A DNA stretch of 64,000 nucleotides from Quercus robur. Its lineage: Eukaryota; Streptophyta; Magnoliopsida; Fagales; Fagaceae. The position numbers and the translations under genes were made by a program. Below the pieces are notes generated by a model, which had not been told where the DNA came from, ran no database searches, and saw only the letters and a list, made by a program, of their open reading frames with translations. Location of the stretch: positions 50,406,354-50,470,353 of the forward strand of contig NC_065536.1 of NCBI RefSeq assembly GCF_932294415.1, read 5' to 3'. Below are positions 1 to 64,000 of the stretch, piece by piece (position 1 is the first letter of the stretch; each line of letters starts with the position of its first letter).

Positions 1-1614
1 ACTAAAGAGGAAGGCGGTCTCGGCTTGCAAACTGCAAAGGGAAGGAATGTAGCTCTCCTTGCCAAGCTGAATTGGAGATTCAATAATGAAAAAGAAGCCC
101 CTTGGGCTAAAGTCCTTAGAGCTAAATACTGTAACAGTAGAAGATTAATTTCAGCCAATGTTGACAGGCTGCCTTGTTCCCGAATTTGGAGAGCAATGAA
201 GAAAGGAAGTGTTCAATGCTGGCAGTATGTGGATGGCTAGTAGGGATTGTAAGATGAGCTTTTGGCATGGGAATTGGACCTAAAAAGGTCCCCTTAGGCA
301 CCTCATTCAAGGGCCTCTAAATTTTGAAGAATCCAAGTGGGAAGTGAAAGACCTCATGACGGATACAGGGTGGAACCTAGGCCGGATCTCTTTTGTGCAC
401 CCTTCAGAGGTGAGTCTTATGATCCACGCTACTCCTTTTCCTTTAGTTGGTAGAGGTAGTGATAGCCTAGCTTGGCGGAGTAATCCTAGAGGTGTTTTTG
501 ACTTAAAGAGTGCGTATAGTCTTGTCAATGGTGCTGCCCAAGATTCATCCTTTTCGGCTAAATGGATTTGGAAAGCTAACATTCTGCCTCGAATTAAAAC
601 CTTTATGTGGCAATGTTCTCATAACAGCATAGGAGTGAAGGGGTGTCTTAGTAGAAGAGGAATGGGTGTTGATGATAAATGTCCTATATGTCAAGTGGGA
701 GTTGAAACTGTAATGCATGCTCTTAGGGATTGCTCTTGGGCTAGATCAATTTGGAGGTACTTGGGAGTGCTGCCTTCAGACCAAAATTTTTGGAGAGCAG
801 ATTTGCAAGAGTGGTTGGTTTACAATGGGAACGCTAAGATCAATGGCACGTCTGGGAGTATGCCTTGGAAGATGCTTTTCCCTTTTGCTTTGTGGAACTT
901 ATGGAAGAGTAGAAATTGATGTGTTTTCAGAGGTAAGAATCTGAATCCTGATTTGGCCAAGGAGGTAGTTAGTCAAGTGAGGGAGTTTTTGTACTGTGCT
1001 TCTTCTCCTAGAGATTTGGCTCTTCGCACCATCAAAGGAGTTAAATGGGAGAAGCCACAGGAGGGTTGGGTTAAATTAAATACGGACAGGGCTTCTAAAG
1101 GTAATCTGGGTTTGGCAGGTTGTGGAGGAGTGGTGAGGAATGAGGATGGGAGGTGGATTACGGGGTTTGCTAGGCGTATAGGGGTGACCACCAGCTTTGT
1201 AGCTGAGCTTTGGGGGCTTCGGGAAGGTCTTTTACTGTGCAGCAACTTAAACATCCAATTTCTAGTCATTGAGCTTGATGCTAAAGCTGTGGTGGATGTT
1301 TTTCTCAATCCAAACTACCAAAATAATGCTGTCTCGCCTATCTTGGAGGATTGCAGGCAATTGTTGCTCCGGTTTCAGCAGATTCAGATTAGACACTGCT
1401 TCCGTCAAGCTAATTGTTGTGTGGATTTGTTAGCTAGGATGAGTTTAGATCAAGTTACTGAGTTTGTTTCTTTCAACTGTCCGCCTGTGGACATTAGAGG
1501 TATTGTAGAGGAGGATGTTGTAGGGCTGTTTGTTAACAGATTCTGCACTATTTCTGTTTTTGCTATTTAGTTTCGGAATAAAAATCGCCTTTTAACCAAA
1601 AAAAAAAAAAAAAA
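1..1614 (+). mobile_element. 3' end of an L1-type LINE (RT C-terminus, zinc-binding region, RNase H), broken
   Basis: The window opens inside a non-LTR retrotransposon. Positions 1-237 encode the end of the reverse transcriptase (GGLGLQTAKGRNVALLAKL). Positions 344-916 encode the zinc-binding region found after plant LINE RTs (WIWKANILPRIKTFMWQC, then CPICQ...ETVMHAL). Positions 953-1567 encode a plant LINE RNase H domain (VKLNTDRASKGN...GCGGVVRNEDG...ELWGLREGLLL...ELDAKAVVDV). An A-run at 1598-1614 is the probable tail. The copy is dead: the frame shifts near 235, there is a TAA near 284 in the next frame, and a TGA at 917-919 sits where Trp is expected (KSRN-stop-CVFRG). The 5' part lies outside the window, so no TSD can be tested. 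Confidence 0.9.
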
Positions 1615-2030
1615 CAAAGAAGTTTGAAGCCCAAGCCAATGTAGTCCTCTGTTTTGCTGTGATGTTAATACAAAAACAAATACACCATGAGCCCTAGCAA
1701 TTTAGCTCCTCTAGTATGGCCTTGGAAACGGTTTAAGCTCTGTAAATGTAGGCAAGGTAGAGGTAGGAATTTTTTTTGGGGGGCTAAGTTTCGACACTAA
1801 TATATTTATCAAGACAACCCCCCCCCCCCCCACACACGTTTTTTTATTATGTATATATACACTTTTTTATTTGATAAGTTATATATATACACACACCCAA
1901 CCAAAAAAAAAAAAAAAAAAAACTTAGTATTTTCAATTAAAATTATATTTGGTGACGATCTTGCATAAAATAAAATTTATTTTTACCATTTTCACAGTGA
2001 AATTCTTAAAAATTTTCATTTTTAATAAAA
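1615..2030. other. Intergenic, low complexity, no gene seen
   Basis: After the LINE tail there is unassigned sequence with a C-run near 1818, short AT-rich tracts and an A-run near 1902-1921. No coding frame or recognisable repeat border was found. Confidence 0.6.
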
Positions 2031-2031
2031 A

Positions 2032-2057
2032 CTAGTCGCTAACCTATGCGATGCATA
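2032..2057 (-). mobile_element. Helitron-type 3' terminus (CTAG plus hairpin)
   Basis: Read on the minus strand, a perfect 7-bp stem hairpin (CCTATGC-ATC-GCATAGG) is followed about 7 bases later by CTAG and then a host T. Helitron 3' ends have this structure: a short GC-rich hairpin just upstream of CTRR, inserted 5' to T. The element body would run to the right, ending in TC on its 5' side. I could not place that 5' end, so only the terminus is called. A related terminus lies at 3678. Confidence 0.6.
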
Positions 2058-2164
2058 GGAAATATACTTTGAAATATCTGTTTAAATACATTATATTCTC
2101 AAAGGTTTTCAAAAGAATATGCATGTTAACAACTTCTATCCTTTTCAGCTTCATTACAACTCGT

Positions 2165-2202
<38 letters not shown>

Positions 2203-3054
2203 ACCTATCAAAGTATCTGTTTAAACTCCTTTATTAAAAATATTCATCCATTGGATTCATAATAATGCCATAGTCCCTCACAATAAACCATATGCTCCAA
2301 CCCTTTGATTGCAGTGATCCTTTAATGACCACTGCTTCTGCCATTAAAGGATCATTCAAATTAAATTTTTTTGTCCAAGCTTTAACATAAGACTGCATTT
2401 CATCTTGAGCTACTACCCCCAGAATTGAAGCACCTCAACATTTAAACTTGATGAGTCTGTAAACCAAAACATTTATGTCATACTGCTATGTTGCACATAT
2501 ATATTTTTAATTACAAATTATCCTTGCACAAAAGGATCGTTAAAAGTACTTAATCATAGCATGATTCTCCATGTAATATAGCAAAGAAACCATTGGTAGA
2601 TTATCCAGTCCTTTCCAACTATCTTATGGGTCTGTGCATTTATATTACAAATCATTTAACTTGCCTTTATGCTGTAAACTTGTAGTTGTTTCTTTTTACA
2701 GATTATGCATTAATAAATGTTACAATTATCTACTTCCTTATAGCATGTTCTCTTCAGATCAACCACACCATGGATCTCAAAGAAGGTGGTATCCTTGACA
2801 AATGAAAACAATAACTTGGTAAATGCTGGTCGGGCAAGTCTCTGGCTGTGAACCATGAAGTGCACAGTTCAAGATCTCATGCCCAACGGGCCTTGGGTCA
2901 AACATAGTGGCACAGATCTCGGGCCCATGGCCTTAGCAGGCTTAGGGCCCGACTTTGGACAAAGGGGTTGGAACCATGGGCCACACCGTTTGATTGAAGT
3001 TTGTGGTCCAAGTGGGCCTGGGGACCCTTGTGCCGTACATCTTGAATTCAAGAT
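2058..3054. other. Non-coding, possible Helitron body, with a GA microsatellite
   Basis: A (GA)n run occupies about 2168-2198. The rest is AT-rich and non-coding, with a more GC-rich patch at about 2830-3050. No protein family was recognised. If the terminus at 2032 is a Helitron end, this may be part of its body. Confidence 0.45.
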
Positions 3055-3677
3055 CTTATTCTATAATGGGATCTTCATTAAAATAGAGCTCATCAAAATA
3101 ATTAAAGTATGAATTTGTTGGCCAATAATCTTGCTTTATAAATGACAATATTACATCACAACCCAAAGGATAAAATTCAATAGCAAGCATATTTTTCATC
3201 CTCGACTATGAATGAATTTTATCTTTACCTCGTCGAATTCTAGAAATTGTATTCGTTCCCACCAACTTAAGGATACCGACTAAGTTTAAACAAAATAAGT
3301 GTAACTTTTCTCTCATTAGAAATATCCATATAGTCAAATAAATCCTATATATCAAGTAACCACTTAAGATAATCTTCCTTATAATACAAGGATTAAAAGG
3401 TGAAATTCTTTTATCAAATCCAAAATCATTATGACTGGTTCAAGAGGAAACTAACTTACCAATAGGTTGGTAGTTATATATTTGTGACAATTATCTCTAT
3501 TATTTCCACGCCTATGATTCTGAACAATCTCTAATAGTGTGAGTGCTTATTGCACTCTACCTAGTACTTGCTAGGTGCATTAAAACTAAAGGAATTTGTC
3601 TCTTGTAAGGAATCCTTTGTGAGTTTCGTAACTAAAATTGCTACCAAACTAGGATAAGAACAATACTTTGATACCAA
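3055..3677 (-). mobile_element. Fossil Ty3/Gypsy retrotransposon fragment (gag region and primer-binding site), broken
   Basis: On the minus strand the sequence reads, in pieces, like the gag region of a Ty3/Gypsy element. At its upstream edge (3661-3677) is a primer-binding-site-like stretch resembling the initiator Met tRNA type (TTGGTATCAAAG). A second copy of the same segment lies at about 15071-15695, which confirms that it is a dispersed repeat. It is old and broken in several places, with no complete reading frame. The LTR expected upstream is not adjacent; a Helitron-type end abuts the primer site. Confidence 0.6.
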
Positions 3678-3707
3678 CTAGTCGCAAACCTGTGCGATGT
3701 ACGGGAT
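3678..3707 (-). mobile_element. Second Helitron-type 3' terminus
   Basis: The minus strand shows a 7-bp stem with G-T wobble pairs (CCCGTAC-ATC-GCACAGG), a short spacer, then CTAG followed by T. It shares the spacer style and hairpin of the terminus at 2032. The junction falls exactly at the edge of the Gypsy primer-binding site. Confidence 0.55.
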
Positions 3708-5825
3708 AGTTTTAAATCAAATGTTAACATGTTCAAATTTAAACATCTCTCTAATTTCAATTATTGAAAGCTAAATTGACTTTGATATAAGATGAAACAC
3801 GTAATATTATGAAGTAATATTAAAAATGAGATAAATACAAATATTATGAAGTAATATATTACAATAATCATAATGTACTTTTACATTTGGTTTAATAAGT
3901 ATTACAAAAGAACATCGCACGGGAATGCAACTAAATTTTTTAATTAAAAATAAATAAAAATTATATCCATAATAGGACATGAAATATCATTATTGTCCCA
4001 AAAGATGACACATAAATCACAGTTTTAAGCTGAAGCTCCTTCCAACAGTTTTTAATTTGAACATATGTCCCAATACCATGTATTTTTGCTATGGCTTTTT
4101 TTATTTTTTCAATTTCATTTATTTCATGACTTCCACTAAATATTCAATGTATTCATTATATTTAAAAAACGTTGAAGTAAAGTTGTATCCTCAAATAACT
4201 AAATAAAAGAGTTTAATTCCTTTCTATTTCAATTTAAAACCAAATTGTGCATAAAAGCAAAAAAAATTCCTTTGTTCCACTATGTCTTTAGTACCAAAAT
4301 CACAAATCCATTAAAACCAAATTGTGCATAGAAAATCTTAGAGATTGAAAGACAACTTTAAAGTGTTTTTTGTATCTTCTTCCTTCGTTGCTTTGTAGTA
4401 GTCCCTGAATATGCCCTTTTGTTTTCCTTGAGTACAGATGTTGGTGTGAGTTGCACATTGCTTTGAACATCAAGTTTTTGAAATTTTGTACAATCACCAT
4501 CTTCTTCAGTTGATAAGTTGTTGCTACATTCATTTGAAGTATCATTGATGTAAGCCTAGCAATAGAACAGGTTGAGGAATGTATTACAACATATACATCT
4601 TAAATATCATATTTGTGATTTTGCTAAATTAAAGAATACGTATTTCTGTCATTTTATCAAGTTGAATTGCTTTGTCAATTTCTTTGAAAGAGTCAAAAAG
4701 TTTCTTGACAGAGTAGAATTCCCATCCATACTTGAGATTATAGTCATTTAGTTGTATTTTTCTTCTTAATTGAAGAAAAATATAGCATTCACATACTAAC
4801 TTCAGAATAATAAAAAATAAAAATAAAAAAAATAAAAAAACATGACTATTTGATAAAATACAAATTGTACATAGAAGTAATTAAAACAATGGAAATCTTG
4901 AGATGAAACAATTAAACCAAACATAAAACCAAGTTTGAGATAACCAAGAAACTTAAATATGCAATCATATTCCAATTTCAAATTCTTTCTACAAACATAT
5001 TACCAACAAATATGCAATAAACAATACAGAATAAAGGAAAGACTAGTAAATACCTGACTTTGCTCGTCTTGTAGTTGTATTACCAAATAAGCCAGATATC
5101 AAAATGCTAAATCCCTACTTGCAAAACAGTAAGAATCCAATTTTCAGACAAGAAACATTAATAGAAGAGAAATAGTGCAGTGCAGAAAGTTTGAAACAAT
5201 GCAGTGTAGTGCAGATTTTATTGAAACAGTGCAGTGTAGTGCAAATTTTTCTTTTTTAATCTCCTTCATATCATCAAACAATTTGATTGTGAGAGCATGC
5301 AGCTTACCCTCATAAAAAAAAATTGAGAACTCTTCCTATATATGTTATTTTCTTCAAGAATTAAATAGATTAGCATAAAAATTTTAATGATTCTATCCAA
5401 TGAAAAAACAATCACCTGCATCACCATAGTTGCTGCTGCTAGCTAACTTTAACTCATTTTTTCCATAGTGACCAGTAATTTATAGAGGCAAAGGAACCCT
5501 GATATTAAAAGCAAAAGCCTAAACCAAATCCTCTAATTGATTTAAGAATTCCATTTTGTTTATGCAGTTACTTTCAGTTATAGTCTTGCAGCCTTGCAAG
5601 TATTTGAATGTATCTTATCTAATCAATGTGTCAGTTGCATCATACCTTGCATGTCCATATGTTCATGTGTTTGAAGACAAAAATAATGTTGTTGAGCAAT
5701 ACAATATTCAATTCTGAAAAACTAAACAACACTGAAAAACTAACCTCAACATACTCCACACCAATTTCGCTAAGATTATCAAGAATGTTGTGTGATGAAA
5801 GCAAGTTGATAACTCCACCTCGCTT

Positions 5826-6052
5826 AGTTTCCACTAAACAAATTCAAACCCATAGCTCAGTTTCCACACACAAAAATTCAAATTGATTATCACCATTTTG
5901 ATATCTATTTAAAATATTGAAGATGTAACTCACTTCAAAAAATATTATCGTCAAAACACACTACTAAACTCAGTTACAAAGTTCCAAATGTAAGACTTAT
6001 CTAAGCGTGTGCACAAACTCAATTACAGATACAAAAGAAACACAACTAAAAC
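5826..6052 (+). repeat. Diverged direct duplication, copy 1 (copy 2 at about 6984-7145)
   Basis: The segment beginning ACTAAACAAATTCAAACCCA recurs about 1.15 kb downstream with the same order of blocks: CAAATTGATTATC, then CTACTAAACTCAGTTA, then CAATTACAGATACAAA with AAACACA. Indels and base changes show that the duplication is not recent. Function unknown. Confidence 0.6.
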
Positions 6053-6744
6053 AGCACATATTAAAATAATAAGACAACAGTAAACTGTTGAAGTTACAGA
6101 AACCAATAACTGTCACATAAAAAGCTGGATAAATCCCTCTAGAATTGCAAAACAACTGACTTCACCATCTGTTGCAAATGTAATTCACAGAGTTCCATCT
6201 TTGGGATAGCCCAAGACAACAAAGCCCCACATTCTAATATTGGTTATAACGTATCACACTGCTTAATTCCAAGATACATCTTTCAATTTATGATACAGAA
6301 AAGAAAATAAAGCTCAATACAGAAAATTTTATCAATATATACTCAAAAACATTTTGCAAAAAATAGTAAATTGACCCAAAACCACCTACTCAAATCAATA
6401 ACGCATTCACAAAAGAAAATTCCCAAGTATATGTATAATGGTGTTTTTGTTAAGGAGTGAAAAGAAGTGGAGCAACTATTATGACAAAGAATTCCATTAG
6501 CGTAATCATATTTATAATGAAAGTGGCAGAACACAAAGTGCTTTAGAAAATACCAGGTATTGACACATAGGTGGCTAAGAAAGTAAGTCCACTTAGAAGC
6601 ACTCTGCTTCATGGAATAGGATATTCTCCAATTACTAATTCTCATGGCCCTTCAAACCACGCATGGAACAATGAATTTTAGACTCGAATTGGAAACATCA
6701 GAAGAAACAAAGGGAAATCCATAAAGCTGGATTGTTGGGGTCAT

Positions 6745-6790
<46 letters not shown>

Positions 6791-6983
6791 CCATTGAGAG
6801 TGAAAGAAGACCAGCTATTTCAAGCATAACCTAATCTTTAAAACCTCAATAGTTCTTTTCATCAAAGTGAACTAATTCGAAGTAAATTAATTTGAAGTAA
6901 ACAAAAGTAGATCAAATCCTAAGTCATAATTCTAACATCAAATTGATTGAAAGCAAGCATAAATGCAGACCAACCATAGACTA

Positions 6984-7145
6984 CCACTAAACAAATTCAA
7001 ACCCATAGCTCAATTTCCACACAAACAAAAAAAAAAAAAAAAAAAAATCAAATTGATTATCGTCAAAATACAGTACTAAACTCAGTTATAGAGTTCCAAA
7101 CCCAAACTCAATCAATTACAGATACAAAGAGAAACACAGCTAAAA
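6984..7145 (+). repeat. Diverged direct duplication, copy 2
   Basis: This is the second copy of the block at 5826-6052, with an A-run at about 7029-7047 inserted in it and a shorter middle. It lies just downstream of the SUVH-like gene on that gene's strand. Confidence 0.6.
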
Positions 7146-7678
7146 TTACAATTTAATCAACTCTAGAATACAAAACAGAAATCAATGAAGCTGGGGTAAA
7201 AAATCTTAGAAAGGCTAAGAAATCCAAACTAAACGAATACCATACCTTTAACCCTATTGCAAAAACTAAAATTAACAACAATTTATAGCATAATAACATA
7301 TTACCAGTAAATTTTATTTATTTCAATCAACCTAAACAAATAAAAACCAATAAAATTATGGTATATAACACCAATAACCTAGAGGTCAGAGGTCAGTTCG
7401 TGCTTTGTGTTTTTCAGGGAAAAGATGGAGAGGTTGAGAGAGAGTTGAAGAAGAAGCAGATATCTTTGATTTTGCACGGGTTCAACATTAATCAAAACCA
7501 ATTATCCAAATACCTAAATTAAAGAAAATCAAACCAAATACAAATACCTAAATCTAAGATAATAAAAATTAAAATACTTGAATCTCCTAACCTAAGGAAA
7601 TAAATATTACAAGAGAATGATCTATGTATATGAAAGTCTGTCGGTCGTGAGTAGCGTCTTTCTCTTCAAAATGAGCAT

Positions 7679-9802
7679 TCAATTTATCCTTTCACATGTC
7701 TTCCTGTCCTCGTGATGATCATAAGTTAATTCTCGAGAAGCAGGTATGTCCTTTGAAGCAAAGAGCATTATGTGTGGAAATCTCTTGTCATCATGATCGT
7801 ACAGGACGTTTTGAGCAAAAAGGTTAGGAGAACTACTATGATTGATAAATCTTCCCACATTCCCAGATTGTGTTGCGTCGATAATGTAGTCCCCATCAAC
7901 TGAAATTGATTGTGAACGCCAAGGGATTGGTGAACCTTCTTCTTGAATACTACCGTTTTGATAGTTATCTCTATTGATTCTTCGTTTGGCTTCCTCATCA
8001 TGAAGGATTTCTCCAATGTACTCGCATATAAAACTTCCTGAAGGAATATAAGATAGTGTTCTAACACCCCATCCCTTCAATTCAGTCTTGAAAATCTCTA
8101 GTTTGAAACGGCCATCAAGTTGGCTCACTCTATTCATGCAAGAGGAAGAGCACTTACATGAAGGACCACACTCATAAACAAGGGACTTCTTTTTAACAAT
8201 ACGTCCTTTGCTATCATATGATATTTCCCCTCCATTTCTCATGGCACAAAAACATTTGTTTGAATCCAAGCATCCATCTATGCAATCACAACCAATTGGT
8301 GTGAACAATTTGTAGAACTTTGGATAAATAATATTGGCTATGTAATGGAAAAATGGAGGTCTCTCATCATCTTCTGCATTCACTACACGAATGGGAAGCT
8401 TCTCTTTTCCTTGTGAAATATCATTCACACAAGAAATATTTGCATTCGCTGCACGAGAGGGAATCTTCTTTTTTCCCTGTGAAATATCATTCACACAAGA
8501 AATATTCTTCTGAGATTTAGACTTTCTCAATTTGCTGAATTCTTCCAAGGTAAGCTTTGGTTGTCCTAGAATCCTTTCGAAGGAAAACCTGAAGACAAGC
8601 TTACCAAATTTCCCTCTTTTTTGCCAATAATCCTTCACGAGGTACACGCCACAGTAGATGTATAAAGATTCTGAAGACCTTTTGAACCCACGAATTACCC
8701 TTACAGGTTTTCTAGCTTCTAAACTATTCTTCAAAGCAAGATTTCCACGTGTGAGTTTCTGATCTTTTGGTACCGTACATCCAACCCCTGGATTTCCACC
8801 TTGACCTGTATAAGTGAAGGAATCAAAGGATTTCGTGACATTGTCATATCGACCGGAATCAAGAATGCTTGTGGCATATAATTTTCCATCCAAACCCTTC
8901 AAGAAATCGATACCACCTTGAAACTGATGATGAAGACCAATGACATTCATTTCAGCTGCAGAATAAAATACATCACCAATTTCAACTCCGGGAACGGGTC
9001 CTATTCGTTTGCTCTTGTTAACCCATTTGCCTTCCATCTCAAGCTTCATTGCTACTTTTCTCGCAGTTGTACTGTTTCTTTTTCCCTCCTTCTCCATCTG
9101 TTCTCTCTGTTGAGCCGCAAATGATTTTCTATGCAGCTTCAAAACCTCCTCCACTTGTTCGCGACTTTTGTTAGCTTTGGAATCCTCGGAGAAAGCACTC
9201 TGTTTAGGACTCCAAACATCCTCTTGTTCTTCATTCCTGTAGATTTTTTTAGCATGTCGGCCATAATTATCATCAGATATTAATTGTTTGCATTCTTCAC
9301 TAGACTTTCCATTGAAGACACCAATTTTAGAAGTAGAAATTGGTTTTCCACAACCAGGAGTAAAATCTTCTCTCAAACTTCTTGGTGAATACTTTCCTGA
9401 GGAAGTGTGGGACGACTGAGGAAAATTAAACTTCTTTGAGTGGGCAGCACTTCCAAGTGTCTTTACAGCCAAATTACGATCTTTAATTTTACTTCGATCA
9501 ATATGAGGAACATTAGCTGTTAACTCTCTTGGCAGGTTTTGAATAGCATCAATTTTAGAAGATGTAGAAACTGGTTTTCCACAACCAAGACTAAAATCCC
9601 AGAATGAAGGCATGTCTCTCAAAATTCTTGGTGAATACTTTGAGGACAATTAAACTTCTTTGAGTGGGCAACACTTCCAAGTGTCTTTAATCTTAACATA
9701 TCGAGCTACAAACGCTGTTGATACTCTTGTCAGCTTTCGAATAGCATCAATTTTGCGCTCAGAGTTGGAAGGAGGTCCAAACTCTCCTTCTTTTGTAGCC
9801 AT
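7679..9802 (-). pseudogene. SUVH-like histone H3K9 methyltransferase copy, intronless, probably inactive
   Basis: A single open frame of 656 codons (9649-7679) resembles plant SUVH proteins, which bind methylated DNA through an SRA/YDG domain and methylate histone H3 lysine 9 in the nucleus. Approximate residues: SRA 215-360 (GPVPGVEIGDVFYS, GLHHQFQGGIDF, TGQGGNPGVG, RGNLALKNSLEA), pre-SET cysteines 453-510 (GCDCIDGC, CGPSCKC), SET 515-645 (KGWGVRTL, GSFICEYIGE). Three signs of decay appear at the active end. The usual NHSC is NHSS (NHSSSPNL). The ELTYDY-type motif reads ELTYDHH. The post-SET CxC...C zinc module is missing, because the protein stops after CERIN. At the 5' end the frame has no ATG until codon 13 (9613). 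An ATG at 9802 lies in the same frame but is cut off by a TAA at 9652-9650. The likely start is therefore 9613, unless the gene is dead. Intronless structure is common among SUVH genes. SUVH5/6-like is the best guess at subclass. Confidence 0.8.
9429..9690 (-). repeat. Tandem duplication in the N-terminal coding part of the SUVH-like gene
   Basis: A block of about 40 bp (plus-strand AAACTTCTTTGAGTGGGCA onward) occurs at about 9429-9470 and again at 9652-9690, roughly 223 bp apart. The flanking words KIDAI, GCGKP and KYSPR also recur in the protein, so about 75 codons were duplicated. In the upstream copy the conserved KTLGS-AHSKKFN stretch is in another frame, which creates the TAA at 9652. 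Confidence 0.7.
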
Positions 9803-9961
9803 TAAGGGCTATTGTTTGATATTTAAAAGTTGTGAATGAACACCTATTTAAAAGGAGATAGATTAGACAAACTGTATGTCAGTGCCCAAAAATATAAATA
9901 AAAATTAAGCATCTATAAATATATTAGCAAACTTGATTTAATCTTAACTAGGAATGATAAT

Positions 9962-10022
9962 TTTCTATCTCCTTTCCCTCTCCCTTGTGTGTGTGTGTTT
10001 GTTTCTCAACCAAAAAAAAAAA
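9962..10022 (+). mobile_element. 5'-truncated SINE-like retroposon tail inside the hAT element
   Basis: A 61-bp insertion (CT-rich, then (TG)n, TTTGTTTCTC and an A-tail) is flanked by a perfect 16-bp duplication of the hAT end, AACTAGGAATGATAAT, at 9946-9961 and 10023-10038. The same tail motif occurs in the minus-strand SINE at 49490-49682, so this is a heavily truncated copy of that family. Confidence 0.8.
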
Positions 10023-10243
10023 AACTAGGAATGATAATAGGTCAAGTTTGGGGCCGGTTCCTTTATCACCAAACCCGCCCCGCCACTTGTAACCCAAATC
10101 CGCCCCGTTAACTAAATGGTTATTTTTTCACACCCATACCCACCCCTAGGGGCCCCGTGGGCCCTGCCCCACCATGCCCCTTCAGGGCCCAAATCTAAAA
10201 GCCCTAAACTGTGGCCCAATCAAGACATTGCTATCACAAATCA

Positions 10244-10275
<32 letters not shown>

Positions 10276-10524
10276 AAACAAACAAACAAACAAACAAACA
10301 AACAAACATATAAAACAACCCAAGTATTTCCTTTTTTCATTGAAATCCAGTAGTTGCAAATGAAGAGGAGATGATTTTATTACAAGAACTATATTACACG
10401 AACCCAATAACAGAAATATTCAATTGGTTTAGATATGGAAACGAACCCTAAAAAACAAAGTGGAGAACAAAACCATGACCAAGAGAGCAAGTTGCTGTGA
10501 GTGATATAGGGGGAGTTAGCATCG

Positions 10525-10795
10525 ACGACGAGGTAGAGTGAGAGTGAGGCCGTGAGGGACTAAGGCTAGGTCAGTGAGAGTGAGAGCTTGAGGGAAGCGG
10601 CGGGCTAAGAGAGTAAGAGTGAGGCTGTGAGGGATTGAGGGTTGGTCGTTGAGGGTGATGCCGTGAGGGACTAAGGGTGGGTTGGTGAGGGTGAGGCTGT
10701 GAGGGACTGGGGTGGGTCGATGAGGGTGAGGGTTAGAGGGTAAGAGTGAGAGCTTGAGGGAGGGTGGTAGTTGAGAGAGTGAACGTGAGAGTGAT
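10525..10795 (+). repeat. GTGAGGG-rich minisatellite
   Basis: Imperfect tandem units built from GTGAGGGACTAAGG, GTGGGTTGGTGAGGGTGAGG and related words fill this stretch inside the hAT element. The purine strand is the plus strand. Confidence 0.7.
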
Positions 10796-10927
10796 TATGG
10801 TTTTCGATATAGTTAGAGGTATATATATACACTTCGGTATTTTAGTAATTTAAATTTATACGGGCCAGGTCGGGTTGGGGCGGAGCGAGTATGCATAATA
10901 CCCGCACCGACTCGATCCTGCTACAGT

Positions 10928-11061
10928 TTGAAATAATAAAACCCAAACCCACCCCTAATATTTCACGGGTCTGGTAAAACCCGCCCCATTAGGGTTGAAA
11001 TAATAAAACCCAAACCCACCCTTAATATTTCACGGGTCTGGTAAAACCCGCCCCATTAGGG
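10928..11061 (+). repeat. Two tandem 67-bp units
   Basis: TTGAAATAATAAAACCCAAA begins at 10928 and again at 10995, and the two 67-bp units differ at about one base. They are part of the GC-rich right arm of the hAT element. The near identity implies a recent duplication. Confidence 0.85.
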
Positions 11062-11465
11062 TTGGGTCAGGATACCTACAGGCTAGGTAAATTTTGCCAT
11101 CCCTAATCTTAAACCAATTAAGAAGATTAACGAAGAACGTAATAAAATATAAGAAAGTCTTCTCAAACAAATGATTATAAAATATTTAGGGAAATCTAAA
11201 TGGTTAAACATTAATTTTAGTGAATTAAAAAATATTTAATATTTAATAGTTTTTATTTCAATTACTGCCAAAGCAACTAAACATGAGAAAAAATATTATA
11301 TTCAAAATTATAAAAAAAAAAAAAAGGAGTATGGTGCACTATTACTTGTGGTGCAGTGCAGTTATGCCATCGAGCAGTTTTTGTGCGATTTTTGTGATTT
11401 GTACTATTTATGCTATTTGTTGAACACCCCTAATAATAAGACTCTATTTTTAATTGGATAGCCTT

Positions 11466-11631
11466 TTTTTTTTTATATACAAAATAGAATTCTACTCTAG
11501 AATAATCTAAGTGTATATGTATGTGAAACTGCCTTCTGGAGACTTGAACCTCGGTCTTTGCCCCCCACACCCCACAAACACACAAACACTTATACTTGTG
11601 GAGTGATTATCACACCAAGGGTGTGCAGTGA
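11466..11631 (-). mobile_element. tRNA-derived SINE with 16-bp TSD
   Basis: Perfect direct repeats TTAATTGGATAGCCTT at 11450-11465 and 11632-11647 bound a 166-bp insertion with its T-run (an A-tail on the minus strand) at the left. On the minus strand it contains a Pol III B-box-like GGTTCAAGTCTCC and an A-box-like TGGTGTGATAATCAC, as in tRNA-derived SINEs. A sister copy lies at 62747-62922. Confidence 0.85.
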
Positions 11632-11647
11632 TTAATTGGATAGCCTT

Positions 11648-13287
11648 GAAAACACCAAAAAGTTAAGGAATAAAATCATAAATGCTAAAATAAAAATAAA
11701 TAAAAAATACAAATCAGCAAATATAAAAAAATAAAAGGTAAAACAAATCCTTCAAAAGAAAATGCTAAAATAATAAGAAAATATTCATCATTTAAATACC
11801 TATCTTAAAGAGAATAAATACTGTTTGCAAAAAAAAAAAAAGAAAAAAAAAAGAGAGAAAGAGAGAGAGAGAAAGCACTGATAACAATCACCACAATATT
11901 AATTTTCATCTGGTATTCGATTAGCAAAGAAAAAGAAGAAGATTTAGAATGAATAAAAAATAAGTTTCAGAAAAATATAATAAAGAAAACGAACTCCGTA
12001 CCTGTAAAAAGAATGAAGCAAGCAAGTACGCACTCATGTAGTAAAGAAAAGAACACCACCCTTTATTTTGAAATAATGCCCAACTCTCTCTCTCTCTCTC
12101 TGATTTCTTAAAGCGTAATATTGTGAAAAACCTAAGCTTACTATGTCTTTATATAGGAAGGCCTTAGTCCCAGTCCTTTGTAGACTAGAAGTCCAACAAG
12201 TTCAGTATTTTTTTTCAAAATTGAAATTATTCCTAAACCGGCTCTAACTCCGTGATAATCGTTTCTTTTACACCACGCAAGTATTGAAAAACGAGGGTTT
12301 ATTATAGAAGAATTTATCTAGTGTTATGCGGTGCGGGATAAGGATGTAGACAACATTGGTTGACGCGTCCCACTGTATTACACATCTCAAATAGGTCCAA
12401 TAACATTTCGCCAAATCGGCAACACGGAACCGACATTGCGTAGGAAATTGTAGCGAATTGTGATTCATATTATCATTTTTTTTTTTTTTTGAGAAACAGT
12501 GATTCATATTATAATGAATTTAAAGGGTATGGTTTTTCTTTTTTCTTTTTTCTTTTGAATCTTTACATCTATATATTATGTTTTATTGTTTCTCAAAAAA
12601 AAAATATTATGTTTTATTAGGGATACTATAGATTATTATCACTCATCAGTATATCACAGAGATATTTTGTAAAAATATCTCACAGAAATTTCAAAGCCAA
12701 GTTTAAAATGGTAAGGAGAAAAACCTAAAAATAAATATTGTGTGAATCTCACGTAAAAAAAATCTACGTACCTAAATTCCTCTAGAAATTAAATATATAT
12801 ATATATATATAAAAAGATTCAAAAGAAAAATAAAAACCTTTTGTATAAAATTATTCCACATTAGTAATCAATGAAAAAAAAATATTACATTAGCAATGGG
12901 CATGAATAAAGCAGTATTAACTCTTTAAATAAAATAAAAAATAAAAAAAGCTGTATTCATGTAGCATAAAAAAAGAATATATATATATATATATATATAC
13001 ATACACACACACACAAGCCTCTGAGCACGCGCATTTGCATGTATTATAATTTAGAAGTATATACTTTTTTCAAACAAATAAAAATGATAAACTTTAGAGA
13101 TGAGTAGTAACTGTAATTTTTTTTTTAAACGTAAAGGGAAAAAATTCTAAATTTTAAGAGTTATATTTTTTAATTCAAAATAAAATTTGTTATTTGACAT
13201 TTACAACCCTATTTTTAAATAAATTTACCCTTTATTAATGAAGATATTTTTGAACCATAAAATAATCCAATTGAAAGAGGGGAATCC

Positions 13288-13332
<45 letters not shown>
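11648..13332. other. AT-rich intergenic sequence with microsatellites, no gene seen
   Basis: The stretch holds A/GA runs near 11829-11874, a (CT)n near 12083-12101, (AT)n at about 12792-12811 and 12976-12999 followed by (AC)n to about 13014, and (TA)n at 13292-13322 followed by (GA)n. No coding or transposon border was recognised. Confidence 0.55.
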
Positions 13333-13336
<4 letters not shown>

Positions 13337-14314
13337 AATGGGTTCAAGTTACACCTGGTGTAAACATTTTTTAAACCATTGGATTTAAGTAGATCCAATG
13401 GACAAAAAAAGATCCTCATTAATGTTAATATTCAAATTAATTTCATTTATTATCCCTTATTTAATACATTTCATACCTATCTCTAAACCAAAAAAAAAAA
13501 AAAAAAAGTCTACATCTCTCTCTCCTCCATAATCACGTTTTTCTCTGCTCTCTCTTTCTCCTCCATTGCTTTTCTCCAACTCAATTCCATTGCCTTTCTC
13601 TTCTCTTAATTCCAATCTCACCACCATGCTCCTTGCCTCATCAACATGAACACTCCAGATCTTGTCTCATGAAATAAAAATTTTCTTCATGTTCAGATTC
13701 ATCTTTTTCCAAAAGATACTTTCATTAACTACTTCAAAAAATTATGACTACGCGGCGCCCTTCAATCAGTCATTATTTCTTGATGGAGCATCTAGAAACA
13801 CCCTTACCCAATCACTTGCTTTTAATTTCCAGGCAATAATAATTCGGTGTTTTCTTCTCGTCAGCATGACAATTTTATGCATTATGTTAAATATTTATTT
13901 TAGCAGCTTTCATCAATCAGAAGAAAAGAGTCAACATATACATATGTATGACAGTGTGAGGTTTAATAATTAGATTATAGATGATCACTAAATCAGGATA
14001 ACAAAATTTTACTTAGTTTTTTCTTGGATTAACATATATATGTATGTTTGGAAAAAGATGAATCTGAACGTGAAGAAATTAGAAAGAGAAAGCAAAGAAA
14101 AACGTGATTATGGAGGAGAGAGAGATGTAGACTTTTTTTGGGGGGTTTAAAGATAGGTATGGAATGTACTAAATAAGGGATAATAAATGAGATCAATTAG
14201 AATATTAGCATTAATGAGGGTTTTTTTTTACCATTGGATCTAGTACTTAAATCTAATGGTTTAAAAAAGGTGTAACTCTAAAGAGTTACACCAGGTGTAA
14301 CTTGAACCCATCTC
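13333..14314. mobile_element. Foldback element (long inverted repeats) sitting in an AT microsatellite
   Basis: The two ends are inverted copies starting GGGTTCAAGTTACACCTGG. The left arm is about 13333-13560, continued at about 13685-13712 after an extra block. The right arm is about 14047-14314. The arms share ACCATTGGAT/TTTAAGT, CATTTATTATCCCTTATTTA, ATACCTATCT and the CTCTCTCCTCCATAATCACG block. One arm has an extra stretch containing ACTCTTTAGAGTTACACC. The element lies between (TA)n/(GA)n on the left and (AT)n on the right. No transposase is present, and the 103-codon open frame in the loop has no recognisable similarity. The superfamily is unclear. Confidence 0.75.
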
Positions 14315-14934
14315 ATATATATATATATATAAAGCTTTTGCGTTTATCCAAAGAATTGATAAGGTAGAAGAAGAAAACTGATAAGAACAATTGAAGTATT
14401 ATATGGATCTAAAAAAAATATTGCTATATTTTCATTTTTATTTTTTAGAGAAAAATTGTTTCAATTTAGTGCAGTCATTTAGCACAACCATGAGCTCTAA
14501 GCCCTATATTAATATAACTATGGATGCATAAGTCATTGGAGCTTGCTACTAATTTTGTTTCATCCTTGAGTTAATATTTGAAATCTAATATCTTCTGTAC
14601 CAAGCAAACAAATATTTGGAATACTAATTTTTTTCACATTTGCAATTCATCACTTGAACTAACAAAGAAAGTTTAGAAATTTTTTTCTTTGTTTCATGCA
14701 AATGACAAGATTCATCAAATAAGAGTAAACTCAATCAAATATGTCAACCCCAATAAAATCAATATCTTGGAATATTATGTGTTTGTAGAAATCAAATGGA
14801 TTATCTAACTTATGAGTCATGGGCTTACCATTTGTTTTCATTTTGAATTGATATTCTTCTTGGACACTACAATCTTGATTTCGACATCCATTTCTATAAT
14901 AGGATCTCATTAATATCCACCAAAATCTCAATTT
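14315..14934. other. AT-rich, no clear gene; possibly more retrotransposon debris
   Basis: A minus-strand open stretch at 14731-14931 could be extra internal sequence of the adjacent Gypsy fossil, but I cannot assign it to a domain. Nothing else was recognised. Confidence 0.35.
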
Positions 14935-15695
14935 TAGGATCTTTTTCTATAATATGATCTTCATTCTTTTTTTTAAATTCTATATTTTGTTATTTGACTT
15001 CTACATAAGCTTCAAGGAATGTATTTTCTTCAACATGCAATTCCCCCCCACCCCCCTCTCCTTGACGGTGGATTAAAATAGAGCTCATCAAAATAATTCA
15101 AGTATGAACTCGTTGGCCAATAATCTTGCTTTATAAATGACAATATTACATCACAACCCAAATAATAAAATTCAATAGCAAGCATCTTTCTCATCCTTGG
15201 CTATAAAAAATTTTTATCTTTACCTCGTTGAATTCTTTGAAACTGTATTTGTTCCCTCCAACTTAAGGCATACCGACTAAGTTTAAAAAAATGTGTAACT
15301 TTTCTCGCATGCGGAATATCCATATAGTCAGATAAATTCTATATTATCAAGTAATCACTCAAGAACATCTTTCTTAAAAGAACAACCATTAAAAGTTGCA
15401 ATTCTTTTATCAAGTCCATAATCATTTTGAATCTAGTTTGAGAGGAAACTAACTTACCCATAGGTTGCCAATTATATCTCTGCAATAGTTATCTTTATTA
15501 TTATCGCCTATGATTCTAAATCGTCTCCAATGGTGCCATCTTAGTAAAGATATTTGTGAGTGTTTGTTCTCAACCACATACTACTTGCTATGTGTCACAT
15601 TGAAACAAAAGGAATTTGTCCCTTGTAAGGAATCCTTCGTGAGTTCCTTAGTGAATTGCCACCAAACTAGGATAAGAACAATACTTTGAAAACAA
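14935..15695 (-). mobile_element. Fossil Ty3/Gypsy gag-region fragment, second copy, broken
   Basis: The segment 15071-15695 is a diverged copy of 3076-3677, with shared words such as TAAAATAGAGCTCATCAAAA and AGGATAAGAACAATACTTTG. The alignment extends left to about 14935, across a stretch that is absent at 3055. On the minus strand it reads in pieces as a Gypsy gag region. It is broken in several places and old. The sequence to the right (about 15696-15800) may be the remains of its LTR. Confidence 0.55.
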
Positions 15696-16465
15696 CTAAT
15701 GCGGGAAAAAAGCCATAAAAAATAGAATACGTCTACCTCAAGTTAATAACCTTGAATCCACAAGGAAAATTCTAGAATCCCCCAAAAAATAAAAGAGAAA
15801 ATTCTCTGAAAACTTTATTAATATGTGTAGTCACCAAGCCCATAAGTTGGGCACGAAGGATTTGTTTACCAATATTGTATCTCGACCTTACACGAATGTG
15901 TGAATAAATTGAGAAGATGGTAGACGCGGGTAAGAGGAGTTGCGCCCTAAGCACACCAACAATGTGTACCATGCACATCTAAAAGGTTTTGAGGATAAGG
16001 GGGACACATTTTGACGTACTATGCTGGACATCAAGCACTACCTTGAGAGATACTGGACCAAGCAGTCCTTTCCTAACTGCACCGGACTTCCTCACTTGTT
16101 AGCATCTTGCATTGCTTGGACAACACAATAGTCAACAGGCACATATATCTCTCTCAATGGCCTGGGGAAAGGACAGCCCATGACCATGGCTAGCCTTGTC
16201 CTTCCCTTTCCACTCTTCTCCTTCAAGTGATTCTCTCTCTCCTCTAGCAAGCGATCTTGTATTATCATTAGTTGTCCTTGCAAACCAGGTGCCTTTCTTG
16301 TACTATAAAAGAAAAGGACACTAGTCATACTAGGAAAGGAGGAACAAGGAGAGCAAGAGGAATAAGAGGAAAAAGATAGAAGCATACATCGAATAGAGGG
16401 TAGTGGAAAAACTGCAGTGTTGTAATTTATTGGTTTCTTTTTATCAGAAGAATACAAAATCCTTG
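15696..16465. other. Intergenic, no gene recognised
   Basis: A minus-strand open stretch of 132 codons (16490-16092) contains a short charged segment (IIQDRLLEERENHLKEK) but no known domain. It overlaps the CACTA-like end at 16466, so it may be transposon debris. Confidence 0.35.
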
Positions 16466-16640
16466 CACTAAAAAAAAGTCTTATAGCCACGTTTTTAAAA
16501 CGCGGCTATAACTCCTGAAAACATGACTATAGGTCAATTCGAACTATGACCGCATTTTTTATAGCTACATTTCTAGCCATTGTCTAGAACCTATAACTAT
16601 AGGATTTTTGGCCAAAATCCTTGCTCCTTACCGTGGTTTT
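16466..16640 (+). mobile_element. CACTA-type (En/Spm-like) transposon end with subterminal repeats
   Basis: The sequence begins CACTAAAAAAAAG and is followed by repeated short inverted words of the kind TATAGCCACGTTTTT / AAAACGCGGCTATA and CTATAGG, as seen in the subterminal regions of plant CACTA elements. No matching TAGTG end was found to the right, so this is a one-ended remnant. Confidence 0.5.
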
Positions 16641-17274
16641 TCACCCCTATTTTCTTAGGGTTTTTCACGTAATCATTTGTATTTGTTTTTTATTGTTAAG
16701 TCATCCTCATTGTTCCCTTGTTCTTAGTGGTAAAGAAACACTATTTCAAAGCTTTGACAAATGGTGTTTAAATGTACTAGGGTTACGGTTTAGAGCTATT
16801 TATTATACATTATCTAAAAATCTAATTTACACGTACAATATGAAAGTTGTTCTTAATTTTTTTTTAAGAGTTTGGCTCTCGATAACTTAATTGATAAGAA
16901 AAAATACTCTAAAAAGAGATCTTAATTAATACTTTCCCATAGTATGACTCTAATTTGACAAGAAAAGCATTAAAAATACCTAAAATCCAGTAAACAATAG
17001 CCTTACCTAAGATTTTGAAAATTATATGAAAATATCAAAATTAATAAATAAAAAAGATTATACGCCATAAACTATCCTACATTAAGGGTTATCATCATCT
17101 ACAATAAACAAAGCTTAGTTCATCACACTAAGTTCATCTTTTATGATGTTACGGAAGCTACAAGAAAACAAACATGTTAGTTTCTAAATGAAAACCTTGT
17201 ATCCACAAAGGGTTCTTTGAATCTATAAGGTGATAGAGTTCTGGAATTTACCAAAGAGAAACAATAGACAAAAG
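16641..17274. other. Intergenic, AT-rich, no gene seen
   Basis: No reading frame or border was recognised. The words around 17190-17262 (CTTGTATCCACAAAGGG, then TCTGGAATTTACC) loosely resemble 15750-15790, next to the Gypsy fossil, so an LTR remnant is possible. Confidence 0.3.
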
Positions 17275-20200
17275 TGTAGACACCTCATTTCATTTTGACA
17301 TGTATCCAAGCCCCCCCCCCCCCCCCCCCCACAAACCAAAATAATCAACATCGTGTGTGGAACCCAATGAGGATGACAAGCCTAAATATGACTCAATACA
17401 ATTCAAGTTCAAGCCTAAGCCTAACTATGAAATATGGAAGAAGCCTAAGGCCCAAAAGCCCATTTTGACCTAATTTGACTGAGGTTGACAAAGAGTGCGT
17501 ACGCACTCTCTAGACAGAAAGCCTCAAATCACTTCATTTTCATTTTAATGGGATTCTAAGTCAACTAGCTTAATCAACTGGCTACCCAAACGTCTCATCA
17601 AACCCTAGACACCCATTTCCCTTATAAATGCCCCTATTTTCAACATCCAAAGGGTCAGAAAATTAAACACTACCAAAACTGTCAAAATTCTCTCAGAATA
17701 CCTAACCTAGAGTTTTAAGGCTAGAAGGGCAAAAGGATTGATTATTAGATTGTTCTTCAAATCCTTGTTGATTTGAAGGTAGTCTCTTTCTCGCCTTTAT
17801 TCAAACTTCTAGTTGGTTCAAGCTTGCAAACACACTATTTAGGGTCTTTTAGTCAACTCTAATCAAATCATTCAACCCATCCTCCCACACACATAATTGC
17901 AGTAGTTGATTTCTGACAAGGGGTTGGTCAAAACAATATCACTATAAGTGCTACAAGGAGGAGATGTGGATCTTTCCCATGATCCACACTCTCCTCCTCG
18001 ATTCTTGTTTCTTTTATACTTCTCGTTGTTTTTAAGTCTTAATATGTTTTTTTACATGTACATAATCTATTTTGTGTCTTTGGTTTAATTCATTTCCCTT
18101 GATTGTGCTAAGAACATGTAAATCTGCCACAATATAAGTATACATAGAATAAGCTACATATACATCCATATCTATGTGTACGCACTTTTTAGATGACTAG
18201 GGTTTTTGCTTTGGTTGTTTATCTAAGAATCTGTTTTAAATGTACACTGATAGAAGAGTGCATATGCACCTTTCTTACAATGTATGCCAAATTGGGCCCA
18301 AACCAGATGCCTTGTCTTTTATGTTCTATTTATCATTAATGTCATGTTTTATTATCTTTCCATATTTTTTTTACATGTCTTTAATGTGTATATCCTGATT
18401 TATTTTGTTTCCTTTTGTATGTGATAATAAATGCAAAATACCCAAAATATCTTCTTTCTTTCCTTTTCTATTTCAAAACCCTAATTCACTCTCCCTTCGC
18501 TCTCATCCAATCTTTAATTATGATTTGAACCCAATAAGGCAACTAAAAGTCTTAGAGATAAGTAAGGAAATATTCCAAACCTTAGAAGACTTAATTACTA
18601 TTAAAACTTAAAGTCAATACTCAATTAGTATTCAATTTATTTGAGTTTAATTGCCTATTCAAATATAAGGAAAGTATTACAAGGGGACTTTAATGCAATC
18701 AAGGTAATTGATTTGAATTTACATAGTAATATCAAAAGTCAATTTAATCAAGCCCTAATTGATCGAATCTTCTTAATCCTTAAAAGATACAAATCCCTAA
18801 TGTCAAATCAAGACAACTTAAGTCTAATAAAAGAGAAAACATACATCAATTAGTGAAGATTCCACTTCGATTAATACTTCCTTCTCATAGGACTTAAACA
18901 CTCATTGGAGTAAGACTCTCAACTCTGTTTGGTATCCACATGCACATGCATGATTGGATATATGCATACACACACTTGAATGTCTTACCATGCTTTCATC
19001 CTGTTGTCTAGCCATGTTGTCTTCCATGTTATGCCTTGTTTATTTAAGTTCATTGGCATGAATCAGTTTCTCCTTCCATGATTTGTTTTATGTATACATG
19101 CTCACATGTATATGTCGCTTTCCATATTTATCTCATATGACCCATAGCCTACACCTAAGTCTAGACGCAAATGCACACTTTTGAACCTCTAGGATAAATC
19201 TACCTCCTGTCCAAATCAAGTAACAATATATGAAGGCCAGCTATGGCTGGGCAAACTTGGGGTGCCTAACCTCTTCCCATCACGTTATAGACATCTCATT
19301 TTGTACCCCTTATGACTTGAGCCCCCGTTCTCTAATGACGACATCACTTAGAGTCCCAAGGTTGATTTAGAACCCAATCTTGTGAATCTTTAGCTTGAAA
19401 GATGTTTTGGTAAGAAAAATAGGCAGGAAAACCCTAAGCATGCACAGGCACGTTCGCTTTAAGTATGTGCACACATACATCAAGCATATGCATGCATACC
19501 TCATGTATGCACGTGCACTTAGAGTTTTAGTTACCTGCAAGGAAAGTTTTTAGACATAAAATTTTGTAAAGTGAATCCCATATTAGCTGGGAGCCACCCT
19601 ACACCCCCTATGATCACTATAATAAAGCCCCAAAGGCTCTTTTACCAAAACATGTCAAATTTACTAGAAAATAGTGAATCAAAAAGGGAGTTTATTCCAA
19701 ATATCCTCAAGTAAAAGGTTTACTTAGTTAGGGACTATTTTAGTGTTATCCTTCGAGTTTTAAGTTTAACTAACCTTCTTGGATTTGTTCTTGATTAGAC
19801 TGAGAGGAATGATCAAATTAAAGCTCTAAGGAGTTCTAGTGTTTGAGGTAAAGGTCTAACTTTGTCTCTCTCATTTTTGTTTGTTTACTTGTTTTTCTTT
19901 GTGTTTTATTGCTTTAGTATCTTGTTTTTTTAGTTTAGATCATTTACTTTTCATATTAAAAGCATAATAGGTTGCTAGAATTCTTGTTTTGCTTGTTGTT
20001 TCTGGGTGTTTATGCCTACGCGTGCTTCATGTATGCATGCATATATTTGTAGCATGCGTATGCATGCACATGGGATGTGCACGCATGCTCGTGCCCAAAA
20101 ACCCAGAATTAAGGATTCTTTAAGTTTTATTTGCTTTGGTTAATTTTAATCACTTTTAGTTTCTGTTTGACTTAGTCTTGCATGTTTAAACCATAAGATA

Positions 20201-21452
20201 AGTAGAATAACATGTTTTACTTGCTTGTGATTGATAAATTAAATATTAGGGTCTACATGTCTTGGATGAACAATATGAATATGCACATGAACATGAACAT
20301 GCATTGATGCATAGGTGCTCTAATGCAGTGAGGTAAGTGAGATAAGTAATGCATAAATCATATGAGCATGCATTTGATTACTATAATATGAGTTGATTGC
20401 TTATGACGGATAAACATGATGAATGCTTTGATGATTGAATATGCATGTGATGATTCTTGATGCTACTGCCTTGCGAAAATTATTGTATGTTTTGCATGTT
20501 GCCTTTAAATATAATGCATGAAGTGATTAGATGAATGGTAGGACTTTATACTATGTGTTGTAATGGGATGATACACCATTTTGAGTGCTAGATGCATGTT
20601 AAAATGTGTGTGAGTATAGAATAACATGTTAGAGGATCCTTTGATGGGATTAGGATTTGAAACAAAATGAGTGGAGGCCATACTATGGGTCAGGTGGGGT
20701 TGGGTGCCTAACACATTCTCATCCCTATACCTAAACTCTGGATACGTGCTTTGATAAAGATCAGTCCTTCTATAAGGGTGCTACATATATGGTTTCTAGA
20801 CCTAATCTAGGTGAAAACTCCATTTACACTCTCTACTCGGTCCACTCTAGGCCAAGATGTACTTCACATGAGGAAACCACTCATCACGGGTGCTTACACC
20901 CATACCTATACCGTAACTCTGGACCTTGTCTGGTAGGAAGACCTTCATGAACTCAATTCTTTGGTTCCTAGACATATAACCAAATGGCGACTCCTTTACT
21001 TCTTTTTAAGAGGCACCACATACTCCCAAGCTCATGTCAATTTGAGTTTGAAACCGCTTTTATGGAGATTATGTACCACGCACCCCGCCTTCGTGAAAAG
21101 GAACTGACATGCCGATATGTCATCTAAAGGGAGTATGGATCACGGAACTTACAAAAGTCTGAATTTTTATTAATCTGAAAACTGAATTACCTTGGAAACC
21201 ACAGTGCATTTAAGGATGGGCTCCTCTCCCATTTTTATTTCTCCCGTTATCTTTAGTTTTACAATGGATAGTACCGCAGAGGCAGCCCAGCCCAACATTG
21301 TAAAAAATGTCCACTACAAACCTCAAGATCATTTTTATAATATGCAATAAATGAATTAATGCATGTAATGCAACCATGAATTTTTGGTATATAAATGGTC
21401 ATTCCAACCATCTTTCCGAATTAAATCATAGGTGCAAAATCAAGTGTCTACA
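17275..21452 (+). mobile_element. Large LTR-like block, possible solo LTR of an Ogre/Tat-type Ty3/Gypsy element
   Basis: The block begins TGTAGACACC and ends GTGTCTACA: a TG...CA pair with a 9-bp terminal inverted repeat, typical of LTR ends. At about 4.18 kb it is non-coding, which fits the very long LTRs of the Ogre/Tat lineage. It contains a C-run (17311-17330) and clusters of CATGCATG-like alternating purine-pyrimidine words (about 19440-19510 and 20010-20095). A TGGCGACTCC word near 20985 resembles the Arg-tRNA primer-site motif of these elements, which makes the exact right border uncertain. The 5-bp flanks (AAAAG and GGCAC) do not match, so no TSD is preserved. Old and without internal genes. 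Confidence 0.45.
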
Positions 21453-21593
21453 GGCACTTCAAACAAACTCCTAATATGGAGTTTTAAATAATTTGCTTGA
21501 TTTTTCAAATGGCTACACTTATCTTATTATCCTAGTGATAAATATTATAAGTTAGATAACCCTAAAATAAACGAGTCCTAATAGTTTACTAAG

Positions 21594-21800
21594 GGCATGT
21601 TTGGTAGCTATTCCTTTCTAAAAAGTCTCTTCCCCTAGCTATTCCTTAATACATGTAACAACTTTTTAAATTATTATATTTTCAAAAAATAAAATTTTTC
21701 CATATGCATAATCTTTTACTAACTTTCTAAACCTAACAATGAAACTTGTGAATAGGAATAGTTATCCCAATTACAATATCTTTTATTTCCAATAATAAAA
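21594..21800 (+). mobile_element. Partial Tourist-like MITE (GGGCATGTTTGGTA family)
   Basis: After TAA, the terminus GGGCATGTTTGGTAGCTATTCC matches the ends of the elements at 52850 and 62149. A weak reverse match (AATAGGAATAGTTAT) near 21755 suggests part of the other arm, but there is no clean right end. Confidence 0.45.
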
Positions 21801-22637
21801 ATTATTTTTCTTAAGAGTAATCTTTATTCATGGCAACAATCGTGCTTTAAGGCTCTGAGTCTCTTCATCAATAAATAGGTGTAGACTCAACACATCTGGG
21901 GAACCAAGAGCTGAAACTTTTTATTGAGAGTTAGAAATCTAAAGGAGGGTGGGTGCACCATATCTAATGTAAACCCACAATCCTAAGCAGGAAAACACTA
22001 TTTCTTAATGGAGAAGAAAAATATGGGCTGTGAACCCATTTTTATGAAGTGAAGAAATGCGAATCATTAGGAGAAATTTTGGGTAAAAGCCAATTTGTGT
22101 GGTTGGATAAAATTTGAGCTTTTTTGCTCCTTAAAATGATCTCGATCCAAGACCCATTCATTTTCCACTACAATCGCAAATGGTTGTGTACCAAAAGTGA
22201 GACCTCAATTCTCAGCCTCTCACTTCATACCCTAATGTTGGAGAAAACTAGTTCCCAGGGAATCTAAGACAACCAGCTTCCCCTAACTCATGCATAATTT
22301 TTAAATACTCCATAGAACATGTGTAGTGTGTGATTTGGCCGATTTGGTTTAAGATTGGATCAGATAAAACACTCTGTTTTTTTGTTGCTGAAAAGATAAA
22401 ACATTTCCTAGTGAGGAACAGCTCCCCTGCCTCATGCATGATTTATAAATACTCCATACAAACAAATCTATGAGGCAATTAGGCAAAGCTGGTTAAATTT
22501 TCTTTATGGTACTTTAATTCTCATGAAATCAAGATATACAAAAGCCGTAAACCAGAAGATTGCCTGTTCTAGTAGCAGAGTCTAAGCACAATATATATCT
22601 ACAAACATCTGCGTATGAGAGAAGGAAAGAAACATGG
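21801..22637. other. 3' flank of the C2-domain gene; small direct repeat
   Basis: A roughly 40-bp block (CAGCTTCCCCTAACTCATGC onward) at about 22273-22313 recurs, diverged, at about 22419-22459, each time followed by AAATACTCCATA. The last part (22450-22637) probably holds the 3' UTR of the minus-strand gene. No other gene was seen. Confidence 0.45.
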
Positions 22638-25600
22638 CTATTCACCATCTCTCCATACTTCCCGCAAAAGTTGATATCTGACAACCTTTCGATCTCCATC
22701 TTTTTTCAGCATCAAGTTGGGTTTTGCTGAAGTAGGAGAAACCCGGAAGTTGTCTATTACAATTGAAGAGATGGGTGAATCCAACTCATCAAGCTCATCA
22801 TCACTAGTGTATGATTTTCTTAGCACTGGTGACCCGCTCGTCGTAGATTGACTTTTGACCTCTCCAATGATGCCTGTTAGTGAAGCTGCTGGAGGTGGTT
22901 GATAAATTGTATGAGCAGCAATGCATGGAAAGCTTTTGAAGGAATCTTCTTCAGACTCAAGGTCCTAAATCAAAGCTACAACAGTGAGTTCCATGCAAAC
23001 AATCCTATGCAATCTTAACAGGAATGCAGGAATGCAGATTAGAAATTAAGAAGGGGAGAAAATATTTGCGGAGTAAGTGGGAAATGGACTAACCTCAGAA
23101 TCCAAGGCCTCAAAAACAGCCTCTGGAATTGGGTCTGGGCAAAACTCATCTGGGACAAAATTGTAAAGAACCCTCTTGATTAATGATGCATCAAATGAGG
23201 GGCATACCTGCAGATATTAAAGTTAATCAGTGAACAGAGTAACAAAAATCAATTGAAATCATTGAAGTTACAGGATTTCACCTCTTTTCTTATAGACCTA
23301 TCCGCAAGCATTTCAAAAGGAAGCATCATGAGATCACTCAATGCATTAAGGAGATGGAAAACCTTGAAGGATGTCTCATATTCCACTTTCTTGTCACCAT
23401 CAAGTTCAATCCCACCTTCACTGTCATCAATGTCAAATAAATCTGTAAGCCATCTTGACCAGTTACCTATCTGACAGCACAAAGAAAAGAGAGCAAAGAA
23501 CTTTAATCAAGAGTATGCAGAATTGCTAATCTTCATAAAGATAGAATTTGAGACTATCTTTTGTTTTCATTCCTTTTGAGAAGTCCAGAAGACAGATTTT
23601 TATACCTTCAACATAATCATGAATAAGAAAGTTCATACAAATCCAATATATCATAACTCAAGAAAGCAATTTAAATTGATCACCAACTGAAGTTGAAAAG
23701 AAGCGAACTTCAAAGAGGAAATTTTCTTGTAAGACTCTGATGGAAAACCACATAGAATTGGTCACAAAGACCACTGTTAAGTATAACTAGGACCAAACTC
23801 TTTTCGAAGTAGCTTCTTTGCATACCATTAATAAAAAGGTCGCAATAGTGTTATCAAAGTGGACTCATCTTGCATATTCCAGGAGCAAGTATCTGTAATT
23901 CAATCAAATTTGTAATTTCCAATTGACAGGTTTCTCTGTAGTGAAAATGGCCACAAGTTCAGGAAAAGGTTTTAAAGAATCCAAAATTTATAGACAACAA
24001 ATCATATCCGTATTTTGGCCAAAGACTTCTGTCAATTCTTTTTTTTATTTTTTATTACTATTTAATGAATGCACCTGTGTCAATTCTTTGACACCATATT
24101 CTGACAAGTGAAAAATAGTTTGTGAGATATCATGTTGAAAAACATTTCATTTCTAGGGGCCCCCAAAAACATCAGGAAGGATACAAATTTTGAAGATTGT
24201 CACTGAAGTAGATAAGAACTGTAAGTCTTACAAAATAAGAATGAGAACGTGATAAAATAATGAAAGTGGCTGATAAATGATGATATCAAAGTAGCCCATA
24301 TTAAATTTTTTATAAAAATACTCACAGCATTTTTTAGCTGGGCACCAGACCCAAAGCTTGATTTTCCAGCCGGAATAGGGAGAACCTTAGAATCACTAAT
24401 GGGATCAGAAACAGGATCTGTTGGCATCTCTTCAGCTGATTCACGAAGAATAGCATTGAACATTGCCACATCTAATCTGGCCACCAACTGCTCCATCACC
24501 TAGAAACACAACAGATATTCTATCGGACTTCATTTCTGCAATAGTAAAACTAATCTTAATATTCAGAGAAGACAAAAACATGTATCATATGGGATAGGAG
24601 GAGTAGGTATAGTCATGCCCAAGTATCATATGGGATATGAAGTGGCACATGTAAACACTAAATATAACAGCAGAATGCTACCAGAAGGGAATTATATGCT
24701 AAGGTCACCTAGAGAAGGCACCCATTTTAAACATCCTGAACACGAGTGTAACTTCAGGTGCTTTTATCATTGAACTTCATTAGACAATATCCCAAACTAA
24801 ATTCCAGCCTGATGGAGCAAAGACCAAATTCTTACTTTTGATGCCCAGAAGTGCAAAGAGAACTCCATTAATGAGGGGTTTGTAACAAAAATAATTCCAC
24901 TGAACTAGAGTGTTGACGTAGTTCAGACCGCATATTGCATGTAAACCACATTACAATAGAGCACCAATAGAATTAAGCATATTGGTATCACAATGCTAAC
25001 AAACAAGCAAAAAAACAACTGCATAGATTACCAAGAAAATATTCTCCAATTAATTACTTTTATTTCTTATGTATCCAATCAAGCATACCTCACCTACCAG
25101 AATGGCTTCATCAACTTCTACTTTCTAAGGAAATATACTTCCCCACATATGGTTTCAAATATGACATGAGTGTACAAATACACAACTTGAAGTTTCAAAT
25201 TTCAATCAACAAACTAGAAATGTATTATTTAAGAATCTCATTCTTGTAATACACATTTGAGGAAGAAAGCTTAAATGCGTTAACATACCAATCTAGCCAG
25301 CACAGGTAAGCAGCCACACTCATGCCCTCCAGCTCGAACAGGACAAAGTCTTTCACAAGCATCCTTAAAAGCCCTTTTCCAAAGATCTATGGAAAAGTTT
25401 CCCTGCTCCTGGTCACCTATACCATATCTTGTTCCATGGGTTTTCCTTGAGCCTGAGCACTTAGCAGCAGCAGACTGCATATGTGGAGTCAAAGTCTGAA
25501 AACAACCAAACAATGAATCAAATTAGCCAACAAAAGTGTATCAAATTTTTCTATGAGAAAGAACTCCATAGGAAGAAAGAGAGAATTTGACCTGCCACCA

Positions 25601-28600
25601 CACAGACTCAGTGATTCGATTGAAGATCCAAGTTTCAACATTTTCCAATGCAACTATAAAGGTTTGTGGGTCCTCCCAGTCATCAAAATATTCCACTACA
25701 TTATTTTTCTTTTCCACGAGAAGAGATGATTGACGCTGCTTCAAGGAAGACCTCTCACCCAACCCATTCCCACCACCTCTACTGCTGATGTTTGGTCCAG
25801 CAGAAAGTTGCAATTTGTCAACAGCCTGGCTGATGATTGCCCTTAACAAAATTGAGTTTGACAACCAGAAAGTCAACCTGTTTAAAGAAGGAGAAACATT
25901 CAACAAAAAACCCAAAGAAATACATGATTTTGGAAGCCCTGGAAGATGAATATTTCCCTGAAGCTTTCTGTGGTGAATTAGGAACCCTGGCATGAGTAAT
26001 ATGTATCACTAAATGACAGTTAACTGTCCTTGGCTGAAGCTTACTGGCACTTTCAATTTCGACAATAAACACAATCATTTTTCTATATCAGTGTAGGTAA
26101 AAGAGCCGGGTGCACTTAAGCGCAAGGACCTCTGGAGCCTAAGCATAAAGTGTAAACACATGCCTAATTGAAGTGAAGCGCACAAATTTTATTTTTTTAA
26201 ATTAATAAATTTGAAAGTAATTATTAATGGCCAATACAACAATCAAGTCATTTTATATAATTAATATAACATTTATATAAGCCCCTCCTTTTGCAATTTT
26301 ATCACAAAAATTGCAATATTTTAGATCAACTAGATATCAGTACTTCGTCACCATCAATATCCTTTCATGAATCTCCAGTAGCCATAATGTGCTATGACTA
26401 ATTACTAATATTAATTAATAATTTAATTACTTAGTATAAGAAAAATAAGAATTAGTCAATATAAGATTAATGGTGGATTATGGAGTGATTCCAGTCCAAA
26501 ATGGGTCTTATAGCAGTGTATAGCAGCGCACCATAAATTGAATTTTATATTCCAAATCAATGGTTTATATCAATAGTGTTAATATCACATGGCTACAATT
26601 TAGTTTTGGTTCTTTTTTCTTTTTTCTTTTTGAAAAATATATAAAAGCCCATAAAAGCACGCTCAAAGTGCTCTTCTTTGAATGTGCCTTGCTTTAGAGG
26701 CAAAAAATGCTAGAGCTTTGGTGTTTCGCGCTTAAGCACACTTTTACCAACACTGTTCTATATGATGGAAAGATGATAATTTAAAATCTGCCAAACTTAT
26801 AATGCAACATCATCTGCACATGCTTTAAAAATTCAACAAAGTGAGGTCTTTTACATACCTTGGAACATCATTTCCACATGCTTTAGCAACCAGAACTAAT
26901 CCCGAAACAGCAGTTCTAGCTGCACTGGCCCTCTTAGCTGGGGACCTTGCTTTACAAGCATGAAGATAAAATCTAGAAAGGCGCCGAGCCGGAGCATGTA
27001 CCTTAATTGCAGAACTCCCATGCTCAGCAACCACTGAATAAAGGGAAACCTCAACAGCAGCAGCTTCTCGCAACTCTTCCTCAAGAGTTTCAATTTTAGA
27101 TTTTAATTCAACTTTGTCATCAGAAAAGCTACTAGTCATTTCTTTACTTTCACTAGTTGAATAGATACTGGCAACCTCAACAGCAGCAGCTTCTCGTAAC
27201 TCTTCCTCAAGGATTTCACTTTTAGATTCTAATTCGACCTTGCCATCAGAAAAGCTACTTATTGTTGCTTTATTTTCACTGATAGCTTTTGGTGAGTAGG
27301 CAGCAGCTTCTCGTAACTCTTCCTCAAGGATTTCACTTTTAGATTCTAATTCAACTTTGCCATCAGAAAAGCTACTTATTGTTGCTTTATTTTCATGGAT
27401 AGCTTTTGGTGAATAGGTCCTGGCACTAGTAGCTTCTGGTGAATAGGTCCTGGCTCTAGTAGCTTCTGGAATATTATTATTGTTTCCCTGTTCCATGAGC
27501 TGACTATTGCCAAACATCACACTGCTATTGGAAGAGTGAAAAGGGAATTGAACAGACTTCACATGCCTTAATTTGTTAGTCGTAGGGACACTTTCCTGAA
27601 CTCGAAGTGAATTCCTGCTGAATGAAAGAGTATCATTCCTAAATTTGACTTGCTTTCGGGCAGCATCGTCTGAAAATTTATCAATTACTTCATCTTCTAA
27701 ATGATATTTCTTCACCTCTAAAGTCTGTTCTTCCCGTCCATTTTCTTGCTGCTCCTTTTTCTCTTTGTCCTCAAAACTGGCAACCTTAACCCAATCCTTT
27801 GCTAATTCTGATTTGTACTGCAATTTAATTAACCAAAATTACACAACTAAGTTTGTTACGACAAAATAAAGACAATTGTGTCCATATTACTCCATTTGCC
27901 AGGTTCAGAAGTATTAAACTGATGGACAATTGCAAGTTGCAACCATATCATTTACACACTTCTCCATGAACATTTTGCAATATTTTCATTATCCATCTAA
28001 AAGAATAACTGATACTTCCAGTTGGACTCATCAAATGGGTGAATTCCATAAATATTTTCCAGACCTATGTACTAGAGTGGCTTAAGAACATACCACAAGT
28101 TAATAAAAGCTACATCATGTTTATTCATCTTATAATTACCTTAAAGACAGTACAACTTGAAGAATTCATCAATTCAGAAGAGAGTCATACATTTATGTAT
28201 GAACTTATTCATCCAACTAAATCCAAAACTAGTCAAGAAGACCATAATCCACACACCGTACAGATGAACGAAACCACTATTGTCATGTTTTAAAGCATGG
28301 GACTGGGCCCTTGGCATTTGAGCTCACTCACATTATTCCAGCTTGACTGTTCATTTAATTTGGAATTTGTTCAAAACTACAGAAATATTTAATCTAAGAA
28401 TTATTATTATAATAATAATAAAACACCATGAATTTTGAACCACATAAAGCTGAAATTCGATTCCAATTCAATTCAGAGCAGCCAAAAAAGTAAATATAAT
28501 TTCTCAATGACACCAATACAAATGTTTAATGCAATAGAGGAAAGACATTTTTGAGAATGCATTCAGTGAGAATAATAAGAAAGCGACAACATTGAATACC

Positions 28601-29409
28601 TGATCACTCTGAAGTGGTGAAACTCCTGCAAGTGAACTTCCAGTAGTCTCAAGAGCAGAAGAGGTAATGGTTCGTGATGAATGTGACGAAACATCATCAC
28701 CTTCCTCGTCAGTAAAAGAGGCAATCTCAGCTTCCTCATCATCCCCTTCATTTGTCAATTGCAAAAACGATTCACTTCTGTCCTTGTTCAATGAAAGTTC
28801 CTTTGACAAGCTGCCCTTTGATGATGAGCTGGGAGTGGGACTATCTCTCAATTGCGAAAACGATTCACTTATGTCCTTGTCCAATGAAACTTCCTTTGAC
28901 AAGCTGCCCTTTGATGATGAGCTGGGACTATCTCTATTAAGAGGTTGAATGTTAACATAAAGAACTGGCTGCGCCGAGCTCTTAAAACCCCGTTTGCAGT
29001 TCACCTGAGCACTTATGGTTAAAGACTCCTTGATAATTCCATAATCTGCAAGATTTATCACAGCTGAGCCCAAGAGTTGACCTTTCACTGCCTTGTCCTT
29101 TCGAGGTTCATATAAGCAAAACTCTAAGCTATTCTTCTGAAAATTTTCACGGCCTGTGCCTTTTCTAGACACCTCCTGACACAAAGTAATGGGAAGCCTG
29201 AAAGACTCGCTGATTCCAATTTTCCCATCCCCAACACCACAGCTAAAAGACCCAGAATTATGATCACCATTTTCCCACTGAAGCAACACAGACTGAGAAC
29301 CTTTCAAGGATTGTGATGGGGTCCATGGCTTCACCTCCTGTACATGGATGAGGTAATCAACCTGAATTGGCACGCTTTTTCTACTCTTTGATCTTAACCC
29401 AAGTACCAT
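22638..29409 (-). CDS. EEIG1/EHBP1-type N-terminal C2 (NT-C2) domain protein, eight exons, 1,021 aa
   Basis: Coding exons (minus strand, all GT-AG, phases agreeing): 29409-28600, 27817-26859, 25877-25592, 25495-25289, 24499-24326, 23470-23282, 23207-23094, 22964-22638. They total 3,066 nt. The start ATG opens MVLGLRSKSRKSVPIQVDYL. Residues 1-160 resemble the NT-C2 domain, a C2-like fold in animal EEIG1/EHBP1 and plant relatives thought to link membranes or proteins. Residues 165-225 are Ser-rich with a duplicated S(S)SKGSLSKE...SLDKD unit, followed by an acidic stretch (GDDEEAEIASFTDEEGDD). Residues 280-305 are charged. Residues 405-524 hold three tandem units of about 39 residues, each with a coiled-coil-prone EILEEELREAAA segment. 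The C-terminal half (about 540-960: LHACKARSPAKRASAART, WIFNRITESVWWQ, WKRAFKDACERLCP, LVARLDVAMFNAILRES, IGNWSRWLTDLFDID) is the conserved part of this plant family and may be helical like dilute-type tail domains (inference). Cellular role not established. Intron 2 carries a hAT MITE. The exon model has no transcript support. Confidence 0.85.
26089..26755. mobile_element. hAT-type MITE in intron 2 of the C2-domain gene
   Basis: The ends CAGTGTAGGTAAAAG and (reverse) CAGTGTTGGTAAAAG, each followed by a (C)TTAAGCGC word, are inverted. They are bounded by a perfect 8-bp TSD, TTCTATAT, at 26081-26088 and 26756-26763. The length is 667 bp with no transposase. The CAG start and 8-bp TSD identify hAT. 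Confidence 0.9.
27065..27415 (-). repeat. Three 117-bp coding tandem repeats in exon 2 of the C2-domain gene
   Basis: Three units of 39 codons lie head to tail: about 27415-27299, 27298-27182 and 27181-27065. Units 1 and 2 are nearly identical in DNA (both start YSPKAI and contain ENKATISSFSDGKVE). Unit 3 is diverged (SSFSDDKVELKSKIETLEEE). All keep the reading frame. Confidence 0.85.
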
Positions 29410-30370
29410 TTTAACGAAAACTGCCCGTGTAGCCCTTAGCTGGTATGACTAATCTAAATGCATCTACATTTACAAAACCACACACAAATGAAGACAACCA
29501 CAAAGAAGAATCAAAATCCATTTAAAACTGATGGGAAAGTCCACATTTTAACACACATGCACAAGTACATTGAGAGAGCACAAGTTGTGAATTTAATTCC
29601 AACGAATGACGCAATGCATTGCAATGAAGTTCATTCACCAAAACATTAAAAAAAAAAAAAAAAAAAAAAATGGTGAACTCTGATTATAAGAAAGAATATG
29701 AACACAAAAGAGAACGTGCGAAGGTCTTCAAATCTAAAATTATTAACAAACTTGGGTTTGACCCAACACAATCATTGAGCTATATACAAAGCAAAAAACA
29801 ATATTATAAAATAAAACATGCTATAGATGCCTTAAGAGTTAAGAAAATGAAATCAGAGATAACAATAATAAAGAATAATCATTCAATTTAAAATAAAAGG
29901 TGGGCAGTAGTCAAACAATTATATTCAACAAGATTAAAGAATAAAAAAGTAGATGATCATTGTCACAATAATCCAGGCGAAGTGGCAAACACAAAACTGC
30001 ATCAGATCCAAATAAAAGAACAGAAACATAAAGCATTAAGATTAATACATGAAGTAGCAGCAAAATAAGCCAGAAAGGTAAAGACTTTAGAAGAAAAAAA
30101 ATGTGAAGATCAGAGTTCTGCGACTCTGTGAGTAAATGTACGTACAGTAAAAATGAGTAAACCAGAGAGAGAGAGTTTACTGTTTAGAGTGATGATGGTG
30201 GTGGTGAAGAATACTGCAGAAGATTAGAATGAAAGGAAGAGGTTGTTGGGTTGTGGTTATGTGGATTGGGTTGGGAAATTCTCTGTTTCTGTTTGTTTGT
30301 TTGTGAATGCAGAGATTGTCAGAGTTGAGGTGTTGTTTTCTTTCTTTGGACAGGTCAGAGCGTGAAAAGT
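29410..30370 (-). promoter_or_regulatory. Probable 5' UTR and promoter of the C2-domain gene
   Basis: Upstream of the ATG is an A-rich tract (29647-29670) and, at about 30170-30360, CT-rich minus-strand sequence typical of plant leaders (CTCTCTCTCTGG, CACCACCACCATCATCAC). A 5' UTR intron is possible but not proven. No clear TATA box was fixed. The short open frames here are not convincing genes. Confidence 0.4.
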
Positions 30371-31329
30371 GTTTTGAATAAAATGGAAACCGAAAGACCA
30401 AGAAAAGCAAAAGGCGAAAAAAAAAAAAAAAGGAGAATGCGTGTTGGCTTGGGATTGGGAAAAATGCCTTTTATTTTTGGCTATTATCGTGGCCTTTTCA
30501 GGTTCTCTGTGTTGGATACCAACACCAACTCCTTAGTTTTCATTTTTTTTTATTTAGTATTTCAAATCTTTGAGGAACCATTCATGATGATTTTTCTTTA
30601 TATCAAGTCAAGACATCAATTAATTTTTTTGTGTAAACAGAGATTGATTTCTAGATTTTTTATTAATTTTACTAATTTGTCAACTGGTTTTTGATTTTTG
30701 TCCTAATTAGTACATAGTTTTTTTTTTTTTTTGAGAGAATTAATAATATTTCTTGACTCATTCGGCTCTCAATAATTGATTATTTATTGGGATAATATTT
30801 CCCTTTATCCTAAACTCCCAAATTTAAACCAAAATAAAATTAGAGTTTTATCCTAAGCTTCCAAATTTAGAAATTGTAGATATGCCAAGTGATTATCTTA
30901 TTTAATTGCTGTAGTTGCACCAAATTTCAAAAATTTCCAAATTTAATCATTCCTAATAATAAATTTCATATTGTTATCCATGGGTTTTTAGTTGTGTTAT
31001 GTTTAGATGTGTATAATTAGATTAAATTAATTTTTCTAAATAGTAAAATTGATTATATACGCAAAATCTAACAATAGCATTTTTTAAAAACCTTTTTTCT
31101 TTTTACTTTCTTCTTTTAGCCAATAAACAAAAAACCTAATGTATGTATGTATGATTTTTGTAAATGTGAATATTATGTTGTTTCAATTAAATGGAATACT
31201 TCTTTCTCAAAAAAAAAATAATAATAATAATAATTTAAGGGAATACTTCATTTATTTTTTAGTGAAAAACAATGAGTTACTTATTGAAAAATTAAGATTA
31301 AGACTCAATAAACAAGGTTTCAAAATATC
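30371..31329. other. Intergenic AT-rich sequence
   Basis: T-runs (near 30717-30732) and simple (AAT)n at about 31208-31232. No gene or transposon border recognised. Confidence 0.5.
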
Positions 31330-31891
31330 TTTTTTTTTTTTAAATGGAACGGATCTATTACTCATTTAAATGTAAGGAATCATAATACAATGCCTCAATA
31401 GCTGGTGGGGGAGTATCCTCCAACCAGACTATGTCTTCAGTTACATCTTTCGCATATCTGGCTAAAACATGTGCCACCAAATTTGCACCTCGCTTAACAT
31501 GACTAAAACAAACCTATCTAATCCCATTAGCCAGCCATTGGATATCCTGTATTATGTGCCCAAGCCATGACTGATCAGCTCCAGATGATGAAAGTGAAGA
31601 CATTATAGCTGCATTATCCCCTTCAACAACCAAGTCTGTAAAGCCAGCGTCAATGGCGAACTCCAACGCTCTTCAACAAGCTAAGATTTCTGCCTCTTCA
31701 CTGCCTCCAACCGGTGGACCTTTTGCAGTCATTGCTGCCATTACCTCCCCCTTGCAATTCCGGATTATTACTCCCACAGCATACACGTTCAGGTCCGAGA
31801 ATATGGCCGCATCAAAATTCAATTTGAAAACAGGGTCCGATAGCGGTTTCCATGTGCTTATGCCTATATCCTTTTGAACTGGAATATCCAA
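31330..31891 (-). mobile_element. 5'-truncated LINE fragment (RNase H domain and A-tail)
   Basis: On the minus strand, 31891-31673 reads WKPLSDPVFKLNFDAAIFSD and VGVIIRNCKGEVMAAM, the RNase H domain of a plant LINE. The same domain continues to about 31375 (LACRRALEF, LVVEGDNAAIM, HVLARYAKDV). The T-run at 31330-31341 is the A-tail. One or more stop codons interrupt it (for example after WLANGIR). It resembles the RNase H of the LINE at 39160-43342. Confidence 0.85.
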
Positions 31892-33448
31892 CTGATATAA
31901 TCTAAGTATAAAGTTCTGTTTTTAGTAATAACTTCTACTTAAAAAAATATAAATTTGTCATATGACTCATATAACTTAAAATGATTTTTATTTTTACTTT
32001 TTATTTTATAATTCTATTAAAGTTATACTTTTATTTTATTTTTTTTAAATTTACATATAAATCTTGGATAAGCGGTTTATTGCATAGGCATAAATCAATT
32101 TCCTTATTTTGAAAGTTGAAAGTAAGATTAGAGCACGAATCTATACTGTGAACTTGACGTAAATCACTTTCACTATTTTTTTTTCTCATGATGTGCATTA
32201 CTAAAGTGGTTTCTGATTATTAGTTTCAATGGAAAAGTTCTTAATGGATATGCATGGCGTAAATACTGTTGACGACGAAGTTTGAAGGATTCTTTTTTTT
32301 TTATATAATTATCTTGAATACAATTCAGGTGCTGGCTCACGCAATAATAATTTTGCAAATAGTTTATGTTGATGCATTTGATAGGGATCTTTCACCCTCT
32401 CTGCTTTTCAAGTCATGTATCAATCATTTGGATGGCAACAATTGGCATGTATTGCTTGTTGAAACTTGAAAGAGATGTAAACCTCATTTACTTAGAGGTG
32501 GTTTACCTAACAAAAATAGAAAAAGCTTAGAGGTGGTTTCAAATTAAACCAACACTATCACAAGTTTTTAATTAAATATATTAAATTTTCAACATATCTC
32601 AATTTAAAGTTTAAACCATAAACTCATATCACATAAAATGTTAATGGAAAATGTTTAAACAAAACAACATTGTGCGACTTTGAGTGAAATAATCCATACA
32701 GAATAGACATGTTGAAATAACCGCATAAAATTATGATGTTTAAGAATTTTCTATTAACAAACTCATCATAAATGACTTATGGTTTGAATTGAAACTTTTT
32801 TTTTGAAATTTGAAATTTAATTTGAAACATCTAAAAAATCGAGTTCAATTTGAAAACACTTCTAATTATGGGATTTAAAAGGTAATTTACCCAGATAACA
32901 ACAAGAAGGAACTAATGCATAATTACAGGTGAACTGCTAACTAAATTGATTAGGAGGCTCCATTAATCTATTGAGGTCAAATTCAATTTTTAACATGCAA
33001 ACTCAACTCTAGAGTTGTTGTCAGGCAACAGAAGCAGCATAAATATGACATTAGAGACAAAATACAGATTTTTTTTTAGTCAAAATACAGATATTATTAA
33101 CAAATTCATCAAAATGTGAAATGAATATCTTAGTGAAACACAAAACATGAATTATGATTTCCCAGCACATCCAGAACGAATCATGTTTTCTCCGGGACAG
33201 TAAGTGAAGACAAATTTAATACAGCTTAAAAACAGACAGAATATGAAAATGACCACCAGAATAATCTATCCTCCCAAAATCTGGGGGCACTGTCTTCATT
33301 TTATTCGATGATATCCACCACTAAAGCAATACGCCTACACAACAGAAACAAATTCATCATTAGCCCAAGGCAAGACTAGTTAATATTTCTCATCCATATT
33401 TCAAACAGCGACCACATGAAAACAATGACTAACAAATATCCTATCTTC
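31892..33448. other. Intergenic, no gene seen
   Basis: AT-rich sequence with short T-runs. A 66-codon open frame at 32269-32469 has no recognisable domain. Nothing else can be supported. Confidence 0.5.
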
Positions 33449-33554
33449 TTCTCTTTTTTTATTGGTAAGTTACACACACATCCAATGAGTCTTAAACCCA
33501 TGACCTTAGGGGGAGGAGGTGCCGGTAAAGCTAGAACTCAGTGGCACTAAAACG
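33449..33554 (-). mobile_element. SINE-like element with imperfect TSD
   Basis: On the minus strand it has a B-box-like GGTCATGGGTTTAAGACTC and a tail TGTGTGTGTAACTTACCAAT before an A-run. Flanking repeats TATCCTATCTTC (33437-33448) and TATCCTACCTCC (33555-33566) agree at 10 of 12 positions. About 106 bp long, so probably truncated. Confidence 0.6.
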
Positions 33555-33840
33555 TATCCTACCTCCATATGGTGAAGGTCACCTAGTGACTTCTAAATCT
33601 ATTTGATGAAAACATTGAACATCCTTGACCGTCGAACTACAAATTAAATACAATGCTATCTTTGTGTCTCTCTCTTCTTTTTTATAATATGGTCCAAAGA
33701 GAATGCATAATAGCAAAAGATTGATTTTTATTTTTTGAAGGTCACCATTGTCAGTCAGGTGTCAGTATCCACCTCACATCTTACTAACTAGACATTATCA
33801 ACAGCATTGCTAATCTAGTATCTAGAGAATAACATATTTA

Positions 33841-34012
33841 GGACCCGTTTGAAAACAGCTTATCTAGCTTTTTGTTGAAAACTTTTTGATGAAAGTATGT
33901 TAAAGTATGCTTGTACTTTGAAAAAATTTGAATAAGTGAGAAAAAGTGAGGTTTTAAAAAGCTGTACATAAAAGCTAAAAGTTAAAGCTCAAAACTGATG
34001 CCAAACTCACCC
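33841..34012. mobile_element. Tourist-like (PIF/Harbinger-type) MITE
   Basis: The ends GGACCCGTTTGAAAACAGCTT and (reverse) GGGTGAGTTTGGCATCAGTTT form imperfect inverted repeats, with TTA on both sides (33838-33840 and 34013-34015). The element is 172 bp, AT-rich and foldback-like. Confidence 0.65.
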
Positions 34013-34127
34013 TTAAAACAGATTCTTTTCCTCCACTGTTGCAGTAGCAATGACTCATAACATGAGATGCACTCATGCATGACTCAAAAAGTTTAAGTTG
34101 GAGACAGTGGTGCTTTAACTTTTTAAA

Positions 34128-34222
34128 TGGAAGGTAAAGTAGAGACAAGATTCGAACTCAAGACCACATACTCTGATACTATAATAAATTACCAACTATC
34201 CTAAAAGCTTAAGCTATTAGGA
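34128..34222 (-). repeat. tRNA-like dispersed repeat (possible SINE)
   Basis: The minus strand has TAGCTTAAGCTTTTAGGATA, then GTATCAGAG and a B-box-like GAGTTCGAATCTTG, features of tRNA-derived repeats. It is not a functional tRNA gene, since no cloverleaf can be drawn. No TSD was found. Confidence 0.35.
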
Positions 34223-34546
34223 AACTACGAATACCATTATTCTAGCATTTACCAATATGAAAGAATGCATTGCCCCATTGGGCAAGTAACGTTCTATACT
34301 CATTTATGCTCCTCCAGGAAGCAGAAAAATTGCTCAAAAATGAAAAGAAGTGATATTCAACTCAACTAAGCAAGAAGAAGTAAACTGCAGTAGAGGCCTT
34401 TCAACCACTACAGTCCTCTCTACATGCTGACTACATAGAGGCAAAACAAACTGTATTACGGCTATCACTCTCAATTTAAAGATATAAGTGTTGTCCAAAA
34501 CATCTGTCTGTCTAAGTCTAACAAACTCCTAAAATATACCTCATCT

Positions 34547-34640
34547 TTTCTGACAACAACAACAAGCACAGCCTTAGTGCCAAAATTTGGGGTTGGCTAT
34601 GGATCATCAATAGATTAGTTAAGGTCAATCATATGGATTC
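34547..34640 (-). mobile_element. RTE-type LINE 3' end fragment
   Basis: (CAA)n followed by GCACAGCCTTAGTGCCAAAA and TTGGGGTTGGCTATGGATCA is the reverse of the well-known 3' end of plant RTE LINEs (TAGCC..CCCCAA...AAGGCT..(TTG)n). No coding part remains. Confidence 0.5.
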
Positions 34641-34906
34641 TTTTCAGACAGTGAAAGAAATATAACAAAATTCAATTTTCCAGATCAGGCCACCAATCAG
34701 AGGTCCTACATAGATATTATACCACGCTACAAGTAGACATCAAAATACTAAACTCTCTCCAAAAAAATAAACATCAAACAGATTTCAACATTAGAGAAAG
34801 GCTAGAAAGCATTAGTGCCAAAACAACCAATTTAGGGATTTACGTTTTTATTTTATTTTCCACCTAAAAAAACATGAAAAGGAGGAAAGAATAGCAACCT
34901 GAGTGA

Positions 34907-37646
34907 TTAAGCAGCAGCCTCTAGCAACTCCCTCTCTGCACGCCCCCGGATCCTTCTCTCAAGCTCTGGCCTAAAATGCCTAATAAGACCCTGCACAGGC
35001 CAAGCAGCAGCATCCCCCAATGCACAGATTGTGTGCCCCTCGATCTGTTTGGTTACTTCCTGAAGCATGTCGATTTCTTCCAACTTTGCATTCCCAACTT
35101 TCAATCTTTCCATGATCATCCAAAGCCATCCTGTTCCCTCCCTGCAAGGCGTGCACTGCCCACAGCTCTCATGCTTGTAGAAGTAAGAAAGCCTGGCAAT
35201 TGCATCCACAACATCAGTTGATTTATCCATCACAATCACAGCAGCAGTTCCCAATCCTGATTGGACGGCCTTGAGAGCATCATAATCCATCAAAACATCA
35301 TCACATATGTTCTTGGGAATCAACGGCACAGATGAACCACCTGGAATTATAGCAAGTAAATTGTCCCATCCACCTCTAACACCTCCACAGTGCCTTTCTA
35401 TCAACTCTTTCAATGGTATACTCATCTCCTCTTCAACAGTGCAAGGCTTGTTCACGTGTCCAGAAACGCAAAACAACTTTGTCCCTGAATTATTCTTCCT
35501 GCCAAAACTGGCAAACCACTCTGGGCCACGCCTTAAAATTGTGGGAGAAACAGCCACTGTTTCCACATTGGTAACAGTGGTAGGGCAGCCATATAACCCT
35601 GCATTAGCCGGGAAAGGAGGCTTCAATCTTGGTTTCCCTTGTTTCCCTTCTAGACTCTCCAGAAGTGCTGTTTCTTCACCGCAAATATAAGCACCAGCAC
35701 CATAGTGGATATGAACATCAAAATCATATCCAGATCCACATGCATTCTTGCCCAAAAATCCAGCTTCATAGGCTTCCTTTCTGGCCCTTTCAAGGTTTAA
35801 TCGTTCATTCACATATTCACCTCTTATATAGATATAAGCAGCACTAGCCCTCATCCCTACACCAGCCATTAGGCAACCCTCCAATAGTTTGTGTGGATCA
35901 TGCCGCATAATTTCCCTGTCTTTACAGGTCCCAGGTTCACTTTCATCAGCATTGACAACAAGATAGGAAGGACGACCATCAGATACTTTTGGCATGAAAG
36001 ACCACTTGAGGCCAGATGGAAAACCAGCACCACCACGTCCACGAAGGCCAGATTTCTTGACTTCATTAACAATCCAATCAGCACCCTTGAGTACTAAGTC
36101 CTTCGTTCTGTACCAGTCACCCCGTTTCATAGCACCTTTGAGAAAAGGGTCATTCAACCCATATAAGTTGGTAAAAATCCGGTCTTCATCTTTCAAGCCA
36201 CCAAAATGGGTTTTCTCTGGAGGTGGAGGAGGTGGTGGTGGAGTAGCAGCTGTTGTTGCACCCTGAGTGCTGAATGTTCTAAAGCCTAGGCCCAATGAAT
36301 TACTGTGACGCTGAGCTAAAGCTGCCCTTTGCAAAGAAAGAATACCCTTGATGGGTGCCTATCAAAAGAGTACATACAAATATTACATTCAGATGAAAGA
36401 AGTCATATCAGTTGAATTGCTTATGTACAATTTAAGTCCATTACCAAGTATAACCAACCAATCCTAACCTACCTTATCATAAATCAAAAGGGTAAAACTT
36501 ACGTATAGCTCCTTAGGTGTAATGTATTATATTTTCTAATTAAATTCAAACACATAACTATATTGAATTCAATTGTCCTTGGAGAAGATAACAACGTTTG
36601 TGCTATATCGGTCAATGCAACGGTGTGTTTAAATTTAATTGGAAAACCTAATGTGCAGCACCTAAGGAACTGAACATAAGTTCTTCCCAAAACAAAATGC
36701 CCAATACACATAAAAGTATCATTGAAAAACCAACACCCAGGGGTAAAATAACATCAACAGCAAAACACTGACCTGAAAAGAAGACTGAAATATATGTCTA
36801 GGTCTAGGGTGTGTCATCTTATGATTACATTTAACCTAGGCTCCATTAGTTTAGAATTTAGATGCATACTGTCATATTAGTTAAACTTTTTCTTGAAGAG
36901 ATATATTTTCTAAAAGAAGGCTTTTGACCAAAAGCAGAAGCACATGCTCAATAATAGAACCAAAAATTTCTACAAATACTGGCAATGAATTTGACAAGGC
37001 CGAATCGATATCTGTTTACCTAAACAAAAACTTTGTGCTATAACTTGTTAACCTTCTTCTTCTTCAGTAGTGCAGGTATTTAACTGCCTTCAAGTACTTT
37101 TTATTTTTTGATAGATTCGATAGTATTTCAAATTTATGGCATTCAACTCCGTGATGATTGCATTTTACCTTCAGGCCAAGACACTACTTTGAAGAAAACA
37201 ACGATGCTTAAAAAAGCTGTACATTCTGTATTAAGATGAAAATAAGCTCATCCAAACAAATTCTAAGCAAGAAAACATCGAGTCGTCCTTGTTATAACTT
37301 ATTAGATTACTGCATTTTCCAGCTGAAACATTGTAATGGAATAAAAAATATAAATTCAAGAAGAAAATCAAGCTCTTAAATTTTTCATCCGTTGGGAATT
37401 TCAACCGAACCTAAAATTTTCACAAATTTACAGAACATTTCGAACCAGATCTATCACGAACACGAAAATTCATGATCCTTGGTTTTTAATTAATATAGAA
37501 CTCAATAATTCATACAGAGATTGAGAAAAACGCGAAAATGAGTGCGAAAGTGAAACCCTAAGGCGACGATTCAAAACGAAATGGAAAAGCGAAGATGGAG
37601 AAGAAGAAGAAGGTGAGTGAGTGAGAGATGTGAAAATGCGTACCAT
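34907..37646 (-). CDS. NDUFV1: NADH dehydrogenase (ubiquinone) flavoprotein 1, complex I 51 kDa subunit
   Basis: The coding exons are 37646-37644 (ATG only) and 36358-34907, totalling 1,455 nt and 484 residues, close to the usual plant length. The protein sits at the tip of the matrix arm of mitochondrial complex I, where it oxidises NADH through FMN and passes electrons to the N3 4Fe-4S cluster. Residues 1-35 look like a mitochondrial presequence ([20 protein letters not shown]...FRTFSTQ), followed by a poly-Pro stretch. The FMN/NADH-binding glycine motif [16 protein letters not shown] lies near 105-120, and [14 protein letters not shown] near 226-239. The cluster ligands are Cys400, Cys403 and Cys406 ([14 protein letters not shown]) plus Cys446 ([13 protein letters not shown]). 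The intron between the start codon and the second codon (36359-37643) has GTACGC...GATAG borders and contains a MITE. No frame damage was seen. Confidence 0.95.
36490..36688. mobile_element. MITE in the NDUFV1 intron
   Basis: The imperfect inverted ends GGGTAAAACTTACGTATAGCT and (reverse) GGGAAGAACTTATGTTCAGTT both continue into CCTTAGGTG and then TTTTC(T/C)AATTAAATT. Length about 199 bp. The flanks are A-rich, so the TSD is ambiguous and the superfamily is not assigned. Confidence 0.65.
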
Positions 37647-38038
37647 AGCGAGAAATGATTGGAAGATGAGCTGCTCCGATGCGATTTTGTGTTTCAGGTG
37701 ATTTTGACAAGAACGAGTTTTTTAGAGTCTCTGAGTCTGAGGGACTGAACGGGAATAGGAACTGGAGGATTTTTTACGCAGGTGGGGAAATGATTCTCTA
37801 CTCTCGCGGAGAATGGACGGTGGAGATTTGTTGATGGAATGGGCTATTGTGGTGGTGATTATTTCTTACGGTTGAGATTGTGGTGGTTTTTGTGATGACT
37901 GTAGGTTACACGTAGTGATAGTGAGGAACAACGGTTCTGATTTTGGGCCTGTTTTTGTATTAATTGGGCTTGTTATATTTGGGTTGCATTTTGGGGTTCT
38001 AAAAAATGAAATGGGCTTGGACTAGTTGAAATAGAACA
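37647..38038 (-). promoter_or_regulatory. 5' leader and promoter region of NDUFV1
   Basis: Immediately upstream of the start codon (minus strand) is a gene-proximal stretch with GGCCCA-type words near 37946 and 38055. GGCCCA/TGGGCC words are common in promoters of plant housekeeping genes. The transcription start was not determined. Confidence 0.35.
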
Positions 38039-38247
38039 GGCTATAATGGGCGATTTTGGCCCATTAGCATTGATTTTTAAAATATTTAGGCTCGAAACAC
38101 TGTTTGGGAAATATATAGCAATATACCACTTTTTTAGGTACTCTAGCTTGGCAAGCTCGAGTACCATGTTTTTTTAATCCACTATCGCCCCATATTCAAG
38201 GAGCCCTATAGTGACGTTTTTAATCCCTATAGTGACATTTTCGGGCC

Positions 38248-38636
38248 CTATAGCGGCGTTTTCCTGCAAAAAAAAATTTTATAAGTCCCCATAACAGGTT
38301 CAAGGGGCCCTATAGTGGCGTTTTTAAGCCCTATAGTGACGTTTTCGGGCCCTATAGCGGCGTTTTCCTGCAAAAAAAAATTTATAAGTCCCCATAACAG
38401 GTTCAAGGGGCCCTATAGTGGCGTTTTTTAAGCCCTATAGTGACGTTTTTGGTCCCTATAGCGGCGTTTTCCTGCAAAATTTTTTTTATAAGTCCCCATA
38501 ACAGGTTCAAAGGGCCCTATAGTGGCGTTTTTTAAGCCCTATAGTGACGTTTTTGGTCCCTATAGCGGCGTTTTCCTGCAAAATTTTTTTATAAGTCCCC
38601 ATAACAGGTTCAAGGGGCCCTATAGTGGCGTTTTTT
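38248..38636 (+). repeat. Direct repeats of 103-104 bp inside the MULE
   Basis: The word CCCCATAACAGG recurs at about 38287, 38390, 38494 and 38597, a spacing of 103-104 bp. Each unit contains three CCCTATAG(T/C)GRCG words. Copies differ mainly in the length of A and T runs. Confidence 0.85.
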
Positions 38637-38718
38637 GGCCCGAAAACGTCACTATAGGGCTTAAAAACGCCACTATAGGGTTTCTTGAATATGGGGCGAT
38701 AGTGGATTAAAAAAACAT

Positions 38719-38747
38719 GGTACTCGAGCTTGCCAAGCTCGAGTACC
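38719..38747. repeat. Perfect 14-bp-arm palindrome in the MULE right arm
   Basis: GGTACTCGAGCTTG, a single C, then its exact reverse complement. The left arm carries the counterpart at 38137-38165 with one mismatch (CTCTAG). It can form a small cruciform within the larger hairpin. Confidence 0.85.
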
Positions 38748-38845
38748 TAAAAAAGTGGTATATTGCTATATATTTCCCAAACAGTGTTTCGGGCCTAAAT
38801 ATTTTAAAAATAAATGCTAATGGGCCAAAATCGCCGGCTATAATG

Positions 38846-39146
38846 TGCAACATTGTATATGACTTACTTGAACCTAGTATTGAAGCCCTTTAGAGTATAG
38901 ATCAGGATCTCTCCTTGCAAATCCTGTCCATTTCTTATACAAATTGATATCATTTAAAATTTTAAATGACTTAACTATAAATTTTAAGATTCGTAAAATT
39001 TAATCTAAACCATGAAATGAACGAAATCGACAAAATTTTACTTCACGTAATCAAGTACAAGTTTTCAGTAGCACAGTAGCAAATTTTTAATTATGGGTGT
39101 TGGACTGTATCAACTAATGAAAAAGTGAAACATGACACTTCATTAA
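38846..39146. other. Intergenic spacer
   Basis: About 300 bp of AT-rich sequence between the MULE and the LINE insertion. Nothing recognised. Confidence 0.5.
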
Positions 39147-39159
39147 ATATCCCCACCTA

Positions 39160-42100
39160 GGCTGTCCACAGCCCTACCGAGAGTTATGAGTTGGTTATGC
39201 TGGAACGTGTGGGGGCTTGGGAACCAACGCACCGTTCATGAGCTTGCATTGTTAATGCGGGCACAAGATCCTGCTGTCCTGTTCTTGGCCGAGACTTAGG
39301 CAGACGAAGATAGGCTGACGAAGTTATGTGATGATTTACATTTTGATGAGAAGTGGGTTGTTCCAAGAGTTACGAGGGCTGGCGGACTGGCCTTGCTTTG
39401 GAAGAACACGGTGCAAATTACTGTAGATTCATCCTCCCTCAACTATATTGACGTCATCGTCAACAAAGGGAAGGATGACTCTTGGAGATTTACTGGTATG
39501 TATGGGATGCCAGAAACTGGGAGGAAGCATGAGACTTGGGATTTATTGCGAACTCTTGATGGGAAATTCAGCTTGCCATGGTTAGTGGCCGGTGACTTCA
39601 ACGAAATCTTATTATCGCATGAGAAGCTTGGAGGGGCGTTGAGAAGTGAATCAGCTATGAGAGATTTTAGAGAAGTTGTGGATGATTGTGGACTTCTGGA
39701 TTTGGGATATATGGGTAAAAAATATACTTGGCGGGGCAAACGTGGCGACGGTATGGTCTTGGAAAGGGTTAACCGAGCTCTAGCTACACAAGCTTGGCTT
39801 GCGATGAATCCAGCCACACAGGTGCAGTGTATTAAATCTAATGTCTCTGATCACTATCCCATAGTTGTCAAGCCTAAAGGTATTGTGGGCAGACAATGCA
39901 AGTTGTTTAGATTTGAACACATGTGGCTAACAGAGAGTGGTTGTGGTGATACTGTTAGGGAGGCTTGGATGATTCACATGCCATACTCGTCCTCTCCGAT
40001 AGTGCTAGAGAAAATCAAGCTTTGTGAGGAAAAGCTAGTGGAGTGGAGCAAACGCTCCTTTGGTAGTGTGAAGAAACAGATTGAGGAGAAGTCTAAACTC
40101 CTAGAAAGGGCAAAATTTGCGGCGGCACAGGGGGCTGACTTTGAAGCAGTGCGAATTCTTAGAGTTGAAATGAATGAGTTGCTTGAAAAAGAAAGCTTGA
40201 TGTGGCAGCAATGAGCACGAGCTTTGCATCTCAAATTTGGTGATAGCAATACCCGATTCTTCCATAATAAAGCTTCTTAGAGATTTCGACGTAATAGAAT
40301 TATGGGCCTGCTTGATGAATCCAACTCTTGGTGCACGGATAGATCACAGGTTGAAGATATAGTTTATGTATTTTATTCTAGCTTATTTACATCCTCTAAA
40401 CCAGCTGGTGCTCAAGCTGTGTTGGAGGTCATCCAGCCTTTAGTCACTGAAGATATGAATAATAGCTTGACTAAGGAATTCACAGGACATGAGGTCGACA
40501 TTGCATTGAAAGAGATGGCCCCGCTCAAGGCTCCGGGTCCTGATGGTATGCCCTCTCTTTTCTTTCAATCTTTTTGGCACTTGATTGGAGATGATGTTTC
40601 CAAAGCGGTTTTGGATTGTTTGAATTCATGTCATATTCCTAAGGAGTTTAATTTCACTTATGTTACTCTTATTCCCAAAGTGAAGAACCCTGAAAAAATA
40701 TCTGAATTTTGACCCATAAGTCTCTGTAATGTTATTTACAAGTTGATTTCGAAGGTGTTGGCAAATCATTTAAAACCTTTATTACCACTTATTGTTTACG
40801 AGAACCAGAGTGCTTTCCAGGCTGGCAAGGTAATTACTGACAATATTTTTATGGCTTTCGAAACCTTACACTACATGAAAAATCATCAGAGTGGTAATAC
40901 AGGTTTTATGGCTCTTAAACTTGACATAAGCAAGGCTTATGATCGAGTTGAATGGTCCTTTATGAAGGGTTTATTGGAAAAGATGGGTTTTCACAGAAAA
41001 TAGGTTAATCTTATGATGGAATGTATCACTACTGTCACTTATTCCATTCTGATTAATGGGGAGCCGTCTCACATCATCCACCCTAGCAGAGGACTCAGAC
41101 AAGGAGATCCTTTATCTCCATATCTCTTCCTTCTTTGTACTGAGGGTTTGCATGGCTTACTAGCTAAGGTAGCTACCTCTGGTGAGATTAGAGGTATATC
41201 TATTTGCAGAAGTGGACCCCGATTAACCCATTTATTTTTTGCAGATGATAGCTTGCTTTTCTGCAGAGCTTCGGTCCAGGAATGTATGCACATCCAAGAC
41301 CTTCTTTCTACTTATGAAGATGCATCCGGACAAAAGCTGAATAGAGATAAAACCACTCTTTTCTTCAGTAAAAACACGGATAGAGGGATTCATGATTCCA
41401 TCATAGACCTGTTCGATGTTCCTGAAGTAAAGCAGTATGAAAAATATTTAGGCTTGCCATCTTTTGTGGGAAGGAACAAAAAAACAAGCTTGGCTTTCAT
41501 CAAAGATCGGATTTGGAAGAAACTTCAAGGGTGGAAGGAGAAAATTCTATCCCAAGTTGGGAGGGAAGTTCTTTTGAAGGCGGTAGTGCAAGCCATTCCC
41601 ACATATTCTATGAGCTGCTTTAAGCTTCCTATTACACTTTGCCATAAGATCGAGGCAATGATTCGGAAGTTTTGGTGGGGTCAGCGAGGCACTAGAAGGC
41701 GTATTCATTGGGTTAAATGGAGTAAAATGTGTAGGCCTAAATCGCTTGGAGGTATGGGTTTTCGGGAATTACAAAAGTTTAATGATGCAATGCTTGGCAA
41801 GCAAATTTGGCGTTTATTACAAAACCAAGATTCTCTATTCTACAAGTTTTCAAAACTAAATTTTTCCCGCATGGGACCATTTTTGATGCTAAGGAAAATA
41901 GAGGATCCTTTGCTTGGAGAAGCATCTTAAAGGGAAGAGAAATCATTAGGAGAGGTTTGAAATGGAGAATCGGGAATGGTTCTAAAGTTCGCATTTACGA
42001 TGATGCTTGGCTACCTGGGTCTCGGCAAGGCATGGTTTTATCCCCTGTACTAGACGGTCAAGCTGATGCAAGGGTTTATAGCTTAATAAATCATGATAGT

Positions 42101-43306
42101 CTGTGCTAGAAGGAGGATGAGATTGATAGATGTTTTGTACCTGAGGAAGCTGCACTCATTAAGGCCATTCCACTTAATCTTTTCAATAGAGAAGACGTTC
42201 CATACTGGCCCCATACCCGGGACGGGGTCTTCTTGGTCAGGTCTGGGTACCGGCTCTGTTTGGACCAAGCTGAAACAGAGGCAGCTAGTAGCACAGGTGC
42301 AGAGGACGCTACGATGGTGTGGAAGGCTATTTGGCATCTCCAGGTTCCAAACCGAGTCAAGAACCTTCTGTGGCGTGCCGGGAATAATTCCTTGCCAACT
42401 CGGGCCAACCTTGTTAAAAGAAAGGTTCTCGACGATGCGCTATGTTCGGAATGCAAGCTTAATGCAGAGGATACTCTGCATGCGGTCTAGTCTTGTCCGA
42501 AACTGATTGACACGTGGAAGGTCCATTTCGATCAACTTCAGGCAACCACAACTCACTACGCATCCTTTCTCGAAGTGATTGATAAAGCTTCACTTGGGAA
42601 AACTTCTTTCGAGCTTTTCGCAATGACAGTCTCTGCAATTTGGATGAGGCGCAATAAGGTCTGGCTGGGTGAAACGACAACTCCATTGGGTCAGATTCCG
42701 ACCTCGGCTTTCGATGCTCTCAAGGAATTTCAACAGCTGCGTCCTACACATGCCAAGATACCAAGGACAGCTTGTGCAGTACGTTGGACACCACCACCTG
42801 AAACCTGTGTCAAGGCGAATTTCGATGGAGCGGTCTTCTCACAAGCTGGACTAGCTAGCATCGGCATTATAATCCGGAATGAACAAGGATTAGTTATGGC
42901 TGCTCTCTCACAACAAATTCCACTACCTGCTTCGGTGGAGATGGTGGAAGTGCTAGCCGCTCGCCGGGCTTTGGTTTTTGCTAAGGAACTCGGTTTTGAC
43001 AAAGTGATTATGGAAGGAGACTCTGCAAACACTATTACCTCTATTAATGGAGGGCACATGGACCTTTCGGCTATGGGACATGTTTTGTTAGACATCAAAA
43101 GCTTAATTTCTTGTTTTTATTTTATTTCAATTCAGCATATTAATAGAGAAGGAAATTGTGTGGCTCATAAGCTTGCTAGACAAGCTGCCAGTGTTCCTTT
43201 TTTGGTTTGGATGGAGTCTGTTCCATCAGACGTTGTTGAGGTGTATCAACTCGATTTATTAAGGATGCAATAATAAGATCTCTACCCCAGAGGGGATTTT
43301 TCTCAA

Positions 43307-43342
<36 letters not shown>
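39160..43342 (+). mobile_element. L1-type LINE with 13-bp TSD; ORF2 present, ORF1 missing; broken
   Basis: Direct repeats ATATCCCCACCTA (39147-39159 and 43343-43355) bound the insertion, which ends in an A-run and (AT)n. ORF2 starts at ATG 39186 (MSWLCWNVWGLGNQRTVHEL), the usual start of the plant LINE endonuclease, so the copy is 5'-truncated just before ORF2. Domains in order: endonuclease (GDFNEILLSHEK, SDHYPIV), reverse transcriptase (PGPDGMPSLFFQSFW, LDISKAYDRVEW, GLRQGDPLSPYLF, FADDSLLF), zinc-binding region (WKAIWHLQVPNRVKNLLWR, CSECKLNAEDTLHAV), RNase H (VKANFDGAVFSQ, LAARRALVFAKE, EGDSANTI, NCVAHKLARQA) and a stop at 43271. Premature stops: 39297, 40212, 40278, 40710, 41001, 42107 and 42488. 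The frame moves by one base near 41847. It cannot mobilise itself. Confidence 0.95.

Positions 43343-43346
<4 letters not shown>
43305..43346 (+). repeat. A-tail followed by (AT)n at the LINE 3' junction
   Basis: Eleven As run straight into about 16 AT units before the TSD. The (AT)n may have grown from the tail after insertion or belonged to the target site. Confidence 0.8.
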
Positions 43347-43349
<3 letters not shown>

Positions 43350-43355
43350 CACCTA

Positions 43356-44371
43356 CCGCATGTCTTTCTTTGCCTTTATTTCCACATTTCAGTTTCATAC
43401 CACCACTTCACTTCCCTTTTATTTCGTATTTTCTCATCTACACGGCTTCTAGTCTATAACTCCTTGATTTTTACCCTTCTCACTTTTGAATTTCTTCTCA
43501 TCTTTATCTTCACTTTTATCATTTTATGTTTTGTCTTCCTCTTTGATTTTTTTTTTTTTATTTGCATCTTCAACCCCATACTCTTAGACTACAGGTGCTC
43601 CTTCTCCACTTTTCACTCTCAACTTTTCCACCATGGCTTGTTTGTTTTGTTTTTATTGTAGTTGTACAAGTCACGGTTCTTCTTTTCTCACCATGTCTTT
43701 GTTTTTGGTGTATATATTCAAAGGGAAGTAGGGAATTGTTCAAACCATGAGAATCGATCATGGTTCTTAGAACTGTGCAATTGGACCACGGTTTGAATGG
43801 TTCCATACTTTTTTTGGCATAAATTAGTTCTTAAGGACAGGGTTAAAAGAATCACATTTATGAGAGATTCCTGGTTAACTATGTCGGACCATCCGGTCAG
43901 ATTTGAGTTTAAAAACCTTGCTCAAAGTTGATCCTAGATTATGTGCAGTGCACAAAAGGGGCCCTTGAAGCATGATAGATTATAAAAGGCCTTCAATGGG
44001 TCATATTTTACACACGCTCAAAAGTCTAAATTGGTTTTCTAAATGGGTTTGGGTGAGTTTGGTTTAGCTTTTTGAAACTGAGCTTTTTGAAAAAGTTGAG
44101 CTTTCAAAAAGTGCAGTATGAAAAAGTTTTTTTTTAAAAAGCTAAGTATTTGGTAAAAGTTGTTAAAAAGTGTTTTTTGAAAAAACTAAGTGTTTGGCTA
44201 GAACTTATAAAAGTAGCGGTTTGAGTTGTAAATTACCAAAAAGGACAATGTACATATAAGGGGGTTTATTTCATACTTAAATCAACTACTTAATAATACT
44301 TACTCAAAAAAAAAAAAACTTAATAATAATAATAATATCAACAATAATAATTTATTGTTAACTAAAATTTG
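43356..44371. other. Intergenic, no gene supported
   Basis: T-rich sequence. Short frames at 43464-43806 are low-complexity hydrophobic stretches without a domain. Words such as GGTTTAGCTTTTTGAAACTG near 44060 resemble the end of a MITE whose partner could lie near 45365 (TGAAACAAACAGGCACTTA), but the match is weak. Confidence 0.4.
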
Positions 44372-44532
44372 TTGTAAAAATATTTTTACAATATTTTCAC
44401 AACAAATCATACGTGGTAAGTTGTTACTGATTTTAATTTGGACACTCCACTTAAATTATTTTTTTCACTAGTATTAGCTAGTAACAACCCACTACTTAAG
44501 ATTTATTGTGAAAATATTATAGTAGCATTTCT
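44372..44532. mobile_element. Short foldback MITE (CAATATTTT-CACAACAAAT family), copy 1
   Basis: The left part reads CAATATTTTCACAACAAATC and GGTAAGTTGTTACTG. The right part reads TAGTAACAACCCACTACTTA and TTTATTGTGAAAATATT, which is the reverse of the left. Borders are approximate. A second copy lies in ankyrin intron 1. Confidence 0.6.
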
Positions 44533-45988
44533 TAGTTTTAATTTTTTATTCTTTATTTAATTTTTCTCTTTATCTCTTTTTCTTTCATCCACACGTTTAT
44601 TTATATTTTTTTTCATCTTTTTTTCTCCTTCACACACCAACACACGTATTCTTTACTTCTCCCTATCTTCACTTTTGACTTTTCTTTATACTTTTCTTCT
44701 TCATCGGAACACACTAGAAGATCAAGCTTCTAGAATTCATCCACTCTCATTCCAGAACATACCATTTCTTTTTTCACTTTCTCTACTTTCCTCCACACAT
44801 TCAGCCACACAGCCCACACCCACGCTCTTCTTCATCTTGATCTTCACAAGTAATTTCTCTTAATTTCACCAAAAATCTTCAATACCTCTCTCAGCCCACA
44901 CCCACGCAAAGTGATCAGTGACTCCATGATTCTCATCAAGAATCAAGATGCAATTCATTTTGGCAATACCCACTATAGCAAAGAGATGAGATCTAGTTCT
45001 AGAACTGAGGACTGCAGATAGCGTGATCTGCCTTTTGAAACACAGTGGGCAATTTTGGGAAGAAGAGGAAGAAGATGAAGAAGATCGGTCTGGATCAATC
45101 AAGAGAGGATGGCATGAGTGAGCTTCAAGGCAAGGGCAATTTGGTAATTGCCCAAGATCGTCTAATGGATATATGACAACGTGCACAGACTTTTTCCAAA
45201 ATGCACCTCAGAGCTCCTTTTTCACTTTGCGCGTTTTCTTCACAAACCCAAAATGCAACTTTTTCCAAAAAGTTGCTTTTTATACCTAACCAAACGGGTT
45301 TTGTGGTTCAGCTTTCTTCAAAACGGGCTTTTTGGGTTGGGAAAGCTGAAACAAACAGGCACTTAAACGGCCATGCCACATGTTGTCGCAACAATTTTGA
45401 CTAAGAAGAAAACAAAACAGGCATGGGAATTTGGGTCCCCCATGCACTGTATGTTGTAGCTTGCCTGTAATTTTTATTTTATTTTAGTCACTTGGTTGAT
45501 TTCCTAGCTACATATTATCACCTTTATATTTTGGGCAAAAAGTTCACATTTTAAGCGCCATTTGTTCCGATATTTAAAATTGTTTTTGAAAATTTTTTTT
45601 CCTTTACGAAGAATCTTAGTTGCACTTGTGAAACATGTTTTACAGTTTCACTTATCAACAGTAGTAATAAGTGCAAAACATTTTCTGTATTTCATGATTT
45701 TCCTTTACAATAAAACTTGGGAAAAAAAAAGCAGTTAGTTTCAACAATATGTTTCATTCTGTCTCTTTTTCTCTAAGAGCACTCGTAGTAGTTAATGTAT
45801 AATAAAATAAGGGGTAAATTTTGCATATTTAACTCAAAAAATGAAAAAATTACCAACATCAGTGTATGTAAACTTATATAAATTTAGATTGTTGCTACAA
45901 TAGTCATGTAAATAACTAAATATACACGGTTACTATTCATATGCAAATCTATTTTATAATACTTCTTTACTTATTTATATATATATAC

Positions 45989-46030
<42 letters not shown>

Positions 46031-46828
46031 AAAATGAATAAAGAAATAACATTTTAATGAAATGTAGTGTCAACTCACTAATTTCATCCATCATCATATA
46101 ATACGATGTGGGGTATTTTTGAAAAATAGTTGTGTAAAAAAGAAAAAGTAAGTTCTTCTAGTAAAATAAACAAGAATTTTTGTACAAGTTGATGTGAATA
46201 TTTCAACATCTCACATTGTATCAACATATTGCTAACATGTGAATAAATAAATAAATAAATAAAATCATTTTCCATCTTGCTCGTTTCCATCCCACTAAAT
46301 AGACCATTAATTAATAATTTATAGAAAAGAGATAAGAAAAAACATCATTTTCTCTTAAAATAGTTTATACTAAATACATTTTCATCCTAAAAATATTTTA
46401 TGTCAAAACAAACCAAGCTTCACATTAGCTTGCTTACCTTCTTCTTTTTTTTCTTTTTTTAATGAATGGTAGATAACTTTCCTAGACAACAATGGAATGA
46501 GCTTATGTTAGTAGGAAAATTCTTAAGCACTCTTGGAGTATAATGAAATGATGCTTTCTCTTCTTACATTCATGGTGGACCCCATCATGAATTTACTCAA
46601 TAAACCCCACCATGAATATAAGAAAAGGGAGCACCATCCATTATGTTCCAGAAGTACCTAAGTATTACTCTATGTTAGGATTAGAACCCCTTAAAAAAAA
46701 ATAAAGTGTGGTTTAATTGAATTTTTAATGTATCATTTATGTTATGTTACTTAAATTTTCAATCCAAATCATTAATGAACCTAGATCCCACATAAGATTT
46801 TATATAATTTTTTTCATTAAAAAAGCAA
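44533..46828. other. Intergenic; microsatellite, no gene supported
   Basis: A (GA)n run occupies about 45991-46028. Short open frames around 44675-45400 have no recognisable domain. The rest is AT-rich. Confidence 0.45.
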
Positions 46829-46895
46829 TATGGACCTTTTCCTTATAGTAAATGTAGATACCAAAATTGCATAATATGGACCTCTTCGTTATAGT
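46829..46895 (+). repeat. 46-bp tandem repeat interrupted by the hAT insertion
   Basis: A unit beginning TATGGACC and ending AAAATTGCATAA occupies 46829-46874. The next unit starts at 46875, is split by the hAT element and resumes at 48112-48136. A third begins TATGGTCCC at 48137. The repeat therefore predates the insertion and confirms the hAT borders. Confidence 0.75.
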
Positions 46896-47902
46896 TAGGG
46901 GTGGCAATTTTTATCCATATCCATGAACCCGCCCATGACCCACCTTATTTGGATAAGTCTTAACCCAACCCATTTGAATATTTGGGTTAAATGGGTAAAG
47001 GCCCATTTGGTTATTTAATTAGATGGGTCTAAATGGATAAATCCACTAATACCCACTAAACCCATCTAAAATTTATATTTAAATAAACCCAAATACGAGA
47101 ATCTGAATTTCTCTTTCTCACGCTCCCGCACCGCCAATTTCTCCAACCGCGCATGCTTGCGAGACTTAGCATCCTCGTCGCGCTCATGGTTTCTATCATG
47201 TCGATCTCGGTCTCGTTCCCAATCTTTGTCACGGTCACGGTCGTGCCTGTCACGGTCACGATCATGATCACAGTCGCGGTCTCGGTCGCAATCGCGATGG
47301 AGATCGGAATCAAAGGGTTTGCTTAGATCGTTGCTGTTGTGGTGGTTGTGGTTGTTGGAAGTGGAGGAAAGGAGGCTTTGACGGATTTTGTTGATTTCAT
47401 CGACTTCTTTTTTATGGCATTTTAGGGCTAAGGCTTCACGTTCCGCTCTGGTTAGGAAAATGAGATTCACGGCGGAGCTTGTGACGTTGACGACGGAAAC
47501 ATCTTCGGTTAAACTACGTTTCATGGGCTGAGTTCTAGCTCTAAATGGACTATTAGGCTTTTTGAAAGTTTTGGGGATCATGTTCTTTTAATTTTATGAA
47601 GAAAAAAAAAGATTAAATTATATTTTGGATAAATTTTTATTTAAGTGTGCCTTTGGAAGAAGTTGATTTGCCTTATGCTTCTTTTTTTTTTTTCAGTTTA
47701 TTTATTTATTAATTTTTCAAATAATATAAATCTTAACTTATTAAAAAATGAGTTAGTTTTTAACTACTCGTTACACATTTAACATAAAATTTATCAAAAA
47801 TTATATATATATTTTTTATAAATATTATATAAAGAAGTTACCAGAAATTGTATAATCCAAAGGCACTCTTATAATTTTGATCTGAGTGGTTGGTACTATT
47901 TG

Positions 47903-47943
<41 letters not shown>

Positions 47944-48103
47944 GCTTGGTTAAGTGCAACTAGTTTTAGAGGGGTTATATTGGGTTAAATGAGTTGGGTG
48001 GATAATGGATAATTAATTTATATATAAACGGGTCATAAATGGATAAATGGATAATTACATACCCAACTCATTTATGACCCAACCCGCCCATTTGTCACCT
48101 CTA
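46896..48103. mobile_element. Non-autonomous hAT element carrying a captured host gene fragment (Pack-type)
   Basis: A perfect 8-bp TSD, GTTATAGT, stands at 46888-46895 and 48104-48111. The ends TAGGGGTGGCAATTT and (reverse) TAGAGGTGACAAATG are inverted, with further inverted similarity in the ACCCGCCCAT and GGATAAATGG subterminal words. The length is 1,208 bp. No transposase is present. The interior holds, on the minus strand, the N-terminal coding part of a PRP28/RH21-like DEAD-box helicase gene (47095-47581), then AT-rich sequence and (GA)n at 47906-47941. Confidence 0.88.
47066..47581 (-). pseudogene. Captured N-terminal fragment of a PRP28/RH21-like DEAD-box RNA helicase gene
   Basis: An intact 171-codon frame starts at an ATG (MIPKTFKKPNSPFRAR). 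It continues with MKRSLTEDVSVV, NLIFLTRAEREALAL and KKEVDEINKIRQS, then a long Asp/Arg-rich stretch (HRDCDRDRDCDHDRDRDRHD and on) and KHARLEKLAVREREKEK. This is the layout of the N-terminal tail of plant PRP28 (U5 snRNP 100 kDa, RH21), a splicing helicase: MKRS, then FLT(K/R)A(Q/E)RE, then an RD/RE-rich domain. All helicase motifs are absent. The frame runs into transposon terminal sequence (YLGLFKYKF) and stops. If expressed it would be a short RS-like basic-acidic peptide. The helicase identity is by pattern only. Confidence 0.7.
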
Positions 48104-48137
48104 GTTATAGTAAATGTCGATACCAAAATTGCATAAT

Positions 48138-48922
48138 ATGGTCCCATCTCTTCGTTAGTCACTTAAATTGTTGACTTGTTTGGTGTGTTTTGAATTGACA
48201 ATGTAAAGTTGTAAACCATTCAAAATTGTAGAATCCCTAAAAGCATTATAGTTCAACTAGTTGACACCTATTAGTATATTATTTTTCTTATTTTTAAATT
48301 GCACAATTGTCAAGAATTCCCAAAGTGAGGAACCATCTTTCTATTATTTGTCTCTATTATTAAATCTGAGCCTGGAAGCTGAAAACAGAAAACCTACGTA
48401 GAAGAGGACAAATGGCAGGCTCCAAGTGGCGGTTTTTCTAGAATTAGCTGACAGACCACATTACACATTAGCCTTAGGAATATGTTCTTATCTAAATTTG
48501 TTGTTCTTTTTTTTTGGTTTTTGGGTAAATTAAATTTGTTGTTCCGACTCTGTGTGATTATAATATAAAATTACTTTGTAGTTTGTACTGTTCTATGAGT
48601 TAAAATTAAATGCAGGCCAAATCCGGCCGTACCTAAGTAGAAATATACACATGATGCAAGCGTCCCTCAAGAATCAAGATATAGATTATTTTGCAAACAA
48701 GAGCAGCCAATTGCTGACTGTATGCATGTTAGAGCATGCAGTAGTTGTTATAATAATAAAAATAAATAAGAAGAAAACTGGTCCATTTTTGGTCATAAGA
48801 AGGCGCTTGAGTTCTAGTTAAAGACAAGTGGTTGTATGGTCCATGCCTAAACCTTAGTTAATTTTAATGTATTATATATCAAATTTCATGACAGATTGCA
48901 AGAATTTATTCTAATTGGTCCT
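48138..48922. other. Intergenic, no gene seen
   Basis: AT-rich sequence without a recognised frame or repeat border. Confidence 0.5.
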
Positions 48923-49212
48923 TATATAGCACGGGCGGCGGTACTTGACGGCTAGGGTGGTCCTGTCCTTATATAATAGGGGCGGTGGTACTTGAAGGCC
49001 AAGGTGGTCATAGGACCACCATAACCTGAATTTTTTTTTTTTATATATAATAATTTAAAATTTTACATTTGTCTGTCCTTCAAAAAAATTTTGGAAACAT
49101 ACTCAGTTTTTTTTTATGTCAATAAAATTAAACTTTACTTCATAATTTGTTCTACTTAACAATATATTGGGGCTTTCAAGCTAAAAAAAAATTTTGAACT
49201 GAAATCTGAAAA

Positions 49213-49243
<31 letters not shown>

Positions 49244-49370
49244 TATAACATAGCAAGCCCAAATGCCCTATAGACCTCAGGAAAAATGCCCAAGATCAAT
49301 CTCTTTTATTAGATTGTGTAATTTATGCTTCTTAAGGAACACTTTGAGAAAAATTTCTAGAGCCACCACT
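48923..49370. mobile_element. Candidate MITE with a duplicated left end
   Basis: The left end GGGGCGGTGGTACTTGAAGG (from about 48979) and the right end (GAGCCACCACTG, ending 49370) show short inverted similarity. TTATATA lies next to both (48969-48975 and 49372-49378). A second copy of the left end, GGGCGGCGGTACTTGACGGC, precedes it at 48933, about 46 bp upstream. An (AT)n run lies at 49220-49247. The superfamily is not assigned. Confidence 0.45.
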
Positions 49371-49489
49371 GTTATATAGGATGGGATTTTGAATTAAGCT
49401 ATTAGAGGTAGATTTCCTATTATATAATGAACCATACCGACACAATTGGAAGGGGAAAAAAAAACCCAAGCCAACTTCTTTATTCATTT

Positions 49490-49682
49490 TTTTTTTTTTT
49501 TTTTTTTAGAAACAAACACACACACATAGGGGAGAGGGAAAGAGTTTATAACACAAAGGCACATCACAACTTTACTCAAAAGTTATGGTAACTTTTAAAG
49601 GAGGGTGGAGCAAGCTATACTACACACAGCATACTCTTTTAAGCAATGTGAGACAATTACCCATTATTTTTTTCTTTTCTTT
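49490..49682 (-). mobile_element. SINE-like element with 11-bp TSD
   Basis: TTTATTCATTT occurs at 49479-49489 and 49683-49693. The T-run at the left is the A-tail of a minus-strand insertion. The minus strand ends in CCCTCTCCCCTATGTGTGTG, TTTGTTTCT and As, the same tail as the truncated insertion at 9962-10022. A Pol III B box was not clear. Confidence 0.6.
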
Positions 49683-49990
49683 TTTATTCATTTGTTGGTC
49701 TAGATAAAGCACCCAATAATTAATGTTCTTACCCTGATTGTGCACCAAAAGTTAAAAGGGACTTGCCATAAGAGCATGATTTAAAAGGAATCATATTGTA
49801 CTCTCTTCTTTGTTACGTGGAAAGAACAATAAGAAAAAGGAATGAAAGATATAACTCTTCTTGTCAAGAATTTATGATATTTTTTCAACCGACACTCCGG
49901 GTTTGGAGTTCATATTTGTAGCGATCGTATAGCTATTATATAAATTTATTGTATAAGCTTTATGAATTTGACAATTTGCACTAACTCTTT

Positions 49991-50135
49991 TCGTTTTTTA
50001 AATAGAGTTTCAACTTGTGAATTATGCCCTTTATCATCATAATAAAACACCAATTGGTTTTGATGTAGGTGAAGATTGAATCTCAAATCTCTATTCAACT
50101 ATAAAATTTTTTACCAATTAAGCTAACTGAAACCC
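49991..50135 (-). mobile_element. tRNA-derived SINE, diverged minus-strand copy
   Basis: The minus strand reads GGGTTTCAGTTAGCTTAATT, then GATTCAATCTTCAC (B-box-like), CAATTGGTGT, TGATAAAGGGC and a tail. It matches the plus-strand SINE at 50550-50720 block by block. The TSD is only approximate (ACTAACT...). Confidence 0.7.
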
Positions 50136-50549
50136 ATCAATATATACTAACTTTTAATTACAAAACAAAACATTATGTTATTGCTATGATTGCTGTCACA
50201 TTTATTATTTTATCTAATTGTTTATATATCATTTATAATAAAATTGATAAGAGCTTTAACACTTTTCTTATATTTGAAATATATATATATATAAATTATG
50301 GTAAAAAGTAAATTTACCTTTTATATTTAATGTAGGGATGTATAATGAGAAAAGAAAATAAAAATAAAAACAGAGGATAGTGAGAAAGTTTATAAATACA
50401 AAAAAAATTGACACTTGTTGATGCAAATTGCTAATAATAGGTAAAAAAGTGGTATTAGTAATAAATATAAATGAGAACAATACAAGCTTGTCACATCAAC
50501 CATCATAAAAAATGTTGTCAATTTTTTTTGTTTATGTAGCATTTCTCTA

Positions 50550-50720
50550 TTAGGTTTCAGTTAGTTTAATTAATAAAGTTTCTGATGGTTGAATAAGAGA
50601 TCTAAGGTTTAATCCCCGTCTATACCAAGAACTGACTAGTACCTTAATCTGATTATAAAAAATTATCATTAAAAGTAGATATCATTAGTTAAAACTCACT
50701 TAAAAAAAAAAGAAAAAAAA
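50550..50720 (+). mobile_element. tRNA-derived SINE with 14-bp TSD
   Basis: Perfect repeats GTAGCATTTCTCTA at 50536-50549 and 50721-50734 enclose a 171-bp insertion with an A-rich tail. It opens TTAGGTTTCAGTTAGTTTAA (A-box region) and carries the B-box-like GGTTTAATCCCC. The clean TSD marks it as a fairly young insertion, upstream of the ankyrin gene. Confidence 0.9.
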
Positions 50721-50734
50721 GTAGCATTTCTCTA

Positions 50735-51064
50735 GGAAAAAAGGTTGGAAGGTAGCTGCACCCACTCGTAAAGTTACAAGGCTAGTTACAACAATGTCAA
50801 ATGTAAAAATTGACGAAGATTGGAGTCATTGGACCACACCGCACACTATAATAAAAACGTTCTCTCTTTCCCTCCCTCCCTATTGACTTCTTAGGCAGTT
50901 CAACCAAAAAAAAACTAAACTTCTCTCTCACACGCCTAACGCCCTAAATTTGACAGAGACAAATAGCCTTTCGCTGAGAGAAACAGATTGAGATTGCGAC
51001 TGCCGCTCCCACTGCCAACACCTACCTACGTACGTAAAACGTTTGAGAAGTCAAACCGGAAATA
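50735..51064 (+). promoter_or_regulatory. Promoter and 5' leader of the ankyrin gene
   Basis: A TATA-like ACTATAATAAAAA near 50848 is followed by a CT-rich leader (CTCTCTTTCCCTCCCTCCCT, about 50863-50882), typical of plant 5' UTRs, up to the ATG at 51065. The SINE at 50550-50720 ends just upstream. Confidence 0.45.
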
Positions 51065-52679
51065 ATGACTGTGTCAGTAAACTCCGGCACCGGAAAACTA
51101 GCTTTCCCTGTTGATTACGATTACGATTACGATTACGAGGCTCATGAGGTTTCGCAACGCTTAGTCGACGCTGCGCACAACGACGATTCGGAGTTGGTTT
51201 ATGAGTGCATCGCTAACCCTTGCGTGGACGTGAATTTCATCGGAACTGTGAGCCTGAAGGCGAAGAAGACAGAGATTGTTTTGCACGAGGAATCGGCTCA
51301 CGAGGTCTGCGTTGAGTACGAGGAGTTCAAGACTGAGGTTACTGCTCTGTTCCTCGCTGCTCATTCTGGAAATTTGACACTTGTCAGAAAGCTTTTGGTA
51401 ATGCATCCTCACCATGTTTTTTTTTTTTTTTTTTTAAAGCAAAATTAGTTTGTGACTTGGTTAGATTATTTCGTGGATGTTTTATTTGATTTATTATTAA
51501 AAATGGAAAACTGATAATTCTATTTTTTTCAACGAAATCTTTACAATCATTTGCAGATACTTGAAAGAATTTGAAAAGGAAATTCCTATAAGCCATAAAT
51601 GATTGAAAAATATTAAATCTACAATATTTTTGTAACAAATTATAAATGTGTAGTTGTTATTGGTTCTAATTTGAACCTATTAGTAAAATTATTTTCTTAT
51701 CCCGTCAATAACAATTCATAACAACTGGTCATTTAGAATTTATTATGAAAATATTACGAAAATATTATAGACATAATATTTCTCTAAATTAATTTACAAT
51801 TTTTGTACAAACAATTAATATAATAGGTGATTATTACTTTATTAGTAAATAAAATGTGATGATAATGATTGGTCAAATGAAAAATAATAAAAAAATTTCT
51901 ATGTTAATAGTTGGTAAAATAGTTTGTTCGCATTGCTAATTTGAAAATTTGAATACACTGATATTTATGGAGTGTCATTAGTGAGGTGAGTTGTAAGTTG
52001 TAACTGACACGAGAGATTACGTGACATCTGGTGATTCTTATCGGATCTTTTGTGCATGTGTAGAGACTACAATGGAGAATAAGATCACGTCACGTTTATA
52101 TAAATATAGTCATTTTCTTCCTTTTACATTATTTATATTTTTGTCGCACAGATTTTCTTACACCTCGTTCTTTATTTAGAAAATACACATCACTTATACA
52201 GTTATACGAACGTACATATGTGATATGTAGGCTTAGGCCGAATTCTGTTGTTTGTTCTTAGTTTACCTTTTACCCAAAAAAAAGGAATTTACCCTTTCTA
52301 CCCAAAAAAAAAAAATGTCACTCACTCGCTTCTGCTTTATGCTGACGGTTCTAGCAATAGGATTTTGTTACTACTCCTATTAACTTTATTAGGAATTTAT
52401 TATTATTAGACTTTTTACATGTGTTAAGAGGTTTTAAAATTTTAAATTTGATGATAAGGTGGAGTTATGTCTAGGTAAGAAATAATTAGTTAATTATCAG
52501 GGACAGATTCAGTATATTAAGTTAGAGGGGACTAGGGTATAGGCCAAAAAAAAAAAAAAAACCAAATAGGCATTCATATGGTATTAACAAAAAAAAAATT
52601 ATAGTATTAACAAATTATATATACACAAAATCATTGTTTCTTAATACATTAAAATGCAATCATCTATCAATAAAGACAA

Positions 52680-52711
<32 letters not shown>

Positions 52712-55700
52712 CTAGCCTCATCACACGTGCTCCTCACATGCGATGAGGCTTTTTATTTTATTTTGAGTTTAATGTAATTTTTCAATTTGAATTTATCTAT
52801 TATTAGTGAGGTTATATACAGGAAATGATTTTTAAGAAACTAAAATTTAAAGTATGTTTGGTAGACTGTAATAGGCACTATAATGTACTAATTATTTCTA
52901 TGGTTTAACTATTCAATAGTTTAGCTATGTTTTTATTATATGGAATAGTTATTCTTTATGAATAATTATTCTTTAAAATTAGAAATAACTATTCATCTCT
53001 AAAAGGTATGTAATAGCTATTCCTTACTAAGAGTATTAATTTTTAAAATTAATATATTTCCAAATAAACAAACTTTCCATGTGCACATAACAATTATGAA
53101 AATAAAAAATCATAAAAAAATAACTAATCTCTTTTTCAAACTTAAAAAATATTATTTTTTAGGAAATATAATTATATGAATAAGATATCTCCTAAAATAT
53201 AACTTAAGTTTGATTTAAAATGTTTTCATTCCATTGTCTTCGGGGTTCTATTATTGTGTTATCACCAAACAAATGAATAGTAATAAGCATTACATTACAA
53301 CATTCTGTATTTCTTGTAATACATATTTCTATTCCTATATAATTACCATTATAGTCTACCAAACGTGCCCTTAGGATTTCAAATGAAGCAAACAGCTGGG
53401 TGTAGTGTGTGCTAGTTTTTAGGAAAAAATTTATCAAACGTACGTGAGATATATTTAAATAGAAAGTGTACTAATTTTTAGGATAAAAGTTACTCTTATA
53501 GTTTTTTTTTTTTTTTGAATTTTGAATTTTGAATTTTGTTGAATTACAATTTTAACCCTAATTTTTATTTTTTTAAGAATAAGGATTATCTAATTAAATT
53601 AGGGGTATTTTTGACATTTTTTGAAACCATAACTAACTTTCTGAATCTTCTTAATAATAATAATAATAATAATGTTTTTTTTAATATTAGGCTAGCTAGG
53701 ATTTTTATTTATTTTTTTGAAGTTAGAGCATTCACAATAGTGATGCTAAAAAATTTAGCTTTTAATACCTTAAAAAACTGTTTTATCTATTTTTACTACC
53801 TCACTTTACAATACACCTAACATCAAATGTTCTATTTTTTTTACCACTTCATTTAAAATAATATAAACAACTCATTAAAATAATAAGGAAGAGAGAGAAT
53901 TTGAGTTTTTTAATTGAAGGAGGAGAGATAAATTTAATAAAATATTGCATTTTATTTTTAACAATTTGCTACAGTCAACTAGTACTTATACCAGTTTATT
54001 GTAGTTGCAAAAAAATTAGCTTCAACTTCTCCAATAACACATGGTTTTTTGGTTCTTTGGTGGTAAAATAGTTTTTTTTTACTAAAATACAATCATGATT
54101 GTGAATGTTTTTATTGTTTTTGTTAAGTTTTTTGGGTTGGATAGTTTCTAGTTGTACTAGGTTGGTTAGGTTAATTGGGAAGGACCGAAGGAGGGGTCCA
54201 AGGTTTTGAAAGAGGGGCCAACTACAAAAATGAAAAATATCATAAGTAAAAAAAAAGGGACCGGGGGGCCCGGGCCTTGGTAATTACCATTTGATTCTCA
54301 GTGATGGGATTTTTTTTTTTTTTTAGAACACATGTGCTAGCCACATATGTACTATACCTCAAAAGAACTAATCATAATTGAGACTCTTTGTAATTGTTAA
54401 TAAAACCTAGTTCAACACAGTATATGCCCGATGTAGGACTCATTACACACCCACACATGTCACACAATCAATCAAATTGAGGAGTCACAATATGATAGGA
54501 TTAATTTTGACAAAACATAAAACAGACACTAAAGAGATTGTTGTTGGTGTTGTTGATATTAATTAAGTGATAGAAATGGACTAATGGTAGCATTAATGCA
54601 ATATGGCTTGTGTCTGCGTTCTTTGACAGATTGAGGGAGCTAATGTGAACCAGAAACTGTTCCGGGGCTATGCAACAACAGCAGCAGTGAGGGAGGGTTT
54701 TTTGGAGGTTCTGGAAGTGCTTATCAATGCAGGGGCATCTCAGCAGGCATGTGAGGAGGCATTGTTGGAGGCAAGCTACGTGGGCTTGGCCAGGCCAGTT
54801 GAGCTGCTTATGGACTCTAACATGGTCCGCCCGCAAGTTGCTGTGCATGCCCTTGTCTCTGCGTGCTGCAGAGGATTTGTCGATGTTGTTGATGCACTCG
54901 TCAAGGTAATTCACTTATGCTTTGAGAGTTGAGATAAAGAATGCGTAGATTTAGTAAATAAACTGTTGTATCTGGTTAGATTCTAGTTGATTAGCTGTAG
55001 GAATTGTAGTGATTGTGAGTTTTGACACTATTATTAAGATGATGAAATGAGCTTTATGAGCCCTCTTTTATTGTATGAAACCACTCATTGTAAATTGACC
55101 AACTTTCTTAATTTATATTTCCCTTGAATTTAGGGACCAAAACTGAGTTTTGATTGCTGTCTCATGCAGAACCAAATCCAATTAATTTGTCCACAGACCT
55201 TGAATCCGATGAATGCAGATTAGTTAGGAAGATATATATAGGTTAAGAATAGTAAAACTTTGGGTGTATTGATTTGTGTAGGTAGATATTCACAATTTTA
55301 TTTTATTTTTTGAGAGGGATTTGATAACCAAACTCTAGGATTTTCTGAACAACTCATTCTTCAAACAAAAATATCCTAATTTTGTCACAATGTAAAGCAT
55401 TGTCTTTTGAGAAATTGAAAATGCTTTTTTTTTTATTCTTGGCAGTGTGGATTGGATGCCAATGCAACTGATAGGGTGCTGCTTCAATCTTCCAAGCCAT
55501 TTCTGCACACCAATGTTGACTGTAATGCACTTGCTGCTGCCATTCTTTGCCGGCAAATTTCTGTTGTCAGATTGCTATTGCAGGTGGGCCTCTTTGTGCA
55601 TAGTGTAACATGTGAAGTATGGATATGCTCGGAGTAACCGGTGTAACATTGGTAGTTGGAAATTGACATCTAGTATACCAGTTGGACTGTTTTCTTATGA

Positions 55701-57315
55701 AAGCATTTTTATTGCAAAAAATATGTGACTTCAATCTACTATGGTATTCACCTTCTTTGTCACTGGAAAACAGGTGAGCGTCAGGACAGACATCAATGTG
55801 AAAGTAGGTGCTTGGTCATGGGATATGGATACAGGAGAAGAATTCCGGGTGGGTGCAGGACTAGCCGAGCCTTACCCTGTCACCTGGTGTGCTGTGGAGT
55901 ACTTTGAAGCCAGCGGTGCAATCTTGCATATGCTCCTCCAACATCTCTCCCCTAACACCCCTCACTGTGGGAGGGCTCTCATCCATCATGCCATTCTATG
56001 TAACAATGCAAGAGCAGTCGATATCCTGTTACGTTATGGTGCAGATATAGAATTTCCAATGACAACTTCAAAAACCAAGTTATACGCCATTCATTTGGCA
56101 GCACGGCTTGGGTATGCTAAAATTCTTCAATGTTTGATAAATGCTGGCTGCAATCTTAACTCTCAAACTGAATCTGGGGAAACTGCATTAATGATATGTG
56201 CTAGACGTAAGCATGAAGAGTGCCTAAAAATTCTGGCTTCAGTGGGTGCTGATTTTGGTTTGGTCAATACAGCTGGTCAATGTGCAAGCTCAATCGCTTA
56301 CACAACTCGGTGGACTCTTGGCTTCCAGCAAGTAGTAGTAGATGTAATTCAAGCCGATAAGGTTGTTCAGTCAAGCAATGCCTCAGTATTCTCCCCTCTA
56401 ATGTTTGTAATTCAAGCTAATGATATCGAAGCTTTGAAGAAACTCATCAAGAAAACAGACATTGATCTAGATGTGCAAGATGCAAATGGATTCTCAGCTG
56501 CCATGGTGGCTGCAAAAAATGGTCATGTTGAGGCCTTCCGGTTGCTTGTTTATGCTGGGGCTAACATAAGACTGCGTAATAGATATGGTGAGACAGCAAT
56601 GAACCTATTTGGAGTAAACCAAAACAGTGAATCCTTTGCAAGATTGATGATTGAATATGCACTAGATAGAGGATATGATGGTTCTGGTGGATTTTATGCT
56701 CTACATTTTGTTGCTCACCGTGGAGACATCAGTTTTGTTTGTAAATTAACAAATAGGGGATATGATGTTAATGCCTTAGACGATGATGGATATACCCCAC
56801 TGATGTTAGCAGCAAAAGGAGGCCATGGTAAGTTGTGTGAACTTTTGATCTCATGTGGAGCAAGATGTGACATTGAGAATAAGAGACATGAGACTGCACT
56901 CTTGCTAGCAAGAAAAAATGGTTTTGGAAATGATGCAGAGCGTGTGATATTTGATGAGCTTGCTCAAACCTTAGTACTAGGTGGTGCTCGTGTAAAGAAG
57001 CACACAAGGTATGGTAAAGGAGCTCCTCATGGTAAATTATTGAGCATGGTAGGGAATGTTGGGATTTTACGGTGGGGGAAATCAAGTAAGAGAAATGTGA
57101 TTTGTAAAGGTGCTGAGGTTGGGCCCAATGCAACATTTCGTAGGAATCGTCGGAGGGATGTTGATGAACCAGGGATGTTCCATGTGGTGACTACAAAAAA
57201 TAAGGTGGTGCATTTTGTATGTGATGGTGGGGTTGAAATGGCTGAGTTATGGGTGAGGGGAATCAAACTTGTGACAAGAACAGCTCTTTTTGGAAAGGAG
57301 CAAAGTAGCCTGTAA
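51065..57315 (+). CDS. Ankyrin-repeat protein, four exons, 762 aa
   Basis: Exons: 51065-51397, 54630-54905, 55446-55583 and 55774-57315, all GT-AG and all phase 0 (2,289 nt with stop). The ATG opens MTVSVNSGTGKLAFPVDYDY, with an acidic DYDYDYDYE run near residues 17-25. Ankyrin repeats begin near residue 30 and run to about 620: ATALFLAAHSGNLTLVRKLL, EVLEVLINAGAS, AIHLAARLGYAKILQCLINA, ETALMICARRKHEECLKIL, SAAMVAAKNGHVEAFRLLVY, TPLMLAAKGGHGKLCELLIS. These scaffolds bind partner proteins. The C-terminus (about 645-762: GRVK-like basic stretch, NATFRRNRRR, EPGMFHVVTTKNKVVHFVC, MAELWVRGIKLVTRTALFG) is compact and non-ankyrin; it resembles the tail of a plant ankyrin family whose function I cannot name. 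There is no membrane segment, so it is not an ACD6-type protein. The 3.2 kb first intron carries two MITEs. Confidence 0.88.
51612..51783. mobile_element. Short foldback MITE, copy 2, in ankyrin intron 1
   Basis: ACAATATTTTTGTAACAAAT and GTGTAGTTGTTATTGGTTCT on the left are matched in reverse by AATAACAATTCATAACAAC and TTATTATGAAAATATT on the right. It has the same structure as 44372-44532. Borders are approximate. Confidence 0.6.
52850..53370. mobile_element. Tourist-like (PIF/Harbinger-type) MITE in ankyrin intron 1
   Basis: The left end AAGTATGTTTGGTAGACTGT and the reversed right end GGGCACGTTTGGTAGACTAT are inverted, flanked by TTA on both sides (52847-52849 and 53371-53373). The element is 521 bp with no transposase. 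It is the same family as 62149-63176. Confidence 0.7.
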
Positions 57316-57914
57316 ATAGTGAGCTTTGTTTTCACAATCATGTGAGGAGTTGGAAAATGCTTCATCTTCTTGTTTTTTCCTGTGTTATAAATTATAATAC
57401 TCCCCTTGCATTGTGAAAATTTTAATTGCAGGATGAAATGTTTTTCTTGGGGATGACGGCTTCCATTAGATTTTCTGCATATATTTGACATAACTTCTTA
57501 CAGAAATTAACAATATTTACAGAGAGAGAAAATGATGCAGAACATGGATAGAAAAATAAAGATAAAAGAGCAAGAAAAGGAACAACAAAACAAATCCTAG
57601 GCTTCACCACCAAGAATGCCTGCAAACCCTAGGCATCACTCGCTTGACATTACCACCAAACATAGAGAACAAAGGACAAGACATATTCTCAACTCATTAT
57701 AAATTCTTATTCAAAATTCTCTGCTTTCACAATTACAAGAACACTAGTTTAATGGAGTTTAAGAATTACACTAATATGGAAAATGTCTAATCAAATCCCT
57801 TAAAACCTCAACATTAAAAACTAAATTCAAAATTCAAATTCAAAAATAATTTCAAATTTAAAAACAAAATCTTAAATGAATTTGGTGCCTTCTGCATCAG
57901 AAAAGGATACTGAG
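57316..57914. other. 3' flank of the ankyrin gene
   Basis: Probable 3' UTR just after the stop, then AT-rich sequence. No further gene seen. Confidence 0.5.
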
Positions 57915-58150
57915 TACCCGTTTGGATACTGATTATTAGCTTTTGCGTTTGCGTTTTTTTTTTAAGTGCATTTCTATGGCTGTGGTGGCTTTTCCAGTGG
58001 GTCCTGTGCACTATTCACGGGACTCACAAACCTCTTTTTCAACAAAACTTTCATTTAAAATGGGTCTCACAGCACTATTCATACATTTAAAAATTATTTT
58101 GCTATAGTGTTTTCAATTTTCAGCAAAATAAATGGTATCCAAACACACCC
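57915..58150. mobile_element. Short MITE (TACCCGTTTGGATAC ends)
   Basis: The left end TACCCGTTTGGATACTG and the reversed right end GGGTGTGTTTGGATACC are inverted, with TGAG on both sides (57911-57914 and 58151-58154). The length is 236 bp. It contains the frequent MITE words CACTATTCACGGGAC and CACAGCACTATTCA. Confidence 0.6.
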
Positions 58151-58312
58151 TGAGTGATCGGCTATACACAACATATGTTGAACTTGTATCCATTACATAA
58201 ATTAGAGGTGGGTAGCAATCTTCTTTTTGCCCTCAAGAATAGCAACTAAACAAGTTTTCCATACTATCATCTCTTTTGGGGCGAAAATAACATATATATA
58301 TATATATATATA
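58151..58312. other. Spacer with (AT)n microsatellite
   Basis: (AT)n at 58292-58312, directly followed by the LTR-like TGTAAGGGCACG. No gene. Confidence 0.5.
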
Positions 58313-59097
58313 TGTAAGGGCACGTTTTGCTCCCAAAGCCCAAATGAAATGGTCAATGGTCCAAAAAGCCCAAAACAATGAATTTGTAGAGAGTGAGCTT
58401 GAAACTGAACTTTCAATGAGTTAAGTTGACAACAATCTCAGTAGGCTAAGTGTTACTAGAAAGCATAAACAAGCAATTTTGGGCAAGGAAAGTCCTTCTT
58501 GGCAAAGTCCGAGGAAGGTTGTTCTTATGTATTTCTCTTAGACTTAACCACAATTATAGTTCTTGAGTGTACAGTGATTTTTCTACAAATTATCTGATGC
58601 CCCCTTTGTAATGGGGTTTTCTTCTATATATTTACCTTCCTTACTTCATCTCAGTCCTCCACGTGTAGATCAGATTACTGGCTTTGATACTTGTCCCATC
58701 AGCACCTTCCTGAAATCTTTGTGGGTAGCTGTAAGGCTGAAGATTACTATTCAGGTATCACCTCCACATTAATGCGGCTAGGGGGTTTGCTGCAGAGTAT
58801 TCAATGTGGTGGTAGCAGTTTTCTTCTCATATATTTCCCAACTCTCTTTTGTCTTATTGTTATCTGACTTTTACCCTTGCCAGCATTATTGCCCATTGCC
58901 TGGTTCTTGACGTAAGGTTGGACCTATGACCTCTACTTTGCTTAACCGAGGAGGTACTTCTCCTCGAACAACACTTCCAATTCCTCATGATCAGACTTCT
59001 TCCACGGACCCTTAATTTATAGGCTTCCAATAGAATTTACCTGTCTTGGGACATGGCCCACGGCCTAATACCTATACCTAGGCCCTTCATCCCTACA
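58313..59097 (+). mobile_element. LTR-like sequence upstream of the gag-like gene
   Basis: It starts TGTAAGGGCA and ends CATCCCTACA, a TG...CA pair with similar inverted ends, and is 785 bp long. It lies upstream of, and in the same direction as, the gag-like reading frames. No primer-binding site was recognised after it and no second copy occurs downstream, so the LTR call is tentative. Confidence 0.35.
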
Positions 59098-59558
59098 ATA
59101 ACCCCTCAAAATTCCACTCTTTTGCTCCTCGAGAAAAAGTGGGATTTTGATTTCCTGGTAACCGCCCCATCACTCTTATGTCATTTCTTTCTATGCAGGT
59201 GTCTTTTCAACTGCAGAAAGGCAAGCTCCTGACACTTCGGCATCTAGGACGTTCCAACATTTATTTCATTCAGCGCCCTATCCCCCACGTCCTGCAGTGT
59301 GATGGAGATCTTGCAGTGGAGAAATTTTATGGGGATTTGGGTGGGAACTCTCCCGCTTACTTTTCCCCTCCTTATATATATTGCACGAAGATTCTGGTTG
59401 TTCCACTTTTTGCATCTTCCACTCTCAAGAACTAGTCCAAGAAGCCTTTATATATTTTCGTAAGTTACCTTTAGCATCTCTTCTTAAATTTAGAACCTTT
59501 TCTTCCTTGGCTTCTCTAATTTCACCTCGTCATCCTAACACCTTCAATTATTTTTCAA

Positions 59559-62095
59559 ATGGGTAGATTTACTAATTTAGTAGACACCCTAGAAGGTATA
59601 GAGAGCTTTAAAGCTCGTTACCGTATTCCACCAAGGTTTCCATTAGGTATTACCGCCGAGGGGAGTGGCATGCCCTGAGGCAAGAAGGGGAAGTAGTAAT
59701 CCCTATGATTGCCTTTATAGATGGAGGGATGAGAATCCCCATGGGTAGAGTGACTAGGGACTACCTTATTGGCCATAGACTTTCTCCTACCCAGTGTGCC
59801 CCTAATGTATTTAGGATTTTAGGTAGCGTAGATGCCCTTAACGAAGATGGGTGTGAACCTCACCCATCATGACGTTAATTGGATATATAATCGTCAACAC
59901 CTCAAAGGATAGGGATATTATCTGAAAACCGGGGTCCCTATAGTCAGGCTGATATCGTGTCTCCCTAATACTAACAAGGGTATGGACAAGGATTTTCTAA
60001 TTATCTTAGGAGAGTGGCATGATGGACTTCATTGCCCAATATGAGATGGGACACTAGGTGGGGTGTTTAGGTTTAGGTTTACTACTATAACAATACCCCT
60101 TTTCCTACTAACACTCTTCGTGCTCACCTTTTCTGTTTTCATTTGTAAATTGGTTCTTATTTTACCTGTGTTGTACTCTAACGATTTTTTTTTTTATTTT
60201 TTATTTTTTTTTTTTTTATGAATTTACAGATAAGTACTCTGTAATCCCCAATTTCAGTCTTGTCATCGAGCCTGACCTGACAAGGATATTGAAGGCCGAG
60301 ATTTTTGTCTACACTGATGGACAGTTAAGAGCAACCCACATCATCCTCGGCTACGATCCCATCTCCTCCAGCTTTCAGGCCCCCAAGTACGTTATAAAAG
60401 CGAAAGATCCTCGCTTACACCAGATCAACATCGTAGTATCGGGCATCCTTGCTGATCCTACTCCAGAAGGCACCCAATTGGTGGAATTGCCCTTTCAGTG
60501 CACTGCCGAGGAAGAAGCGACCCTTTCCCAACCAACTCTTGAGGAATCAGCAAAAGTAGTTGAAGTTTTCAACTCCGAGAAGGACTTTGAAGTTTTCAAC
60601 CAGTTTCAATCATCAGAGCCTTCAATCGTTGATTTCAGCCACCTTCCTTTTGCACAAGTAAGCGGTGTCCAAGAAGCCCCTAGCATCCCCAATGCAATGG
60701 TGCTACAACGTAAGAGTAAGACAAGCCTCCTAGAGCTTCTAGAGTCCCACGCAGGAGGTACAGTTCCCAAGGTGGCCGTCCAAACCAGGCCTCCTTCCCC
60801 CCTTCCCACTCAAACTTCCCAACCTAATCCTACGGATAAGAAGAGGAAGCAGGATAGGAAATGCAAAGAGGTAGGTGAGGAGGGAGAGGTCATCCCTTCC
60901 AAAGAGCCCAAGCCCCAGAAAGGGGCCAAAGTAGAAAGGGTAACCCAGACGAGGTCCTTAAGTGAAGGGGCCATAGTGGAGAGGGGGCACGATCGTTGCA
61001 CTAAGGTCCTAGCTTGGAACCTTCCTTTGGTGCTAAGCGGATCTCTCCTTACTATGGATTCATCCATCAGGGACATGGCCAACTTGAGGACCATGAAGAA
61101 ATACGAAGTGTTCCTAACTTTGAAGAGGGATCTTGCATTGGTAAGTGCTTCCTTCTCATATCATTATTTTTTCTTCCTATTTTTTATTTATTTTATTTTA
61201 TTATTATTTTTTAAAAGGCAATTCAAGCTGCGCATATGGTTGAAGAGCTGGTGAACAACTCCCACAGGCAAATGAAGGAGGAGGAGGGGTGGCGCATAGC
61301 TGCCGTGAATGCCTTCACACTGGCCGAGAAGAGGATTCAAGACTTGAATACCAAGTTGACCAAGGCTGATAGAGAGAAGAAAAGTGTCAAGGTTGTTCTA
61401 TCAGGGGCTGAGAGGCAAGCAGAGAATCAACGGAAACAACTCCGCCAGACCGAGGACCAACTAGCTGTAGCTAAGGAGCAGATAGGGACTTTGAAGAAAA
61501 AGTTGGAAGAAGCAAAAAATGCCGTCGAAAGAGCTGAGCAAGAAGGGTATGACATTGGAGTGGCAGAAACCAAGGAAAACCTCAGGTCTCAGGTCTCTAG
61601 GGTTTATAGAGTTTACTACCTCCAAGAGTGGAACGAAGCTCTAAACTAAGCTGGGGTGGATGCTTCTTCCACACTGAGGAGAGCAAAGAATGTTTATTAT
61701 CCTCCTGCCATTCGAGCATCAGACCCTTTAAGCTCCAATGTCAAAAGTTCTTCTAAAGATCTCGATCTGAGTGAGAATGACTCTGCTAGTGCTCTCCCCT
61801 CTTCCACTATCCCTCCTAAAGAGGTAGTCCAAGTTGGTGCTGCTGAGAAAGAGAAGGAAACAACTAAAGAGGTAGCCCTTGAGTCAACCAAGCTGCCACC
61901 CTCACCCAAGGAACCCTCTAAGGAGAAAGAAGTCTCCCAAAGCCAAGAATTGGTATTGGTCACCTTTCCCTTCACTGCTAAGGAGGATCCTAAGGGTAAG
62001 GGTGCCACTCAAGCTACAACGCTCGAGGTGCCAACCAAAGTTGCAGCAAAATTTGCAAGCCTCACAAATTTACACCTCATTATATTTATTTTTTA
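59559..62095 (+). mobile_element. Fossil gag-like transposon gene (putative gypsy-type transposon family), broken
   Basis: The segment opens near 59559 and reads in pieces like the plant family annotated as putative gypsy-type transposon proteins. It has an N-terminal region with HHDVNW and EWHDGLHCP words, then a central part (60289-61140) with GQLRATHIILGYDPISSSFQ and PKYVIKAKDPRLH. A long coiled coil follows (61236-61649, rich in Glu, Lys, Gln and Ala), and then a Ser/Pro/Glu-rich tail (61656-62095). It is broken in several places, most densely in the N-terminal part. No protease, reverse transcriptase or integrase is present. Whether it belongs to the LTR-like sequence at 58313 is uncertain. 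Confidence 0.55.
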
Positions 62096-62148
62096 ATATA
62101 AAAATTTGACCAAGTACTATAAGGATTCAAGATCCTTGTCAACTTATA

Positions 62149-63176
62149 GAGCATGTTTGGTACACTGTAATAGTTATTACATTGTAATAAGAATAAGTAT
62201 TACAAGTAATACAAGAAGTTGGAATGACATAACTATTCCTATTCATTTGTTTGGTGATAATATTGTAATGGAAGCCTGAATCTCTGTTAAGATAGTGGAA
62301 TGTCATTATATTTTTGTCAAATTTCCTAAAATGCAAATTTAAAAATGATATATATTTTACAATATGGCTTAAAATCTATCATTTTATTAATTGAATATAT
62401 ATATATATATATATATGATTAATTGATTAGTATTATTTTTATAAATTAATCATAATAAATATAAAAAATTGATAACATCATATCATAGCAATATAGTTAT
62501 TTTTATCACAACATATAGATACCAATTTATAAATACAAACAATATAAAACTAAATACAATTTATAATTTTCAAAATTTTAATACCAAATCATAACAAAGA
62601 ACATGCTAGCATAATGGGTTTTTATTTTTACTCTGTTCACATAAATTGAGCTTTGAATGTAGAACCAATAGTGAGAATAATAGTAGAAAACAAAATTAAC
62701 ACGGAGAATAACGAAGCCAAAAAATAGTAATAAAATTATGAATTGGTTTTTTTATTTTTTTTATTTTTTATTTTATATAAGATAGAAATTTTACTCTAAC
62801 CTAATCTAAATGTATATGTGTGTGAAACTCCCTTCTGGAAACTTGAATCTTGGCCCTTACCCCCCCACACCCTATAAGCACTTATACTTGTGGAGTGATC
62901 ATTGCACCAAGGGAATGCGGTGGTGAGTTGATTCTTGAGAGAGAGAGAGAAAGAGTTATTAGTGTTAGGGGTCGTTTAGTAATTTTTATTTTTGTATTTA
63001 TTATATAGGTTAAGGAATAGTTATTACAACCATTTTGGTAAGGAATAGTTTAAAAAATAGCTATTTCTAAGGAATGACTATTACTTGTAATAAAAACACA
63101 ACCAAATAATTGAATGGTTATTCCTAATGAATAGCTATTACATTACAAAGTCTATTACAACGTACCAAATATACCC
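62149..63176. mobile_element. Tourist-like MITE with a SINE inserted in it
   Basis: The left end GAGCATGTTTGGTACACTGT and the reversed right end GGGTATATTTGGTACGTTGT are inverted. TTA follows the right end, but the left flank is ATA, so the TSD is degraded. Subterminal words AATAGTTATTACATTG and CTATTCCTATTCATTTG match the element at 52850-53370 in inverted order. The SINE at 62747-62922 accounts for part of the length. Confidence 0.6.
62747..62922 (-). mobile_element. tRNA-derived SINE, sister of 11466-11631
   Basis: It shares GTATATGTGTGTGAAACT, CCCTTCTGGAAACTTGAATC, CACTTATACTTGTGGAGTGA and CACCAAGGG with the copy at 11466. A T-rich tail lies at its left. Candidate TSD words TGAATTGG and TGAGTTGA agree at only 6 of 8 positions. 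Confidence 0.75.
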
Positions 63177-63657
63177 TTAAATTATCAAGGACTCCAAGTT
63201 TAACTTAGATTCCATTGTGTGTACACAATGGCAATTCAAGAATTTTTTTAATATTTTCTTTGGCAGTTGCATATAGAATTAGAATCACTAAAATTGGTGC
63301 GCCTGTTGCTAACATAATCAAAAACTCAAGCAAGATCATCCAGCATAGCTCCAACCATATTGTACTTATGGTATTCTTTTTTCTTTGTTTAGTTTGTTGT
63401 TTTTGATGTTTTACGGTATTGAATGACTGCTTTGATTTGGTTTGTAACGTAGATTTATAGTAAAATTTGATTTAGATTTAAATATGAAGTAGCAAATATA
63501 AATGGTTTATGATCTAGGGGTTATGACTTTAGGTTGGACCAGTAGTACTTTAGACTATTTTTAACCTTTATTTTGAACTAAAATGATTTATTTTAATTAG
63601 TTTTCAATGAATTGTAGCATTTGAGATATGAAAAGATATATATATATATATATATAT
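63177..63657. other. Intergenic, ending in an (AT)n microsatellite
   Basis: No gene recognised. (TA)n at 63636-63657 directly abuts the foldback terminus. Confidence 0.5.
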
Positions 63658-64000
63658 GAGATAGGTTCAAGTTACACCTAGTGTAACTGCACAAGAGTTA
63701 CACCTTATTAAGACCATAGATTTTTCTTAGATCTGGTTAGAAAACACTCTTGCTATGTCATAATTATTCCCTAGAAATTAGTGGTTGGCATTAACTCTTC
63801 ATATTAAATGTAGGAAAAAAAAAAAAAAAAAACATCATTGAACTCTCCCTTGTCCACCGTCATCGTTTTCTCCTTTCTCTGTCACATGTCTTTTTGGTTC
63901 TATGCACTTAAGCCTCAATCATTGATTTCTAACACCATTGTTTCAAGGTACTGGAATTAGTGCTATAACAACATTTTTTTAAGAAACACTCATGGCCAAA
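63658..64000 (+). mobile_element. Left arm of a second foldback element, cut by the window end
   Basis: GAGATAGGTTCAAGTTACAC matches the terminus of the element at 13333-14314. The same order of parts follows: a second GTTACACC, an AT-rich stretch, an A-run (about 63812-63831), then CTCTCC- and TTTCTCC-rich sequence. It again sits beside an AT microsatellite. The right arm lies outside the window. Confidence 0.65.

Follow-up and report, generated by a model that had tools for sequence, protein, structure and literature searches.

Interleaved DNA of two host genes inside a non-autonomous hAT-type element of Quercus robur

A chimeric, non-autonomous hAT-like element of 1208 bp occupies positions 46896-48103 of the window (the whole 64-kb stretch of Quercus robur DNA analysed here, which lies on contig C3). 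Its interior is made of pieces of two unlinked host genes: the helicase gene PRP28/RH21 on C41 and, from C5, the region upstream of a gene for the complex I 20.9-kDa subunit, with the second piece lying inside the first. The search covered 786 Mb of genome in 42 contigs and located both donors as well as at least two further copies of the complete chimera. Most probably (about three chances in four) a non-autonomous hAT-type element took up the two donors during the repair of a break, and the chimera then moved on and is now a decaying passenger.

Anatomy of the element and its two donors

The features of the element are as follows.

46888..46895, no strand: left 8-bp target site duplication (TSD), GTTATAGT
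46896..47094, plus strand: left transposon end, terminal inverted repeat (TIR) TAGGGGTGGCAA
47095..47524, minus strand: PRP28/RH21 coding sequence captured from the ATG onward
47581-47066, minus strand: 171-codon open frame with ATG
47521..47526, no strand: 6-bp microhomology common to both donors at their junction (CCATGA on the minus strand)
47521..47882, minus strand: captured complex I 20.9-kDa upstream region, in sense to the PRP28 frame
47883..47904, no strand: 22-bp filler between captured pieces
47905..47958, minus strand: captured PRP28 5'UTR piece, a CT-repeat, beginning 66 bp before the parent ATG
47959..48103, plus strand: right transposon end, TIR ...TTGTCACCTCTA
48104..48111, no strand: right 8-bp TSD, GTTATAGT

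The first-pass annotation had described a 1.2-kb non-autonomous hAT element with a perfect 8-bp TSD, and the description is accurate: GTTATAGT flanks the element on both sides (8/8). By its 8-bp TSD and short TIRs the non-autonomous element belongs to the hAT superfamily. The TIRs pair at 10/12 positions in the window copy (comparing TAGGGGTGGCAA with TTGTCACCTCTA reverse-complemented) and at 12/12 in two related elements (L018 and L021). The left end is matched once in the 64-kb window at up to three mismatches, by the element itself, and its likeness to other family elements is lost around bases 190-205 of the element. The target site lies within a short local repeat, a 40-bp stretch present at 46843-46882 and 48105-48144.

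Other parts of the window hold unrelated features. About 10.5 kb from the element, a frame at 34910-36358 (minus strand) matches the complex I 51-kDa subunit (Pfam Complex1_51K, 6.9e-45), and its nearness is presumably a coincidence. A histone methyltransferase frame with SRA, Pre-SET and SET domains in Pfam is found at 7682-9649 (minus strand), which we take to be of the SUVH type. By eye, 39300-43270 (plus strand) holds what is left of a LINE-like reverse transcriptase whose end resembles RNase H.

The 171-codon minus-strand frame begins with an ATG and had been read as the start of PRP28 running out into transposon sequence. Its extent and its ending hold, the last 9 codons being transposon end. 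The PRP28 reading is correct from an internal ATG (47524-47522), where the helicase frame proper begins and the match to C41 DNA sets in, and covers 143 codons. The first 19 codons (MIPKTFKKPNSPFRARTQP) were rejected as helicase, since they are noncoding DNA from upstream of the C5 gene.

The window frame itself was only weakly matched in Pfam (best E 0.12) and in PDB (best E 0.76), so the identity of the helicase was settled through its donor. From the ATG on, the captured piece aligns to C41:5501513-5501973 with 372 of 461 columns identical and 45 gap columns (E about 1e-131; 81% identity at the DNA level). This locus is the intact gene that the first-pass annotation proposed to look for in the same genome: an uninterrupted frame of 727 codons with the Pfam domains DEAD, Helicase_C and DDX23, matching human PRP28/DDX23 in PDB at 1.6e-202 (phmmer). 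RH21 is presumably its plant name. The matches extend well outside the Asp/Arg run, so the doubt that the likeness might be confined to that run falls away. The coding piece runs from parent codon 1 to about codon 153, its Asp/Arg repeat being shorter than the parent's, and ends with codons of about 177-181 (KFRFS). Inside it is a 69-bp deletion at 47110/47111, and the parent has GAG on both sides of the missing stretch.

The second captured piece matches C5:71008310-71008669 (339 of 367 columns identical, 12 gaps; 92%). The donor stretch is 360 bp long and covers -497 to -138 relative to the first in-frame start codon of its gene. The two-exon product of this gene, assembled without the intron, has a match at 4.4e-52 to At4g16450, the complex I 20.9-kDa subunit. 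The order in the element is therefore PRP28 5'UTR, C5 DNA and PRP28 coding sequence. The junction between the C5 piece and the PRP28 start codon carries the 6-bp microhomology; among 100,000 random breakpoint pairs drawn from the two donor regions, 138 shared six or more bases. The 22-bp filler (up to 4 mismatches, ungapped) was found, among the loci examined, only in the three chimera copies. Site II motifs (AGCCCA/TGGGCT) mark promoters of respiratory genes, and one such motif stands at the 3' edge of the C5 piece, identical in all three copies. The hAT type and the N-terminal PRP28/RH21 capture thus stand as first annotated, while the second captured piece, the two further copies and the diverse family behind the same ends had been missed.

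Origin of the interleaved pieces

Interleaved donors and a 6-bp microhomology fit template switching during repair. An internal break in a short hAT-type element, itself non-autonomous and moved in trans by a putative hAT transposase, would have been repaired using DNA of the two unlinked genes. Copying may have begun in the PRP28/RH21 5'UTR, switched to the complex I 20.9-kDa upstream region, and switched back at the shared CCATGA onto the PRP28 start codon. One slip across 69 bp would have followed before copying came back to transposon DNA. Once complete, the chimera transposed at least twice more. It probably now decays as a silent passenger, so that the open frame of the window copy would be inherited and not selected. 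We infer the order of copying and the repair mechanism from the arrangement of the pieces. This course of events does not account for the 22-bp filler.

An unlikely alternative is the model developed for Pack-CACTA and Pack-TYPE elements (Catoni; Gisby and Catoni), in which two related elements at neighbouring insertions move as one together with the DNA between them. According to the text available from PMC8903248, the model has been proposed for Pack-TYPE elements of several superfamilies in maize and rice, hAT included. However, it moves one contiguous stretch, and here the C5 DNA sits inside the C41 DNA. Nor were the further ends that it calls for detected: a repeat scan of the element revealed no second copy of its own ends inside it, and no element ends were found at E 1e-3 in the 8.5 kb around the PRP28 donor or at the two C5 loci, where 9.0 and 9.9 kb were covered. 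With two unlinked donors interleaved, template-switching repair is the better fit. DNA of one gene within that of another, microhomology at one join and the presence of both donors in the genome together make this element a case that separates the two models.

A rather improbable alternative is that the 360-bp C5-like piece was itself mobile or repeated (of MITE origin) and was inserted into an element that already carried the PRP28 5'UTR and coding sequence. The piece contains a 16-bp inverted repeat (47642-47657/47856-47871). In the second C5 region (L010, C5:70722000-70731900) a local array at 70725-70728 kb holds several copies of the complex I 20.9-kDa upstream region, one of them followed by a truncated first exon. 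Given the inverted repeat and the array, part of the C5 piece could once have been mobile. Against insertion as a unit, the match to the donor runs past the inverted repeat on both sides, on one of them as far as the helicase ATG, and six PRP28 5'UTR bases are missing at the capture site. In addition, apart from the three copies the piece has five matches, every one of them on C5, among the 40 of 731 candidates that were scored (others may be missed).

Sister copies and apparent decay

The two other copies of the whole chimera are at C41:21358316 (1295 bp; TSD GCAATAGA/GCCATAGA, 7/8) and C2:29912777 (1304 bp; TSD CTTGAGAA, 8/8). Three copies on three contigs with different TSDs indicate that the chimera transposed after capture. 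Both sister copies (L002 and L003) have the same 32-bp insertion in the PRP28 piece, which shifts the frame, and the C41 copy also has a 1-bp deletion. By eye, the insertion looks like a duplicate of sequence lying further along in this piece. Of the three copies, the window copy alone has the 171-codon frame open.

Between the three copies, corrected distances amount to 0.120-0.137 for the PRP28 piece, 0.037-0.048 for the C5 piece and 0.089-0.133 for the ends; the corresponding transversions per site are 0.017-0.035, 0.020-0.030 and 0.032-0.052. Transversion distances to the donors are alike for both pieces (0.021-0.032 for PRP28, 0.031-0.034 for C5), which is consistent with similar capture ages. 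Transitions account for the extra divergence of the GC-rich PRP28 piece. Most are C>T and G>A, which make up 33/47, 31/50 and 36/51 of the changes from the parent in the three copies. At CpG versus elsewhere these changes number 18/112 vs 15/134 in the window copy and 19/112 vs 12/137 and 18/110 vs 18/140 in the others (raw counts). The bias is as expected of silenced, methylated DNA; the CpG excess is only moderate, and methylation is therefore just one reading of it.

On the terminal branch of the window copy the ratio of nonsynonymous to synonymous changes per site is 0.69 (22/318.7 over 9/89.3), and on those of the two frameshifted copies it is 0.45 and 0.42, in a crude test with small counts (9-13 synonymous changes per branch). 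All ratios are below 1, those of the broken copies included (pairwise range 0.28-0.61), and the pairwise ratios to the parent (0.47, 0.28 and 0.35) include the constraint on the parent gene. On these small counts the window frame shows no sign of constraint beyond that of copies which cannot encode it. Conservation of or constraint on the frame among the copies, as a functional captured gene would display, was not found, and the functional RD-rich peptide suggested at first is not borne out.

It is accordingly very unlikely that the element is a selected chimeric mini-gene, a natural assembly of promoter and coding start in which complex I upstream DNA would drive transcription of a putative RD-rich N-terminal peptide competing with PRP28, or of an RNA down-regulating it: the sense orientation of the C5 DNA, the exactly retained PRP28 ATG, the open frame and the invariant AGCCCA motif speak for it, but the frame is broken in two of three copies, the window ratio is not below theirs, and the capture ends 138 bp short of the donor ATG, so that the donor transcription start may be absent.

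The family and its place among gene-capturing transposons

At least 59 matches to the element were obtained from the 40 scored of 731 candidates. Fifteen further family loci were fetched, of which 13 matched both ends (the right end partially in L022-L024); L026 and L027 were without a right-end match and were dropped. Together with the three chimeras this gives 16 elements, picked mostly for having both ends and not a random sample, which span 1040-1333 bp. Their TSDs are 8/8 in six cases and 7/8 in four, and in the remaining six (L016, L017, L022-L025) the edges as placed are shifted, cut short or unmatched. L016 and L025 have identical flanks and may therefore be one insertion that was duplicated.

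When elements sharing at least 90% of the interior were grouped, 11 interior types resulted. Partial sharing (33-42%) connects L014 with L015, L021 with L019 and L023, and L028 with L020 and L022. Other copies of the hAT ends, with and without the PRP28 fragment, had been proposed as a search target, and both kinds are present in the genome. Besides PRP28, five interior types match gene families: WDR5-like, CCT4, OPT, F-box and ABCB. Ten interior fragments were searched against Pfam and five had meaningful matches. L028 contains WDR5-like WD40 sequence (1.4e-51, WDR5 being backed by a PDB search), and L019 and L023 contain chaperonin pieces (4.5e-22 and 2e-12) that belong to CCT delta, i.e. 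CCT4 (PDB 1.3e-33). L018 matches OPT (8.8e-6, just under the curated cut-off) and L015 an F-box (4e-10). The ABCB transporter piece of L014 was identified in PDB (best 4.7e-6, bile salt export pump; 1.2e-5 for ABC transporter B family members 1 and 19), its Pfam match being at chance level (0.28). The fragments of L016, L017, L020 and L024 had no Pfam match; the interior of L024 is LARP1-like by eye only. No transposase was recognised in the 16 elements among the part of their frames searched against Pfam.

Shared ends with varied interiors look like a gene-capturing (Pack-hAT) family. The window element itself fits the Pack-TYPE (Pack-hAT) class, as it has host gene fragments, identifiable donors and transposition after capture. 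With at least 11 interiors sharing one pair of ends, this genome supplies many junctions on which models of capture can be tested.

Pack-MULEs have a preference for 5' gene pieces; they belong to the Mutator superfamily, and their TSD length differs from that of the element. Like the Pack-MULEs of rice, the element carries host gene pieces in a DNA transposon, is chimeric and was mobile after capture (PMC13317346, in the text available). The same 2026 review states, in that text, that DNA transposons may acquire unlinked gene pieces by an alternative, yet undiscovered mechanism. The Pack-TIRs that Tan et al. (2021) attribute to gap filling or to FoSTeST resemble the element in junction microhomology and in multicopy chimeras that are mobile after a template switch. 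Unlike it, they were described in animals, and the available part of the paper leaves application to plant Pack-MULEs open (PMC8277862).

Gene capture had been called less often described for hAT elements than for Mutator-like elements and Helitrons. This is fair, yet hAT capture is in print in at least the accessible portions of two papers (PMC2528002, PMC8903248). A literature search for non-autonomous hAT elements with captured gene fragments, under those words, returned none, which carries little weight. In grapevine, copies of the hAT family Hatvine-6 share their ends, between which a copy often has sequence of its own with matches to genes (Benjak et al. 2008, PMC2528002, as far as its available text goes). 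The oak family has the same shared ends with differing, gene-matching interiors; Hatvine-6 elements, unlike the 16 examined here (frames partly searched), share a transposase coding sequence. For maize and rice, hAT gene capture was published by Gisby and Catoni (2022). In the available text of that study (PMC8903248), Pack-TYPE/Pack-hAT elements are non-autonomous TIR elements with 8-bp TSDs and conserved ends, with host gene pieces inside and several copies per chimera, as is the element described here. What sets it apart from them is the interleaving of two unlinked donors and the presence of a piece of noncoding upstream DNA that lies in sense. The event is thus of a known type, hAT gene capture, and the element is an informative further case of it, apparently decaying and not a working new gene.
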